From: Vallitalea sp.
GTDB lineage: Bacteria; Bacillota; Clostridia; Lachnospirales; Vallitaleaceae
Direction of reading: 5' to 3'
Assembly (NCBI GenBank): GCA_025210515.1
Contig: JAOARM010000025.1
Location: forward strand, 62,001-126,000
Length of the DNA: 64,000 bases
The notes under the pieces were generated by a model. The model saw only the letters and a list, made by a program, of their open reading frames with translations, made no database searches and was not told where the DNA came from. The position numbers were made by a program, and so were the translations under genes. How positions within the stretch are numbered: position 1 is the stretch's first letter; each line of letters begins with the position of its first letter. Below are positions 1-64,000 of the stretch, one piece after another.

Positions 1-595
1 CGATAGAATAGTCATTAGTATCATCATACTCATTAGAATTAGGGGCAAGTATTGTAAACTTAGATTGTCCTAGGCTAAATTCCTGACCAACACTGACAAT
101 CGTATTTAATAGTTCTTTATTGGCGATAGCCTGTATAACCTCACCAAAAGTTTGGGTTGATTTAGGTACATCAGGCATAATAACATTCTTCACTTCAAAA
201 TTATTGATTATCATATCTAAGCTGCCAATATGATCTTCATGCGGATGTGTTCCGATTGCATAATCAAGTTGTTTAATATTATACTCTTTAAGGTACGAAT
301 ATATAAAGTCAGCATCTCCATTATTTCCTGCATCTATTAACATATTATGTCCTGTTGGTTCTTCTATCAATATACAATCAGCTTGACCAACGTCTAGAAA
401 ATGTATTTTAAGTTTTCCAGTAATATCATTAGTTTCATCAACTAGATCACTATGATTACTCTCTTTAATTTTTGCAGTAGGTTGATGATCCCTATTTATC
501 AAATTACCTTTACAACCAACAATTAGTAAAGAGATCAATAAAATATATAGTATACTTAAAGCTAATTTGTTCTTGTAAAATCTTTGCGCATTCAT
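1..595 (-). CDS. ComEC/Rec2-like metallo-beta-lactamase-fold lipoprotein (partial, C-terminus outside window)
   Basis: The reading frame runs off the left edge, so only the first 198 residues are visible. It opens with a lipoprotein signal: basic residues, a hydrophobic stretch, then a lipobox ending in Cys28 (LIVGC). A short polar linker leads into a metallo-beta-lactamase fold starting at about residue 62 (KIHFLDVGQADC, then MLIDAG). The metal-binding motif HPHEDH is at residues 117-122. The FLDVGQ(A/G)D signature is typical of the ComEC/Rec2-related extracellular hydrolase family. The predicted product is a membrane-tethered extracellular hydrolase, possibly a nuclease or phosphodiesterase; the substrate is unknown. 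Start: of three overlapping ATGs, the one at 593-595 is in frame, about 12 bases after AAAGGGG. Confidence 0.85.
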   Translation of the reverse strand, partial: MNAQRFYKNKLALSILYILLISLLIVGCKGNLINRDHQPTAKIKESNHSDLVDETNDITGKLKIHFLDVGQADCILIEEPTGHNMLIDAGNNGDADFIYSYLKEYNIKQLDYAIGTHPHEDHIGSLDMIINNFEVKNVIMPDVPKSTQTFGEVIQAIANKELLNTIVSVGQEFSLGQSKFTILAPNSNEYDDTNDYSI

Positions 596-692
596 TCATC
601 CAAGTCCCCTTTATTGACTATACTTCAGTACCTTAGTTTTCTACACTGAGTATCTTGATTGTTTAATCATGTAATAAACTTTTATATAATAT

Positions 693-3488
693 TTACTTAT
701 TATACTCTACAACTATCTGATTTCCTATCTTTCCTACCTCTAACTTATTAATTTCCTTTACATACTTGTTTAGTTCTTTTAACTGCTTCATCTCATAAAG
801 ATTACCATTAATCATAACAGTATTATAACTATTAGAATACATAATCTTTACTTCATTAATTATAGATATTCTATAATCTTCAAACTTAACCTTTCTACTG
901 TTACTTTTCAGCTTTAGTTCACCATTAAAAACTAATTCTGTTACTACATTCTCTTCAATACTCACTATAGAATCACTTTGATGATAACCTGAAAGTTCGT
1001 CTATCATTATACCGTCTATAAATATTTCAACATAGCTTTGAATTACTTTAGCTCCTTTTCCATATTTACCTGGTGTCATTGTAGACTTAAAAGGAATGAC
1101 TTTTTTATTGGTTTTATCTGCTGTTACATCATTTACATTAATAGTGTGTCCTTCTTTAAGTGTATTGAGGTGAACCTCATTAAATAATAATGCTAATATA
1201 CCAATGACAATAATTACAATCTTCTTCAACAATCTTCTTTTCTTATTTTTAGTAGAATGCTTTATAGGTAATGACTCATCCTTATGCTCATTCTCTTGAT
1301 TTGCAATTTCTATTTCCATTCTTGATATAATAGATTCTTTTTCAATTAGCATGTTTTTTGTTTTCTGAAGTTCATTCTTAAGTTGTAGGGCTCTAGAATT
1401 AACATTTCTCAATTTTATTTCAGTTTCATTGTCCTTCTTCTTAGTATCTTCTAACTTTTTATTAAGTACTTGTATAGTCCTTTCTAATTCTCCTAATTTA
1501 AATTCCACTTCTGTTTTTTGTTCTTGAAGTTTTATGTGCTTCTTTTTATTAACTTTTTCTTCAACATCATTAGAATTAGTATTGTCTATTATAATATCCT
1601 GAAAGTCATTAATCTTATCGATTGAGTCCTCAATTAACTTATCTATTCTTTCTAGTGCTTCACGTTCAGTATATATATCTAGATAAGTTGTTATTTTCTT
1701 AATCTCAAGTATTGTCTTCATCTTAATCATGAGGTGCTTACCATATTGATTATAACGATTTTTGAAATCATTTTCTAAATCATATTTACGTTTAATTTTT
1801 TGATAAACATCTTTAATAGCTTTTACGGTATCAAAATCTTGATCTTCTATATATGTAATCATTAAGCTATATTTTGCTCTAGTCATAGCAACAAATGTTG
1901 ACTTATGATAATTAGAGTTCGAATCCATTTCTAACCCACATATAATAATATGTCTAAATTCAAGACCTTTAGAGCTGTGTCTAGTATATAAGAAGACATC
2001 TTCTTCTTTTGGACAGCAATCAGTGGTACTAGAATATAATGTAATACCATCCCTAGCTGCTCTTTTTTTTAATTTTTCTTTATAGTTTTTTTGATTAAAA
2101 ATGATACATATGTTATTAGAACGTTCTCCTTTTGACTTCAATTCATGGATATGATCTATTATTGCTTGGTACTCTGCTTCAAAGTCCTTAACTCCTTTTA
2201 CGTAAGGTATTTCTCCGTGCCTGAAATGCGCATTTACTTCAGTAAAATAATTACTATGATATTTATTATCAGATATGTTTACTCTAATTAGCGGATGTAT
2301 TAAGAAGTCATTAGCAAATTCAAAGATTTCCTTAGTAGTTCTGTAGTTCCTATTAAGAAATTCAACATCTTTTTTTATGTCAATTATACTTTTTATTGCA
2401 CCATTAGGGTCAAGATTATGCTCTCTCTCATATATGTTTTGTGCACCATCTGATGCGATGACCATAATACCATTTTCTTTGAGACAATTCTTTAACTCTT
2501 TTAACATACCATCATTAAAGTCTTGTCCTTCATCAATTAATATATAGTCATACATTCCTTTTGTAATTTTCCACATGTCATAGTGATTTATTTCAATATT
2601 TGTATAACGATTAAATTCATCTTTTTTTGCCAATAGGTGGCTTTTAATACATTTATTATAGTATATTAAAAGGATTCTAGCATCTTTCTTATGCTTTGCT
2701 ATAAATAATGCCTTAGCTTGTAATATGATAGACTTTCCTGTTCCTGCATTTCCTCGTATAAGTTCATGCTCTGTTGGTATGTTATGAGCTAAAAGTATTT
2801 GATCTATTTCTAAAGCTTTGAACATAGGTTCATCATCATCTATGATAAATTGTGGATATAGAGCATAACTAAAAAGATTTATCTGTTGCTGAGTCATCCC
2901 TTTTAGTTTTTCGTGTTTTTCTTTTTTAAAAGTATGATACAGCTTTTTTTGAAGCAATTGGACATACTTATTGTTACAAATAGGAATACCATACCCATTA
3001 TCTTCATATTGCCTGAGTTGTGTACGATTAATAAATAATTTAAGTTCATCTCTAAATATTACATAATGTGGATCTAGTACGCTAGATATCAAGTTACCTT
3101 GTGTATCTTTAAATCTAATAAAATCATCATATGTAATATTGGGAAAACACACTATTTGATTGACTGGGTAATTATATTTATTGGATAGTGATAGTATCTT
3201 TCTTCCATAAGTTCTTGCCTGTTCTAGTGGATTCTTTACAACTTTACCACCAGCTAACTGTACCGAATCTTTATCCATACTCCGAATATAAGTAAGGTCC
3301 CAGTCTTTTACTTCAATAATTAGCACACCTATTTCTTTACCTACGACAATAAAGTCTGGTTCATTATTGTTAACATTAATAGTATAGTAAACGCGATAAT
3401 CGTCTGGTAATTTCTTCAAAAAAGATATGAGATCTAGTTCGCCATCTGTAGTGTTTTTTGCTATAAATTCAGGTATAATCTTAGCCAA
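693..3488 (-). CDS. NERD-domain superfamily 1 helicase with C-terminal coiled coil and membrane anchor
   Basis: The N-terminal ~120 residues match the NERD (nuclease-related) domain, with the DFIVVG...VLIIEVKDW core expected of a PD-(D/E)XK-like fold. A UvrD/Rep-type helicase follows: Walker A GNAGTGKS near residue 247, Walker B YILIDEGQDF, an NRNYRTT motif, and SSKGLEF near residue 505, the late UvrD-type motif. After about residue 600 come long charged heptad-like stretches (coiled coil). One hydrophobic helix lies at about 750-770, and a C-terminal domain of ~160 residues is unlike anything I recognise. The start is TTG, six bases after GGAGG. NERD plus SF1 helicase is a known combination, including in some anti-phage proteins, but the membrane helix is unusual. 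It lies alone in accessory DNA. The helicase call is firm; the role is unknown. Confidence 0.85.
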   Translation of the reverse strand: MAKIIPEFIAKNTTDGELDLISFLKKLPDDYRVYYTINVNNNEPDFIVVGKEIGVLIIEVKDWDLTYIRSMDKDSVQLAGGKVVKNPLEQARTYGRKILSLSNKYNYPVNQIVCFPNITYDDFIRFKDTQGNLISSVLDPHYVIFRDELKLFINRTQLRQYEDNGYGIPICNNKYVQLLQKKLYHTFKKEKHEKLKGMTQQQINLFSYALYPQFIIDDDEPMFKALEIDQILLAHNIPTEHELIRGNAGTGKSIILQAKALFIAKHKKDARILLIYYNKCIKSHLLAKKDEFNRYTNIEINHYDMWKITKGMYDYILIDEGQDFNDGMLKELKNCLKENGIMVIASDGAQNIYEREHNLDPNGAIKSIIDIKKDVEFLNRNYRTTKEIFEFANDFLIHPLIRVNISDNKYHSNYFTEVNAHFRHGEIPYVKGVKDFEAEYQAIIDHIHELKSKGERSNNICIIFNQKNYKEKLKKRAARDGITLYSSTTDCCPKEEDVFLYTRHSSKGLEFRHIIICGLEMDSNSNYHKSTFVAMTRAKYSLMITYIEDQDFDTVKAIKDVYQKIKRKYDLENDFKNRYNQYGKHLMIKMKTILEIKKITTYLDIYTEREALERIDKLIEDSIDKINDFQDIIIDNTNSNDVEEKVNKKKHIKLQEQKTEVEFKLGELERTIQVLNKKLEDTKKKDNETEIKLRNVNSRALQLKNELQKTKNMLIEKESIISRMEIEIANQENEHKDESLPIKHSTKNKKRRLLKKIVIIVIGILALLFNEVHLNTLKEGHTINVNDVTADKTNKKVIPFKSTMTPGKYGKGAKVIQSYVEIFIDGIMIDELSGYHQSDSIVSIEENVVTELVFNGELKLKSNSRKVKFEDYRISIINEVKIMYSNSYNTVMINGNLYEMKQLKELNKYVKEINKLEVGKIGNQIVVEYNK

Positions 3489-3697
3489 AGTTTTCCTCCA
3501 TCTATCTTGTATAATTGATATTGATACTGAGAATATTATAACGGTCTCTTTTACATTATATTATTACAGCCATTATTTAAGCCTAATATATAAAATCTTT
3601 ATAGCTTAGTTTTTAGAATTCATAGTATAATATTCTTTTTATTTGTCCAGTCAATAACTTTAATAATTTTATCAAATTATGTTATATAATGCAACAA

Positions 3698-3727
3698 AAA
3701 TAGCATACCTTATAAGATATGCTATTT
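3698..3727 (-). terminator. Rho-independent terminator after the small-protein genes 3755-4290
   Basis: A long near-perfect inverted repeat (AAATAGCATA with TATGCTATTT, plus an inner CTTATAAG) is followed on the minus strand by TTTTTG. It lies just downstream of the stop codon at 3755. Confidence 0.75.
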
Positions 3728-3728
3728 C

Positions 3729-3747
3729 TTTATATACTAATCGGTGC
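3729..3747. repeat. 19-bp exact repeat, copy 1 (other copy at 60964-60982)
   Basis: TTTATATACTAATCGGTGC occurs here and at 60964-60982 in the same orientation. Here it lies between the stop codon at 3755 and the terminator at 3698-3727. The other copy is about 126 bp downstream of a DUF4230 gene. Both sites are in accessory DNA. Its nature is unknown. Confidence 0.6.
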
Positions 3748-3754
3748 GTTTTTA

Positions 3755-3994
3755 CTAATAAATATAAAAATATTTTCTTTGTTTTTTTATTTCGTTTATA
3801 ATACTTGCGGCTGCAAACCATATTTCAGAAGCTAAAAAACAAATAGCTATTAAAATAAAGTTGAGCGTTGTTACTTCTGAAGACAATTCCTTTGAAAAAG
3901 CACTTCCAATAAATAAAGATAATATCAAATCTAAAACTAAAACCATAAAACTTTGAAATATTATTTTAGACTTACTTTCAAGTAAATCCCTCAT
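3755..3994 (-). CDS. Small two-helix membrane protein of unknown function
   Basis: This 79-residue protein has two predicted membrane helices, at about residues 12-32 and 45-65, and a basic C-terminal tail. I recognise no family. Its ATG begins two bases after the stop of the gene upstream (3997-4290), so the two are probably cotranscribed and perhaps translationally coupled. I see no strong Shine-Dalgarno sequence of its own. The terminator at 3698-3727 closes the unit. It lies in the region left of the integrase scar and may be cargo of an old mobile element. Coding is likely but not certain. Confidence 0.5.
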   Translation of the reverse strand: MRDLLESKSKIIFQSFMVLVLDLILSLFIGSAFSKELSSEVTTLNFILIAICFLASEIWFAAASIINEIKKQRKYFYIY

Positions 3995-3996
3995 GT

Positions 3997-4290
3997 TTAT
4001 CTATTAGGATCATAACTAGTATAATTATAAGAATTATATGTGTTAGCTTTAGAAGTTACAGTTGCATTTACTGAAATACTTGGTTTAGACCCTGTAGTCC
4101 ACCCAAAACTAGGTTGTACATTTATCGTTGAATATACATGCTCATATCGTGTAAATACATTAAAATTCGTTGGTACTGTATGCTGAGAAACTCTACATCT
4201 ACCTGTAATAGTATGTGATAAGTTCCACAATACATACGTTTCTATATGCGAAATATTTAGATAATATAAGGGTGTTGACTTAAAAATCAT
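3997..4290 (-). CDS. Unknown protein, probably 5'-truncated at an integration scar
   Basis: This frame encodes 97 residues. The last ~80 look like a genuine protein tail, rich in Ser, Thr, Asn and aromatics (for example HVYSTINVQPSFGW). However, the apparent ATG and first codons lie antisense to the recombinase remnant at 4265-4390, and there is no ribosome binding site upstream. The simplest reading is that a longer gene lost its 5' part when the element here was deleted or rearranged, and that the present start is fortuitous. The downstream gene starts two bases after its stop. No family is recognised. It may be a pseudogene. Confidence 0.35.
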   Translation of the reverse strand: MIFKSTPLYYLNISHIETYVLWNLSHTITGRCRVSQHTVPTNFNVFTRYEHVYSTINVQPSFGWTTGSKPSISVNATVTSKANTYNSYNYTSYDPNR

Positions 4291-4390
4291 TCAAGAGATT
4301 CTAGGTCACAGTAATTACAACATAACTGCAAACACATATACTCATATAGATTTACAACAAAAGCGTGAAGCATTGAATAAATTAATTTGA
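4265..4390 (+). pseudogene. C-terminal remnant of a tyrosine recombinase (phage-type integrase)
   Basis: The plus strand carries an open stretch after an in-frame TAA at 4262-4264. It ends with TGA at 4388-4390 and encodes 41 residues. The core reads VDLKIIQEILGHSN followed by TANTYTHID, which is the classic end of tyrosine recombinases: the Leu-Gly-His box, then the catalytic Tyr in the NTYTH context. The rest of the enzyme, including the first catalytic Arg, is absent. It ends 88 bp from the 3' end of tRNA-Ser, exactly where an integrase sits in an element integrated at a tRNA 3' end. This is a dead fragment, not a functional gene. Confidence 0.85.
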
Positions 4391-4477
4391 TTTTTTTTTG
4401 TTAAGTGTGTGAACGATGTGTGAATATTTATTACTATTTATCATTGGTTACTATTTATGATAAATCTCTAAACAAAC

Positions 4478-4565
4478 GGAGAGAGAGGGATTCGAACCCT
4501 CGGTACGATTTTCACCGCACAGCGGTTTTCGAGACCACCACCTTAAGCCACTCGGACATCTCTCC
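4478..4565 (-). tRNA. tRNA-Ser, anticodon CGA (codon UCG)
   Basis: On the minus strand this 88-nt sequence folds as a class II tRNA. Acceptor arms are GGAGAGA and TCTCTCC. The anticodon stem is GTGGT/ACCGC around the loop CTCGAAA, giving anticodon CGA. A long variable arm precedes a T arm with GGTTCGAATCC. CCA is not encoded. Its 3' end faces the integrase remnant at 4265-4390, so it was probably the attachment site of an integrated element. The plus-strand reading frame across it is not a gene. Confidence 0.95.
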
Positions 4566-4641
4566 AAAAAATAACCCGAGCCTATTATATCACTAATATA
4601 CATAATTGTTAAGATGTATTATTAAATCACTAATATAAAAT

Positions 4642-6741
4642 CTATTCACTACACAATATAATACCACTAAACTTAGGCATTGTTATAGTAATCATACCTC
4701 TGTCAACGTTATAATTAACTTCTTCTATTGTATGATTCTCTTCTGTCGTAAGTATTAATTGTTTTATATTATCATCATCTCTAACACCAAGTTCCCAAAC
4801 TGGTACATGAAAAGTTTTTTCCTCTACATTATTATTAACTGCCACTATAATACGATTATTGCTATCAAACCGCCCATAACTAATTATGTTATGTTCACCA
4901 TATAGATATTTCAAAGAACCTATTCTAAGTGTGTCATACATTCTATGAATTTTGATTAGTTCCTTATGAACTTGTAGTAGATCTTGATCCTCTTTTCCCC
5001 AAGGGAAAGTTCTCCTATTGTCAGGATCAGTCCAACCACATACTCCTACTTCATCACCGTAGTACAAAGTAGGTGCTCCCGGCCAAGTCATTTGAATGAC
5101 TACTGCTTCTTTCATTATGCCCTTGTTAATACCTTCATTAGCTTTTTCTGGTCCTAGCGTATTAGTCCTACCTACCATATGATTAGTTCTAGTAAGAAAT
5201 CTTGAATGATCATGATTAGATAATTCGTTCATAGCTGTAAGTAGTGAACCTGGCAAAAAACTTTGCATATTATGAGTCATTGAATCAAAAAAAGCTCTAT
5301 CATTCCCTAATAAATCTCCTCTATATTCATCACTATGCTTCTCAAGCCCTGTTAAAAACCATGTGATAGGCTCCATAAATGCATCATAGTTCATTACTGT
5401 ATCCCACTGATCTCCAAGTAGCCAATCTCTACAATAATCATAATGCTCTGCTAATATAATAGCGTCCTTCTTAACTGATTTAACAGATTTTCTGAAATCT
5501 CTCCAAAATTTGTGATTAAACTCTTTAGAATATCCAAGATCTGCAGCAACATCTAATCTCCATCCATCTGCATTATATGGTGGGCTTATCCACTTCTTAG
5601 CGATATACATTATATAATCATATAGTTCATTAGAACCTTCATAATTAAGTTTTGGTAATGTATCATATCCCCACCATCCATCATAATTTCTATTATCTGG
5701 CCATGCATCCCAATGATGAAAATGAAAAAACTTTTTATAAGGACTTTCTTCAGATTCATAAGCACCAATTTCATATTCTACTTGTCTGCTATATATCTTC
5801 TCTCTATCTAACCATTTGTTAAACGAACCACAATGATTAAAAACTCCATCCAATATAATCTTCATACCTCTTTCATGAACTTTTTCTATTAATTCAATGA
5901 GTAATTGATTACTTTCTTCTAAGTTTTTCTTATCTGTTGTTCTTTTAATATATTTTGTAGCATGTTCATTATGAGGATTATCTTCTGTTAACTCTTCTCC
6001 ACTATCGTGAATAATTCTACCAAAATGAGGATCTACATAATCATAATCTTGTGTATCATATTTATGATTAGATGGAGATACAAATATAGGATTGAGATAT
6101 AGTACTTCAACACCTAAATCCTGCAAATAATCTAGTTTATCAATTATCCCTTGTAAATCTCCACCATAAAAATCTCTAACACTATCTGGGCTTGGATAAT
6201 CATCCCAATTAGAAATCTTCTTTGTTAAGTTTCCTACATACATATATTCTTTATCCGTAACATCATTAGATTTATCACCATTATAAAATCTATCTACGAA
6301 TATTTGGTAAAAAACTGCGCCTTTTGCCCAATCAGGGGTTTTAAAGCCTGGGGAAATTCTATAATTATAATAGAGATTAGGTTCTCTAGTAATACCTTTA
6401 TTATTATAATAACATGTGAATTTTCCAATATTAATCTCAAAATAGTACTCTACCATTTTATCAGTAAGTTCAATAGAGCACACATAATAATCAAATAATT
6501 CATCATCATATTCTTTGTGTAGCTCTTTACGAATTGTATCATATATTAAATATACTTTATCAACATTATTCTTTTTAGTTCTAAGTTTAATTTTAACTAC
6601 GTCATTTATTTCTGGTTCACAAGGTATTCTATATTCTTTTGTTCCGTCACTAAACAAAGCCCTTTCATCAAGAATGGGCTGCTTGGATTCTACATATATC
6701 AATAGTTTTTGTGCTAACGAAAGTTCACTCATACTAACCAA
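4642..6741 (-). CDS. GH13 alpha-glucan hydrolase (neopullulanase/cyclomaltodextrinase type)
   Basis: The protein is about 699 residues long. An N-terminal ~130-residue beta-rich domain (CBM34-like) precedes a GH13 TIM barrel and a C-terminal beta domain. Conserved regions are visible: GVFNHCG (region I), GWRLDVAADLG with the nucleophile Asp (II), ILAEHYD with the acid/base Glu (III), and NELSNHDHSR (IV). There is no signal peptide, so it probably acts in the cytoplasm on maltodextrins, cyclodextrins or glycogen fragments; glgC and glgD elsewhere in the window fit with glycogen turnover. Start: I favour TTG at 6739-6741, because AAGGTGG-TAATA-TTG has the same spacing as GGGGTGG-TAATA-ATG of the next gene upstream. 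The ATG at 6732 is the alternative. Confidence 0.93.
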   Translation of the reverse strand: MVSMSELSLAQKLLIYVESKQPILDERALFSDGTKEYRIPCEPEINDVVKIKLRTKKNNVDKVYLIYDTIRKELHKEYDDELFDYYVCSIELTDKMVEYYFEINIGKFTCYYNNKGITREPNLYYNYRISPGFKTPDWAKGAVFYQIFVDRFYNGDKSNDVTDKEYMYVGNLTKKISNWDDYPSPDSVRDFYGGDLQGIIDKLDYLQDLGVEVLYLNPIFVSPSNHKYDTQDYDYVDPHFGRIIHDSGEELTEDNPHNEHATKYIKRTTDKKNLEESNQLLIELIEKVHERGMKIILDGVFNHCGSFNKWLDREKIYSRQVEYEIGAYESEESPYKKFFHFHHWDAWPDNRNYDGWWGYDTLPKLNYEGSNELYDYIMYIAKKWISPPYNADGWRLDVAADLGYSKEFNHKFWRDFRKSVKSVKKDAIILAEHYDYCRDWLLGDQWDTVMNYDAFMEPITWFLTGLEKHSDEYRGDLLGNDRAFFDSMTHNMQSFLPGSLLTAMNELSNHDHSRFLTRTNHMVGRTNTLGPEKANEGINKGIMKEAVVIQMTWPGAPTLYYGDEVGVCGWTDPDNRRTFPWGKEDQDLLQVHKELIKIHRMYDTLRIGSLKYLYGEHNIISYGRFDSNNRIIVAVNNNVEEKTFHVPVWELGVRDDDNIKQLILTTEENHTIEEVNYNVDRGMITITMPKFSGIILCSE

Positions 6742-6778
6742 TATTACCACCTTATTCTAATTATGATTAATTTACTAA

Positions 6779-7006
6779 TTAGCCTTCTTGTTTTATTGTA
6801 TTATATCCCCAACTGTAAAAATGTTCTATTCTTTCGGAATATTTATTAATTGCTTCTTTTTTAGTTGGAAACATATATGTTTTAACATAAACTACTTCAT
6901 CTTTCTTCTTATCATTTACTACTTCTGTTACTTTTTTATTATCTGCATTTAACAATAGATTTATTTGATAAGATCTTTTACTAAAATGACTCTTATATAA
7001 TCTCAT
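6779..7006 (-). CDS. Small basic protein of unknown function
   Basis: The protein is 75 residues, basic, and has no signal peptide or membrane helix. The start is the ATG at 7004-7006, preceded by AAAAGGGGTGG with five bases of spacing, a good ribosome binding site. It lies 37 bp upstream of the GH13 gene in the same orientation, with nearly identical start-site architecture, so the two may be cotranscribed. I recognise no family. The strong Shine-Dalgarno sequence and conserved spacing support real coding. Confidence 0.6.
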   Translation of the reverse strand: MRLYKSHFSKRSYQINLLLNADNKKVTEVVNDKKKDEVVYVKTYMFPTKKEAINKYSERIEHFYSWGYNTIKQEG

Positions 7007-7103
7007 TATTACCACCCCTTTTTTATACTATATTCCTTTTAAATATAAGTTATACAGTCTTTTTAAGTTTTGCCAAAACAATGAATATATATCCATATAC
7101 AAC

Positions 7104-7132
7104 AAAAAAAGATAGCCTACCGATCGGCTATC
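7104..7132 (-). terminator. Rho-independent terminator of the helicase-asparaginase operon
   Basis: The stem GATAGCC/GGCTATC is followed on the minus strand by seven T residues. It lies between the asparaginase stop at 7382 and the small gene at 7006. The space from 7133 to 7381 holds no convincing gene. Confidence 0.8.
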
Positions 7133-7381
7133 TTCTTATTTAAGGAGAAGGTATTTGTTCTTATGGGGTGTAGCAAAAACTTTATTATTATATATTGTAT
7201 TGGGGGGGTTTTACAATAATAATTATAGCATTATCCTCAATATAAGTGTGCATAAACTTTCATTAATTTGCTTAATTATATTAGCAATATTCAACAACCT
7301 ATATTTATATTACTTATTTCACGTCTTAATAATATACAAAAGCCAAAGTGTATAAAGCCTGTTTTTGCACAATGACTTTTT

Positions 7382-8374
7382 TTACATTTTTTTATACAAA
7401 TCTTTTTCAAATATTTCTTTTACTTCTTGAGCATTATTTGTTTTACCAAGAACAATCATTAGCTTTATTCTTGCTTTTTGTCCAGATAAACTATCTCCAA
7501 GTATAACCCCCATTTCTCTTAATTGTCGTCCTCCTCCATCATAACCATATGAATCAAGTACTCTTCCTTTTGGGCATCTAGAAACAAGAACAACTGGAAT
7601 ATTATTATTAATAGCTCTATTTATTCCTTCATTCATAGCAGGAGGAATATTACCTCTTCCCATAGCTTCAATAATAATACCTTTATAATCATTATCAATA
7701 TAGTAATTAATAATATCAGATTCTATTCCAGCTACAGCTTTAATTAGACCAACTTTTGACTCTACTTTATTAGTCTTAATCTTAACACCTTTTATTCTAT
7801 TTCTATAATAAATTACTTGATCTGAATCTACAATACCAAGTGGACCAAAGTCCATGCTCTGAAACGTATCAAGACTTAGAGTATGTGTTTTTGTTACTTC
7901 ATCAGCTGCATTAACTTCATTATTCATAACAACTAACACACCTTTATTTTTGGACTCTTCTGAGCAGACAGTACATATAGATGCTGATAAATTAGCTGGT
8001 CCATCATACCCAAGCTCTGAACTATTTCTCATAGAGCCAGTTATTACAACAGGCTTATTGGAATCAATAAGTAAATCAAGAAAATAAGCTGTTTCTTCTA
8101 GCGTATCTGTCCCATGTGTAATTACTACACCATCTATATCTTCCCTATCTAATAATTCTGTTGTTATATTATAAAGTTCAAACATCATTGTAGGGTTTAT
8201 ATGTGGCCCCGGATAAGAACCATAATGAATAATTTCTAGTTGTGCCATTTTTTCTATACTTGATACTTTTGAAATAATTTCTTTGTCTGATAAAGCTGGA
8301 ATAGCCGCCTTTAATCTCTCATCTACTTTCATTGATATTGTTCCACCTGTAAAAATAAGTGCTACCTTTTTCAA
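7382..8374 (-). CDS. L-asparaginase
   Basis: This 330-residue enzyme hydrolyses asparagine to aspartate and ammonia. The first catalytic Thr is in FTGGTISM near the N-terminus, the second Thr-Asp pair is in THGTDTLEETA, and the conserved Lys region is replaced by TGSMRNSSELG. Length and motifs fit the bacterial asparaginase/glutaminase family. No signal peptide is present, so it is cytoplasmic. The start is TTG, spaced seven bases from GGAAGG. It lies 15 bp downstream of the helicase gene (8390-10747), so they are probably one transcript, although I know of no functional link between them. The terminator is at 7104-7132. Confidence 0.92.
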   Translation of the reverse strand: MKKVALIFTGGTISMKVDERLKAAIPALSDKEIISKVSSIEKMAQLEIIHYGSYPGPHINPTMMFELYNITTELLDREDIDGVVITHGTDTLEETAYFLDLLIDSNKPVVITGSMRNSSELGYDGPANLSASICTVCSEESKNKGVLVVMNNEVNAADEVTKTHTLSLDTFQSMDFGPLGIVDSDQVIYYRNRIKGVKIKTNKVESKVGLIKAVAGIESDIINYYIDNDYKGIIIEAMGRGNIPPAMNEGINRAINNNIPVVLVSRCPKGRVLDSYGYDGGGRQLREMGVILGDSLSGQKARIKLMIVLGKTNNAQEVKEIFEKDLYKKM

Positions 8375-8389
8375 TTTATTACCTTCCTT

Positions 8390-10747
8390 TCAATGTTCAT
8401 CCCAGAATTTGCTAATAGCATGCTGAAACTGCTCATTATTATTAATATATTTTATATGGCTCCACTCACTTGGAAAAATGCTCTTATATGAGTAACTACC
8501 AAATCTTTCATCTATTATAACAACTACTCCAACATCTTCGTTAGTTCTTATAACTCTTCCAGCTGCTTGCATTACCTTATTAAAACCTGGAAACATATAC
8601 GCATATTCATATCCTTTATTATAATTTTTATCAAAGTGCTTCTTTATTAAATCTCTTTCATAACATATAGATGGTAATCCAACTCCAACTATAATAGCAC
8701 CACTAAGTCTCTCTCCTGTTAAATCAATTCCTTCTGAAAACATTCCTCCAAGAACCGCAAAAGCAACAAATGAATTTCGTCTATCTTTTTCAAACTGTTG
8801 TAAAAAATCTTCTTTATCTATTTCACTTAATCCTCTTTCTTGAACAATAGCTTTAATATCATTATGATCTATTTTTTCATTAAACAAATTATATACATCA
8901 TTCATATATTTATAAGATGGGAAAAAAGCGATATAATTTCCCTTCTTCTTTTTAGCGGTATAATATATTGTATTAACTACTTCACTATATGTTTTTTCTC
9001 TTAATCTATATTTTGTTGATATACTATTTCTAGCTAATAAACATAAATTATCTTGTAAAAAGGGTGACGTAAGTGTTAATCCATAACTACTTTCAGTTCC
9101 TCCAAGCACTTTCACAAAATAATTCATTGGAGTTAATGTTGCAGAAAATAGTATAGATGATTTTGAATTTGCCATATAATCTCTTAGGTTAGATGAAGGA
9201 TCTAAACAAAATATTTTCATTTTAATATCATCGTCTATTTTCTCATAATATGTTATATACTTATCATCATACAGCTCGGTTTTTCTAATAAAATCATAGC
9301 TATCAAAATAGAATTCTAATAGCTCATCCATGTGCTCCCACTCTATATTTTTAGCAAATATCTTTTCTGTTCTATAAATAACACTTCTTAGAACATCTAC
9401 AAAATCTTCTGGGTAATATACAGTGGTTATAAAATCCCCTTGAGACTCACATTGATGACGAATATCAATCATAAACCTATTTAGCTGATTAAGGTATTTG
9501 TGAAGTTTAATATCAATATTTTTCACTTTTCTTTTTAGCTGTAAAATATTTTTCTTGTATATACTAGCTGAATACATCTCTCTAGCTCTATCAATTAGAT
9601 TATGTGCTTCATCTACTAAAAATATATAATCACCATTACCCTCAACAAAAAAACGCTTTAAAACAGCACTAGGGTCAAATGCATAATTGTAATCACATAT
9701 TATACAATCACAAAAAAGTGTAAGGTCTAATGTTAATTCATAGGGGCATACTTGATACTTATTAGCATATTCAAGAATAATATCTCTATTATAGTTATCT
9801 GTAATATCTATTAACTCATTTAAAGCATCATTTATCCTGTCATAATGTCCCTTTGCATATATGCAATGTTCACCATCACATTTCTTAACTTCATTAAGGC
9901 ATAATTTATCTTTAGCAGTTATAATTACTCTCTTAAATATAAGTTGATTAGATTCTAATATATTAAGAGCTTTTTCTGCTACATCTCTACCGATTGTTTT
10001 TGCCGTAAGATAAAATATTTTTGATTGTTTTTTGCTTAGTGATTTAATAGCAGGAAATAATGTACCCATTGTTTTACCAATACCTGTAGGAGCTCTTGCA
10101 AATAACTTCTCATTGTCTAATATAACTTTATAAACACTTGTCATAAATTTTCTCTGTCCATCTCGAAAGTTATTAAATGGGAACTCTATCTTATCTATGC
10201 TAATATCTCTTTTAGATTTATAACTCACTATCTTTTTAGCCCATACTATATATGAATTTATTATATCATAATAAAATTTTTCTAATTGCTCATAAGTAAA
10301 TACTTTCGTAAATGTCTTAATCTGATAGTTACCAAGCTCTACATAAGTTAATTGAACTACAGCTTCTTGCAAATTATGTTGTTTGCTATACATATAAGCA
10401 TACATTTTTCCTTGTGCCCAGTGGAGATGATTATAATCTTCTTCTACTACATCTATTGACCCTACAGATTTTATCTCATCTATAATAGTAATTTCATCTA
10501 TAATAATACCATCTATACGTCCATTAATACACATTGTTATATCTTCAATTTCTATAGTATCTTTTACTGTTACTTCTGAACTATAATTACTATACTCTTT
10601 TGCATACCTTTTCTGAACTTTTTGGTGTGCTTTAATTCCATCTACTGCTCTACTTGTACTAAGAAACACAGATTTTATATCTCCTGCTCTTAACACAAAT
10701 TCAATTAACTCTCTGACAGATATACTTATCTCATTAGCTAGTATCAT
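8390..10747 (-). CDS. XPD/DinG-family ATP-dependent DNA helicase with N-terminal PD-(D/E)XK-like domain
   Basis: This 785-residue superfamily 2 helicase acts in DNA repair or resolution of unusual DNA structures. Walker A is RAPTGIGKT (near residue 220), and Walker B is the DEAH box VDEAHNLID. Between them lie spaced cysteines (CLNEVKKCDGEHC, then CPYELTL, CDC and CDY) that probably hold a 4Fe-4S cluster, as in XPD. Late motifs include SATLTPM and QAAGRVIRTNED. The first ~170 residues carry GRIDGIIIDE followed by IDEIKS, resembling the Asp and Glu-x-Lys of a RecB/Cas4-type nuclease, not the DnaQ exonuclease fused to Bacillus DinG. ATG start at 10745-10747. Confidence 0.9.
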   Translation of the reverse strand: MILANEISISVRELIEFVLRAGDIKSVFLSTSRAVDGIKAHQKVQKRYAKEYSNYSSEVTVKDTIEIEDITMCINGRIDGIIIDEITIIDEIKSVGSIDVVEEDYNHLHWAQGKMYAYMYSKQHNLQEAVVQLTYVELGNYQIKTFTKVFTYEQLEKFYYDIINSYIVWAKKIVSYKSKRDISIDKIEFPFNNFRDGQRKFMTSVYKVILDNEKLFARAPTGIGKTMGTLFPAIKSLSKKQSKIFYLTAKTIGRDVAEKALNILESNQLIFKRVIITAKDKLCLNEVKKCDGEHCIYAKGHYDRINDALNELIDITDNYNRDIILEYANKYQVCPYELTLDLTLFCDCIICDYNYAFDPSAVLKRFFVEGNGDYIFLVDEAHNLIDRAREMYSASIYKKNILQLKRKVKNIDIKLHKYLNQLNRFMIDIRHQCESQGDFITTVYYPEDFVDVLRSVIYRTEKIFAKNIEWEHMDELLEFYFDSYDFIRKTELYDDKYITYYEKIDDDIKMKIFCLDPSSNLRDYMANSKSSILFSATLTPMNYFVKVLGGTESSYGLTLTSPFLQDNLCLLARNSISTKYRLREKTYSEVVNTIYYTAKKKKGNYIAFFPSYKYMNDVYNLFNEKIDHNDIKAIVQERGLSEIDKEDFLQQFEKDRRNSFVAFAVLGGMFSEGIDLTGERLSGAIIVGVGLPSICYERDLIKKHFDKNYNKGYEYAYMFPGFNKVMQAAGRVIRTNEDVGVVVIIDERFGSYSYKSIFPSEWSHIKYINNNEQFQHAISKFWDEH

Positions 10748-10920
10748 ATATTTACCTCATTATCTATATACTAATAACTTATATAAAAATAGTGTATCTC
10801 TATTATAGCAAAGTTTTTTTCTATATTGTATAATTATATTAATATTTATATTATAGGTTATTAACCTTTAATTAGGAGTACCTGTTAAAAATACAATTAT
10901 TATTATACAAGGAGTTTATT

Positions 10921-11361
10921 ATGAAAATATTAGTAGATGGAGATGCCTGTCCAGTAAAAGATATTATTATTAGGGTTGCAAAAGAATATAGCATTGATGT
11001 AGATATATTGATTGATTCATCTCATATCTATAATAATGACTATTGCAATATTATAATCATCGGTAAAGGTAAAGATGCGGTTGACTTTGCATTAATTAAT
11101 AGAGCTAATAAAGGCGATGTTATTATAACTGGTGACTATGGTGTAGCTACTATGGCTCTTAGTAAAGGATCATATGCTATTCATCAAAACGGATTTATCT
11201 ACTCTAATAACAATATGGATAGGCTTCTTATGGAAAGACATCTTTCCAGTCAAGCAAGACGTGCAAATAAACGATATTCAAAAATCAAAAAGAGAACTAT
11301 AGAGCAGGATATGAAATTTGAAGAGAATTTCAGAAATCTTATAATAAAGGCTACTATGTAG
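10921..11361 (+). CDS. YaiI/YqxD family protein (DUF188)
   Basis: The protein is 146 residues. The opening VDGDACPVK and the later ITGDYGVA are the conserved acidic motifs of the DUF188/YaiI family, related to PIN/NYN-type nuclease folds. The activity of the family is not established. The start ATG follows AAGGAG with good spacing. It is a single gene, divergent from the helicase at 8390-10747 and convergent with ftsH. The C-terminal third is strongly basic, with a RRANKRYSKIKKR cluster that could bind nucleic acid. Confidence 0.9.
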   Translation: MKILVDGDACPVKDIIIRVAKEYSIDVDILIDSSHIYNNDYCNIIIIGKGKDAVDFALINRANKGDVIITGDYGVATMALSKGSYAIHQNGFIYSNNNMDRLLMERHLSSQARRANKRYSKIKKRTIEQDMKFEENFRNLIIKATM

Positions 11362-11502
11362 TATCTTTCATATAATTTCATTTTATAAAATAATAAATTT
11401 CCACTTTCAATAAAAGGGTAATATTCTACTAGTCTAGTGGAAATCTTAGTATACTTTGTGTATATGTTTATATCACATGAGGATTCCTTATAGAGTATAA
11501 CA

Positions 11503-11525
11503 AAGGATGGCATTTAGCCATCCTT
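11503..11525 (-). terminator. Hairpin terminator after ftsH
   Basis: A perfect 9-bp stem (AAGGATGGC/GCCATCCTT) with a five-base loop lies just downstream of the ftsH stop. The T-run on the minus strand is short (TTTGTTAT). It could also stop the convergent gene at 10921-11361. Confidence 0.65.
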
Positions 11526-11532
11526 ATATTAA

Positions 11533-13377
11533 TTATTCTTCACTTTTTTCTTCTTCATTATCTTGAGGCTCTTCGTCTCCAAATAATTTATCAAATTCTT
11601 TACCACTTATTTTTTCTTTTTCTATTAATAACTTAGCAGTCTTATGAAGAACTTCCATGTTATCTTCAAGAATCTTAATAGCATTATCAAAACCAGTATT
11701 AACAATACGATTAATTTCACTATCAATTAGTCCTGCCACATTTTCTCCATAGTTTCTAGTATGACCCCAATCACGTCCAATGAATACTTCATCATTGTCA
11801 TTTCCAAATTGGATTGGACCTAGAACATCACTCATACCATATCTAACAACCATATTCCTAGCTATACTAGTTGCTCTTTCTATATCATTAGATGCTCCTG
11901 TTGTAATATCATCAAGTATAATTTTTTCTGCTGCTCTACCACCTAGCAATGATACAATTTCTTGTTCCATCTTTCCTTTAGTTAAGTACATAGTATCTTT
12001 CTGTGGTAATGGCATTGTATATCCACCAGCAAAGCCTGTTGGAATAATAGAAATACTATGAACTGAATCAAGCTCAGATAATTCATGATGAATAATAGCA
12101 TGACCTGCTTCGTGATAAGCGGTAATTTTCTTTTCTTTATCTGAAATAACTCTACTTTTCTTTTCAGTTCCAATTCCTATTTTAATAAATGCTCTTTCTA
12201 TGTCTTGTTGCTCAATTACTTTTTTATTTTCTCTAGCTGCATATATGGAAGCTTCATTTAATAAATTCTCAAGGTCAGCACCTGTAAAACCAGCAGTTGT
12301 TCTTGCTACAACTTCTAAGTTAACATTATCTGATAAAGGTTTACCTTTTGCATGTACTTTAAGAATTTCTTCTCTACCTTTTACATCTGGTCTTCCTACT
12401 ACAACTTTTCTATCAAATCTACCTGGACGAAGTAATGCTGGATCTAATATATCAGCTCTATTTGTTGCAGCCACAACAATAACTCCTTCATTAATTCCAA
12501 ATCCATCCATTTCAACAAGCAATTGGTTAAGAGTTTGCTCTCTTTCGTCGTGTCCTCCACCAAGTCCTGCTCCTCTCTTTCTACCAACCGCATCAATTTC
12601 ATCGATAAATACGATACATGGAGCATTTTTCTTAGCTTGGTCAAACAAATCTCTTACTCTTGACGCACCAACACCTACAAACATCTCCACAAAGTCAGAT
12701 CCAGAAATACTGAAGAAAGGTACTCCAGCTTCACCAGCAACTGCTTTTGCTAGTAATGTTTTACCTGTTCCAGGAGGGCCCACTAATAAAACACCTTTTG
12801 GTATTCTAGCTCCAAGTTCAACAAACTTCCTAGGGCTTTTAAGGAATTCTACTACTTCCTCTAATTCTTCTTTTTCTTCTTCAAGTCCCGCTACATTTTT
12901 AAATGTTACTTTCTTCTTCTGATCTACTACCATTTTTGCTTTACTTTTACCAAAAGACATTACACGGCTTCCACCGCCACCGCCTTGTGCTTGGTTCATA
13001 ATAAATACTAATAAAAATACTACTGCAATTAAGACAATAATAGATGGAAGTATTTGAACAAACCAACTAGGTCTTACAACATCCTTCACATATACTTTCT
13101 TATTAAATTGCTTAATATTTTCTTCAAACACAGTTGTATTAGTTACAGGGAATTTTTTGTATTCTGCATTATCAAAATATACTGTAACTATTCCAGTAGG
13201 AACTTCTGCATTTTGTTTAACTTCAATCCTAACTACCTTATCCATTTGTTGTACAAGATCCCCATAACCAAAGTCATCTTTCATACTATCAAAATTCTGA
13301 CTCGTTATAAATACTACGATAAGTAACACTAAAAGTAAAAGCGCATAAAAACTAAATCCTTTAATATTTTTTTTCAT
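11533..13377 (-). CDS. ftsH: ATP-dependent zinc metalloprotease FtsH
   Basis: This 614-residue membrane-anchored AAA+ protease degrades misassembled membrane proteins and short-lived regulators. Membrane helices lie at about residues 8-27 and 108-126, enclosing an extracytoplasmic domain. A Gly-rich linker leads to the AAA module: Walker A GPPGTGKT, Walker B FIDEID, and the second region of homology (LLRPGRFDR). The zinc motif is HEAGH ([13 protein letters not shown]). The acidic tail is typical. AAAGGAGG precedes the ATG. It is the last gene of the conserved tilS-hpt-ftsH order seen in Firmicutes, 61 bp after hpt. Confidence 0.99.
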
Positions 13378-13438
13378 GTGCTTGCCTCCTTTCCATTTTC
13401 ACAAAGTTTTTCTTATAACATTTTTAATATAATAAGTA

Positions 13439-13963
13439 TTATCCTTCCATAATTCCAATATAAGGTAAGTTACGATATTTTTGCATATAATCTAGACCAT
13501 AACCTAGAACAAATTCGTCAGGAATTTCAAATCCTACATAATCAACATCTACATCAATTATTCTTCTTTCTGGTTTATCTAGTAAAGTACATATTTTTAT
13601 GCTATTAGGATTTCTGTCCTTTAATATTTGAACTAGATAGCTAAGTGTTCTACCAGAATCAACTATATCTTCAACAATTATTACATCTTTTCCTTCAATT
13701 GATTCATCAAGATCTTTTACAATCTTAACAATTCCGCTACTTGATGTTTCATTACCGTAACTAGAGACAGCCATAAAGTCCATACTTAATGGAATATCTT
13801 TTATAGTCTTTGATAAATCAGCCATAAACATTACTCCGCCTTTAAGAACACAAATAAAATGAATTTCATCTTTATCTTTGTAATCTCTTGATATAGCTTC
13901 TCCTAATTCTTCAATTCTAGCATATAATTTTTCTGTGGAAATTAAAGTTCTTATATTATGCAT
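13439..13963 (-). CDS. hpt: Hypoxanthine-guanine phosphoribosyltransferase
   Basis: This 174-residue cytoplasmic purine-salvage enzyme joins hypoxanthine or guanine to PRPP. The PRPP-binding loop IIVEDIVDSGRTL is intact, FICVLKGGVMF forms the pyrophosphate loop, and the length is normal. It starts 15 bp after the tilS stop, and its AGAGGAGG ribosome binding site directly follows that stop, so expression is coupled to tilS. The PRPP it uses is made by prs at 32878-33843. In B. subtilis, HprT also binds TilS and FtsH partners; the neighbour order here is the same. Confidence 0.97.
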   Translation of the reverse strand: MHNIRTLISTEKLYARIEELGEAISRDYKDKDEIHFICVLKGGVMFMADLSKTIKDIPLSMDFMAVSSYGNETSSSGIVKIVKDLDESIEGKDVIIVEDIVDSGRTLSYLVQILKDRNPNSIKICTLLDKPERRIIDVDVDYVGFEIPDEFVLGYGLDYMQKYRNLPYIGIMEG

Positions 13964-13978
13964 TTTTGTTATCCTCCT

Positions 13979-15361
13979 CTAAAAAAATGTTACTTTTAAT
14001 ATTTTTTCTGTAGCTTCTGTAATTTTATATTGCTCGCTAATTCTATAACCAATTATCCATATAATATTTTCTTCATCAGCTAATAATGGTATAGAATCTC
14101 TTTTTTCTTTTGGAATTTTAGCATCAATAAAATATTTTTTTATTTTTTTGGCTCCATTTATTCCTTTTATAGCTATTTGGTCGCCTTCTTTTCTAGTTCT
14201 AACTTTCAAATTATATTTTATTTTATCATAATCAAGCCATTTCGTATATAAATTTTCTGGAATAATATTTTTTTGATCATTTTGAAGTAATTCACATTTT
14301 ATAGTTCTATCCAATTCTTCTATATACACATTAGAAGGGATAGTTAAGTTATATTCAAAACCACTTATCTTATCTTCTCCCAAAACACTTATAATGATAC
14401 TATCATAAGATTTTCTAGCTATAATACCTCTAGGTAAGTTAATTTTTTTACTCACTTCTTTATCTGACAATTGAATAATAAAATCAATATGCTTAGATTC
14501 AATGTTTTTTAGAGAACCTATTTGACTAAGTATATGCCTAATTAATCTTCTTTTTATTACAATGTCCAATAAATTAAATTTATATAAATTAATTATATAA
14601 TTATTGTCTTCTATCTCTACAAGTTCATCTGCTTTTTCTAAAACTATTTTATTTATATAATCATCTTCATTTCTAACTAGATTAGCCATATTAACTACAC
14701 TAGCTATAAAATTAGGATTAAAATTTTCCTCAATATATGGAATAATAGTATGTCTTATTTTGTTTCTTGTATATATTTCTAATTCATTTGTATAGTCTTC
14801 TTTATAATGAATTTTATTATCTACGCAATAATCTTCTATTTCTTTTCTCGAGCATTCTATTAATGGACGGATAATATTATCTCTAACAGGTCTTATACCT
14901 GCAATGCCCTTAATCCCAGTTCCTCTTAATGCATTCATTATAATCGTTTCAGCTTGATCATTCATATGATGTGCTATTGCAATCTTACTGCTGACTAACT
15001 CTTTACTTACATCTTCAAAAACTTGATATCGTATTTTTCTTCCCATTTCTTCTTCTGATAACTTATTTTTTTTAGCTAATTTCTTAACATTAAAATAATA
15101 CACATGATATTTAATGCCTAATCCTTTACATAAATCTTCTGCGAATTTTGCATCCTCATCTGCATCTTTTCCTCTTATCCCATGATGAACGTGAACTGCA
15201 TGAATCTCAATATTTAATTGGTCTCTAATATTATTTAATATGTGCAAAAGACAAACAGAATCTGCTCCTCCAGATAAACCAACAATTAGGTTATCTCCTT
15301 CACTAATCATATTAAACTTATTAATAGTATTTAACACCTTATTAATCATACTTATATACAT
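13979..15361 (-). CDS. tilS: tRNA(Ile)-lysidine synthetase TilS
   Basis: This 460-residue enzyme attaches lysine to C34 of tRNA-Ile(CAU) so that it reads AUA codons, which are very common in this genome. The PP-loop SGGADS (VGLSGGADSVCLL) lies near residue 30. The HHGIRG(K)DADEDA and HHMNDQAET motifs follow, and a C-terminal TilS substrate-binding domain occupies the last ~80 residues. Start: either the ATG at 15361 or the fifth codon ATG at 15349. AAGGAT precedes the latter by about 12 bases. A nine-codon upstream frame overlaps this start (see findings). Confidence 0.96.
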   Translation of the reverse strand: MYISMINKVLNTINKFNMISEGDNLIVGLSGGADSVCLLHILNNIRDQLNIEIHAVHVHHGIRGKDADEDAKFAEDLCKGLGIKYHVYYFNVKKLAKKNKLSEEEMGRKIRYQVFEDVSKELVSSKIAIAHHMNDQAETIIMNALRGTGIKGIAGIRPVRDNIIRPLIECSRKEIEDYCVDNKIHYKEDYTNELEIYTRNKIRHTIIPYIEENFNPNFIASVVNMANLVRNEDDYINKIVLEKADELVEIEDNNYIINLYKFNLLDIVIKRRLIRHILSQIGSLKNIESKHIDFIIQLSDKEVSKKINLPRGIIARKSYDSIIISVLGEDKISGFEYNLTIPSNVYIEELDRTIKCELLQNDQKNIIPENLYTKWLDYDKIKYNLKVRTRKEGDQIAIKGINGAKKIKKYFIDAKIPKEKRDSIPLLADEENIIWIIGYRISEQYKITEATEKILKVTFF

Positions 15362-15605
15362 CCTTAGCCATTAACTAATAACTCCTTTTAATATACTAGA
15401 CTTATAGTAATAAATCAATAGTGAAGTAAAATTCTTTATCTATATGAATAATAATTAACAGTTTGTACATAAAATCATTTATTAGTCCTCATATATCCCT
15501 CTATATATGTATTAATAGAGTTCTTTATAAAATATAATAAAATAGCGGGAAAATAAGAATTAGTAACTCTCCTCCCACTAATTTAAAATTATTTTATACA
15601 TCTAA

Positions 15606-17981
15606 TTAATAAGCCGCTTCCCATATTCTTATAGCCAATACTGTCATATCATCTTTAACAGTACCTCCTGCTTTTTGAGTTGCTGTTTCTAGAATATAAT
15701 CTGCAATATCTTGTGGATTTCTGCTATCTATTTTTCGTAATGCTTTTTCTACCCATTTTTCTTTTTCTATTTCTTCTTCTTCACTATCTAGTATTCCATC
15801 TGTTACCATAATTACTATGTCACCATCTTTTAATGTTTTTGTTGTAGACTCGCTCTCAATATCATTTAACATGCCAAGAGGTAGCGAAGTTGATTTTACT
15901 GCTTCAATTTTGTTACCTCGTTTTATAAAAGATGATGCAGCTCCTATTTTTACAAACTCACATATACCTGTATATCTATCTACTAGACTCATATCCAGTG
16001 TTGAGAAGGTCTGATCACTTGATTTTAATACAAGTATTGAATTAACCATTTTGATTGCTGTATCTCCATCAAATCCTGCTTCTAATAATTGTTCTAATAA
16101 TTCTATAGCTACTTTACTTTCTTTGAATGCTTTTAGCCCCGTACCCATTCCATCAGAAAGTGCAACTATATCTTGTCCTTTAGGCAGATTTAAAAATGAG
16201 TAGCTATCTCCTGATACATCATCATATCCTTTATTTGCTCTTGCAACACCTTTGGCTATTCTATATACTTCACTTTCAATAAATCTTATTTCACAATACT
16301 TATTGCCTGATATATATTTACAACCATCTTCTAATCTCATTTTTTTGTTTGTAGCTTTGCTAATTATTGGTAGAATATCTCTAATACACCTTGCCTTATC
16401 ACCGCAATATTTTAATTTCATACTTACTTCTATTCTACCACTAGATGATTTGTAAACTACTAAGTTTTTAACTAATATATTTTGTTTTATTAATTCTTCT
16501 CCTATTTTTTTCTCAAGCTCAGTATTAAATTCAATATTTTTATATAGATTTTTTGATATTTTATCTATTATTCCAGAAACTGAATAAAACTGCTGAGATA
16601 TTAATTCTCTATTTTCAGCTACTTTATTTTCCCATGTTAAATTCATTTTGTATAACTCAAATAATCTATTAGTTGTTGTTATAAATTCTTTTGATTTAAT
16701 ACATTTATTAATAAAAACCTCTGGTATATCTTCTTTGGTTATTTCATTCTTGTTCTCTACAGCGGAAAAAATACTAAAAACAGTTCTATAGGTGTCATAG
16801 AATTCTTTTTGCCAACACATTTGACACATACTACAATCTGTACATACTTTCTGTGCCACATCATCTAATAGTTTATTTACTTCCTGGGTTGATAAACCTA
16901 CTCTTTTTTCAGAAATATTTTCAAAAGTTTTTGCTATACTTTGAAATGAGTCTGAGAAATTATTTAGTTTTTCACTGATTATCCCTTGCACTTTATCAAT
17001 ATATTTATCTTCTTCTATTGATTCTTTTTTTATTGTTACAAGTTCTTCTTTTTCATTTGGCAATAATGCAAATATGCCAACACTAACTATAAGGGATTTC
17101 ACAATCTGAAAGTCTAAGTTAAGCGGTGAGAAGAAATACCATAATCCTACGGTTCCCAAAGAGAACCCTACTATACTTCCTACTTTTCCAAGCTCTCTAA
17201 ATAATCCTGATAAAATGCCTATCATACCAAATATGCCAATTATATCTGATTCATAACTCCCCATAAGAACTAGAACTATACCAGATATAACACCTACAAC
17301 TGCACCTGTTCCTATTCCGTGTCTATATCCTAATATAAGCACAACAGAAAATATCCATATTTCAATAAATCCAAGTCCAAGTACAGTAACTCCAGCTATA
17401 CCAGCTACAGCTGTGCCCATTATAATTGCTTCACTAATTAAAATTTCATTGGTAACTTTCTTTTGTTCATCTTTCTCTAACAAATATTTTAAACCACGAC
17501 TATATATAAGTACTAGCGAAAATATTGCAATACTTTCTAATAGACCTATATATATATTATTTATCATGTTTCTTTGTATTGTTGCGGCAATCAGCGTAAC
17601 ACTTAACGAGCTAAATGCTGCTATTACTGACTCATGTATAGCCTGTACTTTTTTTCCTTTTATTTCTATGATTGAATTAACTGAGACAATAATAATCATA
17701 ATTAGAACATATTTTAATGCGTCAATTAATGGCATTACTGTTATAAGACCTGTAACTACGGATAAAAATATCCATACTCTACTTTTTTTATCTTGATATA
17801 CTGCTGCAAAATATGCAATTGCCATTGGATTTAGATTAGTAAATATAACTGCCCTACCAAACATAATCCCTACTACATATATAAATATTAGTTTTAATAT
17901 GCTAGTTGCTTGATCTTTTATTACTTCTTTTTTTTCTATTAGATTATGATATGTACTTATGCTTACATTAGCTTTTTCCAT
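15606..17981 (-). CDS. spoIIE: Stage II sporulation protein E (SpoIIE), PP2C-type phosphatase
   Basis: This 791-residue protein dephosphorylates SpoIIAA-P in the forespore, which activates sigma-F. The first ~300 residues form about ten membrane helices. A cytoplasmic middle region with a CTDCSMCQMCW cysteine group follows. The C-terminal PP2C domain has the metal-binding ALSDGMGTG and ends with KDDMTVLAIRI. Length and architecture match SpoIIE of B. subtilis. GGGGAGG precedes the ATG. The promoter at 18026-18058 has the long spacer expected for Spo0A activation. The 244 bp after it, up to tilS, shows no clear terminator. Confidence 0.98.
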   Translation of the reverse strand: MEKANVSISTYHNLIEKKEVIKDQATSILKLIFIYVVGIMFGRAVIFTNLNPMAIAYFAAVYQDKKSRVWIFLSVVTGLITVMPLIDALKYVLIMIIIVSVNSIIEIKGKKVQAIHESVIAAFSSLSVTLIAATIQRNMINNIYIGLLESIAIFSLVLIYSRGLKYLLEKDEQKKVTNEILISEAIIMGTAVAGIAGVTVLGLGFIEIWIFSVVLILGYRHGIGTGAVVGVISGIVLVLMGSYESDIIGIFGMIGILSGLFRELGKVGSIVGFSLGTVGLWYFFSPLNLDFQIVKSLIVSVGIFALLPNEKEELVTIKKESIEEDKYIDKVQGIISEKLNNFSDSFQSIAKTFENISEKRVGLSTQEVNKLLDDVAQKVCTDCSMCQMCWQKEFYDTYRTVFSIFSAVENKNEITKEDIPEVFINKCIKSKEFITTTNRLFELYKMNLTWENKVAENRELISQQFYSVSGIIDKISKNLYKNIEFNTELEKKIGEELIKQNILVKNLVVYKSSSGRIEVSMKLKYCGDKARCIRDILPIISKATNKKMRLEDGCKYISGNKYCEIRFIESEVYRIAKGVARANKGYDDVSGDSYSFLNLPKGQDIVALSDGMGTGLKAFKESKVAIELLEQLLEAGFDGDTAIKMVNSILVLKSSDQTFSTLDMSLVDRYTGICEFVKIGAASSFIKRGNKIEAVKSTSLPLGMLNDIESESTTKTLKDGDIVIMVTDGILDSEEEEIEKEKWVEKALRKIDSRNPQDIADYILETATQKAGGTVKDDMTVLAIRIWEAAY

Positions 17982-18025
17982 TTATCGTGTCCTCCCCTTA
18001 TCAAAAATTCTTTTGGTGAGAACTA

Positions 18026-18058
18026 ATTATAGTGGATAAAGATAAAATTGTTTGTCAT
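18026..18058 (-). promoter_or_regulatory. spoIIE promoter with 21-bp spacer and Spo0A-like boxes
   Basis: On the minus strand, ATGACA (18053-18058) and TATAAT (18026-18031) are separated by 21 bp. This is too long for ordinary sigma-A promoters but is the arrangement known for Spo0A-activated spoIIE and spoIIG promoters. A TTTGTCATAA sequence resembling the 0A box (TTTGTCRAA) overlaps the -35 on the plus strand at 18051-18060. A second, TTTGTCTAAA, lies upstream on the minus strand near 18083-18092. Confidence 0.65.
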
Positions 18059-18136
18059 AACTTGTACCAAATATAAAAAAGTTTTAGACAAATTTTCTCA
18101 TGAATAGGTTCATTATCGAATAGAGGTTGTTAACTA

Positions 18137-18433
18137 TTATTCTTCTTCATTTACGAATATTATATCACCTGGTTTAACTAGTCCAAATTTATCTCTAGCT
18201 AGCTCTTCTATATATTTATCTGATTTTAGATATTCTCTTTGTTTAAGTAATTCTATATATTTTAATTCCTCTGACTCTATATATTTTTCTAACTTAACTT
18301 CTACTTCTTCTAACTCTTTATTTTTAACGTATAATGATGATATTCTAATGCTAATAACAACAGTTAATAAAATAAGTACCAATGTAGAAAATAAGATAGC
18401 TTTTGTTTTTTTTGCACTTCTTCTTTTTCTCAT
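18137..18433 (-). CDS. divIC: Septum formation initiator family protein (DivIC/FtsB-like)
   Basis: This 98-residue bitopic protein belongs to the divisome core that activates septal wall synthesis. A basic cytoplasmic start is followed by one membrane helix at about residues 12-30, then a coiled-coil segment (about 31-65) and the conserved YIEELARDKFGLVKPGD. That tail identifies the FtsB/DivIC family. Its position between yabQ and spoIIE is the same as in B. subtilis. It starts 15 bp after the yabQ stop, with GGGAGTG upstream. Confidence 0.93.
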   Translation of the reverse strand: MRKRRSAKKTKAILFSTLVLILLTVVISIRISSLYVKNKELEEVEVKLEKYIESEELKYIELLKQREYLKSDKYIEELARDKFGLVKPGDIIFVNEEE

Positions 18434-18448
18434 AGTACACTCCCATTC

Positions 18449-18937
18449 CTATTTTTTCTTAGCTATTATTTTAATTTGCTTTTTCATCTTCTTATATCTA
18501 ATTATTAACCACTTCCTAAATTTTTTCAAGAGTTTATATGCTTTTCTATGTATGATTATTAATGGATGAAATATTAGTTTTATAGGCTTTATAATTATCT
18601 TGAAGATAAAAGCTAATATTTTTTTAATTATACCATATAACTTCATGAATATAGTTAGTACCCATTTGCTTATTAATAAAAAATATAATATTAATCCTAG
18701 AAAAACACCTATATATAAAAACCCTCTTATAGTACCATCGTTATTATTAAATATCTCTATAAATATAATCAGACTTCCAAATACCCAAAAAATAAAATCT
18801 TCAACATTAACAACTAAGCGTGAATGTTTTATTATTCTCCTAAAGATTCTTATGAAATCATATATTACTCCTAGAAAAAGCCCATTTAATACTGATAGCA
18901 TAAAAGTTATAGCTTGAGTGCTTACTAAATTATTCAT
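18449..18937 (-). CDS. yabQ: Spore cortex biosynthesis protein YabQ
   Basis: This 162-residue membrane protein has hydrophobic segments in its first ~110 residues and a very basic C-terminal tail (WLIIRYKKMKKQIK). The N-terminal QAITFMLSVLNGLFLGVIYDFIR region matches YabQ, which is needed for spore cortex formation in B. subtilis. It is the middle member of a yabP-yabQ-divIC operon: the start lies 7 bp after the yabP stop, which overlaps its AGGTGAT ribosome binding site. Transcription in the mother cell under sigma-E is expected from the family, but I did not confirm a sigma-E promoter. Confidence 0.92.
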   Translation of the reverse strand: MNNLVSTQAITFMLSVLNGLFLGVIYDFIRIFRRIIKHSRLVVNVEDFIFWVFGSLIIFIEIFNNNDGTIRGFLYIGVFLGLILYFLLISKWVLTIFMKLYGIIKKILAFIFKIIIKPIKLIFHPLIIIHRKAYKLLKKFRKWLIIRYKKMKKQIKIIAKKK

Positions 18938-18944
18938 ATATCAC

Positions 18945-19226
18945 CTAACCAAATAATTTTGATATTAATGACCCAGAGGATTTATATCTAGAGCCATCAC
19001 TATATTCTAAACTCTCTACTTGACCATCTAAGTCCAGTTCTTCTTTATCTAGATTAAGTCTATTAACATGTAAATCTAGTCCCTTAATAGTAAGAGTACC
19101 CATCTCAGTTTCAACAATTACAACATCAGTATCAAAAGAAATTACATCTGTAACTCCAGTTATAGATACTCTTTCTCTTTCATTAATTATCAACCTATGA
19201 TTTGAATTATTATGTTTTTCTTCCAT
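18945..19226 (-). CDS. yabP: Sporulation protein YabP
   Basis: This 93-residue protein is built largely of beta strands. The stretch RERVSITGVTDVISFD, followed by GTLTIKGLDLHVNRLNLDK, is the YabP/YqfC family signature. YabP acts together with YabQ in spore morphogenesis in B. subtilis. The start ATG follows AGAGGAGG. It heads the tight yabP-yabQ-divIC run. Confidence 0.94.
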   Translation of the reverse strand: MEEKHNNSNHRLIINERERVSITGVTDVISFDTDVVIVETEMGTLTIKGLDLHVNRLNLDKEELDLDGQVESLEYSDGSRYKSSGSLISKLFG

Positions 19227-19369
19227 CTAATAACCTCCTCTTAATGTGAATATCCCTATCATAGTGCTATGTCCTAGCTCTATATATTCATTATATTAAC
19301 AAATATAAGGATTTATTCTAATACAATCTTAAAAGGGGTACAAAAATAAATGATAAGAAAAAAGGCTGA

Positions 19370-19609
19370 TTATAAATATTTAAACATATCTTTTGCTTCA
19401 TCCTTCTTAACAGTTTCTTTAACAACTAACACTTCTACTTTAACTGCTTTATCTCCAAATTGAATTTCAATAATGTCGCCAATAGCTACTTTAGTACCTG
19501 CCTTAGCTACTTTATCATTAATCTTAATTCTACCTGCATCACAAGCTTCATTAGCTACTGTTCTTCTCTTAATCAATCTAGATACTTTAAGGTATTTATC
19601 TAATCTCAT
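19370..19609 (-). CDS. rqcP: S4-domain RNA-binding protein RqcP (YabO/Hsp15-like)
   Basis: The protein is 79 residues, almost entirely one S4 domain (MRLDKYLKVSRLIKRRTVAN...AGRIKINDK). In B. subtilis the homologue YabO/RqcP binds stalled 50S subunits and helps RqcH add alanine tails during ribosome quality control. I chose the ATG at 19607-19609, which is the family's usual MRLDKYL start behind AGAGGTGG, over an in-frame GTG nine bases upstream. It lies between hup and yabP as in related genomes. Confidence 0.95.
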   Translation of the reverse strand: MRLDKYLKVSRLIKRRTVANEACDAGRIKINDKVAKAGTKVAIGDIIEIQFGDKAVKVEVLVVKETVKKDEAKDMFKYL

Positions 19610-19645
19610 ATTATCCACCTCTATTTTGTAAAGTTTTTATAATCC

Positions 19646-19678
19646 AAAAAAATCTGCACATTAAATGTGCAGATTTTT
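19646..19678 (-). terminator. Strong terminator after hup
   Basis: A perfect inverted repeat (AATCTGCACATT/AATGTGCAGATT) is flanked by A and T runs. It would stop hup transcription on the minus strand, and the symmetric runs would permit termination in both directions. Confidence 0.85.
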
Positions 19679-19699
19679 AGGAAATTATCTTAGTTTTAA

Positions 19700-19978
19700 T
19701 TAACGTCCGTTAACTACGTCTTTTAAAGCTTTACCAGCTTTAAATCTTGGTGCTTTTGAAGCAGCGATTTGCATAGGTTCTCCAGTTTGTGGATTTCTAC
19801 CTTCTCTTGCTGCTCTTTCAGTAACATCAAAAGTTCCAAATCCAACTAATTGAATTTTCCCCCCGTTAGTTAATTCACTTGAAACAACATCAATAAATGC
19901 TTTCAAAGCTTTCTCTGCATCTTTTTTACTTAATTCAGTTTTCTCTGCCATAGCAGTTACTAATTCAGCTTTGTTCAT
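19700..19978 (-). CDS. hup: HU-family DNA-binding protein
   Basis: This 92-residue nucleoid protein bends and compacts DNA as a dimer. The opening MNKAELVTAMAEKTELSKKD, the signature GFGTFDVTERAAREGRNPQTG and the basic tail are typical. The start is the ATG at 19976-19978 behind GAGGAG; the frame stays open 28 codons upstream without a ribosome binding site, so that extension is not coding. Three short hairpins lie in the leader at 20022-20076. mazG-hup-rqcP is the usual order. Confidence 0.97.
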   Translation of the reverse strand: MNKAELVTAMAEKTELSKKDAEKALKAFIDVVSSELTNGGKIQLVGFGTFDVTERAAREGRNPQTGEPMQIAASKAPRFKAGKALKDVVNGR

Positions 19979-20021
19979 AATAACTCCTCCTCTACTATAA
20001 ATTTTATTATTTTGAACAAAG

Positions 20022-20076
20022 GCGCAAAATGCGCAGCTAGAAATATCTAGCTTTATAAACAATCGTCTAAACGATT
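20022..20076 (-). promoter_or_regulatory. Three consecutive short hairpins between mazG and hup
   Basis: Minus-strand hairpins are AATCG/CGATT (20061-20076), AGCTAG/CTAGCT (20035-20052) and GCGCA/TGCGC (20022-20034). They occupy the space from the mazG stop to about 43 bases before the hup start. They could form a weak terminator, mRNA-stabilising stems or a translational leader. None has a clear T-run. Confidence 0.35.
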
Positions 20077-20080
20077 ATTA

Positions 20081-20887
20081 TTAAATTCTCTTATACTGTT
20101 CCCATAACTTGTCCAATTCTGTCAATGATATGTCACCCATAACTAAGCCTTTTTGCTTAGCAAGAGTTTCAATACCCTCAAATCTATTTATAAACTTTTC
20201 TGTAGCATTTGTCAAGGAAAATTCCGGATTTAGTTTAAAAAACCTTGAAAAATTAACCATTGCAAATAATAAATCTCCATATTCTTCCATTATTTTACAT
20301 TTATTCCCAGATTCTAGTGCTTCTTCTAGCTCTCCTAATTCTTCGTGTATTTTAGCAAATGCTTGATTCCAATGTTCAAAATCAAAGCCAACTTCTTTGG
20401 CTTTTTTCTGTACTTTTACAGCTCTTAATAATGCTGGAAGAGCTTTAGGTATGTTTTTCATATCATTACTATATGAAATATTATTTTTTTCTATTTTCTT
20501 AATTTCATTCCATGTAGTGATAACTTCTTCCGTAGATTTATCTTGTTTTTCTTCAAATACATGAGGATGTCTTCTAATAAGTTTCTTACATATTCCATCA
20601 ATTACATCATTAATATCAAATATATTATTTTCTGTGGCTATACTAGAATGAAATACAACATGTAATAATACATCTCCTAATTCTTCTTTAAGATTTTCCA
20701 TATCTTTATTATCAATAGCCTCTAGAACTTCATAAATCTCTTCAAGAGTAGCGTTCTTAAGGCTCTCATGGGTTTGAACTCTATCCCAAGGACATCCATC
20801 TTCACTTCTTAATAGTGTAACTATATCTTTTAAATCTTCAAATGTATATTTACTCTTATTATTGTTAATATTTGTCAAAATAATCAT
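20081..20887 (-). CDS. mazG: Nucleoside triphosphate pyrophosphohydrolase MazG
   Basis: The protein is 268 residues with two MazG domains. The first contains CPWDRVQTHESLKNATLEE, the EELGDVLLHVVFH metal-binding helix and RRHPHVF. The second contains EELGELEEAL and EEYGDLLFAMVNF. It hydrolyses NTPs to NMP and pyrophosphate, cleaning the nucleotide pool. Unlike B. subtilis YabN it lacks the N-terminal methylase domain. There is no clear ribosome binding site before the ATG at 20885-20887. The 237 bp upstream hold the palindrome at 21024-21076. Confidence 0.95.
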   Translation of the reverse strand: MIILTNINNNKSKYTFEDLKDIVTLLRSEDGCPWDRVQTHESLKNATLEEIYEVLEAIDNKDMENLKEELGDVLLHVVFHSSIATENNIFDINDVIDGICKKLIRRHPHVFEEKQDKSTEEVITTWNEIKKIEKNNISYSNDMKNIPKALPALLRAVKVQKKAKEVGFDFEHWNQAFAKIHEELGELEEALESGNKCKIMEEYGDLLFAMVNFSRFFKLNPEFSLTNATEKFINRFEGIETLAKQKGLVMGDISLTELDKLWEQYKRI

Positions 20888-21023
20888 TCCAATCAGATAA
20901 TATTTCCCATATTATACCATAAAACTTAATTAATAAAAATATAAATAATAAAAATAGAAATATATTATTAATTAATATAAATTTACTTAGGACATAAGTC
21001 AAGAATTTTTCTAAAAATATTAA

Positions 21024-21076
21024 GGAAGATAGACTAATTTTAGCAAAATCAAATAGCTAAAACTAGTCTATCTTCC
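21024..21076. repeat. Dispersed palindromic repeat, copy 1 (other copy 32753-32796)
   Basis: A long inverted repeat has arms AAGATAGACTA and TAGTCTATCTT, extended by TTTTAGC/GCTAAAA around an 11-base loop. A close relative lies at 32753-32796 with the same arm sequence. Here it lies downstream of spoVT and is followed by a modest T-rich stretch, so it may also act as that gene's terminator. The shared sequence beyond simple self-complementarity suggests a REP/MITE-like element. Confidence 0.7.
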
Positions 21077-21124
21077 AAAACATGTAACCATCTACAAATT
21101 AATATTGTTAGATAGCTCCACTTA

Positions 21125-21676
21125 TTATTGTTCCATTTGTTTTCCAAGAAATCCTGCTGCTGAATGAGCTAATTTTGTTTCAACTTCACCCATTTTTATT
21201 TTTGTATCTTTACTTAGAAAAATAACTGCACCTATTGCATCTCCTTCTGAGATTATTGGTGTTATAACTTCCGAAATATATTCATCGTTTCCATTGTCAT
21301 ATAAAATATCAATGAATTTCTTTTCATCTTTGTTAGCTAAAATTGTTTCTCTTTCAGTTATGGCTTCTTCTAATTCTTTACTTATCTGCTTTTCTAAAAA
21401 TTCTCTTTTAGAACCTCCAGAAACAGCAATTACTTGGTCTTTATCTGATATACATATAGTGTGTCCTGTTGTCTGTGCTAGTGCTTCTGCATATTGTTTT
21501 GCAAATGTTCCGAGTTCACCTATTGGAGAATATTTCTTTAAAATTATTTCTCCATCTTTATCTGTAAATATCTCTAAGGGATCCCCTTCTCTTATTCTTA
21601 ATGTTCTTCTTATTTCTTTTGGTATAACTACCCTACCAAGATCATCTATTCTTCTTACAATTCCTGTTGCTTTCAA
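21125..21676 (-). CDS. spoVT: Stage V sporulation protein T (SpoVT)
   Basis: This 183-residue forespore transcription regulator works with sigma-G. An AbrB-like swapped-hairpin DNA-binding domain fills residues 1-50 (ATGIVRRIDDLGRVVIPKEI) and a GAF-like sensor domain fills the rest. Length and both domains match B. subtilis SpoVT. The start is TTG, spaced seven bases from AAAGGAGG. Between prsA/mfd and mazG it keeps the conserved order. Confidence 0.97.
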   Translation of the reverse strand: MKATGIVRRIDDLGRVVIPKEIRRTLRIREGDPLEIFTDKDGEIILKKYSPIGELGTFAKQYAEALAQTTGHTICISDKDQVIAVSGGSKREFLEKQISKELEEAITERETILANKDEKKFIDILYDNGNDEYISEVITPIISEGDAIGAVIFLSKDTKIKMGEVETKLAHSAAGFLGKQMEQ

Positions 21677-21903
21677 TTTATTTCCTCCTTTAGATAGTCA
21701 TCACAAAGCTGTCAATAATAGTATGCAACAAATATAATTTAATATTCACTGTTTCTAGGGTTTACAACGTATAGTTCATTTCCAATTTTTTGAATTTTAC
21801 TGAGTGATTTTAGCTTTGTAATTTTTACTGTTAGCCTGTATAACCTAGCTAGGCTGATATGTTTTTTATATTTGTGTAAGCGTTTCAAAATATTTTATAA
21901 GAT

Positions 21904-21935
21904 AAAAAAAGAACTAAGATTATCTCTTAGTTCTT
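21904..21935 (-). terminator. Terminator after prsA
   Basis: AAGAACTAAGA/TCTTAGTTCTT with a five-base loop is followed by a T-run on the minus strand, 24 bp downstream of the prsA stop. Confidence 0.85.
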
Positions 21936-21958
21936 ATTATTTGAAATTACATTATTTT

Positions 21959-23113
21959 TCATTCATTGATTTTATTACTAATGGTATTTTTATTAATATT
22001 ACCAAATATATCGATATTCTTCCATAACTCCTCGTTCAGTTCTACTAAAGTATTTTCTCTCCAATCCATATAGATATCATTAAATGCTTGTGTTTTTAAC
22101 TTAGCAGAATAGTCCATTCTCAATTTATATTCCCATTGACTAAATTTTTCATTATAAGCTTTAATATCTTCTTTTGTTGGCTCAATTATTTCAATTATTT
22201 TGTATATATGGTAACCAATTTTACTTTGTAATATATCACTAATCTCTCCACTTTGAAGATTAATTAAACTTGGAAATTCGTCTTGAATAAGTCCAACCAA
22301 AAGAATATCTTCCCCATTTTTTTCTTTTGTATCTGCATCTTGTGAATATTTCCTTACTAGTTTAGTGAAATCTTCTCCCTCAATTGCTTTTTTATATACT
22401 TTATCAGCTAAAGTTTTAGCTTCTTCTAGAATATGTTGGGAAATAAGTGTATACTCATCATTTTCATTTTTATTATGAGTTTTAAATAAAATTTGCTGCA
22501 CATTTATTTTTTTTAATGTTTGCTTTGGATCTTTATCTTTTAAGTTGGCATAATCATTGTTTTTAATTAATTCTTCTTGCAATTCTTCTTCAGCAGGAAT
22601 ATATTCTTTTGTCATCTCATGCATCACTTTATTAGCAAGCTGATATTCATTAAATGATTTCAGTATACTATCTTTTGTTACTCGATATTTAATTATGTCT
22701 GCTTTATCTAGTTCTTCATAATACTTTAGCGCTTGGATACTAACTTCATCTTGCTCTGATTCTGTAAGACTTATCCCCATCTCTTTAGATTTTGTTATTA
22801 GTATTTTTGTTCTAATAACATTATCTATTACCCCTTGTTTAGCTACATCTTCAGCTTTTTTTCCACCGCTAAAATCATTATGATCCCAAACATCTTCTCC
22901 TCCTAATTGTTCAAACTCCATTTTTACCTGTAATAAATATGGCATTACCTCATCAATTGTAATATATACTCCATTAATCGTTAGTAATTGTTCATTACTT
23001 GGAGTATTATCCTTTTTTTCATTACTGATTACTTGACTACTACAACCCACTAAGTAGAAGATGCATATGAAAAGCAGCATAATCTTACTTATCATTTTGT
23101 AAGTGCTTTTCAT
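21959..23113 (-). CDS. prsA: Foldase lipoprotein, parvulin-type peptidyl-prolyl isomerase (PrsA/SurA-like)
   Basis: This 384-residue lipoprotein folds secreted proteins outside the membrane. The signal peptide ends in the lipobox YLVGC (Cys24). A SurA-N-like helical domain lies at about 40-200. The parvulin rotamase domain lies at about 205-330 (NVQQILFKTH, later EDFTKLVRKYSQDADTKEKNGED, and GYHIYKIIEI). A helical tail follows. It lies 40 bp downstream of mfd in the same direction, a neighbour pair common in Clostridia. Its clients may include the sortase-anchored protein and the transglutaminase encoded upstream; that is inference. Confidence 0.92.
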   Translation of the reverse strand: MKSTYKMISKIMLLFICIFYLVGCSSQVISNEKKDNTPSNEQLLTINGVYITIDEVMPYLLQVKMEFEQLGGEDVWDHNDFSGGKKAEDVAKQGVIDNVIRTKILITKSKEMGISLTESEQDEVSIQALKYYEELDKADIIKYRVTKDSILKSFNEYQLANKVMHEMTKEYIPAEEELQEELIKNNDYANLKDKDPKQTLKKINVQQILFKTHNKNENDEYTLISQHILEEAKTLADKVYKKAIEGEDFTKLVRKYSQDADTKEKNGEDILLVGLIQDEFPSLINLQSGEISDILQSKIGYHIYKIIEIIEPTKEDIKAYNEKFSQWEYKLRMDYSAKLKTQAFNDIYMDWRENTLVELNEELWKNIDIFGNINKNTISNKINE

Positions 23114-23153
23114 TATTATCTCTCCTTATTAAAATATATACTTTCATTATAGT

Positions 23154-26100
23154 TTAAACCGTTAAATCCTTCAAATCTTTTATGTCTTGTAACACATTCT
23201 TAATATGACTGAAAAATTTCTTTTTCTCACTTTTATTAATTTTATAAGTAAAATATGGTGCTTTATTGATTGTAAAAAATAATTTATTTCTATGTTTATT
23301 CAACAACTCAGGTATTTTATCTGGATTAATTCTTGCATCTTTTTTCGCTTCTAACTTAATATCATTTCCTTTTTGTTCTATAGATACTATCTCTGCTTTA
23401 TTGGCTATAGCTTTAAGGAGTGCTATATCTAATAGATTAAGAACAGATTTTGGTAAATCGCCATAGCGATCCTCTAGTTCTTCTTGTATATCATAATAAT
23501 CTTGTTCATTTTGAATACTTGCAATCTTCTTATATGCTTCTAGCTTTCTTATTTCATCTTTTATATATCTTGATGGTACAAAAGCATCTACATTAAGTTC
23601 TATTGATGTTTCAAAATGCTCTTCTACTTTTTCATCATTAACTTGGTGTATTGCCTCCTCTAGCATTTTACAATATAGATCATATCCAATTGACTCCATA
23701 TGTCCATGTTGCATTGCTCCTAGCAAATTACCTGCACCTCTAATTTCAAGATCTCTCATTGCGATTTTGAAACCAGAACCAAATTCAGTAAACTCTCTAA
23801 TAGCTTGTAATCTTTTTTCTGCTGTCTCTTGTAATATCTTATCTTTTTTATATAGCAAATATGCATATGCTACTCTATTAGATCTTCCAACTCTACCTCT
23901 TAACTGATAAAGCTGAGATAATCCTAATCTATCTGAATCTTGAATTATAATCGTATTAGTATTTTGAATATCTAAACCTGTCTCGATTATTGTTGTACAT
24001 ACTAATATATCTATATCTCCATTAATATAATCAAACATTATATTCTCAAGCTCACGTTCATTCATTTGTCCATGTGCAAATGCAACATTAGCCTCTGGAA
24101 CCATTTTACTTATTTTATCCGCTACTTCATCTATTTTCTTAACTCTATTATATACATAGTAGATTTGTCCGCCTCTTCCTAGTTCTCTATATATAGCATC
24201 TTTGATAAGTTCTTCATTATGCTCAAGAACATAGGTTTGAATAGGATGTCTTTCTTGTGGCGGATCCTCAAGCACACTCATATCCCTTATACCTATCAAA
24301 CTCATATGAAGTGTTCTTGGTATAGGGGTAGCTGTTAATGTTAATACATCAATATTTTCTTTTACTTTCTTAATTTTTTCTTTATGAGTTACTCCAAATC
24401 GTTGTTCTTCATCAATTATAAGTAATCCTAAATCTTTGAAAACTACATCTTTTGAAATAATTCTATGCGTACCAATTAATATATCTACTAAACCTTTTTT
24501 CGTATCTTCTATAATCTTTTTTTGCTCTTTTGCACTTTTGAATCTTGATAACATCTCAACTCTTACTGGAAAGTCTTTCATTCTCTGTACAAAATTATTA
24601 TAATGTTGTTGAGCCAAAATAGTTGTTGGTACTAAATATGCTACTTGTTTATCATCTTGTACAGATTTAAAGGCTGCCCTAATAGCTATTTCTGTTTTAC
24701 CATAACCTACATCTCCACATACAAGACGATCCATTATTTTTTTACTTTCCATATCTTTTTTAGCTTCTTCTATTGCAATAAGTTGATCGTCTGTTTCTTC
24801 GTATGGAAACATTTCTTCAAATTCTCTTTGCCATACAGTATCTTCTGAGAAATTGTATCCTTCTTTTGATTGTCTTTTAGCATATAAATCTACTAAATCT
24901 TTTGCCAGATCTTCAACTACACCTTTAACTCGGCTTTTAGTTTTACGCCACTCATTAGTACCTAACTTATTAAGCTTTGGTCTTTTTCCTTCTGCTCCTA
25001 TATATTTCTGAATAACATCTAATTGACTTGTTGATATATATAAGTTGCCTTCATCTCTATATGATATTTTAATATAGTCTTTATTAATTCCATCAACTTC
25101 TATTTGTTCAGTACCTTTAAATATTCCAATACCGTAATTTTCGTGTACGATATAATCTCCTATTTTTAGTTCTGTGAAACTATCAATTTTACTACCCTTG
25201 AATTTTTTCTTCCTTGTACTTTTTCTTTTATTACTTTTTCCGACTAAGTCTGTTTCAGATATAACAACAAACTTTATAAGCGGATATTCAAACCCTTTAT
25301 GCAAACTTCCATAGCATACAGCGACCTTTCCTCTAGGAATTTTTACATCTAGTTTTGGAAGAAAATAAGAGTCAATGCCTCTTTCATTTAATTCATAGGC
25401 TAATCTCTCTGCTCTCGTTTTAGAACCTGTTAGAAGTAATATTTGATAGTTATTATTACTCCATGTTTTTAGGTCTTTTTCTAGTATTTCCATACTTTTA
25501 TGATATGGATTAATAGATTTAACGGAAAAATTAACATTATATTTATAATCAAATTTTTGTTTCTTTTGTTGCAAAGTACTCATAAGTACACAAGGAAATA
25601 CATACATTTTATTAATTAATTCATCTATTGAAAATAGAATTTCTGTTTGACCTTTTAACAGATAGCCTTTTTCAAATCTATTAATAATACTTTCGTTAAA
25701 CTCTTTTTTAATATTTTGACATTTCTCATCGATACGAATAGGTTCATCAATGAAAACCAATGTATCCTTTGACAAATAATCTAAAAATGATACTGTATCA
25801 TGGTAAAAATATTTAATATAACCTTCTATTCCATTAAATGTTTTTTGGGTATTTATTTTATCTATTAAAGTTGATGTAGATAATTTAATTCTATCTGCTT
25901 CATCATCTTTATTATTCTCTTTAAATATTTTTATTAATTCGTCACAATCTTCTTTTATTACTTTAATTGCATTTTCTATTTTATCTTCATTTACTATTAC
26001 TTCTCTAGCAGGATATATTACAATTTCATCTACTTTATCAATAGATCTTTGACTTTCAACGTTCATCATTCTAATTGAATCAATTTCATCATCCCACAAT

Positions 26101-26681
26101 TCTATTCTATAAGCATTATTATCTGTTAGTGGAAAAATATCTATAATTCCTCCACGAATAGCAAATTGTCCTTTTGAAGATACTTGAGATACTCTTTCAT
26201 ATCCCATAAACATAAGCTTATTGCTTATATCACTAATCTTCCATATATCTGAAACTTTACTAGTAATTATACTAGATTCAAAAACAGATTTACTTACAAG
26301 TCTATCCATCAACGCTTCTATAGATAAAATAACTGTAATTTCTTGATTTTCATTTAAAGATTTAATTATATTTACTCGCTGTTCTATAATGTCATTACTA
26401 TGTACGTCAGCATTGTAAAATATAATATCTTTAGCAGGATATAGAAATACTTCATCTTTGTTAAAAAACTTCATATCCTCATATATTTCTCTTGCTCTTA
26501 GTTCATTGTAAGTTATAATAAGTTTGTTTCTATTTTGTGCTATAGCGTGCATAAGATGGCATTTTTCAGAATCTATAGCTCCAGAAAGATATATAGGAGA
26601 TATATTTTTATTCAATTTTTCCATGACATCATTATAAGCCTCTAATTCTCTTAAAGGTTGTATTAATGTTTCCAAAATCAT
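23154..26681 (-). CDS. mfd: Transcription-repair coupling factor Mfd
   Basis: This 1175-residue translocase removes RNA polymerase stalled at DNA damage and recruits UvrA. Regions in order: a UvrB-like N-terminal part, the RNA-polymerase-interacting domain (KIGDYIVHENYGIGIF), the RecG-like motor with Walker A GDVGYGKTEIA, the DEEQ box IIDEEQRFGV and the RQLRGRVGRS-type motif (LYQLRGRVGR), and the TRCF C-terminal domain. The start is the ATG at 26679-26681 after AGGATGTG; the frame is open for 16 more codons without a ribosome binding site. Confidence 0.98.
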   Translation of the reverse strand: MILETLIQPLRELEAYNDVMEKLNKNISPIYLSGAIDSEKCHLMHAIAQNRNKLIITYNELRAREIYEDMKFFNKDEVFLYPAKDIIFYNADVHSNDIIEQRVNIIKSLNENQEITVILSIEALMDRLVSKSVFESSIITSKVSDIWKISDISNKLMFMGYERVSQVSSKGQFAIRGGIIDIFPLTDNNAYRIELWDDEIDSIRMMNVESQRSIDKVDEIVIYPAREVIVNEDKIENAIKVIKEDCDELIKIFKENNKDDEADRIKLSTSTLIDKINTQKTFNGIEGYIKYFYHDTVSFLDYLSKDTLVFIDEPIRIDEKCQNIKKEFNESIINRFEKGYLLKGQTEILFSIDELINKMYVFPCVLMSTLQQKKQKFDYKYNVNFSVKSINPYHKSMEILEKDLKTWSNNNYQILLLTGSKTRAERLAYELNERGIDSYFLPKLDVKIPRGKVAVCYGSLHKGFEYPLIKFVVISETDLVGKSNKRKSTRKKKFKGSKIDSFTELKIGDYIVHENYGIGIFKGTEQIEVDGINKDYIKISYRDEGNLYISTSQLDVIQKYIGAEGKRPKLNKLGTNEWRKTKSRVKGVVEDLAKDLVDLYAKRQSKEGYNFSEDTVWQREFEEMFPYEETDDQLIAIEEAKKDMESKKIMDRLVCGDVGYGKTEIAIRAAFKSVQDDKQVAYLVPTTILAQQHYNNFVQRMKDFPVRVEMLSRFKSAKEQKKIIEDTKKGLVDILIGTHRIISKDVVFKDLGLLIIDEEQRFGVTHKEKIKKVKENIDVLTLTATPIPRTLHMSLIGIRDMSVLEDPPQERHPIQTYVLEHNEELIKDAIYRELGRGGQIYYVYNRVKKIDEVADKISKMVPEANVAFAHGQMNERELENIMFDYINGDIDILVCTTIIETGLDIQNTNTIIIQDSDRLGLSQLYQLRGRVGRSNRVAYAYLLYKKDKILQETAEKRLQAIREFTEFGSGFKIAMRDLEIRGAGNLLGAMQHGHMESIGYDLYCKMLEEAIHQVNDEKVEEHFETSIELNVDAFVPSRYIKDEIRKLEAYKKIASIQNEQDYYDIQEELEDRYGDLPKSVLNLLDIALLKAIANKAEIVSIEQKGNDIKLEAKKDARINPDKIPELLNKHRNKLFFTINKAPYFTYKINKSEKKKFFSHIKNVLQDIKDLKDLTV

Positions 26682-26821
26682 CACATCCTGATTTTTTGTT
26701 TTATACTCATTGCATATATTATATACCAATTATTATATATTATTTACTATTAATTTTAAACATAAATAAATAATTAAAAAATAATACAAAAAAAGTGACT
26801 ACGCTACCTTTTGTATAGCAT

Positions 26822-26855
26822 AAAAAAAATACTCTTTGATATTATTATCAAAGAG
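26822..26855 (-). terminator. Strong terminator after the transglutaminase gene
   Basis: The stem CTCTTTGAT/ATCAAAGAG is followed by eight T residues on the minus strand, 34 bp after the stop at 26889. It separates the riboswitch-controlled gene from mfd. Confidence 0.85.
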
Positions 26856-26888
26856 CTTTCGGAGAAAAGTTTTATGAAAAAATTTGGA

Positions 26889-27704
26889 TTAGTATTCTTT
26901 AGCACTTTTATACTCTGATGCTTTTTTTTCTAAACTGTATTTTTTATTGTTATTATATAAAAATGCATCATAAGTTGCATCAACAACAATCCATTTGTTT
27001 TCATCTGCTATATATATTTCATTCCATGCATGATATACATCTGTATGGGCTGAATAACCTTTTACAAGTTTAGTTGGTATAGAAGCACTTCTTAGCATTG
27101 ATGCTAACAGAGAAGCGTAATCATAACATATGCCTGTCCCACTTTTTAATGTACTGTCTATATTAGGTAAATAATCATACTTTAGATTCTCTGCTTTTTT
27201 ATTATCATATGAAATATTTTTTACTATGTACTGATAAATAGCTGTTACTTTATCTCTATCACTTAATTCTATGTTATCTTTAATTATGTTAGTAGCTAAC
27301 TTAATTGCTTCATCATTGTTATTCCATTCAATACTTTGAACTGAGTTAAGAAAAACTTGATTATTATCTGTAATATTAACATCAGCTGAATTACAAAATA
27401 CCTTTTTATATTTTTTCCCTGTTGTATTTTCGTATATATTAACTACATATTTACCATTACCTAATTGTAAAGGAAAGTTAATATATTCTTCATTGCTTTT
27501 TAAATTATATGTATATTTTTCTTTACCTTTTATTATCATTAATTTAACTTTTACGTCTTTCTCAGACTTATATAAAATTCTTACTATACCTTGTCCACTT
27601 TTTGAAAAATCAATATTATATTGAGATTCAGCAGCTAAAGTTGTTTTAGATAATACACTAAAACTTAAAAATAATACAAAAAATAATACAATTATTTTTT
27701 TCAT
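26889..27704 (-). CDS. Secreted transglutaminase-like (papain-fold) protein
   Basis: The protein is 271 residues with an N-terminal signal peptide (KKIIVLFFVLFLSFSVLS, cleavage near TTLAA). A beta-rich segment comes first, then a transglutaminase-like core with the catalytic triad visible: Cys in GTGICYDYA, His in VYHAWNEI, Asp in VVDATYD. It may cross-link or cleave wall or surface proteins; the substrate is unknown. The ATG is at 27702-27704 and its GAAGGGAG ribosome binding site lies at the 3' edge of a c-di-GMP-I aptamer. Two such aptamers are stacked upstream, so expression should respond to c-di-GMP. The neighbouring gene makes an SPKTG-anchored surface protein, a plausible target. Confidence 0.9.
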   Translation of the reverse strand: MKKIIVLFFVLFLSFSVLSKTTLAAESQYNIDFSKSGQGIVRILYKSEKDVKVKLMIIKGKEKYTYNLKSNEEYINFPLQLGNGKYVVNIYENTTGKKYKKVFCNSADVNITDNNQVFLNSVQSIEWNNNDEAIKLATNIIKDNIELSDRDKVTAIYQYIVKNISYDNKKAENLKYDYLPNIDSTLKSGTGICYDYASLLASMLRSASIPTKLVKGYSAHTDVYHAWNEIYIADENKWIVVDATYDAFLYNNNKKYSLEKKASEYKSAKEY

Positions 27705-27712
27705 ATATAAAG

Positions 27713-27797
27713 CTCCCTTCGGCAACCGGCTACCACCCATCATATGGAAGGCCCATGGCTTTGCGTCCTAACCTTTCGATCAGTTTGCTATTATCGT
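27713..27797 (-). promoter_or_regulatory. Cyclic di-GMP-I (GEMM-I) riboswitch, proximal copy
   Basis: The minus strand shows the GEMM-I core: GCAAAC near the 5' end, a GAAA tetraloop hairpin, then GGACGCAAAGCC, the paired GGGCC, and the receptor part GGTAGCCGGTTGCC. The last paired strand runs into GAAGGGAG, the ribosome binding site of the gene starting at 27704. This suggests control of translation initiation. Confidence 0.92.
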
Positions 27798-27872
27798 GTA
27801 AGCTTAAAATTAATTGTATTTCACCAATAGAATAATAAGTTATTATTCTAAAAAAAAGTATATAAAAACTTT

Positions 27873-27968
27873 CCTCTTCGGTAACCAGGCTACCACTTAT
27901 AATCTCTTATAAAAGGCCCTATAGCTTTGCGTCCCAGTTTTTCAAAAGGTTTGCCAGTATCGGTGAAA
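27873..27968 (-). promoter_or_regulatory. Cyclic di-GMP-I (GEMM-I) riboswitch, distal copy
   Basis: A second aptamer has the same core: CAAACC, a GAAA tetraloop, GGGACGCAAAGC, GGGCC and GGTAGCCTGGTTACC. Its outer stem can pair CTTTTC with GGAAAG. Just downstream, AAAGT/ACTTT followed by eight T residues (about 27850-27876) could form a weak intrinsic terminator competing with that stem. The two aptamers are about 75 bp apart in one leader. Confidence 0.92.
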
Positions 27969-28007
27969 AGTATTTTAATTCTTAAGCATATTTAGTTTTA
28001 TATAATA

Positions 28008-28036
28008 ATTATATCATAGTTATATAGATATATCAA
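28008..28036 (-). promoter_or_regulatory. Sigma-A-type promoter for the tandem-riboswitch transcript
   Basis: On the minus strand, TTGATA (28031-28036) and TATAAT (28008-28013) are 17 bp apart. The predicted start near 28001 lies about 30 bases before the distal aptamer, which fits. Confidence 0.7.
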
Positions 28037-28112
28037 TACGCTTTACAATGTTTACCATTATTCTATATTATAATTTTTCATCTATATTTCAGTATGAACA
28101 TTGACTAGCCAG

Positions 28113-28147
28113 TTAAAAGACTGTCTCAGAGTATTATGAGACAGTCT
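28113..28147 (-). terminator. Terminator after the SPKTG surface protein gene
   Basis: A perfect 11-bp stem (AGACTGTCTCA/TGAGACAGTCT) with an eight-base loop, then TTTTAA on the minus strand, lies 22 bp after the stop at 28169. Confidence 0.75.
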
Positions 28148-28168
28148 CTCAGAGTTTAAATATGACCG

Positions 28169-31045
28169 TTATTTGTCTTTTTTTCTTTTACATTCTAATA
28201 CTAATCCAGATGTCATTAACAATGACCCTAATCCATATAATAAAGCGCCAGGAAAACCTCCAGTTTTGGGCGATTGTTGTGGTGCACCAGCTGGAACTTG
28301 TTCATCTAATATTTCAATTTCTTCTTCTGTCTGTGGATTTATTTCTATACAAATTTCTGGATTTTGCTCTGGCTGTACCTCTGGTTCTGGTTCTGGCTCT
28401 GGCTCAGGCTCTGGTTCTGGCTTATATTCTTCTTCTGGTTGTGTTTTCTTTTCTTCAAATACCGCTTTTAATTTTGCAGTTCTCTTAACGACTATTTTAT
28501 TTTCTGTTAGTAATAAATCAGTATCCCCTTCCCATCCAGTGAATATATATCCTTCTTCTGGTTTTATCTGCATTATTACATGAGTATTCCAAGCATAGGT
28601 TCTCTCTCCTGGTGATGGAAGAATTTTTCCTCCTTCTGTACATTCAAGAGTTAACTTATAATATGTTGGATATGGATCTGGATCCGGCACTGGTGTTGGA
28701 GGAATATAATTTTGTTTAAATACTGCTATAATATTATATTTAATTGGATTATCTACATTAAATTCCAATTGCTTATTTTTCAAGTTATTATTTGAACGTG
28801 TAACATTTAGTATTCCATCAAAGGAACTTCCATTTGATATTTGTCTATTTTCTTCCTTTTCATCTACTTCTTCGATGAGCCAGTGGTCAAAACTCCATCC
28901 ATTACTTGCTTCACCAAATAAACTAATTAGTTGTGGATTATAGTAGTAATAATTAGTTGGTCCATTAGAATCTCCAATATACTTATCTACTGCAATTCCC
29001 TCATTCCTAATAATACCTCGTCCTTGGACTTTAAAATTAACAATTGCATTATCAAGTATGGTATGAGATATATTTATCCATTGTATTGTAATATCTTCTC
29101 CACTTACAAAATCTTCATCAGTTATATACCTTTTTCTATCCATTTGACTAGAATACTCCATTAAAGGATTAGGTAATTCAAATATAATATAATTACCTAT
29201 AGGAATATTATCGAATTGCAAAATTCCATTTTCATCCGAAATTCCTCTACGCAATAATTTATCTAAAAGTGTAGCATCGTAATCAGTATATATTTTATAA
29301 ATTAAATCTTCACTTTCATCATTATCTGGTAATAAACCAAAACCAAATCCTGCTCCCGCTGATTCATTTTCATTCTCATCTTCATAATCTTTAATTTTTT
29401 TTATTATTTTTATAGTCTTATTTTGTACTGGTACTTTTATATTAATTTTCACATCTACGCTATTAGCAATATGAGCCAATTCTCCTTTATAAACATCTAC
29501 CATATCAAAATGATAAATATAAGTGCCACTAGCATCTTCCGGAATCGTAATTGGTAAATTTTCTACTCTTATTACATCTTCTTTTTCATATCCAATTCCA
29601 TATATAGGAGCTGATGATAACAACTTATTAGTATTTCTTAATCCAATATAAACTTCATTTAATTTATCATATAGTTTATTATTTTCATTATATGTGGCAT
29701 CTCCATAACCTTCTCCATTACACTTTAATGTGAAATTAAGATATATTGTATCACCTGGTTTAGCATTATATTGATTATTATCCACATCAATACTGCCGCC
29801 TAAAACATCTTCTTTCTGCTCAGCAAATGATCCATTATATGCATAATATACCATTTTATATACTTTTTCTTCTGGCTTATAATTAACTACTACATTTTTA
29901 TCACAATCCATTTTTACTTTTATGATATAATCATCGAAACTACTTATTTCCTTTTCATATTTGTCAGAAACATCAAATCCCTTAACACTGTATCCCTTAT
30001 TGGAATATGCTCTTATCTCAACTATTGTTCCCTCAGTGTATCCATTTACAGAATTTGGTTGTGTAAGTATATCATATGTTCCGCCTTCAGATATATTTTT
30101 AGTAATATTTAATTGATATCCTTTCATCTCTTTTGTTTTACAAGATTTTTTCATTTGTTTGCCTTCTTTGCCACCTATTAAGGTTACTACTTCCACTACA
30201 TATTTTTCATTTGGCAACAATCCATCAATGACTGCTGTTGTTGAATTTATTTCTTTTGTTTTAACTACTTTTCCTTTTTTGCTAACTGTTATTTTGTACC
30301 CAGTTGCTCTATCCACCGAATCATATGATACATCTACGGAATCATAAGTAGTATTTAAAGTTAAATTAGTAGGAGCCGGTGCCTCCACGAATCTATATGA
30401 CATATAATCTGTATATTTAAAGAACTTTCCAAATACTTTTGCTGTAATTTCTGCATCTTCGGTTATTTCTATGTTAATATAATTATTAAAATTACACCAG
30501 CTACCGTTATTGATTTTATATGCAGATTTTTTTAATCTTACATAAGTAGCCTCTATAGTTATTTTAGCTTTTTCTCCTTTATAATAAATACATTCTCCAT
30601 TTATTATATCTACAGGGGTAGAATCATTGATAATATTAATTGTAGAAAGCGTTCTACTTGAACTCTCTAACTCTTCTTGAATTTGGCTCTCTTCATTTTC
30701 TAAGACCTGATTATTTTCTTTATCTACCACTTTGTTTTGCTCTTGCTCTTTATCATTATTATGCTCTTCTTTATCTATAGGTTTATCTATTTCTTTGTTT
30801 ATTTCATTCTTATCTTCTTCACTAGTTAATTGTGTCTGTTCATTTGTTTGCTGTAATATTTGATTCTCTTGTACTTGATTTTCATTTTGTTTTTCTTGAA
30901 TTTCATTCTCTAATTGTTTTTCTTCTTGAGTATTCTGAATTTGTTGTTTACCTTCTTGGGCATATCCAGTAATACCAAAAAGACCTACTAACATTGCAAT
31001 CATAATAATCATTGATGCCACTTTTCTTAGTCTCATTTTCTTCAA
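28169..31045 (-). CDS. Multidomain cell-wall-anchored surface protein with SPKTG sorting signal
   Basis: The protein is 958 residues. A signal peptide (about 1-29, ending GYAQ) precedes a Gln/Glu/Asn-rich stalk (30-130). A fibronectin-III-like domain lies at about 222-306 (APTNLTL...TGYKITV) and a Cna-B/SpaA-like domain at about 560-650 (GILQFDNIPIGNYIIFELP). Divergent InlB-type repeats end in GWSFDHW and GYIFTGWEGD. A Pro-Glu repeat (about 870-890) would span the wall. The tail is SPKTG at 925-929, a hydrophobic helix and KRKKDK: a sorting signal of the (S/P)PxTG kind. The likely anchoring enzyme is the sortase upstream (31322-32119). Start TTG, eight bases from GAGAGGGTG. Probably an adhesin; the ligand is unknown. 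Confidence 0.9.
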   Translation of the reverse strand: MKKMRLRKVASMIIMIAMLVGLFGITGYAQEGKQQIQNTQEEKQLENEIQEKQNENQVQENQILQQTNEQTQLTSEEDKNEINKEIDKPIDKEEHNNDKEQEQNKVVDKENNQVLENEESQIQEELESSSRTLSTINIINDSTPVDIINGECIYYKGEKAKITIEATYVRLKKSAYKINNGSWCNFNNYINIEITEDAEITAKVFGKFFKYTDYMSYRFVEAPAPTNLTLNTTYDSVDVSYDSVDRATGYKITVSKKGKVVKTKEINSTTAVIDGLLPNEKYVVEVVTLIGGKEGKQMKKSCKTKEMKGYQLNITKNISEGGTYDILTQPNSVNGYTEGTIVEIRAYSNKGYSVKGFDVSDKYEKEISSFDDYIIKVKMDCDKNVVVNYKPEEKVYKMVYYAYNGSFAEQKEDVLGGSIDVDNNQYNAKPGDTIYLNFTLKCNGEGYGDATYNENNKLYDKLNEVYIGLRNTNKLLSSAPIYGIGYEKEDVIRVENLPITIPEDASGTYIYHFDMVDVYKGELAHIANSVDVKINIKVPVQNKTIKIIKKIKDYEDENENESAGAGFGFGLLPDNDESEDLIYKIYTDYDATLLDKLLRRGISDENGILQFDNIPIGNYIIFELPNPLMEYSSQMDRKRYITDEDFVSGEDITIQWINISHTILDNAIVNFKVQGRGIIRNEGIAVDKYIGDSNGPTNYYYYNPQLISLFGEASNGWSFDHWLIEEVDEKEENRQISNGSSFDGILNVTRSNNNLKNKQLEFNVDNPIKYNIIAVFKQNYIPPTPVPDPDPYPTYYKLTLECTEGGKILPSPGERTYAWNTHVIMQIKPEEGYIFTGWEGDTDLLLTENKIVVKRTAKLKAVFEEKKTQPEEEYKPEPEPEPEPEPEPEVQPEQNPEICIEINPQTEEEIEILDEQVPAGAPQQSPKTGGFPGALLYGLGSLLMTSGLVLECKRKKDK

Positions 31046-31321
31046 AAATGTTTCACCCTCTCTTTTAATTATTCTTTTAAGATAATTAACCTAGTAAAAT
31101 TAATATATACATAATTTAACTAATATGTTAATTTTTTACAGTATTAGGACAAAAAAATTGGGCTTAGAAAATTTATAATAAGTTATTATCCCTAATCTGC
31201 CCTGTATATATTAATTTCATACTTACTAAAAATAATTGCTTAGTAATTCTACTAAATGAAATTATATTTTAATAAGTATATATGATATTATTATTGCAAT
31301 TATTATAAAATTTTATTTAGG

Positions 31322-32119
31322 CTACTCTATTACTCCATGTACAATTAGTCTATGAGTTGCACCAATAACTGGGTCGCAAGTAATTAGAGTAATTACTTTG
31401 AATTTACTACTTCCTCTCATAACAGTTAAATCATTAGGTTCAACTATCTTTTTTTCATATACAGTATATACATACTCCTTGTCCTTTGTATTTATGACTA
31501 TTTTATCTCCATTTTCTAATTCATTTAGTCTATTAAAGAAAACTCCGTATGTGTGACTTCTATGTCCAGCCAATACTGCATTACCTATCTCACCAAATTC
31601 TCCACTATTTGGCATATAACCAATAGCATATTTTAGGGTTTCAATATCTATCCCACTAGCAATAGGAAGATTTACATCAATTTTATCAATCTTAATTACA
31701 GCTATTGCTTTAGGTTTTTGTTTTATCTTAGGTTTTTTCTTGAGATTACTGTTATTATTTGTTGCAGCATTATTATTAGTATTATTATTGTTATCATCAC
31801 TAGATGTATTATTAGTTTTATCGTTAGAATCGTTATTTAAAACTTCTTGTGTCTCTTCTTGTGTATTTATTTGAGTATTTACCTCAATTGGTGTAATATC
31901 ACTTTGATTATCTTCTATGTCGCCCCATTTAAAAATGTCGTTTAATATTTCATTTTCTTCTAATTTGATTGCCTCTTCATTAGCTTCAGGTTCAGAATGT
32001 GCATAAAAGTCTTGTATCATTTCTTGTTGTAACTTTTTAGTACGATATCTACCAATCAAAGGTATAGAAATCAATATCACTCCTACAATAATTAACACTA
32101 GTGATAATACTTTTCTCAT
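31322..32119 (-). CDS. Sortase family transpeptidase
   Basis: This 265-residue membrane enzyme should anchor sorting-signal proteins to peptidoglycan. One N-terminal membrane helix lies at about 4-22, followed by a low-complexity Asn/Thr-rich linker (about 95-130) that sets the catalytic domain away from the membrane. Catalytic residues are visible: His in LAGHRSHTYG, Cys in TLITCDP, Arg in THRLIVHG. The TLxTC form recalls class D or E sortases, but I cannot fix the class. Its ATG overlaps the pth stop by one base (TAATG), so translation is coupled to a housekeeping gene. The likely substrate is the SPKTG protein at 28169-31045; the 276 bp between them show no terminator or riboswitch. Confidence 0.92.
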   Translation of the reverse strand: MRKVLSLVLIIVGVILISIPLIGRYRTKKLQQEMIQDFYAHSEPEANEEAIKLEENEILNDIFKWGDIEDNQSDITPIEVNTQINTQEETQEVLNNDSNDKTNNTSSDDNNNNTNNNAATNNNSNLKKKPKIKQKPKAIAVIKIDKIDVNLPIASGIDIETLKYAIGYMPNSGEFGEIGNAVLAGHRSHTYGVFFNRLNELENGDKIVINTKDKEYVYTVYEKKIVEPNDLTVMRGSSKFKVITLITCDPVIGATHRLIVHGVIE

Positions 32120-32697
32120 TAATCACATTCCTTTCGTTTAACATTATATATATTCATAGCTTTATCTATGCCATCATGCAATATTTTTTCAATTGAGTCA
32201 CTTGCTCTTTTTACTTCTTTGACCATCTCTTTAATTTCTTCTTCACTAAATCTACTTAACACGTGATCTTTAAGATCCCATTCTGGGGACTTATTGCCTA
32301 CCCCTACTCTTATTCTTATAAATTCATTAGTGCCAAGATGATTAATAATATTTTTCATACCATTATGCCCACCTGCACTACCTTTTTTTCTAATACGCAT
32401 TTTTCCTATATCAAAACAAATATCATCATATACTACAATAAGGTCATTTTCATCACATTTGTAAAAATCCAATATCGCTCTAATACTCTCTCCACTTAGA
32501 TTCATATATGTTTGTGGTTGAACTAACAAAACTTTATGTCCTGCGATAACCCCACTACCCATTATAGCTTTGTGTTTTCTTTTATTCATCTTAATATTAT
32601 TGTCATAAGCTAATCGTTCTATTACCTCAAATCCTACATTATGTCTAGTAGCTGTAAACCTCATGCCAGGATTTCCTAATCCAACAATTACATACAT
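32119..32697 (-). CDS. pth: Peptidyl-tRNA hydrolase
   Basis: This 192-residue enzyme (also named SpoVC) frees tRNA from abandoned peptidyl-tRNA. Catalytic His is in ATRHNVGFE, Asn in GLGNPG, and Asp in VYDDICFDIGKMR; RKKGSAGGHNGMKNI is the family signature. Length is normal. AAAGGTGAT precedes the ATG. In many Firmicutes pth is followed directly by mfd. Here the sortase gene is fused to its stop and the surface-protein block intervenes. Confidence 0.98.
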   Translation of the reverse strand: MYVIVGLGNPGMRFTATRHNVGFEVIERLAYDNNIKMNKRKHKAIMGSGVIAGHKVLLVQPQTYMNLSGESIRAILDFYKCDENDLIVVYDDICFDIGKMRIRKKGSAGGHNGMKNIINHLGTNEFIRIRVGVGNKSPEWDLKDHVLSRFSEEEIKEMVKEVKRASDSIEKILHDGIDKAMNIYNVKRKECD

Positions 32698-32752
32698 TAT
32701 TAATCACCTTTCTTATTCTAATTTATGAAAACCATGCAAGTCTAATATGAAG

Positions 32753-32796
32753 TAAGATAGACTAGGTTTAGCATTCGCCAAAACTAGTCTATCTTA
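32753..32796. repeat. Dispersed palindromic repeat, copy 2 (other copy 21024-21076)
   Basis: Arms TAAGATAGACTAG/CTAGTCTATCTTA form a 13-bp perfect stem around a short loop containing GTTTAGC and GCCAAAA. The arms match the element at 21024-21076. It lies between prs and pth, with no T-run on either side, so simple termination is a poor explanation. Confidence 0.7.
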
Positions 32797-32877
32797 TAAC
32801 CTTTATAGCAATCAAATTACAAATTGCTCTTTAATATATTCAAATTATCATATTTTTAATACTTAGTCAAATTCATT

Positions 32878-33843
32878 TTATACAAATAACTTAGAAACAG
32901 ATTTATTGCAGTGAATTCTATGTATTGCTTCCGCTAAAATCTGTGCAACTGACAGTTGCTTAATTTTATCAATTTTCTTTTCTTCTGGAAGAGTAATTGT
33001 ATCTAGTACAACTAATTCATCTATTACTGATTTTTGAATTCTATCTATAGCTGGACCTGATAATACAGCATGCGTACAACAGGCGTATACTTCTGTAGCA
33101 CCTTGTTCTTTTAACGCACTTATTGCATTACATATAGTTCCTGCCGTATCAATCATATCATCTACTAATATAACTTTCTTGCCTTTTACATCACCGATAA
33201 TATTCATTACTTCAGAAACATTGGCTTCTGGTCTTCTCTTATCAATAATAGCCATTGGTACATCTAATTTTTCTGCAAATGTACGTGTTCTCTTAACACT
33301 TCCAACATCTGGTGAAACCATAGCAACATTATCCATGTCATTAGCAAATTTTTCTTTGTAATATTTCACAAGAAGTGGAGAACCTAACATATGATCTACT
33401 GGTATTGTGAAGAATCCTTGAATCTGAGCACAATGTAAATCCATAACAAGAACTCTATCTGCTCCTGCTGATTGAATTAAATCAGCAATCATTCTTGCAC
33501 TAATTGGATCTCTTGCTCTTGCTTTTCTATCTTGTCTTGCATAACCATAGTAAGGAATTACTGCTGTAATTCTCCCTGCAGAAGCTCTTCTTAAAGCATC
33601 CATCATAATTAATAATTCCATTAAATTGTCATTAACTGGGCTACATGTAGGTTGAACAATGTAACAATCAACACCACGAACGATTTCATCAATTTTTACA
33701 TAAGTTTCACCGTCACTAAATTGCCCTACTTCAGCGGCTCCCAGAGTTAATCCTAAATCAGCGGCTATTGCCTCGGCTAATTTTGGATTAGCATTACATG
33801 AGAATATTTTGATGCCATCAGTGTTCCTTATTGTACTTGTCAT
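32878..33843 (-). CDS. prs: Ribose-phosphate pyrophosphokinase (PRPP synthetase)
   Basis: This 321-residue enzyme makes PRPP from ribose-5-phosphate and ATP for purine, pyrimidine, NAD, His and Trp synthesis. Signatures are [10 protein letters not shown], the ATP loop [23 protein letters not shown], the metal-binding [11 protein letters not shown] and the PRPP loop [17 protein letters not shown] precedes the ATG. It lies 103 bp after glmU, as in B. subtilis. It feeds hpt and the PRPP-sensing PurR encoded in this window. Confidence 0.98.
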
Positions 33844-33946
33844 ATGAATCCTCCTATAATATTTATAACACTAGAAAATTATTATAGTGTAGAATAATAA
33901 CATAAAGTTTTTCTACACTAATAAATAAATATTCTTATGTGATTTA

Positions 33947-35305
33947 TCATTTTTTGTTTACCCATTGGTCTTTATTAACTTGTCTTGCTCTACCTATTCC
34001 TAATGAATATGCAGGTACATCTTTTGTAATAGTTGATCCTGCAGCTGTATAAGCATTATTTTCTACAATAACTGGAGATACTAAGTTAGTATTACATCCA
34101 ATAAAAGCGTTATCTTCAACAATTGTTCTATGCTTATTTACTCCATCATAATTAACAACAACTGTTCCACAGCCAAAATTAACATTTTTCCCTACATCAG
34201 CATCACCAATATAAGTCAAATGTGATATTTTAGTATTATTACCAATATTGGAATTTTTGACTTCCACGAAGTCACCTATTTTAACATTTTCACCTATAGA
34301 TGAATTAGGTCTAATATATGCATACGGCCCTATAGTAGTATTGTTATTAATAGTACTTTCAAGAATAGTGGAAGATTGAATGTTTACATTATCTCCAATT
34401 ACTGAATTAACAATCCTGTTATTTTGACCTATTATACTATTTCCACCAATTGTGGTTTTTCCTTCTATATATGTATTGGGATAAATAACTGTATCACAGT
34501 CTATTTGAGTATCTTTACTGATAAAAGTATTAGATGGGCTTATTATTGTAACGCCATTTTCCATGTGTTTATAATTAATTCTTTTTTGCATTATTTCTTG
34601 AGCTTGATATAATTGAACTCTAGAGTTAACTCCTAATATCTCCTGTGGAATATCACTTATCATAGCATTAACTTTCAGACGTTTTGCCATTATTGTTTTT
34701 AATGTATCTGGTAAGTAGTATTCTCCTTGAGCATTATTATTCGTTAATTTTGTTAAAGCAATATTAAGTTCTTTGGCATCAAAACAATACATGCCCGAAT
34801 TAATTTCCTTAATTTTTCTTTCACTCTCAGTTGCATCTTTATGTTCTACACTTTTTATAAATGTATTAGATTCATCTCTAATAATTCTACCATAACCTGT
34901 AGAATCTTCCACTATAGTAGATAATAATGTAGCTGCATTTTTATTTTTATTATGGTAATTTACCATTTTAGCAAGAGTGTCTCCTGTTATTAATGGGGTA
35001 TCTCCAAATAGTATTAGTACATTTCCTTCATTTCCAATAAAATCTTTCGCCTGCATAACTGCATGACCGGTTCCTAACTGTTCTTTTTGTAATACAAATT
35101 CCACATTATAAGATGTGTCTTTTTTAACTATTTCACTTCCGTGTCCTATAACTACACAAATATCATCCGCACCAGCTTCTATAGCTGATTCAATAACATA
35201 ATCCAACATAGTTTTATCAAGTATTTTGTGTACCACTTTTGGAAATTTAGATTTCATTCTAGTTCCTGCACCAGCTGCTAATATAACTGCTTTTAAACTA
35301 CTCAC
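33947..35305 (-). CDS. glmU: Bifunctional GlmU: N-acetylglucosamine-1-phosphate uridyltransferase / acetyltransferase
   Basis: This 452-residue enzyme makes UDP-GlcNAc, the entry to peptidoglycan synthesis. The N-terminal pyrophosphorylase has ILAAGAGTRMKSKFPKVVHKI. The C-terminal half (from about 250) is a left-handed beta helix of hexapeptide repeats (for example IGDNVNIQSSTILESTI) with the acetyltransferase site. The start is GTG at 35303-35305, behind GGTGGTG. The spoVG-glmU-prs order is the classic one. Confidence 0.98.
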   Translation of the reverse strand: MSSLKAVILAAGAGTRMKSKFPKVVHKILDKTMLDYVIESAIEAGADDICVVIGHGSEIVKKDTSYNVEFVLQKEQLGTGHAVMQAKDFIGNEGNVLILFGDTPLITGDTLAKMVNYHNKNKNAATLLSTIVEDSTGYGRIIRDESNTFIKSVEHKDATESERKIKEINSGMYCFDAKELNIALTKLTNNNAQGEYYLPDTLKTIMAKRLKVNAMISDIPQEILGVNSRVQLYQAQEIMQKRINYKHMENGVTIISPSNTFISKDTQIDCDTVIYPNTYIEGKTTIGGNSIIGQNNRIVNSVIGDNVNIQSSTILESTINNNTTIGPYAYIRPNSSIGENVKIGDFVEVKNSNIGNNTKISHLTYIGDADVGKNVNFGCGTVVVNYDGVNKHRTIVEDNAFIGCNTNLVSPVIVENNAYTAAGSTITKDVPAYSLGIGRARQVNKDQWVNKK

Positions 35306-35433
35306 TTATAATACACCACCTTAGGCTTTTAATTAACCCCCACTATTTTACACCACTTGTTCAATATATGCAAGATATAATTATTTACAAATATATTAAA
35401 ATTCTATGTCATAAAACCATCTAAAATACCATA

Positions 35434-35463
35434 CAAAAAGGCACTTCTATAATAGAAGTGCCT
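35434..35463 (-). terminator. Terminator after spoVG
   Basis: A perfect 11-bp stem (AGGCACTTCTA/TAGAAGTGCCT) is followed by TTTTTG on the minus strand, just after the spoVG stop, separating spoVG from glmU. Confidence 0.85.
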
Positions 35464-35468
35464 AAATC

Positions 35469-35771
35469 TTAATCTTCAAATGATACAGCTATTTCATCCG
35501 TTGCATTTTCTTCAGCAAGCATTAATGTTTCATACTTCTCCAATACACTCTTCTGAATCTTTTCTCTAGTGTCGGAATTAATTGGATGAGCAATATCTCT
35601 AAACTCCCCGTCTAACGCCTTTCTACTAGGCATAGCAATAAATAATCCCTTTTCACCTTCAATTACTTTAATATCATGAACTACAAATTCATTATCAAAA
35701 GTAACTGAAACAACTGCTTTCATTTTTCCATCCTTGGCAACCTTTCGTATTCTTACATCTGTAATTTGCAT
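35469..35771 (-). CDS. spoVG: Septation/sporulation regulator SpoVG
   Basis: This 100-residue RNA- and DNA-binding regulator affects septation, sporulation and wall genes. The sequence [19 protein letters not shown] and the later [20 protein letters not shown] are the family hallmarks. The extra acidic tail is usual. GAAAGGGG lies seven bases before the ATG, within a leader that can fold in two exclusive ways (35779-35815). A consensus sigma-A promoter lies at 35864-35892. Confidence 0.98.
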
Positions 35772-35778
35772 GTGTTAA

Positions 35779-35815
35779 CCCCTTTCGTAACTTGTTGTTA
35801 AGGGGAAGAGTCCCC
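35779..35815 (-). promoter_or_regulatory. spoVG leader with two mutually exclusive hairpins
   Basis: The segment at 35802-35805 (CCCC on the minus strand) can pair either with GGGG just upstream (35811-35815, loop of four) or with AAGGGG of the ribosome binding site (35779-35784). The first fold frees the Shine-Dalgarno sequence; the second hides it. This is a possible translational switch, by inspection only. Confidence 0.35.
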
Positions 35816-35863
35816 CTCCACCTTTTCACATTTATACATTGCCTTTTGTATTAACTCACAATA

Positions 35864-35892
35864 ATTATATTACATATTGGAAAAAAGTTCAA
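35864..35892 (-). promoter_or_regulatory. Sigma-A-type promoter of spoVG
   Basis: On the minus strand, TTGAAC (35887-35892) and TATAAT (35864-35869) are separated by exactly 17 bp, about 90 bases before the spoVG start. In B. subtilis spoVG uses sigma-H; I see no clear sigma-H site here. Confidence 0.75.
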
Positions 35893-35950
35893 TGTTTTTT
35901 TGCATAATTTCCCATTTATTAATTATTTATCTGAATCACCAATATATGAT

Positions 35951-37057
35951 TTATCTATTTACAATAATTTTGATTTTTCCTATTCTGCCTTTATGGGTAC
36001 AACCATCATTAATAACAGCTTGGCTATCTACAATACAATTTTCAATATAACAATCATTGCCTATATATGCTCCGTCTAGGATTATTGAATTATTTACTAT
36101 TGAATTTTCTCCTATAAATACTTTTCTAAAAAGTATAGAATTATTTACTTTTCCATTAACTATACTTCCCCCCGAAATCAGACTATTAGATACCACAGCT
36201 CCATAATTATATTTTGCAGGAGGTTCATCTTGGACTTTTGATGATATATAAGGAAATTTTCTAAAAAAATAATCTCTATTTTGTTTTTCTAGAAAATCCA
36301 TATTACCTTTATAGTAAGCATCTATATCACCTATACTATTGAAGTATTCATCGTGCATGTATGCAAATATTTTCTTTTTCTTTCTATATCTAATTATTAT
36401 ATCATTTACGAAGTCATATCTCTCTTGAGACAATATTTCTTCAATTAATTCGATTAGAAGTCTTCTTCTAATTATATAAATACCAGTAGATATAATACTA
36501 CTTTGTGGTTCAAGAGGTTTTTCTTCAAAATCAATAATTCTATTATCATTATCCAACTGAACAATTCCAAATCTTCTTAGGTCTTGATTTTCATTTGATA
36601 AGTCTTTACATACAATAGTTATATCTGCTCTTTTATCAACATGATATTGTAGTACTTTATTATAATCAATATGGCATATTGCATCTCCAGATGATATTAT
36701 TGCATAAGGTTCGTGACTATTTTTAAGATAATCTATATTTTGGTATATGGCATCTGCTGAACCTCTATACCATAAGCTACTATCATGTGTTTTATAGGGG
36801 CTAAAGGTAAATAATCCTCCTTGTTTTCTTCCAAAATCCCACCATTTTGATGAGCTTAGATATTCAATTAGTGATCTAGAATTATATTGAGTTATGACCG
36901 CTACTTTTTTGATATCTGAATTAGTCATACTACTTAATGAAAAATCAATTGCTCTATAGCATCCAGCAATAGGCATGGCTGCTAATGCACGTTTCTCAGT
37001 TAATTCATGAAGTCTATCATTTTTTCCTCCAGTCAAAATAATACCTAAAGCTCTCAT
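35951..37057 (-). CDS. glgD: GlgD, regulatory subunit of glucose-1-phosphate adenylyltransferase
   Basis: This 368-residue paralogue of GlgC is found in Firmicutes, where GlgC and GlgD form a hetero-oligomer for ADP-glucose synthesis. The nucleotide-binding loop is altered ([17 protein letters not shown] where GlgC has LAGGQGSRL), as expected for the less active subunit. Hexapeptide repeats fill the last ~100 residues. Its ATG overlaps the glgC stop (ATGA), indicating translational coupling and a fixed subunit ratio. Confidence 0.93.
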
Positions 37058-38331
37058 TGTTCCACCACTTCCTTAATAATTGATTGTCCACTCATCAATT
37101 TGTTATCAGAAAAATCTTTATTACTTAATTGTCCATATATAGCACAGTTTTTACCAATTATAACGTTATCTGGAACATTAGTTCTTTCTCCTACTACAGA
37201 AATTCCCGAGTAATAAAGTTCTGGATACTTTTCACTAATTATATTATCTCCTACTCCAATTTGAACATTATTACCAATATTAGTTTCCTCTGAAACGATA
37301 CTATTATATATTTTGCAATCCTGTCCTATTGTTGTATTACTCATTATTATTGAATCTCTTATTATTGTATCTTCACCTATACTAACGTTAGATCCTATTA
37401 TGGAATTATATATTTTTCCATTGATTTCTGTACCTTCTCCAACTATACAAGTTTCAATATATGCATCTTTTGATACAAATTGTGGTGGTTGAATTTCATT
37501 TTTAGTATAGATTTTCCAATAAGGTTCATACAAATTAAAATCTGGTATAAGTTTTATTAATTCCATATTAGCTTCCCAATAAGCTTGCAAAGTTCCAACG
37601 TCTTTCCAGAATCCATTAAATTCATGAGCGTATAAGTTATATCCATTATTTAATAAATAAGGTATTACATGTTTCCCAAAATCATTTTGGGGATATATAC
37701 TATTTGTTTTAGCTAAAGCCTCTCTAAGAGTTTTCCAATTAAAAATATATATTCCCATTGAAGCTAAATTATTTTTTGGATTTTCTGGTTTTTCTTCAAA
37801 CTCTATTATTTTATTTTTATCGTCTGTATTCATAATTCCAAATCTATGAGCTTCATTAATAGGAACTTCAAACACAGCAATTGTAGCATCTGCATTGTTT
37901 TTAATATGAAAGTTAAGCATTTTTTCGTAATCCATTTTATATACATGATCTCCAGATAGAATAAGTACATATTCTGGTGAGTAATAATCAATAAAATCAA
38001 CATTTTGAAATACTGCATTTGCAGTTCCAGAATACCATTCTCCTGTTTTCTTTTTTACAAAAGGTGGTAAAATACTTACTCCACCATAATTTTTATCAAG
38101 ATCCCATGGTATTCCTATTCCAATATGGCTGTTAAGCTTCAAAGGTTGATATTGAGTTAAAACACCAACTGTGTCAATTCCAGAATTAATGCAATTACTA
38201 AGTGTGAAATCAATTATTTTATACTTTCCACCAAATGCAATTGCTGGCTTGGCAACATGTGTTGTGAGAATACCTAATCTACTACCTTGTCCTCCAGCTA
38301 ATAGCATAGCTATAATCTTTTTTCTTTTCAT
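37054..38331 (-). CDS. glgC: Glucose-1-phosphate adenylyltransferase (catalytic subunit)
   Basis: This 425-residue enzyme makes ADP-glucose for glycogen. The catalytic loop [14 protein letters not shown], the substrate motif [16 protein letters not shown] and the C-terminal left-handed helix are intact. GGAGGAG lies just before the ATG. It forms an operon with glgD. No glgA or glgP is in view, so the pair is detached from the rest of the pathway. It lies between purR and spoVG, where B. subtilis has only yabJ. Confidence 0.96.
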
Positions 38332-38433
38332 TGCTCTCCTCCTTACATATTTTTTTCGCTATTATATTAATACCACTTTTGATACAAGTTTATTACAATA
38401 AATTACTTCATTAATTGAATTTATTGCAACGAA

Positions 38434-38473
38434 AAAAAACAAGCTAGAATTATAATATTCAAACTTGTTTTAA
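38434..38473 (-). terminator. Terminator after purR
   Basis: AACAAG/CTTGTT extended by GAAT/ATTC around ATTATA is followed by eight T residues on the minus strand. It lies 41 bp past the purR stop and upstream of glgC. Confidence 0.75.
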
Positions 38474-38513
38474 TATATGCCATTATTTTTTATTTATATT
38501 AATATGTCACTCT

Positions 38514-39335
38514 TTAATTATTGTTCTTTCTTCTATATATATTAATTTTTTCTTCTTTTTCATCTATGCCATCAAACTCTAATAATGAATAATAATTATT
38601 TATTATCTTTTGCTCAGGTTCTTTTGTAGACATTACTACTGCAATTCCTACAACTTCAGCTTCAAATTCGCTCATAAGATCATTAACGCCTTTTGCTGTA
38701 CCTCCTGCTTTCATAAAATCATCCACAAATAAAACTTTGGCACCTTTTGGTATAGAACGCTTTGGTAATGCCATAGTATTAATTCTCTTAGAAGAACCTG
38801 TTAAATAATTCATTTGTATTGTAGTTCCTTCTGTAAGTCTGGCTTTTTTTCTAACTACAATCATAGGTATATTTAATATATTAGCTGTCATTATTGCTAA
38901 AGGAATTCCCTTGGTTTCAATAGTTACTACATAATCTATCTTCTTATCAAGGTATGGATTAGCTAAAGATTTTGCTATCTTCTGTAATATATTGGGGTTA
39001 TAGAATATATCATTCATATATACATATCCACCTGGAATAATTCTGGATTTATCATTAATCAAATCACATAACTCATCACATATATTATCTATTTGGCTAT
39101 CAGTTAGTTTGGGATTGTAATAAATACCTCCTGCCGCACCAGATATAGAATTAATTTCTCCTAATTCAAATTCACTAAAAACATTTTCTATTACGTCAAT
39201 ATCTTCACTCAAAGTGGATTTTGCACTATTTAAAATTTCAGAGAAATAGTTTAACGTAAATATTTTCTTAGGATTTTCAACTAATATTTTAGTTATCACA
39301 GCCATTCTATCAGTTTTGTTAATCTTTTTACCCAC
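38514..39335 (-). CDS. purR: Purine operon repressor PurR (Bacillus type)
   Basis: This 273-residue protein pairs a winged-helix DNA-binding domain (about 1-75) with a phosphoribosyltransferase-like domain (about 80-270). The PRPP motif VLFVDDFMKAGGTAKG is conserved; PRPP binding relieves repression of purine genes in B. subtilis. The start is GTG behind AAGGAG. It is divergent from murC with 244 bp between the two starts, where I see no PurBox by eye. Confidence 0.95.
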   Translation of the reverse strand: MGKKINKTDRMAVITKILVENPKKIFTLNYFSEILNSAKSTLSEDIDVIENVFSEFELGEINSISGAAGGIYYNPKLTDSQIDNICDELCDLINDKSRIIPGGYVYMNDIFYNPNILQKIAKSLANPYLDKKIDYVVTIETKGIPLAIMTANILNIPMIVVRKKARLTEGTTIQMNYLTGSSKRINTMALPKRSIPKGAKVLFVDDFMKAGGTAKGVNDLMSEFEAEVVGIAVVMSTKEPEQKIINNYYSLLEFDGIDEKEEKINIYRRKNNN

Positions 39336-39579
39336 AAAAAATCTCCTTATCGTATCTATCTTTTTAGTATATTTTTATCATATATAGTATACCATAAAAA
39401 CCACCCAAATCATTGCTTTTTACAATTTTTTATATTTCTCTTTAAAAAATTATTTTATATGGGTATAATATTAACTAAACAAGCATTTTATATAATTACT
39501 AATTAATTATTTTCAAGGATTACAAACTGTTTCATATAATATATATTAAGTATGATTTTAAATGAGGAGTGTTTTATTA

Positions 39580-40959
39580 ATGTATACAATTAATTTTAAT
39601 AAGCCAATCAATGTCCATTTTATAGGAATTGGTGGTATAAGTATGAGCGGATTAGCGGAAATATTACATCAAAAAGGTTTTAAAGTATCTGGCTCTGATA
39701 TGAATTCATCAGCCATAACAAAAAAATTATCACATATTGGTATTGATGTATTTATAGGACATAGACCAACTAATATTTCAGATAACACTGATTTAGTAAT
39801 ATATACTGCTGCCGTAAAAACTGACAATGAAGAATACATAGCTGCTTTAGATAGAAATATACCTCTTATAGATAGAGCTACATTACTGGGACAAATGATG
39901 AAAAATTATAAGTATCCTATAGCCATATCTGGGACACATGGAAAAACAACTACAACTTCAATGGTATCTCACATATTATTAAATGCAAATACTGATCCTA
40001 CTATATCTATAGGAGGAATATTAAATGCTATTAATGGTAATATTAGGGTAGGTCACTCTGATTACTTTGTGACTGAGTCATGTGAGTACTGCGATAGTTT
40101 CCTTAGATTCAACCCATATATATCTATTATATTAAATATTGAAGCAGATCATCTTGACTATTTCAAAGATATTAACCATATTCGTAATTCTTTTACAGAA
40201 TTTGCTAGTAAACTTCCTAGTAATGGATATCTAGTTATTAATGGAGATATTGACAACTATCAAGAGATTATTAATACTCTTGATTGTAATATTATCACTT
40301 ATGGAAAAGATAAATCATTTGATTTTACAGCAGAAAATATTAAATACAATGATGAAGGATTCCCAATATACGATCTTATTCATAAGGGAGAGAAAATAAC
40401 TAAAATTGAGCTCCAAGTTAATGGAACACATAATGTATATAACTCTCTTGCCGCAATTGCGACTTCTTATGCATTAGGAATTAATATTAACGATATTACA
40501 AAAGGACTTTTTTCATTTACAGGTACAAAAAGACGATTTGAATATAAAGGTAGTGTAAGAGGTGTAAAAGTTATTGATGACTATGCTCATCATCCAACTG
40601 AAATAGATGCTACATTATCAGCTGCTACAAAATATCCACATAATAAACTATGGGTAGTATTTCAACCTCATACTTATTCAAGAACAAAAGCTTTCCTAAA
40701 AGAGTTTGCTCATTCTCTTAGTTGTGCAGATAATATTATATTAACAGATATTTATGCTTCTAGAGAAAAAAATACTGGAGATATTCATTCAAAAGATTTA
40801 TTATCTGAACTTACTAAACTTGGGAAAGAAGCCTATTATTTTTCTTCTTTTGACGAAATTGAAACTTTTTTATTGCAAAATTGTTATCCTGATGACTTGT
40901 TGATAACTATGGGAGCGGGAGACGTGAAAATTATTGGCGAAGAATTAATTGAGGGTTAG
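39580..40959 (+). CDS. murC: UDP-N-acetylmuramate--L-alanine ligase
   Basis: This 459-residue ATP-dependent ligase adds the first residue of the peptidoglycan stem peptide. The opening HFIGIGGISMSGLAEIL binds UDP-MurNAc, the ATP loop is SGTHGKTTTTSM, and the Mur signatures EADHLDYF and DDYAHHPTE are present. The start is the ATG at 39580-39582, eight bases after GAGGAG; an upstream in-frame ATG at 39562 lies on that Shine-Dalgarno sequence and is unlikely. The terminator is at 41060-41098. Confidence 0.97.
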   Translation: MYTINFNKPINVHFIGIGGISMSGLAEILHQKGFKVSGSDMNSSAITKKLSHIGIDVFIGHRPTNISDNTDLVIYTAAVKTDNEEYIAALDRNIPLIDRATLLGQMMKNYKYPIAISGTHGKTTTTSMVSHILLNANTDPTISIGGILNAINGNIRVGHSDYFVTESCEYCDSFLRFNPYISIILNIEADHLDYFKDINHIRNSFTEFASKLPSNGYLVINGDIDNYQEIINTLDCNIITYGKDKSFDFTAENIKYNDEGFPIYDLIHKGEKITKIELQVNGTHNVYNSLAAIATSYALGININDITKGLFSFTGTKRRFEYKGSVRGVKVIDDYAHHPTEIDATLSAATKYPHNKLWVVFQPHTYSRTKAFLKEFAHSLSCADNIILTDIYASREKNTGDIHSKDLLSELTKLGKEAYYFSSFDEIETFLLQNCYPDDLLITMGAGDVKIIGEELIEG

Positions 40960-41018
40960 TTATCCACATTATCCACAATGTTGTCAACAGCTTGTTGTGG
41001 TTAGTATCTAGCATAACT

Positions 41019-41035
41019 TGGTTTACATAAAATCT
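41019..41035 (+). repeat. 17-bp direct repeat, copy 1 (copy 2 at 41350-41366)
   Basis: TGGTTTACATAAAATCT appears here and at 41350-41366 in the same orientation, just before the ribosome binding site of the DnaD-like gene. The copies bracket the murC terminator and the second DnaA-box pair. They could be a regulator's operator or a trace of duplication of the intergenic region. Confidence 0.65.
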
Positions 41036-41059
41036 CGCTGATATATGGATAATTTTTCT

Positions 41060-41098
41060 AAACACCCATTTTTTACATGATTATAATGGGTGTTTTTA
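41060..41098 (+). terminator. Terminator after murC
   Basis: AAACACCCATT/AATGGGTGTTT with a 14-base loop and a T-run on the plus strand, 100 bp after the murC stop, between the two DnaA-box pairs. Confidence 0.85.
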
Positions 41099-41349
41099 TA
41101 TGTTAATATATTATGTAAAACATTATCCACATTATCCACAATGTTATCAACAAGTGATTGTTGATGTTATACGAAACAATATACTCTAAATGTTAAAAAA
41201 ACTGTTTAACTCGACAATTTTACTTTAAATTTTCTGTCAATTATTTGTATTTTCAGAAATCAATATTTATCCCACAAATATTATATTTTATGATATACTA
41301 AGAGCGACTTAGTAGATTTATAAATTATCTATATATATTTAATACATAC

Positions 41350-41366
41350 TGGTTTACATAAAATCT
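41350..41366 (+). repeat. 17-bp direct repeat, copy 2
   Basis: Exact match to 41019-41035. It lies about 20 bp before the start of the DnaD-like gene and so would be in its promoter or leader. Confidence 0.65.
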
Positions 41367-41387
41367 TAACGAGAGGGGAGTAGCTAT

Positions 41388-42464
41388 ATGAGTATTATAA
41401 ATCTTTATCCACAAAATCTAAATCAATTTACTTTTGTGCCAAATCAATTTATTGATAATTACTTATGGAATTCTAATGGAGATTTTGTTAAGGTTTATTT
41501 ATTTATTCTTAGATGCGTTTCAAAATCTATGAACTCTATATCTTCTACTGATATAGCTGATAACCTACAACTAACAGAAGCAGATGTTAGAAGAGCTCTT
41601 AAGTATTGGGAAGTAAATAATGTTATGTACATAGAATATGAAAACGATGCAGATATCGTGGCTATTAAGTTTTGTTCTCTTGATAATATTAATAATAACG
41701 ACCATGTAACTAGTAAAAATGAGGTGGCTCTTACTTCTAATCAACTTGAAGCAAGAGTTAATTTAACTTCAAAACCACAATATGAAATTAATGAGATGAC
41801 TAATTTTATGAGTCAACCAGATTATAAACAGCTTATATATATTACTCAAAAATATTTAGGTAAGATGTTAACTCAACAAGATATTAATACTTTAATTGGT
41901 TTTAATGATTGGCTTGGTCTTCCTTTTGAAGTTATCGAGCTTCTAGTTGAATACTGCGTTTCTAATAATCATAGAAATATGAATTATATAGAAAAAGTTG
42001 CTATTAACTGGGCAGACGAAGGTATTAATACTATTCCCAAAGCTGAACATAGAATACAAGTATTTAATAAAAGTTACTTCAAAATAATGAAAAACCTTGG
42101 TATAGGAGATAGAAACCCTACACCTAAACAGATTGATTATATGAATAAGTGGATTAATGATTATAACCTGTCTATAGAAATTATTACAGAAGCCTGTGAC
42201 AGAACTATAGAAACAATTAATCAACCACAATTTAGCTATATTGATGCTATATTAAAAAATTGGAATAAAAATAATGTAAAAACTATAAAAGATATAAATG
42301 AACTTGATAAAAAGCATAATCAAAAAACAACTAATAAGCAATCAGTTAAAACAACTGAAAATCAATCAAAATTTATTAATTATGACCAACGTACATATAA
42401 TTTTGATGAATTAGAGAAAAAGGCTATGGAATTACTTATTAAAGAAACAGATGGGAGGTATTAA
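41388..42464 (+). CDS. DnaD/DnaB-like primosomal replication initiation protein
   Basis: The protein is 358 residues. An N-terminal winged-helix region lies at about 1-95. Two DnaD-type domains follow: about 140-220, with WLGLPFEVIELLVEYCV and a YIEKVAINWADEGI segment, and about 235-300, with FSYIDAILKNWNKNNV. The YIexIa.nW signature is the DnaD/DnaB C-terminal motif. In Firmicutes such proteins bring helicase and loader to the origin. GAGAGGGGAG precedes the ATG. The next gene, a DnaC/DnaI-like loader, starts 3 bp after its stop. Five perfect DnaA boxes lie in and before its start. Confidence 0.92.
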   Translation: MSIINLYPQNLNQFTFVPNQFIDNYLWNSNGDFVKVYLFILRCVSKSMNSISSTDIADNLQLTEADVRRALKYWEVNNVMYIEYENDADIVAIKFCSLDNINNNDHVTSKNEVALTSNQLEARVNLTSKPQYEINEMTNFMSQPDYKQLIYITQKYLGKMLTQQDINTLIGFNDWLGLPFEVIELLVEYCVSNNHRNMNYIEKVAINWADEGINTIPKAEHRIQVFNKSYFKIMKNLGIGDRNPTPKQIDYMNKWINDYNLSIEIITEACDRTIETINQPQFSYIDAILKNWNKNNVKTIKDINELDKKHNQKTTNKQSVKTTENQSKFINYDQRTYNFDELEKKAMELLIKETDGRY

Positions 42465-42467
42465 CCT

Positions 42468-43457
42468 ATGAATCTAAAACGCTCTCAATATAAAGCTATT
42501 ATGAGAAAATATGAAGAAAAGCAACTCTTCATTAAGCATGAAATTAAAAAAAGAAAAGAAGAAATCTATCAAAAACTTCCATTAATCAAAGTTTTAGATG
42601 ATGAAATAGCTTCTAACAGTGTTAATACCACTTATTACATTATTAATCACCCAGAAGAAGCAGAATCTAAATTAGAAGAACTTCAAGAAAATAATTTTAT
42701 TTTATCAAGAAAAAAAATCAACCTATTATTAGAAAATAATTATCCTCAAGATTATCTACAACCAAAATATGACTGTAATATGTGTGAAGACACAGGATAT
42801 ATTGGTAATGAAAAGTGTAACTGTCTAAAACAAGCAATGATAAATATTGCTTATGAACAATCAAATATAAAAAATATTATTAAAGATGAAAACTTTAGCA
42901 CTTTCTGTTTTGATTATTATTCAGATAAAATAGATTCTAGATTTAATTTATCTCCTCTAGAAAACATTAGAATAATATATTCAAAATGCAAAGATTTTGT
43001 TAATAACTTTGATAATGAATTTACTAATATTATATTGTTTGGACAAGCAGGACTTGGTAAAACTTTTCTATGTAACTGCATTGCCAAAGCTTTACTTGAT
43101 ACTTCTCATACTGTGATTTATCTTACTTCTTTTCAACTATTTAAGTTGTTTGGAGATTATACATTTAATAATTATGACGAAAAAGTACCTCAAGAAAAAA
43201 TTGAATCTATATTTGATTGTGATTTATTAATTATTGATGATTTAGGTACTGAGTTTAATAATAAATTCACTGGAGTCGAATTATTTAATTGCTTAAATAC
43301 AAGATTACTTAATAAAAAATCAACAGTAATCTCTACTAATTTAACTTCAACAGATTGGTCAAAACAATATTCTGATAGAATTGTATCTAGAATTTTTGGT
43401 AATTATGAACCTCTAAAACTATTTGGGTCAGATATAAGACTAAAAAAATATCAATAA
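42468..43457 (+). CDS. Replicative helicase loader, DnaC/DnaI-like AAA+ ATPase
   Basis: The protein is 329 residues. The N-terminal half ends in a zinc-binding group (CNMCEDTGYIGNEKCNC) near residues 102-118, as in DnaI-type loaders. The AAA+ core has Walker A LFGQAGLGKTFLCN, Walker B LLIIDDLGTE and the sensor region IVSRIFGNYE. It should load the DnaB-type hexameric helicase. Its ribosome binding site (GGGAGG) lies within the end of the preceding gene; the two form one operon. Confidence 0.94.
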   Translation: MNLKRSQYKAIMRKYEEKQLFIKHEIKKRKEEIYQKLPLIKVLDDEIASNSVNTTYYIINHPEEAESKLEELQENNFILSRKKINLLLENNYPQDYLQPKYDCNMCEDTGYIGNEKCNCLKQAMINIAYEQSNIKNIIKDENFSTFCFDYYSDKIDSRFNLSPLENIRIIYSKCKDFVNNFDNEFTNIILFGQAGLGKTFLCNCIAKALLDTSHTVIYLTSFQLFKLFGDYTFNNYDEKVPQEKIESIFDCDLLIIDDLGTEFNNKFTGVELFNCLNTRLLNKKSTVISTNLTSTDWSKQYSDRIVSRIFGNYEPLKLFGSDIRLKKYQ

Positions 43458-43506
43458 ATGTGATTTATATTCTATATATAGCTTATTATGCAATTAGAAT
43501 CACTTC

Positions 43507-43534
43507 TTGACTATTCAATATATAGTGGTATAAT
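43507..43534 (+). promoter_or_regulatory. Promoter of tRNA-Arg
   Basis: TTGACT (43507-43512) and TATAAT (43529-43534) are 16 bp apart and 11 bp before the tRNA gene, typical for a stable RNA promoter. Confidence 0.7.
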
Positions 43535-43545
43535 AATTAATATTC

Positions 43546-43619
43546 GCACGTGTGGCTCAATTGGATAGAGCGTCCGACTTCGGATCGGATGGTTGTGGGT
43601 TCGAGTCCTACCACGTGCG
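43546..43619 (+). tRNA. tRNA-Arg, anticodon UCG (codon CGA)
   Basis: This 74-nt cloverleaf has acceptor arms GCACGTG/CACGTGC. The anticodon stem TCCGA/TCGGA encloses CTTCGGA, giving anticodon TCG. The T arm has GGTTCGAGTCC. CCA is not encoded. It is convergent with the ATPase gene at 43626 with only six bases between them. Confidence 0.95.
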
Positions 43620-43625
43620 TTTTTA

Positions 43626-46361
43626 TTACAAATTAATCAAATTATGATTTATTTTCATTGAAGATAAAATCTCTTTTTCTCTTTCATGACAAGATAAAAT
43701 TATAATCTGCCTATCTAATTTATTTAATGTTTCAATAACATTCTCAAGCCTATGTATATCATATTGAACAAAACAATCATCAAGAATCAAAGGTAATGTT
43801 ATATCTTCTTTAATAATATCAATAATTCCTAATCTAAGCCCAAAATACATCTGATCTATTGTTCCTTTACTTAATTTATCTATACCTATAAGTGAATTGT
43901 TATCAGGCTCATATGTTAAAATATCCATATTAGGATTGATTTTAATATCTGTGTACTTTTTATTAGTTATACTACTTATTATGTTAGATACTTTTTCATT
44001 TAGTTTTGGAGCAAAGTTATTCTGAATATCTTTTGAAATTTGTTCTATTGATTCCTTTGCAATAGTGATAGCATTTATTTTGTTATCATACTCTAATTTC
44101 TTATTAATGCTACTTTCTATTTCTTCTTCTATATCTACTAGCTTTCTTGTACTATTTTCAAGATTAGTTATTTTTGTTTCATAAGAACTTATTTCTTTAT
44201 TTTTATGTAAGATTTTATCTATTAATATATCTTGTTCAGATAATAGCTGCTCTCTAGACTTAGTTACTATAGCATTTTCATGTTCTTTTATAGTTAGCTT
44301 ATTTTCAAGTTCTTCTATAGATGTATTTTCAAGAAGTTTGTCTAATAACACTTTGTTATTATCAACATCTTGTAAAATACTATAATATTTATATCGATTT
44401 TCTTTAACTTCTACTAATTCATCTTCACTATAAGCTTGATACTTTTTACATACTTTTTCTATTTGATTATTTAACTTTATAATTACATTATCTATAGCTT
44501 CTAATCTTGCTGATACTTCTTCTTTCTCTCTCTGTTTATTAATAATAACTGTTTTAGTATCTTTATATAAATTAACTTTTTCTTTTATTATATGAATATT
44601 GCTATTATTAATCTCATCTGTATTCAATAATAATTTAGTAAAATATATTAACCTATGTTTAATAGAATTAATATCATCTTGTAACTTATTATTTTCCTTT
44701 ATCAAATCTTCACATCTTGTTTTATTATCCTCATATAATGCGTTAACATGAAGCATCTTATCTTTTAGTTCCCATAGTTTCATTATTGAATCACAATTAT
44801 ATTTTTCTAGAATTTGCATTTGCTCTCTTGATATATTATTTAGTTTATTTTCTATATTTTGTTGGATGTTTACTTGTTTATTAATATGTTGTTTAATTTT
44901 TTTTATTTCAATAATGCATTTTCTAATATTTACTATTGATATAACTAAAATAATTACACCTATACTAGATGAAGTTAGCATAATAGAATTATTAGAGATT
45001 ATACCGAATATTAATAAACCAAAAAATATTATGATAGACATTACAGATATTAACTTGCTTTGCTTATATCTGCTTATATAAGTATCTTTTCTTTTTTCTA
45101 TTTTATTTATTTCTACATCTGTTGATGACTTATTAGTACTTATTTGTTTCTTTTCTTCGTCTAGGATATTATATGTGTATACATCCTCTTCAATATTGTT
45201 AATAGATTTATGGCTATTTAATTTAGATTTTAATTCTATTATTTTATCTTCATTGATATTAAATCTATTTATAAAATCATTATATAGACTATAATCTCCA
45301 ATAATATTATCAACACTTTCTATATCTTCTTCCTCTAATGAACTTACTTGATGGTACTTTTTATGTTGTTTATTAATATAATTGTCTATGGTAAGTAATT
45401 GATTTTCTATATCTTCTTTTTGTTCTATATTAACTTGTCTAATATTAATATTTTTGATAGTATCATCAATTTCTTTAATATGAACTTCTCTGTAGTTTTC
45501 AAAATGTATTAGTTCATTATTTTTATCATCTATATATTGTTTAATACTACGAGCATCTTCATATTTCTTCTTAATAGATTCTTTATCTAGAAAATATATC
45601 ATTTGTTCATTCTGTTTTTTTGTATCTTCTAGTTCTTCTAGTTCCAATCTATATTTATTTAAGTCATCACTTATATTCTTAATTACATTATAGTTTTTTT
45701 CTGCTTCTTCTTTTTCTTTTTTCAACTTTTTAATTTTCTCAGTTAAAATACCATAAGGAGTAGTTTTTTTTCTCTTGGCAGTACCAATATCATCTAGCTT
45801 TTTATTTAATTTATCAATTACATTACGAACTGATATTTCTTCGTCTTTACTTTCACCTAGATTAATTAAACTATCTTTAACTTCTCTAACTAAATCATCA
45901 GATGTTTTATTACTAAGTTGTTCAATACTTATTGTATTAACAAAAGTAGATTTATTAATACCTATATGTTTTGATGCAGGTTGATATTGTTTTATAGCTG
46001 TGTCGTAATCAAATTCTTCTGTGATATTTTGCCCTGTTATATTATCAAATATTTCAACTTTATCATTACGCTTCATGAAATTTCTTTCTATGCGATATTC
46101 ATTACCTTCATAATCATATATTAATATTCCTTGATATTGGTTGCTATTATTCCAAGGTAAATATCTATCATACTCATCTGTAAATTTTTTGTTTTTTACA
46201 TAGGGCTTATAAAACCCATAAAACATACCTTCTATAAATTTATGTAGCGTAGATTTTCCTGCTTCATTAGAACCATATACTAAATTAATACCATCTTCTA
46301 GTGTGATTTCTTTATCTTGATATTTCCCAAAGCTTTTTATTAATAATTTTTTAATGTACAT
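43626..46361 (-). CDS. SbcC/Rad50-like AAA ATPase (YhaN-type)
   Basis: The protein is 911 residues. An N-terminal ATPase half has Walker A VYGSNEAGKSTLHKFI. Very long coiled-coil arms (about 190-760) are interrupted by a hydrophobic pair at about 430-475 that may be membrane-inserted. The C-terminal half carries the ABC signature region LSKGTIDQMYFGLRLG and Walker B LPLILDDCF. The YLPW and IERNF motifs near the N-terminus recall YhaN of B. subtilis. It overlaps the nuclease gene upstream by one base (TAATG), so the two should form an SbcCD-like complex in DNA-end processing. Confidence 0.92.
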   Translation of the reverse strand: MYIKKLLIKSFGKYQDKEITLEDGINLVYGSNEAGKSTLHKFIEGMFYGFYKPYVKNKKFTDEYDRYLPWNNSNQYQGILIYDYEGNEYRIERNFMKRNDKVEIFDNITGQNITEEFDYDTAIKQYQPASKHIGINKSTFVNTISIEQLSNKTSDDLVREVKDSLINLGESKDEEISVRNVIDKLNKKLDDIGTAKRKKTTPYGILTEKIKKLKKEKEEAEKNYNVIKNISDDLNKYRLELEELEDTKKQNEQMIYFLDKESIKKKYEDARSIKQYIDDKNNELIHFENYREVHIKEIDDTIKNINIRQVNIEQKEDIENQLLTIDNYINKQHKKYHQVSSLEEEDIESVDNIIGDYSLYNDFINRFNINEDKIIELKSKLNSHKSINNIEEDVYTYNILDEEKKQISTNKSSTDVEINKIEKRKDTYISRYKQSKLISVMSIIIFFGLLIFGIISNNSIMLTSSSIGVIILVISIVNIRKCIIEIKKIKQHINKQVNIQQNIENKLNNISREQMQILEKYNCDSIMKLWELKDKMLHVNALYEDNKTRCEDLIKENNKLQDDINSIKHRLIYFTKLLLNTDEINNSNIHIIKEKVNLYKDTKTVIINKQREKEEVSARLEAIDNVIIKLNNQIEKVCKKYQAYSEDELVEVKENRYKYYSILQDVDNNKVLLDKLLENTSIEELENKLTIKEHENAIVTKSREQLLSEQDILIDKILHKNKEISSYETKITNLENSTRKLVDIEEEIESSINKKLEYDNKINAITIAKESIEQISKDIQNNFAPKLNEKVSNIISSITNKKYTDIKINPNMDILTYEPDNNSLIGIDKLSKGTIDQMYFGLRLGIIDIIKEDITLPLILDDCFVQYDIHRLENVIETLNKLDRQIIILSCHEREKEILSSMKINHNLINL

Positions 46362-47449
46362 TAATTCACCTTCTCACTTAACAGAGCTTCTATTCCTTCA
46401 TATAATGCCTGTCTATAAATATCATCTTCTATATCGCTTTCCATATGCTCTATAAACTTTCCTATAACATTATTAGCATTTTCTTTTCTTAATTGGTCTA
46501 AATCATAATTAGGAGTTGTTTTATCAATAATCTCAGTATAGATAACATGTTCTTCTAATCTATTTTTTATGTAATTAATGTCAAGTTTTATATCTTTATC
46601 TTTCATACCTTCTAATATGATTCTATATAGATTATGAAACTCATGATTTTGCAATTTATTTACAATTATATCAATAATACATTCTACTGTCATATTCTCA
46701 TCAATATCTATATGCATAATTACAAACTCTCTTTTGGCAAAAGGTACAAATGAAATATCTAATGTACTATTAGAAATGCACCCTTCTATTATCCCATGCT
46801 TATCTGATTCACTAAAATCAAGAGGTTCTGGGCTACCACAGTAAGCTATATTATCCTCAATAAAATCACTTTTATGGATATGTCCTAATGCAACATAGTC
46901 AAATCCTTTTTGTATAAGATTATTCTTATCTATTGGCAAATAATTTGATTGTTGATATATGTCTCCGTGAGCCAGTAAAATATTGATTTTATTTTTATCT
47001 TCTATTTGAATATCATTTAACAAATTATCTTTTATCTGTTTCTTATTCCAACTAAGACCATATATGTCTACTCCTATATCTTCAAATACTAATTTCTCTA
47101 TCTCAGTGTTTATTATATGTACATTATTTGACCAATTGATCAAACTATAGTTAGATTTATTACCTATTATTGGGTCATGATTACCTGCGATAATAATAAC
47201 TTTTGTATCTATGATCTTAGAAAATTGATTATTTAGCTCTTTCAAATCTCCAATTGTAATATATTCATCTTCGAATAAGTCGCCGCTTATTAATAATAAA
47301 TGTACTTTATTATCTCCCGCTCTTTTTACTATATTATAAAAAGTTTCTTTAATCTCGTTTCTACGTTTTTTTGCAAAGTCAATGCCAAAACTAGCTTTCT
47401 TGAACTCCATTCCTATATGGACATCTCCAGTATGAATAAATTTCACCAT
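46361..47449 (-). CDS. SbcD/Mre11-like DNA repair exonuclease (YhaO-type metallophosphoesterase)
   Basis: The protein is 362 residues. The metallophosphoesterase motifs appear in order: FIHTGDVHIG, SGDLFED, AGNHDPI, LAHGDIY and ALGHIHKS. It should be the nuclease partner of the ATPase encoded directly downstream, with stop and start overlapping. The start is the ATG at 47447-47449 behind AAAGGGG; an earlier in-frame ATG at 47473 lacks a ribosome binding site. No obvious promoter or regulator site was seen. Confidence 0.94.
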   Translation of the reverse strand: MVKFIHTGDVHIGMEFKKASFGIDFAKKRRNEIKETFYNIVKRAGDNKVHLLLISGDLFEDEYITIGDLKELNNQFSKIIDTKVIIIAGNHDPIIGNKSNYSLINWSNNVHIINTEIEKLVFEDIGVDIYGLSWNKKQIKDNLLNDIQIEDKNKINILLAHGDIYQQSNYLPIDKNNLIQKGFDYVALGHIHKSDFIEDNIAYCGSPEPLDFSESDKHGIIEGCISNSTLDISFVPFAKREFVIMHIDIDENMTVECIIDIIVNKLQNHEFHNLYRIILEGMKDKDIKLDINYIKNRLEEHVIYTEIIDKTTPNYDLDQLRKENANNVIGKFIEHMESDIEDDIYRQALYEGIEALLSEKVN

Positions 47450-47575
47450 AATATTTGCCCCTTTCGCGAACATATATTCTTATTTTATCAAATATATATA
47501 TAATTGCAAACCCTAACTTTAAAACATTCAATGAGTAATTTAACAAAAATTACTCTACACAAAGCATTATAAAAC

Positions 47576-47603
47576 TAAAAAAAGAAGTATTATCTACTTC
47601 TTT
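47576..47603 (-). terminator. Terminator overlapping the pfkA stop codon
   Basis: AAAGAAGTA/TACTTCTTT with a five-base loop is followed by T residues on the minus strand. The stop codon (47602-47604) is part of the stem. Confidence 0.8.
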
Positions 47604-48675
47604 AATCTCCAAAACTAGTATTTATTAATCTACCTGTGCTAATTAAAATATTATCTTTATCTACTAATTTTAACTTTCCTGCAACTTCTTCAAGTGGAGT
47701 TGCCCACAATTTTTTATTAACTATTGAAATAGTTTTTCCGTAATCTCTATTAGCTATTAATTCCGCCGCATATGCTCCTAACTTAGTTGCTAAAATTCTA
47801 TCATATGGAGAAGGAGTGCCTCCTCTTTGTTGATGTCCTGGAATAGTCACTCTTGTTTCTAATCCTAACTCTTCATTAATCTCATGTGCAAGTCTATAAG
47901 ATACTGATGAATGTTTCATTTTGGCTCTTTCTTTTTTGAATTCTTTTTTCTTCATTTTTGATTCTTTTGTAGTAACAGCTCCTTCTGAAACAGCCAGAAT
48001 AGAGAAGTTTTTTCCTGAAGAATGTCTCTTATCTAGTGAGTCAAGAACTTTATCTGTACTATAAGGTATCTCTGGTATTAGTATAACATCTGCACCTCCA
48101 GCAATACCTGCATATAGAGTTAGCCACCCTGCTTTATGTCCCATAAGTTCCACTAACATAACTCTATCATGAGAATCAGCAGTAGTATGAATTCTATCAA
48201 TTACTTCCGTCGCAATATCTACAGCACTGTGAAATCCAAAAGTTACATCGGTTCCCCATATATCATTATCTATAGTTTTAGGCAATGCAATAACATTAAG
48301 CCCTTCTTCTCTAAGAAGATTAGCATTTTTATGAGTTCCATTACCACCTAATGTTATTAAACAATCTAATTCCATTTTTGCATAATTTTCTTTCATGTTT
48401 TTTACTTTATCAATACCGTCTATTTCAATTTTTCTCATTTTTTTATAAGGAGTTCTAGAAGTACCAAAAATTGTACCTCCTCTAACTAATAACCCTGCAA
48501 AATCTTTTGGTGTCATAACTTGATAATTATTATGAATTAAACCTTTGAATCCATCTTTTATGCCTATGATTTCACAATCAAACATTCCATATGATGCTTT
48601 TGCTACTCCTCTTATAGCTGCATTAAGACCGGGACAATCTCCTCCACTTGTAAGTATTCCAATTCTTTTTTTCAT
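47602..48675 (-). CDS. pfkA: 6-phosphofructokinase
   Basis: This 357-residue glycolytic enzyme phosphorylates fructose-6-phosphate. GILTSGGDCPGLNAAIRG, the catalytic PKTIDNDI and MGHKAGWL are present. The nucleotide motif is GGNGTHKNA. Gly in the fourth position of the loop suggests ATP use, while Lys in PKTIDND is the feature of pyrophosphate-type and mixed-clade enzymes; the Asn where most have Asp or Glu is unusual. So the phosphoryl donor cannot be read with certainty. Its terminator overlaps the stop codon. Confidence 0.96.
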   Translation of the reverse strand: MKKRIGILTSGGDCPGLNAAIRGVAKASYGMFDCEIIGIKDGFKGLIHNNYQVMTPKDFAGLLVRGGTIFGTSRTPYKKMRKIEIDGIDKVKNMKENYAKMELDCLITLGGNGTHKNANLLREEGLNVIALPKTIDNDIWGTDVTFGFHSAVDIATEVIDRIHTTADSHDRVMLVELMGHKAGWLTLYAGIAGGADVILIPEIPYSTDKVLDSLDKRHSSGKNFSILAVSEGAVTTKESKMKKKEFKKERAKMKHSSVSYRLAHEINEELGLETRVTIPGHQQRGGTPSPYDRILATKLGAYAAELIANRDYGKTISIVNKKLWATPLEEVAGKLKLVDKDNILISTGRLINTSFGD

Positions 48676-48759
48676 GAAATTTCAACTCCTATTTGCATCC
48701 TAATATTATTATAAACTAAAATATATGTTTACATTCATAATAAAATGGATGTCAGTATC

Positions 48760-49278
48760 TTATTTCATAATCTTTAATTTTGGCTTAATCTTATCTATAT
48801 ATACGTTAATAAAATAAGTTAAAAAATAATCATATACAATGAAAAATACTTCTGCTAATATAACACTCCACCATAATACTGGTATTTTAACAACACTACT
48901 CATTATAAAATAATAAATTGCTATAGCAATATTAAAATACATTATTTTCAACAAATACTCTATAATAACAGATAGATTCTTGTTATTAGTTACAATTTCA
49001 ATTATGTATTTCATAATACTATAACTTCCAAAAAAACCTATATAAGTTATAATCTGAATTTTATTAGGCGCTAATATAAATGCTAATATACTTGATGCCA
49101 CATAAAACGTTATTCCACTAGTTAAATTAAATTCAATAATAACAATGCAAATAATTAATGCTGCCACGCCAAAGAAAAATAACGTATTAGTTTGAAATAC
49201 TGTACTTAGCATAATGACAATCTGGTTTATTGCTAATAGAACACCAAGAAAAGCTATTTTTTTTGAATTTAACAACAT
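48760..49278 (-). CDS. Multi-pass membrane protein of unknown function
   Basis: The protein is 172 residues with about five predicted membrane helices and little else; the layout faintly recalls small ECF-type or YbhN-like membrane proteins, but I assign no family. Its ATG lies inside the last codons of the J-domain gene (10-base overlap), and the ribosome binding site GGAGGTGAT is formed by that gene's GlyGlyAsp codons. It is therefore translationally coupled to the J-protein and probably works with it or with DUF5685. Confidence 0.75.
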
Positions 49279-49877
49279 GAAATAAGATCACCTCCAAGAC
49301 ACTCACATAAACAATCTGCGCATATAAGTTGTGTACAACAACCACAAGTATCATTATTGTTATAATTTCCTCTATTATATTGATATGCTCTTTGATTATA
49401 TCCATTTCGTACATTTTGAAGTCTAGCTAAATGATTTCTATATTCCATATTGTTTGGCTCCATATTAACAGCCGTCCTTGCATATTCAATTCCTTGATTA
49501 GTATACCCAGTTCCTATTAAGCATATAGACATTAAATAATACCACTCACCATTTTTATTGCTCATAGTGTTTAACATATTCATTGCATCTTGAAATCGTC
49601 TTACTTGTATATAACTTCTAATACTTGTATATTCAGAAGATGAGTAACTTGAATTAGAACTTGAATTATAACTACCATTAGAATAATTATTACTTCCATT
49701 CATTATTACTTCATACGCTTCTTGAATTTCTCTAAATTTTTCCTCAGCAAGATCGTTTAATGGATTATTGGCATATCTATCTGGATGGTACTTCTTTGCT
49801 AATTCTCTATAAGCTTTTTTTACTTCGTCTTTACTTGCTGTTCTATCAATTCCTAATACTTCATAAGGGTCTCTCAT
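49269..49877 (-). CDS. J-domain protein with Cys-rich C-terminus
   Basis: The protein is 202 residues. A full J domain lies at residues 1-60 ([24 protein letters not shown] motif in KKYHPDRY), followed by a Ser/Asn/Tyr-rich linker. A helical, TPR-like part (about 100-165) comes next, then a cysteine-dense tail (CGCC, then [12 protein letters not shown] and CC) that may bind metal. It is too short and lacks the zinc fingers of true DnaJ. It follows the DUF5685 gene by 74 bp and overlaps the membrane-protein gene, a grouping I associate with Clostridia. Confidence 0.88.
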
Positions 49878-49951
49878 AGTCTTTTCCTCCTGTTAATTAA
49901 TTTGTCACAATATATTATAGTTAGCAAATCAGTATAATTAATATACTTAAC

Positions 49952-50761
49952 TTACTTATTATGAAATAACTTTCTATTTTTAATTCCAGAATATATAATA
50001 TTATCAAGAACAGCTTTTTCTTTCACTAATGGTAATTTATCCATCTCATTTTCTAAGAAAGATAAGTTAAGCTCTAGTAAATGTTTTGCATATTCTTCTA
50101 TATTATTTTCATTACATAAAAGAAATGGATTATAATTATTTTTCTTCTTATCTTTTTCCATATCATCATATGCATCTAATATATAAATATATTTTCCCAA
50201 ATACATACCAATATTATTTAAGTATTGTTTCCAATGATCATCTTTATATATAGTTAACTGTGCCATCAGATTACCAAATACATTAGATACTTTCTCTATA
50301 TCATTACATTTACTACTTTCAAGTTGTTCTAATTCTTCTATTGATTTGATGATTGCTTGATTTTTCTCAGGATATTTTTTCACTGCTTTTCTATATGCTC
50401 TATGAAAAGATAGCATAGCAAACACACTCTTAATACTACGATCGTCTTTCCAATCATCTTTTAGATTATTATATGCTAACATTACATTGAGAGCCGCACA
50501 ATATTCACTAACCTGGTTATTAATCATAAGTTGTTTGTTTTGAGGATGTGCTATACATCTTTTATTAACACATGTATTAGTTGGCTCATATAATGATGTT
50601 AATATAATAATAAGAAATGTCATATCATAATTAAGGGTAAATCTACTTATATTCCCATAGTTTTTCTTAAGAGCCATGCATAATCCACAATAATACCCTT
50701 TATATGTCATATAATCTTTTACTTTTAGTTCTAATTTATCAATCTGTACATAGCCAAACAT
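49952..50761 (-). CDS. DUF5685 family protein
   Basis: The protein is 269 residues, mostly helical. The start MFGYVQIDKLELKVKDYMTY and the cysteines in YYCGLCMALKKNYG and in CVNKRCIAHP, with the later LDAYDDMEKDKK, identify the DUF5685 group found beside J-domain genes in Clostridia. The conserved Cys and Asp residues suggest metal binding; the function is unknown. The start is the ATG at 50759-50761 after GAAAGGA; the frame is open 24 codons further without a ribosome binding site. Confidence 0.82.
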   Translation of the reverse strand: MFGYVQIDKLELKVKDYMTYKGYYCGLCMALKKNYGNISRFTLNYDMTFLIIILTSLYEPTNTCVNKRCIAHPQNKQLMINNQVSEYCAALNVMLAYNNLKDDWKDDRSIKSVFAMLSFHRAYRKAVKKYPEKNQAIIKSIEELEQLESSKCNDIEKVSNVFGNLMAQLTIYKDDHWKQYLNNIGMYLGKYIYILDAYDDMEKDKKKNNYNPFLLCNENNIEEYAKHLLELNLSFLENEMDKLPLVKEKAVLDNIIYSGIKNRKLFHNK

Positions 50762-51148
50762 ATTTAGTCCTTTCATAATGTTATAGTTTCTTAATATTAA
50801 TAGTATATAAGAAATATTAGAAAACCTCAACACTACAATTATTAAATTTTTCTCATTTAAAAATGCAAGCTAATCTTTTACCAAAAATCAATTGACTTAT
50901 TATTTCATAATATATACAAAATTATCGTTTATATTTTTTTTATTATGAATAGTTTATTTTTAGATTCAACCAATATTTTCTTATTTATAGCGCAAAATCG
51001 CTAGTATACTAACATTTTTTATAGAAAAATTGTACTATCTTCATTTTTAATTAAATTATCCCTTGCTTTTTTCCCCAATTATTGTAAAATAAATGTAGTA
51101 GCAGATATAAACCTTAACTAAAAAAATGATAAAGTAGGGTGATGAATT
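50762..51148. other. Intergenic region between divergent DUF5685 and GntR genes
   Basis: This very AT-rich stretch of 387 bp holds no gene, tRNA or strong hairpin. A possible weak promoter for the GntR gene (TTGCTT, 16 bp, TAAAAT) lies near 51062-51089. I see no clear inverted repeat for the GntR regulator itself. Confidence 0.4.
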
Positions 51149-51907
51149 ATGGCAAGTATTGACAATTTCAAAAAATATACCGTTAACAAATCCACTCCTA
51201 TTCCTCTGTATTTTCAATTTAAGAATATCTTAATTGAAATGATGAAGGATGATGTTTTACAACCAGGTGATATGATACCAACAGAATTTGAGTTATGTGA
51301 TATCTATGGCATTAGCAGAACTACTATTAGACAAGCTTTGACTGAACTAGTTAACGAAGGTAAATTCTATCGTGTAAAAGGAAGAGGTACTTTCGTTGCT
51401 CAAACTAAAATCGAGCATGACTTAACTAAAAAAGTGGAAAGCTTTTATGATGAAATGTTACGTTATGGATATACCCCTAGCACTAAGGTTTTAGAATTTA
51501 AGGTCGTTTCCGCTACTCCAGAAGTTTCAGCAGCTTTAAACTTAGCACCAAATACAGATGTCATTTATTTGAAAAGACTTCGTTTTTGTAATGATGAACC
51601 GGTAATGATTTCAAAAACTTATTTACCCTATTCGTTTTGTAAACATATTCTCGATAATGATATGAACGAAGAATCTCTATATGGCATACTATCTAGCAAC
51701 ATTAATACTAAAGTATATAAAATATTAAAGAATATGGAAGCTGTTGTTCCTACAAAAGAAGACTGTGAATTGCTTAATATTAATAAAACAACTGCAATTC
51801 AATTATTCCATTTAACTGGTTATAACAAGTTTGAGACACCTGTGGAATACTCTGTTATAAGATATAGAGGAGATAAAAATACCTTTTCTATTAAACAGTA
51901 TGTATAA
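51149..51907 (+). CDS. GntR-family transcriptional regulator (HutC/UTRA type)
   Basis: The protein is 252 residues. A winged-helix DNA-binding domain lies at about 12-85 (LCDIYGISRTTIRQALTELV, then GRGTFVAQ) and a UTRA effector domain at about 95-250 (RLRFCNDEPVMISKTYLP, later YSVIRYRGD). Such regulators sense sugars, amino sugars or amino acids. It stands alone, divergent from DUF5685 and convergent with the M42 peptidase, so the target genes cannot be named. Confidence 0.93.
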   Translation: MASIDNFKKYTVNKSTPIPLYFQFKNILIEMMKDDVLQPGDMIPTEFELCDIYGISRTTIRQALTELVNEGKFYRVKGRGTFVAQTKIEHDLTKKVESFYDEMLRYGYTPSTKVLEFKVVSATPEVSAALNLAPNTDVIYLKRLRFCNDEPVMISKTYLPYSFCKHILDNDMNEESLYGILSSNINTKVYKILKNMEAVVPTKEDCELLNINKTTAIQLFHLTGYNKFETPVEYSVIRYRGDKNTFSIKQYV

Positions 51908-51930
51908 GACCTGACGGTAATATTTAAAAA

Positions 51931-51962
51931 TAGGACTACTCATATGAGTAGTCCTATTTTTT
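51931..51962. terminator. Bidirectional terminator between gntR-type gene and M42 peptidase
   Basis: AATAGGACTACTC/GAGTAGTCCTATT around ATAT is flanked by A and T runs on both sides. It serves the convergent genes ending at 51907 and 51987. Confidence 0.85.
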
Positions 51963-51986
51963 ATACTATAAATATCATATATTAAT

Positions 51987-53012
51987 TTATCTTATATATT
52001 CTGCAAGTAATTTTAAAGTATTTAATATACCTTCTATATGAGTCCTTTCCATACCGTGTGATGCATGCACTCCCGGTCCAATAAGTGCACCTCTAATATT
52101 ATTTCCTGCACGTAATGAAGCTGATACATCTGAACCGTATTGTGGATATACATCTAATGCATACTTAATTTCATTGTCTTTTGCTAATTTAACTAATCTA
52201 TTAACCATATTATAATCATATGGTCCAGAGGAATCTTTAACACATATTGATACCTCTAATTCTGTACAACTAAGGTCATCTCCCATTGCTCCCATATCAA
52301 CTGCAATCATTTCTGTTATATCATTAGGAATATATGAAGAACCATGACCTACTTCTTCATATGTGGAAATAAATATTTTCAAAGTGTTTTTTGGAACAAT
52401 ATTGTAGTCTTTTATGTATTTTAACAATGCAAATATAGTTGCTATACCAGCTTTATCATCTAAATGCCTTGATTTGATATATCCATTTTCAGAAATCCTA
52501 ACTCTTGGATCAAAAGCTATAAAATTACCTACTTCTATACCTAACTTATTGACATCTTCTATAGAATTTACATTTTCATCAATCCTAATTTCCATATTCT
52601 CTTCTATACGTTTATGATCTCTAGCTTCTGCATATACATGAACAGAAGGCATATTACTTAGGATTGTACCTTCATATACTTTATTATCTCTTGTAAAGAT
52701 TTTACAATACTCTCCTTCAATACTCTGCATCATAAATCCACCGATACTAGTCAATCTAATAGTACCATTTGGATTAATAGATCTAACCATAGCTCCTAAA
52801 GTATCTATATGAGCTGATAAACCTAGCACTTCTTTTTCTTGTCCCTTTATGGTGATTATTCCACAGCCTTTGTTAGTAAATTCCATTTCATAACCTAAGT
52901 TCAATACTTCTTCATTTAACAATTCCATACCTTTATGACAAAATCCACTTGGACTTTCTGTATTGAGTATCTTTTCAAGAAAACTACATATATACTCCTT
53001 ATACTGATTCAT
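51987..53012 (-). CDS. M42-family metallopeptidase (glutamyl/deblocking aminopeptidase type)
   Basis: The protein is 341 residues. The two-metal site is complete: His and Asp in SAHIDTLG, Asp in HLDDKAG, the Glu-Glu pair in STYEEVGHGS, Asp in VDMGA and the last His near GVHASHGMERTH. It is cytoplasmic and trims N-terminal residues from peptides. AAAGGAAG precedes the ATG. It lies 58 bp after the MscS gene in the same direction. Confidence 0.93.
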   Translation of the reverse strand: MNQYKEYICSFLEKILNTESPSGFCHKGMELLNEEVLNLGYEMEFTNKGCGIITIKGQEKEVLGLSAHIDTLGAMVRSINPNGTIRLTSIGGFMMQSIEGEYCKIFTRDNKVYEGTILSNMPSVHVYAEARDHKRIEENMEIRIDENVNSIEDVNKLGIEVGNFIAFDPRVRISENGYIKSRHLDDKAGIATIFALLKYIKDYNIVPKNTLKIFISTYEEVGHGSSYIPNDITEMIAVDMGAMGDDLSCTELEVSICVKDSSGPYDYNMVNRLVKLAKDNEIKYALDVYPQYGSDVSASLRAGNNIRGALIGPGVHASHGMERTHIEGILNTLKLLAEYIR

Positions 53013-53070
53013 TAATAAATACTTCCTTTCTAAATATTCTATACGTTAATATATAATAATAATTATAATT

Positions 53071-53910
53071 CTATTTATTATCATTAATTATATTAACATC
53101 CATATGTGGATATGGTATAGAGATATTTTCTTGATCAAATTTAATCTTCATTTGCTCAATTAAGTCAAATTTTACTTTTAAATAATCTTGTGTATTGCAC
53201 CATACTAATACAGCATAATTAACTGAGCTATCCCCATGTTCGCATATATTAATATATGGCTCTTTATCTTTAATTATTAGTGGGTGTTTATTAATAACTT
53301 GTCTAATTGCATCTTTAACAGCTTTTGTATTTTCTTCATATGCTACACCGAAAGTTAAATCTACTCTTCGTATAGACATAGTTGAATGGTTAATTACACT
53401 ATTATTAGATAAGTTTCCATTAGGTAAAGTTATAACTTTATTATCTCTTGTTCTTAGTGTAGTGTAAAAAACTTGAATATCTTCTACAATTCCTTCGTGC
53501 CCAAAAGCTCTTTCTTCAATAAAATCTCCAACTTTAAATGGTCTAAGTAATAATATTAGTATACCACCAGTAAGATTTGCCAAGCTTCCTTGTAACGCCA
53601 TACCAACACCAATCCCAGTTGCTCCAATAACAGCAATTATAGAGGTAGTTGGTATTTCTAAGTTTTCAATTACAATAACAATCAATAAAATCTTTAACAT
53701 AAGTCTTGATGCTGATATTAGAAATTTGGATAATGAAACATCTACTTTTGATTTCTCAAAAAATTTCTCCATTAATTTAACTAGATATTTAATTATCTTT
53801 AATCCTATTGCAAAAATTATTAAACTTACTATTAATTTAAGCCCATATTTAGCTATTAAATCTAGAGCTTTTATTTTCCATACATCAAAGTGTTTTATTA
53901 TAGTATCCAT
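53071..53910 (-). CDS. Small-conductance mechanosensitive channel, MscS family
   Basis: The protein is 279 residues. Three membrane helices lie at about 15-40, 60-85 and 90-130. The pore-lining TM3 has the Gly/Ala pattern IAVIGATGIGVGMALQGSLA. The beta domain starts FKVGDFIEE, with VITLPNGNLSNNSVIN. It opens under membrane tension and protects the cell from osmotic downshock. AAAGGAAG precedes the ATG. Confidence 0.95.
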   Translation of the reverse strand: MDTIIKHFDVWKIKALDLIAKYGLKLIVSLIIFAIGLKIIKYLVKLMEKFFEKSKVDVSLSKFLISASRLMLKILLIVIVIENLEIPTTSIIAVIGATGIGVGMALQGSLANLTGGILILLLRPFKVGDFIEERAFGHEGIVEDIQVFYTTLRTRDNKVITLPNGNLSNNSVINHSTMSIRRVDLTFGVAYEENTKAVKDAIRQVINKHPLIIKDKEPYINICEHGDSSVNYAVLVWCNTQDYLKVKFDLIEQMKIKFDQENISIPYPHMDVNIINDNK

Positions 53911-53993
53911 ATAATGTTCTTCCTTTCTCTTTAGTAATTTATAGTTTTTTTCTAAAAAGCAATAAGCTCTTTAGTATTATGTTCTGTTATTAA

Positions 53994-55820
53994 TTAACTT
54001 TCTTCTGTATCATCTTGTAATAATATTAGTGGCGAAATATCTTTCCATTGTTTTATTGCTTCATCTTTTTTATATAATTTATCAAGATAAGAATATTTTA
54101 TTAAGAATACATATTCCTCTGAATTAGTTAGTTTAAATGCAATATATTTCCCATCATAAGAGCAATAAGCAAGTCCTATGTCTTTCTTGTCTTCAATAAT
54201 ATCTCGATATTGTAATTGATCTAATATTGCAAACTTATCATCCTCTGATAATTCATATAACGTATCGTTTAGAAAATCATCTGTTAACGTATTAATATTA
54301 AATCCTGGGTGATTAGTACTAAATGTATATAAATCATTAATATTAGTATCTATTATTTTCCAAGTATCATTTTTTTCTAGTGCGAATTTTTCATAATCTT
54401 GATAATTCTTTTCATCTGATGCCACAACATATGCATATTTTCCATCAGATTTCATATATCTTATAAATGCATTAGAAGAGAAATACTCATCAATCTTAGT
54501 TTTTATTTCATTATCTAATATAAGATTAGCTTCTAAAGGTTCATTGAATCCATATTCTATATACTCATTATTATCAATAAAACTATAACTATCTTTATCT
54601 ACAATAGCATACTTGTTATCATCTATTTTATATGAAATCATATAGTTTTTATTATTATAATTATATAGAAACTTCATTTTATTATATATTTCTTCTGTCA
54701 CGTCTAGTTTATATTTATTAACTAAATCTTCTATAGTCATTTTTATGTTCTGCTCTAAGCTATAGGGATTATTCAAAAATACTATATACTCTTCTTTTGG
54801 AAGTTGTTCTACATTCTCTAACAACTGTGCACAGTATTTTTCTATTTTTCCTAGTATAAGCTTATTTTTATCATTTATAACTGTTGTCTTATTAAAGTGT
54901 GTAATATATCTACCATATTTCTCTAATACATTGTTAACATCTTCTTCATTAGCAATTGTTAGTATATCTTTTGTTAATTTTTCATCTGATATAAGTATAT
55001 CAGTTAAAATCTCTTTAACTTCTATATTAGTTAAATCATTTAGGTTGTCCATATATTTTGATGCTTTTTGTCTATCTATGTTATCTTTATCATTTTTATA
55101 GATTTCATATAGCTCTTGACTTTTTGCAGTATTTAACTTTTTCATTAGTTCATTTAGCTTTTGTTTATCAATTGATATCAAAACAATTAATTTATCTTCT
55201 GCAAAAGAAACTTTTGAAAGTGATGCTATAGGTGGTATATTATAATCATCTAAATTAATTGTTAATATTGTTTCTTTATTAATCAATTTATTTTTGATTG
55301 ATTTTTCAAGGATATTAGGAAGTGATAATAATTTCTTGTTTCTCAAAGTCATATTTTGAAGTTTTAACGTTACTTCTCTTTTATCAACTTCTAATACTAT
55401 ATCCATAGCAATTGGTATATTAATTCCATATATATTAAGATTAATAAAAGCTTTACTTTTATTAGTATCTATATAACCATCTAATATTTTGTATCCTTTC
55501 GCAAGATTTATATGTTTTATTCTTTCATTAAATGATGTAGTTATGACATCGTTGGATAGTTCAATGGCCACTGTATTATCTTCAATCTCTAATATTTTAT
55601 GAATATCTTGTGTTTTAAAATAGTTATTAAGCTCCATTTGATTAAAGGCAACTTTAAATCTTGAATTATGAAGATATATTAATACTATAACTATAAATGT
55701 AATAATTAACAGTATTATTTCTAGTACTATTATTAGTCCTCGTAATACTTTTGGTTTTGTCTTATTACTTATTGCTATTTGCTCATTTTTCATATTTTCT
55801 ACCTTATTATTTTCTTGCAT
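53994..55820 (-). CDS. Long membrane-anchored protein of unknown function
   Basis: The protein is 608 residues. A basic start is followed by one strong membrane helix (about 27-48) and then a large extracytoplasmic part. Residues ~60-215 alternate hydrophobic strands and resemble the YpmS/DUF2140 layout, but this is a weak impression. The middle is helical (230-330). The last 250 residues contain beta-rich stretches without known motifs. No catalytic signature is seen. The first ATG (55818-55820) lies 17 bases from GGAG; the ATG at 55793, five bases after AAGGTAG, is a good alternative start. Confidence 0.8.
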   Translation of the reverse strand: MQENNKVENMKNEQIAISNKTKPKVLRGLIIVLEIILLIITFIVIVLIYLHNSRFKVAFNQMELNNYFKTQDIHKILEIEDNTVAIELSNDVITTSFNERIKHINLAKGYKILDGYIDTNKSKAFINLNIYGINIPIAMDIVLEVDKREVTLKLQNMTLRNKKLLSLPNILEKSIKNKLINKETILTINLDDYNIPPIASLSKVSFAEDKLIVLISIDKQKLNELMKKLNTAKSQELYEIYKNDKDNIDRQKASKYMDNLNDLTNIEVKEILTDILISDEKLTKDILTIANEEDVNNVLEKYGRYITHFNKTTVINDKNKLILGKIEKYCAQLLENVEQLPKEEYIVFLNNPYSLEQNIKMTIEDLVNKYKLDVTEEIYNKMKFLYNYNNKNYMISYKIDDNKYAIVDKDSYSFIDNNEYIEYGFNEPLEANLILDNEIKTKIDEYFSSNAFIRYMKSDGKYAYVVASDEKNYQDYEKFALEKNDTWKIIDTNINDLYTFSTNHPGFNINTLTDDFLNDTLYELSEDDKFAILDQLQYRDIIEDKKDIGLAYCSYDGKYIAFKLTNSEEYVFLIKYSYLDKLYKKDEAIKQWKDISPLILLQDDTEES

Positions 55821-56068
55821 TGAATTATGGGACAGCTCCTTTTCCCTCCTATAATTATAACCCTGTGTTGGTGTGTCTAATGTCTATTATATAGTTTGTC
55901 GAATAATAAAACAAGTAACTACTTAATAATTTACTTATAACTAGATTATTACCAATTGTTAGTATATATACGATAAACTGATAATAATTATTACTTTAAT
56001 TAAAAAATTATTGCTTCATTACCTTTATATTGAATGTTATAAGTTTTAGAAAAGATTTAATGGAGGGT

Positions 56069-56181
56069 TCCGCTACGAATGTATAGGGTAATATTACGTC
56101 AGCTAATTAATCGTCCTGATTAAAATAGCTGACCTCGCCGTCCTGGCTCATCCTCCATATTACCCTATACATTCTCCGCTA
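56069..56181. other. Structured palindromic element: 18-bp stem, two inner hairpins with identical loops, 7-bp flanking direct repeats
   Basis: A perfect 18-bp inverted repeat (GAATGTATAGGGTAATAT, 56077-56094, with its complement at 56157-56174) encloses two more hairpins. On the minus strand these are GCC-AGGAC-GGC and a long stem GTCAGCTA/TAGCTGAC with loop AGGAC. Both loops are identical. TCCGCTA flanks the whole as a direct repeat (56069-56075 and 56175-56181). It lies alone in the 580-bp space between asnS and the 608-residue protein gene. It may be a small structured RNA or a MITE-like insertion. The rest of that space shows nothing recognisable. Confidence 0.75.
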
Positions 56182-56400
56182 GTTACATGGTTTTACAGGA
56201 TTATATGTGCTATATTCATTAAATGTTTGCAATAAAGAAAAGCTTTTATATTAGTACTTAAATTATTTTTATTTAGTAAAAATCTTAATGATAATAAAAA
56301 TAAAAAGTGGCTATATTATAATATTACTTATTATAATACAACCACTAAATATATGTTTATATTTATATTAATAAAACTCTAACTAGATATATATTATTTC

Positions 56401-57792
56401 TTATATATCGCAGTTATTAACTGTTCTTGGGAAAGGTATGACGTCTCTAATATTACTCATTCCAGTAATGTACATTATTACTCTTTCAAATCCTAGACCA
56501 AACCCAGCATGTCTTGTTCCGCCGAATTTTCTAAGATCTAAGTACCACCAGTAATCTTCTTCATTAAGGTCAAGCTCTTTCATTCTTGCTATCATCTTCT
56601 CATAATTGTCTTCTCTTTGGCTTCCGCCTATAATTTCGCCAACACCTGGTACTAATAAGTCCATTGCCGCTACTGTTTTGTTATCATCATTCATCTTCAT
56701 ATAGAAAGCTTTGATGTCTTTTGGATAATCTGTAACAAATACTGGTTTTTTAAATACTTTTTCAGTAATGTATCTTTCGTGCTCTGTTTGTAGATCACAT
56801 CCCCATGATACAGGATATTCAAATTTTTCTTCGCTTTCTTCTAGGATTTTAATTGCTTCTGTATAAGTTATTCTAGCAAATTCATTATTAAGTACGTTAT
56901 TAAGTCTTTCTAATAATCCTTTATCAATGAATTTATTAAAGAATTCCATTTCTTCTGGAGCTTTTTCTTTCACATAACTTATAATGAATTTAATCATTTC
57001 TTCTGCTACATTCATATCGTCTTCTAAATCAGCAAAAGCCATCTCTGGTTCAATCATCCAAAATTCTGCAGCATGTCTTGGTGTATTAGAATTTTCTGCT
57101 CTAAATGTTGGTCCAAATGTATATACATTTCTAAATGCCATAGCATATGTTTCTGCATTAAGCTGTCCACTAACTGTTAAGTTAGTTTCTTTGCCAAAGA
57201 AATCTTCTTTTACATCAATTTTACCATCTTCATCTTTAGGAATGTTGTTAAAATCTAGTGTACTTACTCTAAACATTTCACCTGCACCTTCACAGTCACT
57301 TCCTGTAAGAATTGGTGTATGAATATATACAAATCCTTTATCCATAAAAAATTGATGGATTGCATGAGCAACGATTGATCTTATTCTAAATACTGCTGAG
57401 AACGTATTAGTTCTAGGTCTTAAATGAGAAATAGATCTTAAATATTCAAATGTATGACGTTTCTTTTGCAATGGATAATCTGGAGAAGATGTTCCCTCAA
57501 TTTCCACGCTAGTAGCTTGTATTTCAAAAGGTTGTTTCGCACCTTTAGTTTCAATAAATTTACCTTTTACAATTATTGCAGAACCTACATTTAATTTAGA
57601 TATTTCAGCGAAATTTTCTAGTTCACCATCAATAACAACTTGTAAATTATCAAAAAAAGTTCCATCATTAAGAACAATAAATCCAAATGCTTTTGATGCT
57701 CTTACACTTCTTATCCAGCCTGCCACTGTGATTTCTTTATCTACATACTGACTAGTATTTCTAAATAGTTCTTTAACTGTTGTAAATTTCAT
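56401..57792 (-). CDS. asnS: Asparaginyl-tRNA synthetase
   Basis: This 463-residue class IIb synthetase charges tRNA-Asn. The N-terminal OB-fold anticodon domain ([19 protein letters not shown]) precedes the catalytic core with motif 2 ([21 protein letters not shown]) and motif 3 ([13 protein letters not shown]). The HPxTPxL-like [18 protein letters not shown] is conserved. AAGGAGAAC precedes the ATG. I looked for a T-box leader upstream and did not find one. Confidence 0.98.
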
Positions 57793-58000
57793 AACAGTTC
57801 TCCTTCCTTTTCACTTTTCTAATTGGTATTATACCATATTAAACAGCTTTTTATATAATTAAATTAATAATTTTTTTAACGTTAATAAGTCCTTATTTTT
57901 TTTTATTAATTGTGGTATACTTTATACTAATAGATAGGTTATCAATGAAGTTATAACTTCTATTGCATTTCCTAGAATACAAGCTATGGGAGGAATAATA

Positions 58001-59116
58001 ATGGATGAAAGAATTGTTAAATTAGCTAAAAACTTAGTTAATTATGCTGTTAAAGTTAAAGAGGGAGATAAAGTACTAATTAATCAAATTGGTCACAATA
58101 CTGACCCTCTTGCAAAACAATTAATAAAAGAAGTATATGTAGCTGGTGGAGTGCCATTTATTAATTTTGAAAATGAGTCAATTAAACGTGAATTATTACT
58201 ACATTGTACGAAAGAACAAGTAGATATTATGGCTAAAAGAGATGCTACTCTTATGAAAGAAATGGATTGTTTTATTGGTATTCGTTCAGATGATAATAAT
58301 AATGAATTAAGCGATGTACCAACTGAAAATAGAAAGATATATGAAGAATATCATTTTGGACCAGTTCATCATAAAATTCGTGTACCTGATACTCGTTGGG
58401 TTGTTACACGTTTCCCAAGCTATGCAATGGCACAAAGAGCTAATACAAGTATGGAAGACTTTGAGGACTTTTATTTCAATGTGTGTAATCTTGATTATGG
58501 TAAGATGTCTACAGCGATGGATTCTTTAGTTAATCTTATGAATCGTACAGATAAAGTTAGGATTGTTGGTGAAGGTACAGATCTATCATTCTCAATCAAA
58601 GATATACCAGCTATTAAGTGTGATGGGCAAGTTAATATTCCTGATGGAGAAGTTTATACAGCACCTGTTAAAGATTCAATTAACGGGAAAATAAGTTATA
58701 ATACACCTGCTGTTTATCTTGGATATACTTATGAGAATATTGTATTTGAATTTGAAAATGGTAAAATTGTAAAAGCAACTGCAAATAATAATGAAAAAAT
58801 TAACGCTGTTCTAGATACAGATGATGGCGCTAGATATATTGGTGAGTTCGCTATTGGTGTTAATCCTTATGTTATTCATCCTATGAAAGAAACTTTATTT
58901 GATGAAAAGATTATGGGTAGTATACATTTAACACCTGGTAATGCTTATGATGATGCTGATAACGGAAATCGTTCTACTGTACATTGGGATCTTGTATATA
59001 TTCAAACAGAACAATATGGTGGTGGAGAAATATACTTTGATGATGTTCTTATTAGAAAAAATGGTATGTTTGTTTTACCAGAACTTGAGTGTTTGAATCC
59101 TGAGAATCTAAAATAG
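58001..59116 (+). CDS. M29-family aminopeptidase (AmpS/PepS/aminopeptidase T type)
   Basis: The protein is 371 residues. Family motifs include VGEGTDLSFSI, DGEVYTAPVKDSINGKI, the GEFAIGVNP segment and STVHWDLV near the end, which supply the metal-binding Glu, His and Asp residues. It is a cytoplasmic two-metal aminopeptidase of broad specificity. The start is the ATG at 58001-58003, seven bases after GGGAGG; the upstream in-frame ATG at 57986 overlaps the ribosome binding site. It is divergent from asnS and convergent with queT. Confidence 0.95.
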   Translation: MDERIVKLAKNLVNYAVKVKEGDKVLINQIGHNTDPLAKQLIKEVYVAGGVPFINFENESIKRELLLHCTKEQVDIMAKRDATLMKEMDCFIGIRSDDNNNELSDVPTENRKIYEEYHFGPVHHKIRVPDTRWVVTRFPSYAMAQRANTSMEDFEDFYFNVCNLDYGKMSTAMDSLVNLMNRTDKVRIVGEGTDLSFSIKDIPAIKCDGQVNIPDGEVYTAPVKDSINGKISYNTPAVYLGYTYENIVFEFENGKIVKATANNNEKINAVLDTDDGARYIGEFAIGVNPYVIHPMKETLFDEKIMGSIHLTPGNAYDDADNGNRSTVHWDLVYIQTEQYGGGEIYFDDVLIRKNGMFVLPELECLNPENLK

Positions 59117-59130
59117 TATTTAATAGCTCG

Positions 59131-59167
59131 AAAAAGGACACATCTCAGAATGAGAAATGTCCTTTTT
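59131..59167. terminator. Bidirectional terminator between the M29 peptidase and queT
   Basis: AAAAAGGACA.ATCTCA / TGAGA.ATGTCCTTTTT forms a long stem with symmetric A and T runs, 15 bp after the stop at 59116 and 52 bp after the queT stop. Confidence 0.8.
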
Positions 59168-59218
59168 ATTATATAATCTATTTTCAATAGACTAATAAAT
59201 TTGTTTGATTTATTGATC

Positions 59219-59692
59219 TTATTTTCTAAATATATTATATTTTCTAAGTAATATTAGTAATGGAAATCCAAGCCCATAACATGCAATAGTTTGTCCTATT
59301 GCTACGAACATCATTAATGATATTAATGGTAGCGGAACAGCATATGCATACTTTAAGATTAATCCTACTGCTATAGCATTTACAACAATTGGTGGAATAG
59401 GTACTATATATTTATGACGTCTTATAAGATATACTAATATAGCAGATATTAATGATGCTATACTCCCAAATATAATATCGTATAAAATAGCTCCACCTAT
59501 AAAATTTCCAAGTATACACCCAACAAATAATCCAGGAATAGCGGCTGGAGTGAAATATGGTAAAATAGTTAACGCTTCTGCTATTCTAACTTGCACTTCT
59601 CCAAAACTAATAGGTGCAAAGATTACTGTCAATACAACATAAATCGCACCAATCAATCCTGCTTGTGTTATAAATCTAGTCTTGTTATTCAT
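59219..59692 (-). CDS. queT: QueT-family queuosine precursor ECF transporter S component
   Basis: This 157-residue protein has five to six membrane helices. QAGLIGAIYVVLTVIFAPIS and the GEVQVRIAEALTILPYFTP stretch identify QueT, the substrate-binding subunit that works with an energy-coupling module to import preQ1 or related queuosine precursors. GGGAGG precedes the ATG and forms part of the preQ1-I riboswitch at 59702-59741. No queuosine synthesis genes are nearby, consistent with salvage. Confidence 0.95.
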   Translation of the reverse strand: MNNKTRFITQAGLIGAIYVVLTVIFAPISFGEVQVRIAEALTILPYFTPAAIPGLFVGCILGNFIGGAILYDIIFGSIASLISAILVYLIRRHKYIVPIPPIVVNAIAVGLILKYAYAVPLPLISLMMFVAIGQTIACYGLGFPLLILLRKYNIFRK

Positions 59693-59701
59693 TTTTTTTC
59701 C

Positions 59702-59741
59702 TCCCTAGTTTTGTTTTATGTCAGGATGGTTTCGAACTGAC
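59702..59741 (-). promoter_or_regulatory. PreQ1-I riboswitch controlling queT
   Basis: On the minus strand, a GTCAG/CTGAC stem with loop TTCGAAACCATC is followed by the A-rich tail ATAAAACAAAACTAGG and GGGAGG. This matches the layout of translational preQ1-I aptamers. The ribosome binding site is within the tail, where loop-tail pairing would hide it when preQ1 is bound. The gene served is queT. Confidence 0.8.
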
Positions 59742-59749
59742 AACTATTC

Positions 59750-59778
59750 ATTATAACATGTTGTAACATCGTTGTAAA
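59750..59778 (-). promoter_or_regulatory. Promoter of the preQ1 riboswitch-queT transcript
   Basis: On the minus strand, TTTACA (59773-59778) and TATAAT (59750-59755) are 17 bp apart. The predicted start falls directly before the aptamer at 59741. Confidence 0.75.
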
Positions 59779-59865
59779 GTGCTATTTTTCAGCATTCTTC
59801 AATTTTTGATTTCTATAATATATCACAGTTAATCAAAAGTTTGTTAGCAGTTTTATAAAGATAAA

Positions 59866-59898
59866 TAAAACAAGCCTAAAATATTTAAGCTTGTTTTT
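59866..59898 (-). terminator. Terminator after the small gene at 59908
   Basis: AAAACAAGC/GCTTGTTTT, loop of 13, followed by TTTATC on the minus strand. Confidence 0.7.
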
Positions 59899-59907
59899 AT
59901 TGACGCA

Positions 59908-60147
59908 TTAATGATTGGCTATAGTATAAATTTGTATTAAATTATCCCTCAAGTAGTTCAAATGCATTTCTTTAAAAATAGATTTAATATCATATCTTTC
60001 AATGTTTTGTGGGTTAGTTTCAATGTCTTCTATAATAGAGTTTAATTCTAGCTCCATGGCTTCTAGTTGACTGGTATTAGAAGTAGTTGGTTTTATTTCC
60101 TTTTCCTCTGGTACTTCTGCATAATAGTATAGATGATAATTGGGCAT
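59908..60147 (-). CDS. Small acidic protein of unknown function
   Basis: The frame encodes 79 residues: a short N-terminal stretch (MPNYHLYYYAEVPEEKE), then an acidic helical part. No family is recognised. No ribosome binding site precedes the ATG, and a strong terminator hairpin (60160-60196) lies just upstream. It may therefore be a remnant or be expressed poorly. The terminator directly after it (59866-59898) argues for a former transcription unit. Confidence 0.4.
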   Translation of the reverse strand: MPNYHLYYYAEVPEEKEIKPTTSNTSQLEAMELELNSIIEDIETNPQNIERYDIKSIFKEMHLNYLRDNLIQIYTIANH

Positions 60148-60159
60148 TTGTTAAGTATC

Positions 60160-60196
60160 AAAAAGGAAGTTAATCCTGCATAGCGAACTAACTTCC
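60160..60196 (-). terminator. Orphan terminator upstream of the small gene at 59908
   Basis: GGAAGTTA/TAACTTCC is followed by TTTTT on the minus strand. No intact gene ends just before it; the gene at 60491-60853 has its own terminator at 60458-60480. The stretch 60197-60457 holds no supported gene, so the hairpin may mark a deleted gene. Confidence 0.65.
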
Positions 60197-60457
60197 ATGT
60201 AACTAGAATTTAGTTTTTCAATTAACGTCTATATATTTAATTTCCATCTTTGCAGGACTTCTTTCTTAATTTATATAGTTATATTTTAGCATATTAATTA
60301 TGTTAATGTGAGTATTTGTGCACTTGCAATTGCGACTTTTGTTCCATACATAGAATTTATTTAGTTTTGAATGTATTATTGTATTTTTGTATATTTTATT
60401 TGTTTTAAGATACTGTTTCAAGGATAGTTTATTAGTTTTTAGCAATAAGTACATAAC

Positions 60458-60480
60458 AAAAAAGCCTGCCATTGGCAGAC
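60458..60480 (-). terminator. Terminator after the gene at 60491-60853
   Basis: CTGCC/GGCAG with a short loop is followed by six T residues on the minus strand, 11 bp past the stop codon. Confidence 0.65.
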
Positions 60481-60490
60481 TCTTATCTTA

Positions 60491-60853
60491 TTAATCAATT
60501 GTTATATATTTTAATACATACTTACCCTCTTCTATTCTTTGAATCAAAACATAGTATTCATTTCTAATCATTGCTCCAAAAGAATTTTGAGCATCAACAT
60601 ATCCTTCTATGGTATATGAATTACTATCTTTATCAAAACCAACTTCTACCTCTTCATATGGTAAAAACTTTGCAGAACTGGGACATTTTAATTTCTTCTT
60701 TACTTCTTTTTCAGCACAATTCACCGCAAACATTTTATCTGGTTCTCGCCAGTCATATTCTTCTCTTGGAACGAAAGCTGTGATATTAAAAATCAAAACA
60801 AAAAAAATCACAAGAGACAAGCACCCTATTTTTATTTTTTTAGTTTCATCCAT
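60491..60853 (-). CDS. Small membrane-anchored protein with a CPSSAKF/YVDAQNSFGA motif
   Basis: The protein is 120 residues. A single N-terminal hydrophobic helix (CLSLVIFFVLIFNITAF) is followed by an outside domain with KKKLKCPSSAKFLPYEEVEV and EGYVDAQNSFGAMIRNEYYV. I know these motifs from small uncharacterised Firmicute proteins, often in accessory or phage-like regions. The function is unknown. Start: I favour the ATG at 60851-60853 after GAGAGGA; in-frame ATGs upstream (60880, 60874) lack a ribosome binding site. Confidence 0.7.
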   Translation of the reverse strand: MDETKKIKIGCLSLVIFFVLIFNITAFVPREEYDWREPDKMFAVNCAEKEVKKKLKCPSSAKFLPYEEVEVGFDKDSNSYTIEGYVDAQNSFGAMIRNEYYVLIQRIEEGKYVLKYITID

Positions 60854-60963
60854 TTTAGCTAAATATCCTCTCATTATCATATAAGTTATTATTTCATTTA
60901 TATAATAACAGACAAGTTAGGTTAACTCAAATAGAACTTCTATTTTAGGTTTGAATAAGCTTA

Positions 60964-60982
60964 TTTATATACTAATCGGTGC
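60964..60982. repeat. 19-bp exact repeat, copy 2 (other copy 3729-3747)
   Basis: Same sequence and orientation as 3729-3747. It lies in the gap between the DUF4230 gene (stop at 61109) and the gene at 60853. Nothing else is recognised in that 255-bp gap. Confidence 0.6.
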
Positions 60983-61108
60983 TTTTATTCTTAATTTATT
61001 CTTTTTTGAATATGTATATTGCTAATATTATAATTCTCTACTAATCAAAGTACCTTTTATGATTAAATTTGATAAGCTTGTTTTAAGTACTTGTTGATTC
61101 ACGCCCTT

Positions 61109-61681
61109 TTAGTAGTATTCAAATTGGATGGACTTAAAGTCAAAGTTAATCAGCATATTGGTTATGATTTCCCGAACCTGTTTATCCGCTTTTTTTAAGA
61201 AATCTCCATTTAATACTTTTTGTTTAATTTGTTCGTGTCTATCATTTTCAGCTTTAACCTTTTTCTCTTCCATCTTACTAAATATAAATGCTTCATCTTC
61301 TTCTAACACCTCCTTTATATCAAAGCCATCATCTATAATGTGTGCATGATTCAGCTTCACAGTCACTTTATGATCTTCTGAATGTATTAATTCCACGTTA
61401 TCTAAATTAACTCCTGCTATAAAATGTCCTTGAATGATAGCAACGTAGTAATCGCCTTTATGAGGTTTAGGCTTACCAAAATTTACAATGTCTTTATAAT
61501 CAAATCTCATAGTGCATAGTTCTGCAATGTCTTTAATTTCTTCTGATAGTACTTCTGTGTATACCTTAGTTTCGTGAACTATAAGCTTCCCAAACAAATC
61601 AAATATTTCTGCTTTAATGCCTAAAAAAAGTAGACTACCTATGACAACAACACTCATAAGTTTTACAATAAAAGATTTCAT
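61109..61681 (-). CDS. DUF4230 domain-containing membrane-anchored protein (1)
   Basis: The protein is 190 residues: an N-terminal signal anchor (about 5-25), then a DUF4230 domain (from about 45). Characteristic parts are EIAELCTMRFDY-like IAELCTMRFDYKDI, YVAIIQGHFIAGVNLDNVELI and the C-terminal helix ending FEYY. The function of DUF4230 is not known. The start is the ATG at 61679-61681, six bases after AAAAAGGTG. It is a paralogue of the next gene upstream (61750-62367), with which it is probably cotranscribed (68 bp apart). Confidence 0.8.
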   Translation of the reverse strand: MKSFIVKLMSVVVIGSLLFLGIKAEIFDLFGKLIVHETKVYTEVLSEEIKDIAELCTMRFDYKDIVNFGKPKPHKGDYYVAIIQGHFIAGVNLDNVELIHSEDHKVTVKLNHAHIIDDGFDIKEVLEEDEAFIFSKMEEKKVKAENDRHEQIKQKVLNGDFLKKADKQVREIITNMLINFDFKSIQFEYY

Positions 61682-61749
61682 AATTATCACCTTTTTCTTC
61701 TAATATTTTCTTCTTATGTTTCCATCTAATGACAATTTTTTTTTATAAT

Positions 61750-62367
61750 CTAATTATAGACGAACTCTATCTGATTAATATTGGTGTTTGCTTTTTGAAT
61801 CATTTTTGTAATAATTCTTTCCCCGTTAATTCTCGCTTCTTCTAACAATTTTTGCTTTTTCTTCTTTTCTGTATCTTCCCTTATTTTCTGTATTTCTTCT
61901 ACAATTTTATTACTATCAACATCTGCAATAATACCCTGATCATCAAGAATAACCTCTCTACTTTTAGGGTATATGAAGTTATATAAAATCTCTGGCTTAT
62001 TCAATTTAACAATTACACTATGTCCATCTTTAACCTGTATTTTTAAGTTGTTTAATTTATAACCTGCTTTAATAGTTCCTTTAAAGGAAATTGCTATTCT
62101 TGCTTCAGATATTTTTATTTTATCAAACAATTTTGCTGTATCTTCCAAGTGCAATAACTGCTGATACTCATATTCTTTAGTTCTAAGCTCTATTATTTTC
62201 ATAGCGTTATTTAGCTTTTTGATATCTTGTTTTAATTTAATATTATCATAATTGAAATAAATAAAAACACTACCTACAATAAGTGTAATAAAAATAATTA
62301 TTAATTTGACTTTAATTGAAGATTTTTTCTGTTTATTTTGCTTTTTTGATTTTCTTTTTTTAGTCAC
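61750..62367 (-). CDS. DUF4230 domain-containing membrane-anchored protein (2)
   Basis: The protein is 205 residues. A very basic N-terminus leads into one membrane helix (LIIIFITLIVGSVFIYF). A DUF4230 domain follows, with the same order of motifs as its neighbour: IELRTKEYEYQQLL, the ISFKGTIKAGYKLNNLKI strands, VKLNKPEIL and a C-terminal helix ending IEFVYN. I place the start at GTG (62365-62367) because AAGGAGGG lies seven bases upstream; an in-frame TTG at 62421 has no ribosome binding site. The two paralogues may form a hetero-oligomer. Confidence 0.8.
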   Translation of the reverse strand: MTKKRKSKKQNKQKKSSIKVKLIIIFITLIVGSVFIYFNYDNIKLKQDIKKLNNAMKIIELRTKEYEYQQLLHLEDTAKLFDKIKISEARIAISFKGTIKAGYKLNNLKIQVKDGHSVIVKLNKPEILYNFIYPKSREVILDDQGIIADVDSNKIVEEIQKIREDTEKKKKQKLLEEARINGERIITKMIQKANTNINQIEFVYN

Positions 62368-62493
62368 TACCTTTCCCTCCTTAATTCCTATTAATGATTT
62401 TTTGGGCTTACTTTTATTCAACTTTGACTAATTAGCTATATGCCCCCTTTCATTTTTTAAAATATGCTTTAGTCTATACTCATTTAGCAATTC

Positions 62494-62574
62494 TTATAGT
62501 TTTGTACCCATTATCAGATGCGCCCTAGTAATAAAATAATCTTTTTGTGTCATCATAAAGCTATAACTATACAT
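62494..62574 (-). CDS. Possible 26-residue peptide
   Basis: A short frame (MYSYSFMMTQKDYFITRAHL...) follows AAAGGTGAG with good spacing. It overlaps the end of another short frame at 62567-62626 that also has a GGAG-type site. Together they fill the 350 bp between the DUF4230 gene and the zinc-ribbon gene. They could be leader or small proteins, or fragments of one decayed gene. Low confidence. Confidence 0.2.
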   Translation of the reverse strand: MYSYSFMMTQKDYFITRAHLIMGTKL

Positions 62575-62717
62575 AATATCTCACCTTTCCTATTACTGAA
62601 TTATCTATTTCATATATCTTTTCCATGTACTCATCACTCCATTATTAATTTATACACAAAATAATACTTTTATCTTGTAAATGTGTTAAGTATGTAATTT
62701 CAAATAGATTTATTTTT

Positions 62718-63197
62718 TTATAGGTTGTTCTTATTTTCGAGTAACTTATTTGTTTCTATAAGCAAATTAATTATTGTTTGTGAATTATTTTCACTCTTTC
62801 TTGAATTTTTTTCTATGTCTAGAATAACTTTAATGCTTTCTGCAATAGCATAAAAACTAATTAATATTAGTATGCCAACTACTAATGATATTATAAATAT
62901 GCGAGGTTTCATATTTTCAGATACGCCAAGTCCTTGTGATAAACTTAGACCAAATGCTACATATAGTAGTACTGACACCCACCCAAATATTTTTAAAATT
63001 GATATTATGGTATTCAATGCATGATATTTATTAGGTATTTTTTTTTGTCCGCTCTCATAGCGCTTTAATGCTTCGAAATTATACTGTATTTTTTCATTAT
63101 TATCTTGATTGTTTACTACGCCTCTTTTAGTTCCACAATTATAACAGTAATTAAGATTGTCTACTACTTCATTCTTGCAATTAGAACATTCCCACAT
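62718..63197 (-). CDS. Zinc-ribbon membrane protein of unknown function
   Basis: The protein is 159 residues. The N-terminal zinc ribbon (CSNCKNEVVDNLNYCYNCG) holds the metal with four cysteines. A polar linker follows, then two membrane helices (about 60-82 and 95-117) and a short C-terminal helix. Proteins of this layout are common in Firmicutes and mostly uncharacterised. The start is the ATG at 63195-63197, directly before the zinc ribbon and seven bases after AAGGAGAG; an upstream in-frame start (63236) is weaker. Confidence 0.78.
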   Translation of the reverse strand: MWECSNCKNEVVDNLNYCYNCGTKRGVVNNQDNNEKIQYNFEALKRYESGQKKIPNKYHALNTIISILKIFGWVSVLLYVAFGLSLSQGLGVSENMKPRIFIISLVVGILILISFYAIAESIKVILDIEKNSRKSENNSQTIINLLIETNKLLENKNNL

Positions 63198-63410
63198 CTT
63201 TAATCTCTCCTTGTCAATACTAAAATACTTTTTCAATTGTTTCTACTTGAATACTTCTGTACATTGTTTTCAGATTAAAACTTTTTGCTTTTAACATATA
63301 GTTTATTTTATTGGCTAAGTTTATTGTCTTTTTGCTTATTCCCCCCCTGATTAATAATCACTCAAACAACAAATCATATATTAACTATCGTTGTAATATT
63401 ATCAGACAAC

Positions 63411-63435
63411 AAAAAACACTTCCAGCCAAGGAAGT
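63411..63435 (-). terminator. Terminator downstream of the right-edge genes
   Basis: ACTTCC/GGAAGT with a six-base loop is followed by TTTTTTG on the minus strand, about 95 bp past the stop at 63530. The rest of 63198-63529 shows no gene. Confidence 0.6.
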
Positions 63436-63529
63436 AGGAGACTTGGCAAATTATCCATATATATGTGATTAACTACGTATGAAGTAAGTTGACATTTTGC
63501 AAACATAATTTAATTTAGATAATATTCTT

Positions 63530-63682
63530 TTATTTCACAACATCATCCATCGACCTAAATTGTTCAAGTTTGAAATTTTTCATCTTGTATAGAGGGTCAG
63601 TCGGAAAGTCCATGCCTTGAATATTCATGTATGCAAGCACTCCTTCATACGAGTAATAATGGATCATATCAAAATCCATCAT
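63530..63682 (-). CDS. Small 50-residue protein or frameshifted gene tail
   Basis: A short frame (MMDFDMIHYYSYEGVLAYMN...) with protein-like composition starts within the last codons of the gene at 63669 (14-base overlap), with GGGGAT upstream. It may be a small coupled gene, or the true C-terminus of the upstream protein reached by a frameshift. No family is recognised. Confidence 0.4.
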   Translation of the reverse strand: MMDFDMIHYYSYEGVLAYMNIQGMDFPTDPLYKMKNFKLEQFRSMDDVVK

Positions 63683-64000
63683 TAAAAACTATCCCCGCCA
63701 CATATTCAAAATCATCTAACCTGCTATACTTAGAAACTATAGCTTCGTGAGGTAAAATTGTTTTATCTGAAACTAAATATATAAATGGTGAAAATGATTC
63801 TTTTTTATTAGTTATTATAAGCAAAGCACTAATCTTCAATTTGTAAGTAGTATGATTATCTGTAGTATAAAATGATACTTCTCCCTTTCCATAGTTTCTA
63901 AAATTAATTACATTCCCAGAACAATCACCACAAACCATGTCCATGCCAATATGATTTCCCTTAATTAGAGAACTAAGAAACTTTTTAGTATTTTTTTTCT
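63669..64000 (-). CDS. Unknown protein (partial, N-terminus outside window)
   Basis: The frame is open to the right edge of the window, so the gene starts beyond it; the internal ATGs at 63944 and 63938 are unlikely starts. About 110 residues are visible. The segment IGMDMVCGDCSGNVINFRNYG followed by alternating strands recalls the end of SUKH/SMI1-type immunity proteins, but this is only an impression. It ends VFNDGF and overlaps the small frame at 63530-63682 by 14 bases. Confidence 0.55.
   Translation of the reverse strand, partial: KKNTKKFLSSLIKGNHIGMDMVCGDCSGNVINFRNYGKGEVSFYTTDNHTTYKLKISALLIITNKKESFSPFIYLVSDKTILPHEAIVSKYSRLDDFEYVAGIVFNDGF

Follow-up and report, generated by a model that had tools for sequence, protein, structure and literature searches.

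A transglutaminase-fold enzyme behind c-di-GMP-I riboswitches and its possible role in releasing wall-anchored adhesins in Vallitalea and other Gram-positive bacteria

The association of a sortase-anchored surface protein with a secreted enzyme of transglutaminase fold (TGase), encoded behind two c-di-GMP-I riboswitch aptamers, raises the question of whether such an enzyme reinforces the cell surface or detaches adhesins from it. This arrangement occurs in Vallitalea sp. (genome of 3.5 Mb in 50 contigs), within the window analysed here, a stretch of 64,000 nucleotides. The order on the minus strand is pth, sortase, the 958-aa SPKTG protein, a terminator, two c-di-GMP-I aptamers, the TGase-fold enzyme and mfd, with the following features:

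32119-32697, minus strand: pth
31322-32119, minus strand: sortase of 265 aa, overlapping the end of pth (PF04203 match)
31151-31202, minus strand: terminator-like hairpin with a T-run between the sortase and adhesin genes, read from the sequence
28169-31045, minus strand: 958-aa sortase-type adhesin (fn3, InlB_B-like repeats, acidic stalk, SPKTG anchor)
28286-28303, minus strand: juxta-anchor box EQVPAG, adhesin residues 915-920, candidate site for recognition or cutting by the TGase-fold enzyme
28259-28273, minus strand: SPKTG sorting motif, adhesin residues 925-929
28115-28148, minus strand: intrinsic terminator behind the adhesin gene, read in the sequence as GAGACTGTCTCA...TGAGACAGTCTTTT
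27877-27965, minus strand: distal c-di-GMP-I aptamer, G at position 20 (RF01051, 61.6 bits)
27864-27868, minus strand: U-tract right after the P1 3' strand of the distal aptamer, candidate ligand-stabilised terminator (sequence; conserved layout and pairing test)
27805-27801, minus strand: AAGCU strand facing the Shine-Dalgarno sequence in the extended P1 helix (sequence; duplex tests)
27718-27799, minus strand: proximal c-di-GMP-I aptamer, A at position 20 in Vc2 numbering (RF01051, 65.8 bits)
27702-27717, minus strand: Shine-Dalgarno GGGAG (27717-27713) and start codon, directly 3' of the proximal aptamer (sequence; duplex tests)
26889-27704, minus strand: secreted TGase-fold enzyme of 271 aa (PF01841 match, signal peptide, triad)

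Profile matches, motifs and intact catalytic residues bear out the sortase, the SPKTG protein and the secreted transglutaminase-like protein announced in a preliminary description of this DNA. The aptamer pair lies directly 5' of the TGase gene and not of the adhesin gene, which the terminator at 28115-28148 sets apart from the riboswitch-TGase unit. A search with defence-system models gave no match.

The sortase scores 111 bits against PF04203 (cut-off 26.6), with catalytic residues His186, Cys248 and Arg257 invariant in 11 orthologues, and is the one sortase match of the whole genome. Its scores fall below the NCBIfam class cut-offs: 124.4 for class C (160), 114.7 for class E (160) and 100.9 for class D SrtD (140). 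The 958-aa adhesin has a TTG start, a signal peptide, an fn3 domain and two divergent InlB_B repeats, and its C-terminal part consists of an acidic E/P stalk, SPKTG, a hydrophobic helix and a basic tail; no riboswitch of its own was detected at E values up to 5. At least two further sortase substrates are predicted in the genome, an LPRTG protein of 1218 aa and an LPKTG protein of 2147 aa. The former was reached through the best weak match in a PF00746 search of the genome, in which nothing exceeded the cut-off. Its C-terminal repeat, stalk and anchor align with those of the 958-aa protein at 36% (about 210 residues), and an inner segment does so at 27%; its gene is preceded by a c-di-GMP-I aptamer of its own. 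Additional substrates of the sortase had been viewed beforehand as a possible objection to the module; these two leave it intact because both resemble the adhesin beside the anchor. On motif evidence only, the sortase would fix these adhesins to the wall.

A TGase homologue is present in 21 of the 22 genomes of the family. A sortase gene lies directly upstream in 13 of 19 family loci examined, mostly in the order pth-sortase-TGase-mfd, and among these 19 loci only the window species has an adhesin between the two. The preliminary description had regarded the block as inserted between pth and mfd. This holds for the adhesin, an extra gene in this species, but recent insertion of the whole block was rejected, since relatives keep the order pth-sortase-riboswitch-TGase-mfd. 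Where the upstream DNA could be read, one, two or three aptamers (Rfam) stand directly 5' of the close family orthologues of the TGase gene; at one family locus on a short contig none was seen. Five genomes of the same genus carry the TGase gene at another site, behind three aptamers, and a giant SLH-anchored protein is its neighbour in G014, G016 and G017.

The association extends well beyond the family. A scan of named genomes yielded 80 TGase loci, in Paenibacillus, Bacillus, Clostridium, Tissierella, Anaerocolumna, Natronincola, Brevibacillus, Saccharibacillus and other genera. Among the 77 further Bacillota loci, those not already counted, aptamers occur within 420 nt upstream of the TGase gene in at least 48, a sortase gene just upstream in 27 and an LPxTG protein nearby in 27; outside the family, the gene order is often LPxTG adhesin-sortase-riboswitch-TGase. 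Neither riboswitch nor sortase accompanies 21 of the 77 wider homologues (about a quarter to a third), which may belong to a different TGase subfamily. The presence of the riboswitch and that of the sortase are not significantly associated among the wider homologues (p = 0.33), and co-occurrence of TGase and sortase at the genome level is only modest (26/34 versus 145/259, p = 0.03). A sortase as obligate partner of the enzyme was rejected, as some TGase-bearing genomes have no detected sortase. The anticipated co-occurrence of all three genes was found in part: sortase and TGase are neighbours at the 13 family loci, and many other genera have an LPxTG protein beside them, but conservation at this position does not extend to the 958-aa protein. 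Together with their c-di-GMP-I riboswitches, these genes constitute a genuine module that recurs.

Five c-di-GMP-I aptamers were found in the genome, together with 13 GGDEF matches. Besides the TGase pair, both members of which exceed the RF01051 gathering score of 35, and the aptamer of the 1218-aa gene, the remaining two are found ahead of a gene for a secreted acidic repeat protein and one of unknown family. A20 variants of this riboswitch are of the cGAMP type in Geobacter, and G20 corresponds to a preference for c-di-GMP (PMC6456294); the distal TGase aptamer has G20 and the proximal one A20.

The TGase start codon lies very close behind the 3' strand of the proximal P1 helix, so that the Shine-Dalgarno sequence would be enclosed in an extended P1. 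Pairing between the 5' P1 flank of the proximal aptamer and the segment from Shine-Dalgarno to start is stronger in the native combinations (-9.19 kcal/mol) than in a control in which strands were swapped between species over 5000 rounds (-6.77 +/- 0.31; 0/5000). The same test on a stretch 30 nt upstream revealed no effect. Distal aptamers, the extended P1 of which runs into the U-tract, gave -8.51 native against -7.13 permuted (0/5000). From this conserved helix pairing, the platforms of the TGase gene are predicted to be OFF switches under ligand. On the adhesin and sortase side, the aptamers are associated with a GC-rich terminator that takes its 5' arm from the 3' end of the aptamer itself. 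This layout is seen before the 1218-aa gene here and at loci of Bacillus (L119, L136), Paenibacillus (L087, L089) and Saccharibacillus (L135, L138), and is missing in three other surface-protein leaders (L108, L133, L150). Ligand binding should block the overlapping terminator, and these platforms are therefore predicted, from their helices, to be ON switches.

The enzyme itself matches PF01841 at 82 bits (cut-off 23), is the sole Transglut_core match of the genome and has a Cys193/His225/Asp242 triad that is invariant in 16 orthologues. Its AlphaFold2 model (pLDDT 83) comprises an fn3-like N-domain and a transglutaminase core. The top structural match, over the catalytic domain, is a protein deposited as Streptococcus pyogenes TglA (PDB 9crn, identity from the entry title; Z 14.5). 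Other matches include a putative protease (Z 12.3), LapG (Z 11.6), human TG3 (Z 10.0) and two pseudomurein endo-isopeptidases (Z 11.0 for PeiP and 10.9). The fold fails to separate a protease from a cross-linker, both kinds being among the matches. The inclusion of proteases in the fold and the GGDEF matches of the genome were counted for adhesin release. The LapG/BTLCP family (DUF920) is absent from a Pfam scan of the enzyme at E values up to 0.1, and the HExxH zinc motif of the PPEP type is absent from its sequence.

A [DE]xx[VIT]Px[GA] box recurs at the sorting signals of TGase loci, in most cases 5 to 23 residues ahead of LPxTG. Counted as [VIT]P.[GA] within 45 residues, the box occurs in 26 of 32 sorted proteins from TGase loci and the window genome, a set that includes the proteins where the motif was first noticed, versus 3 of 45 from class-mates without a close orthologue (p = 1e-11), or 2 of 26 when only non-pilin controls are considered (p = 1e-8). 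It was also present in 9 of 16 sorted proteins elsewhere in TGase genomes, sampled once the motif had been fixed (p = 1e-4, same controls). In the window genome, the 958-aa protein carries EQVPAG, the 1218-aa protein EEVPQG and EEIPQG, and the 2147-aa protein a variant, DEIALGG. The giant SLH-anchored proteins adjoining the TGase gene have TPLG exactly at the SLH junction in four of four cases; other SLH matches in five same-genus genomes gave one clear case in about 27. An explanation of the box as a sortase feature was rejected, since it also precedes SLH anchors; being present beside both kinds of anchor, it seems to track the enzyme rather than the anchor type. Neither Gln nor Lys is conserved in the box. 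The stretches EQVPAGAPQQSPKTG, EEVPQGLAKELPRTG and EPTTPLGAIEFYD are proposed as candidate substrates of the TGase-fold enzyme.

It is probable that the locus is a c-di-GMP-controlled system for the display and release of adhesins, in which the TGase-fold enzyme cuts them at or near the box. At high c-di-GMP, the aptamers before the TGase gene would fold with an extended P1 helix. Judging from the conserved pairing, this helix would end transcription at the distal aptamer, where it runs into the U-tract, and would block translation at the proximal one, where it encloses the Shine-Dalgarno sequence. Adhesin-side riboswitches, for example that of the 1218-aa LPRTG gene, would turn expression on under the same ligand. 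A drop in c-di-GMP would then allow the secreted enzyme to be made and to cut adhesins at or near the [VIT]-P-x-[GA] box; a cut beside the SPKTG, LPxTG or SLH anchor would release the adhesin and free the cell.

The preliminary description had instead supposed that the enzyme is a true transglutaminase, modifying or cross-linking the adhesin that the sortase anchors, so that the surface coat is strengthened under c-di-GMP control. The intact C-H-D triad, the deposition of the nearest structural neighbour as TglA, the further matches to human transglutaminases and the recurrent adhesin-sortase-TGase gene order are all consistent with cross-linking. However, the enzyme platforms appear OFF-like and those of adhesins and sortase ON-like. 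The cell would thus produce the enzyme and the adhesin at different times, the enzyme when adhesins are unwanted, and the proposal finds no support for this reason. The shared box, moreover, offers no conserved Gln or Lys and lies beside the anchor, where cutting would free the protein. Because of the opposite platforms and the position of the box, an adhesin-releasing cysteine protease is favoured, and cross-linking is considered unlikely.

Alternatively, the substrate might be peptidoglycan or the anchor linkage itself, and the enzyme could be, for instance, an endo-isopeptidase freeing wall fragments that carry adhesins. Pseudomurein endo-isopeptidases do share its fold, with the Z scores given above, and it is secreted and its gene often adjoins that of the sortase. 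This would leave unexplained why the box tracks the enzyme in sortase- and SLH-anchored proteins alike, and the binding of SLH domains to the wall involves no covalent bond with peptidoglycan; such an activity seems very improbable. Nor is it at all likely that the box is a lineage habit of stalks and linkers, with TGase and adhesins being neighbours by shared ancestry and no contact as enzyme and substrate. Many of the loci are indeed related, the linkers are acidic and of low complexity, and the motif is short, but it recurs across Bacilli and Clostridia and with two unrelated anchor types, and it is rarely seen among the sorted proteins of class-mates that lack the enzyme or among the remaining same-genus SLH proteins.

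A release function would place the locus beside two described systems. In Clostridioides difficile, c-di-GMP riboswitches repress the protease ZmpI/PPEP-1 and induce its sortase-anchored targets CD2831 and CD3246 (PMC4591827, PMC6200980). The comparison with this organism in the preliminary description was apt: both systems have a secreted enzyme under a c-di-GMP-I riboswitch, a single sortase and anchors of the SPKTG/PPKTG type, and the repression of the enzyme, the induction of adhesins by c-di-GMP and the cleavage near the C-terminal sorting signal known from C. difficile are predicted here. However, C. difficile uses a zinc metalloprotease acting at proline motifs, and its adhesin genes carry c-di-GMP-II switches, whereas in the present system the cysteine enzyme is of transglutaminase fold, switches of the c-di-GMP-I class stand on both sides, the aptamers are in tandem and the predicted site is another one. 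In Pseudomonas, LapG, a transglutaminase-like C-H-D cysteine protease, frees the large adhesin LapA at low c-di-GMP (PMC3032545). It shares with the Vallitalea enzyme secretion, the C-H-D residues, the fold type and, as we infer here, adhesin release at low c-di-GMP. In contrast, LapG (DUF920/BTLCP) is restrained at the protein level by LapD, a c-di-GMP receptor, and the adhesin that it cuts, at the N-terminus, is one of the outer membrane, whereas control here is by RNA and there is no LapG-family sequence match. The system would work like the ZmpI and LapG cases but, by sequence, belongs to neither.

The link between riboswitch and TGase is already known at the COG level: an entry in the enrichment table of a 2025 survey (PMC12452182) lists COG1305 genes of Bacillota behind tandem c-di-GMP-I riboswitches, which corresponds to the present module in broad gene family and in the double or triple aptamers. 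The word sortase is absent from the text of that survey, and the passages considered here contain no adhesin, OFF/ON logic or substrate box. Among open-licence papers, none was found that links the tandem aptamer-COG1305 arrangement to sortases, adhesins or release, or that describes the pairing of adhesin and enzyme, the logic of the switches or the box.

In many Gram-positive bacteria, an adhesin anchored to the wall seems to be paired with a secreted enzyme that its riboswitches are predicted to turn off at high c-di-GMP, which suggests that this enzyme cuts cells loose when c-di-GMP falls rather than gluing them down. We also lean, if less firmly, towards the broader view that these enzymes represent a widespread, so far undescribed class of proteases that release adhesins in Gram-positive bacteria and that combine a transglutaminase fold with repression by multiple c-di-GMP-I aptamers and recognition of [VIT]Px[GA] beside a sortase signal or SLH domains, as an RNA-controlled counterpart of LapG. 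The candidate cleavage box and the opposite RNA switches named here are concrete enough to be tested. If this view is correct, a function would have been found for the riboswitch-controlled COG1305 enzymes of Bacillota, and Paenibacillus, Clostridium, Bacillus and their relatives would have a common c-di-GMP detachment switch. Adhesin release gated by c-di-GMP would then have arisen with a zinc protease in C. difficile, with LapG in Gram-negative bacteria and with a TGase-fold enzyme here.

Two further genes of the genome lie downstream of c-di-GMP-I aptamers, and a third stretch carries a large LPKTG protein (L027, L028 and L029 are stretches of this genome outside the window):

L028:6747-7859, + strand, 370-aa secreted protein that contains STDDDS repeats and has one weak match, RsgI-like; c-di-GMP-I aptamer upstream
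L027:6495-7265, - strand, 256-aa gene without a Pfam match; c-di-GMP-I aptamer upstream
L029:3053-9496, + strand, 2147-aa LPKTG protein with DUF11/SdrD_B repeats

The LPKTG gene is located near a putative mreB/mbl-like gene and putative flagellar rod-like genes, as judged from their sequences.

Related arrangements occur in other genera. Saccharibacillus loci L135 and L138 carry two consecutive TGase paralogues, each with its own aptamer(s), and their sortase and adhesin genes are preceded by tandem aptamers with terminators. In Tissierella/Tissierellaceae (L133 and L150), a c-di-GMP-I aptamer lies upstream of a secreted protein resembling camelysin/TasA on a reading of its sequence, whose gene adjoins a small PxTG adhesin and a riboswitch-TGase. 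In four loci (L072, L074, L075 and L076), the TGase gene lacks an in-frame ATG at its signal peptide, and the start is either CTG or an ATG/GTG within the 3' strand of the proximal aptamer.

Comparison of the c-di-GMP-I aptamer sequences reveals that base 20 is not constant between leaders. It is A in the proximal aptamer of the window (27718-27799, - strand) and in the aptamer preceding the 256-aa gene, the highest scoring of the genome's c-di-GMP-I aptamers, and C in adhesin-side aptamers of Paenibacillus and Saccharibacillus. Upstream of the TGase in four relatives (L062-L065), it is A in the distal aptamer and C in the proximal. Since this position varies, and since A20 is cGAMP-type in Geobacter aptamers of the c-di-GMP-I class (PMC6456294), a single leader may divide its ligand preference between its aptamers.
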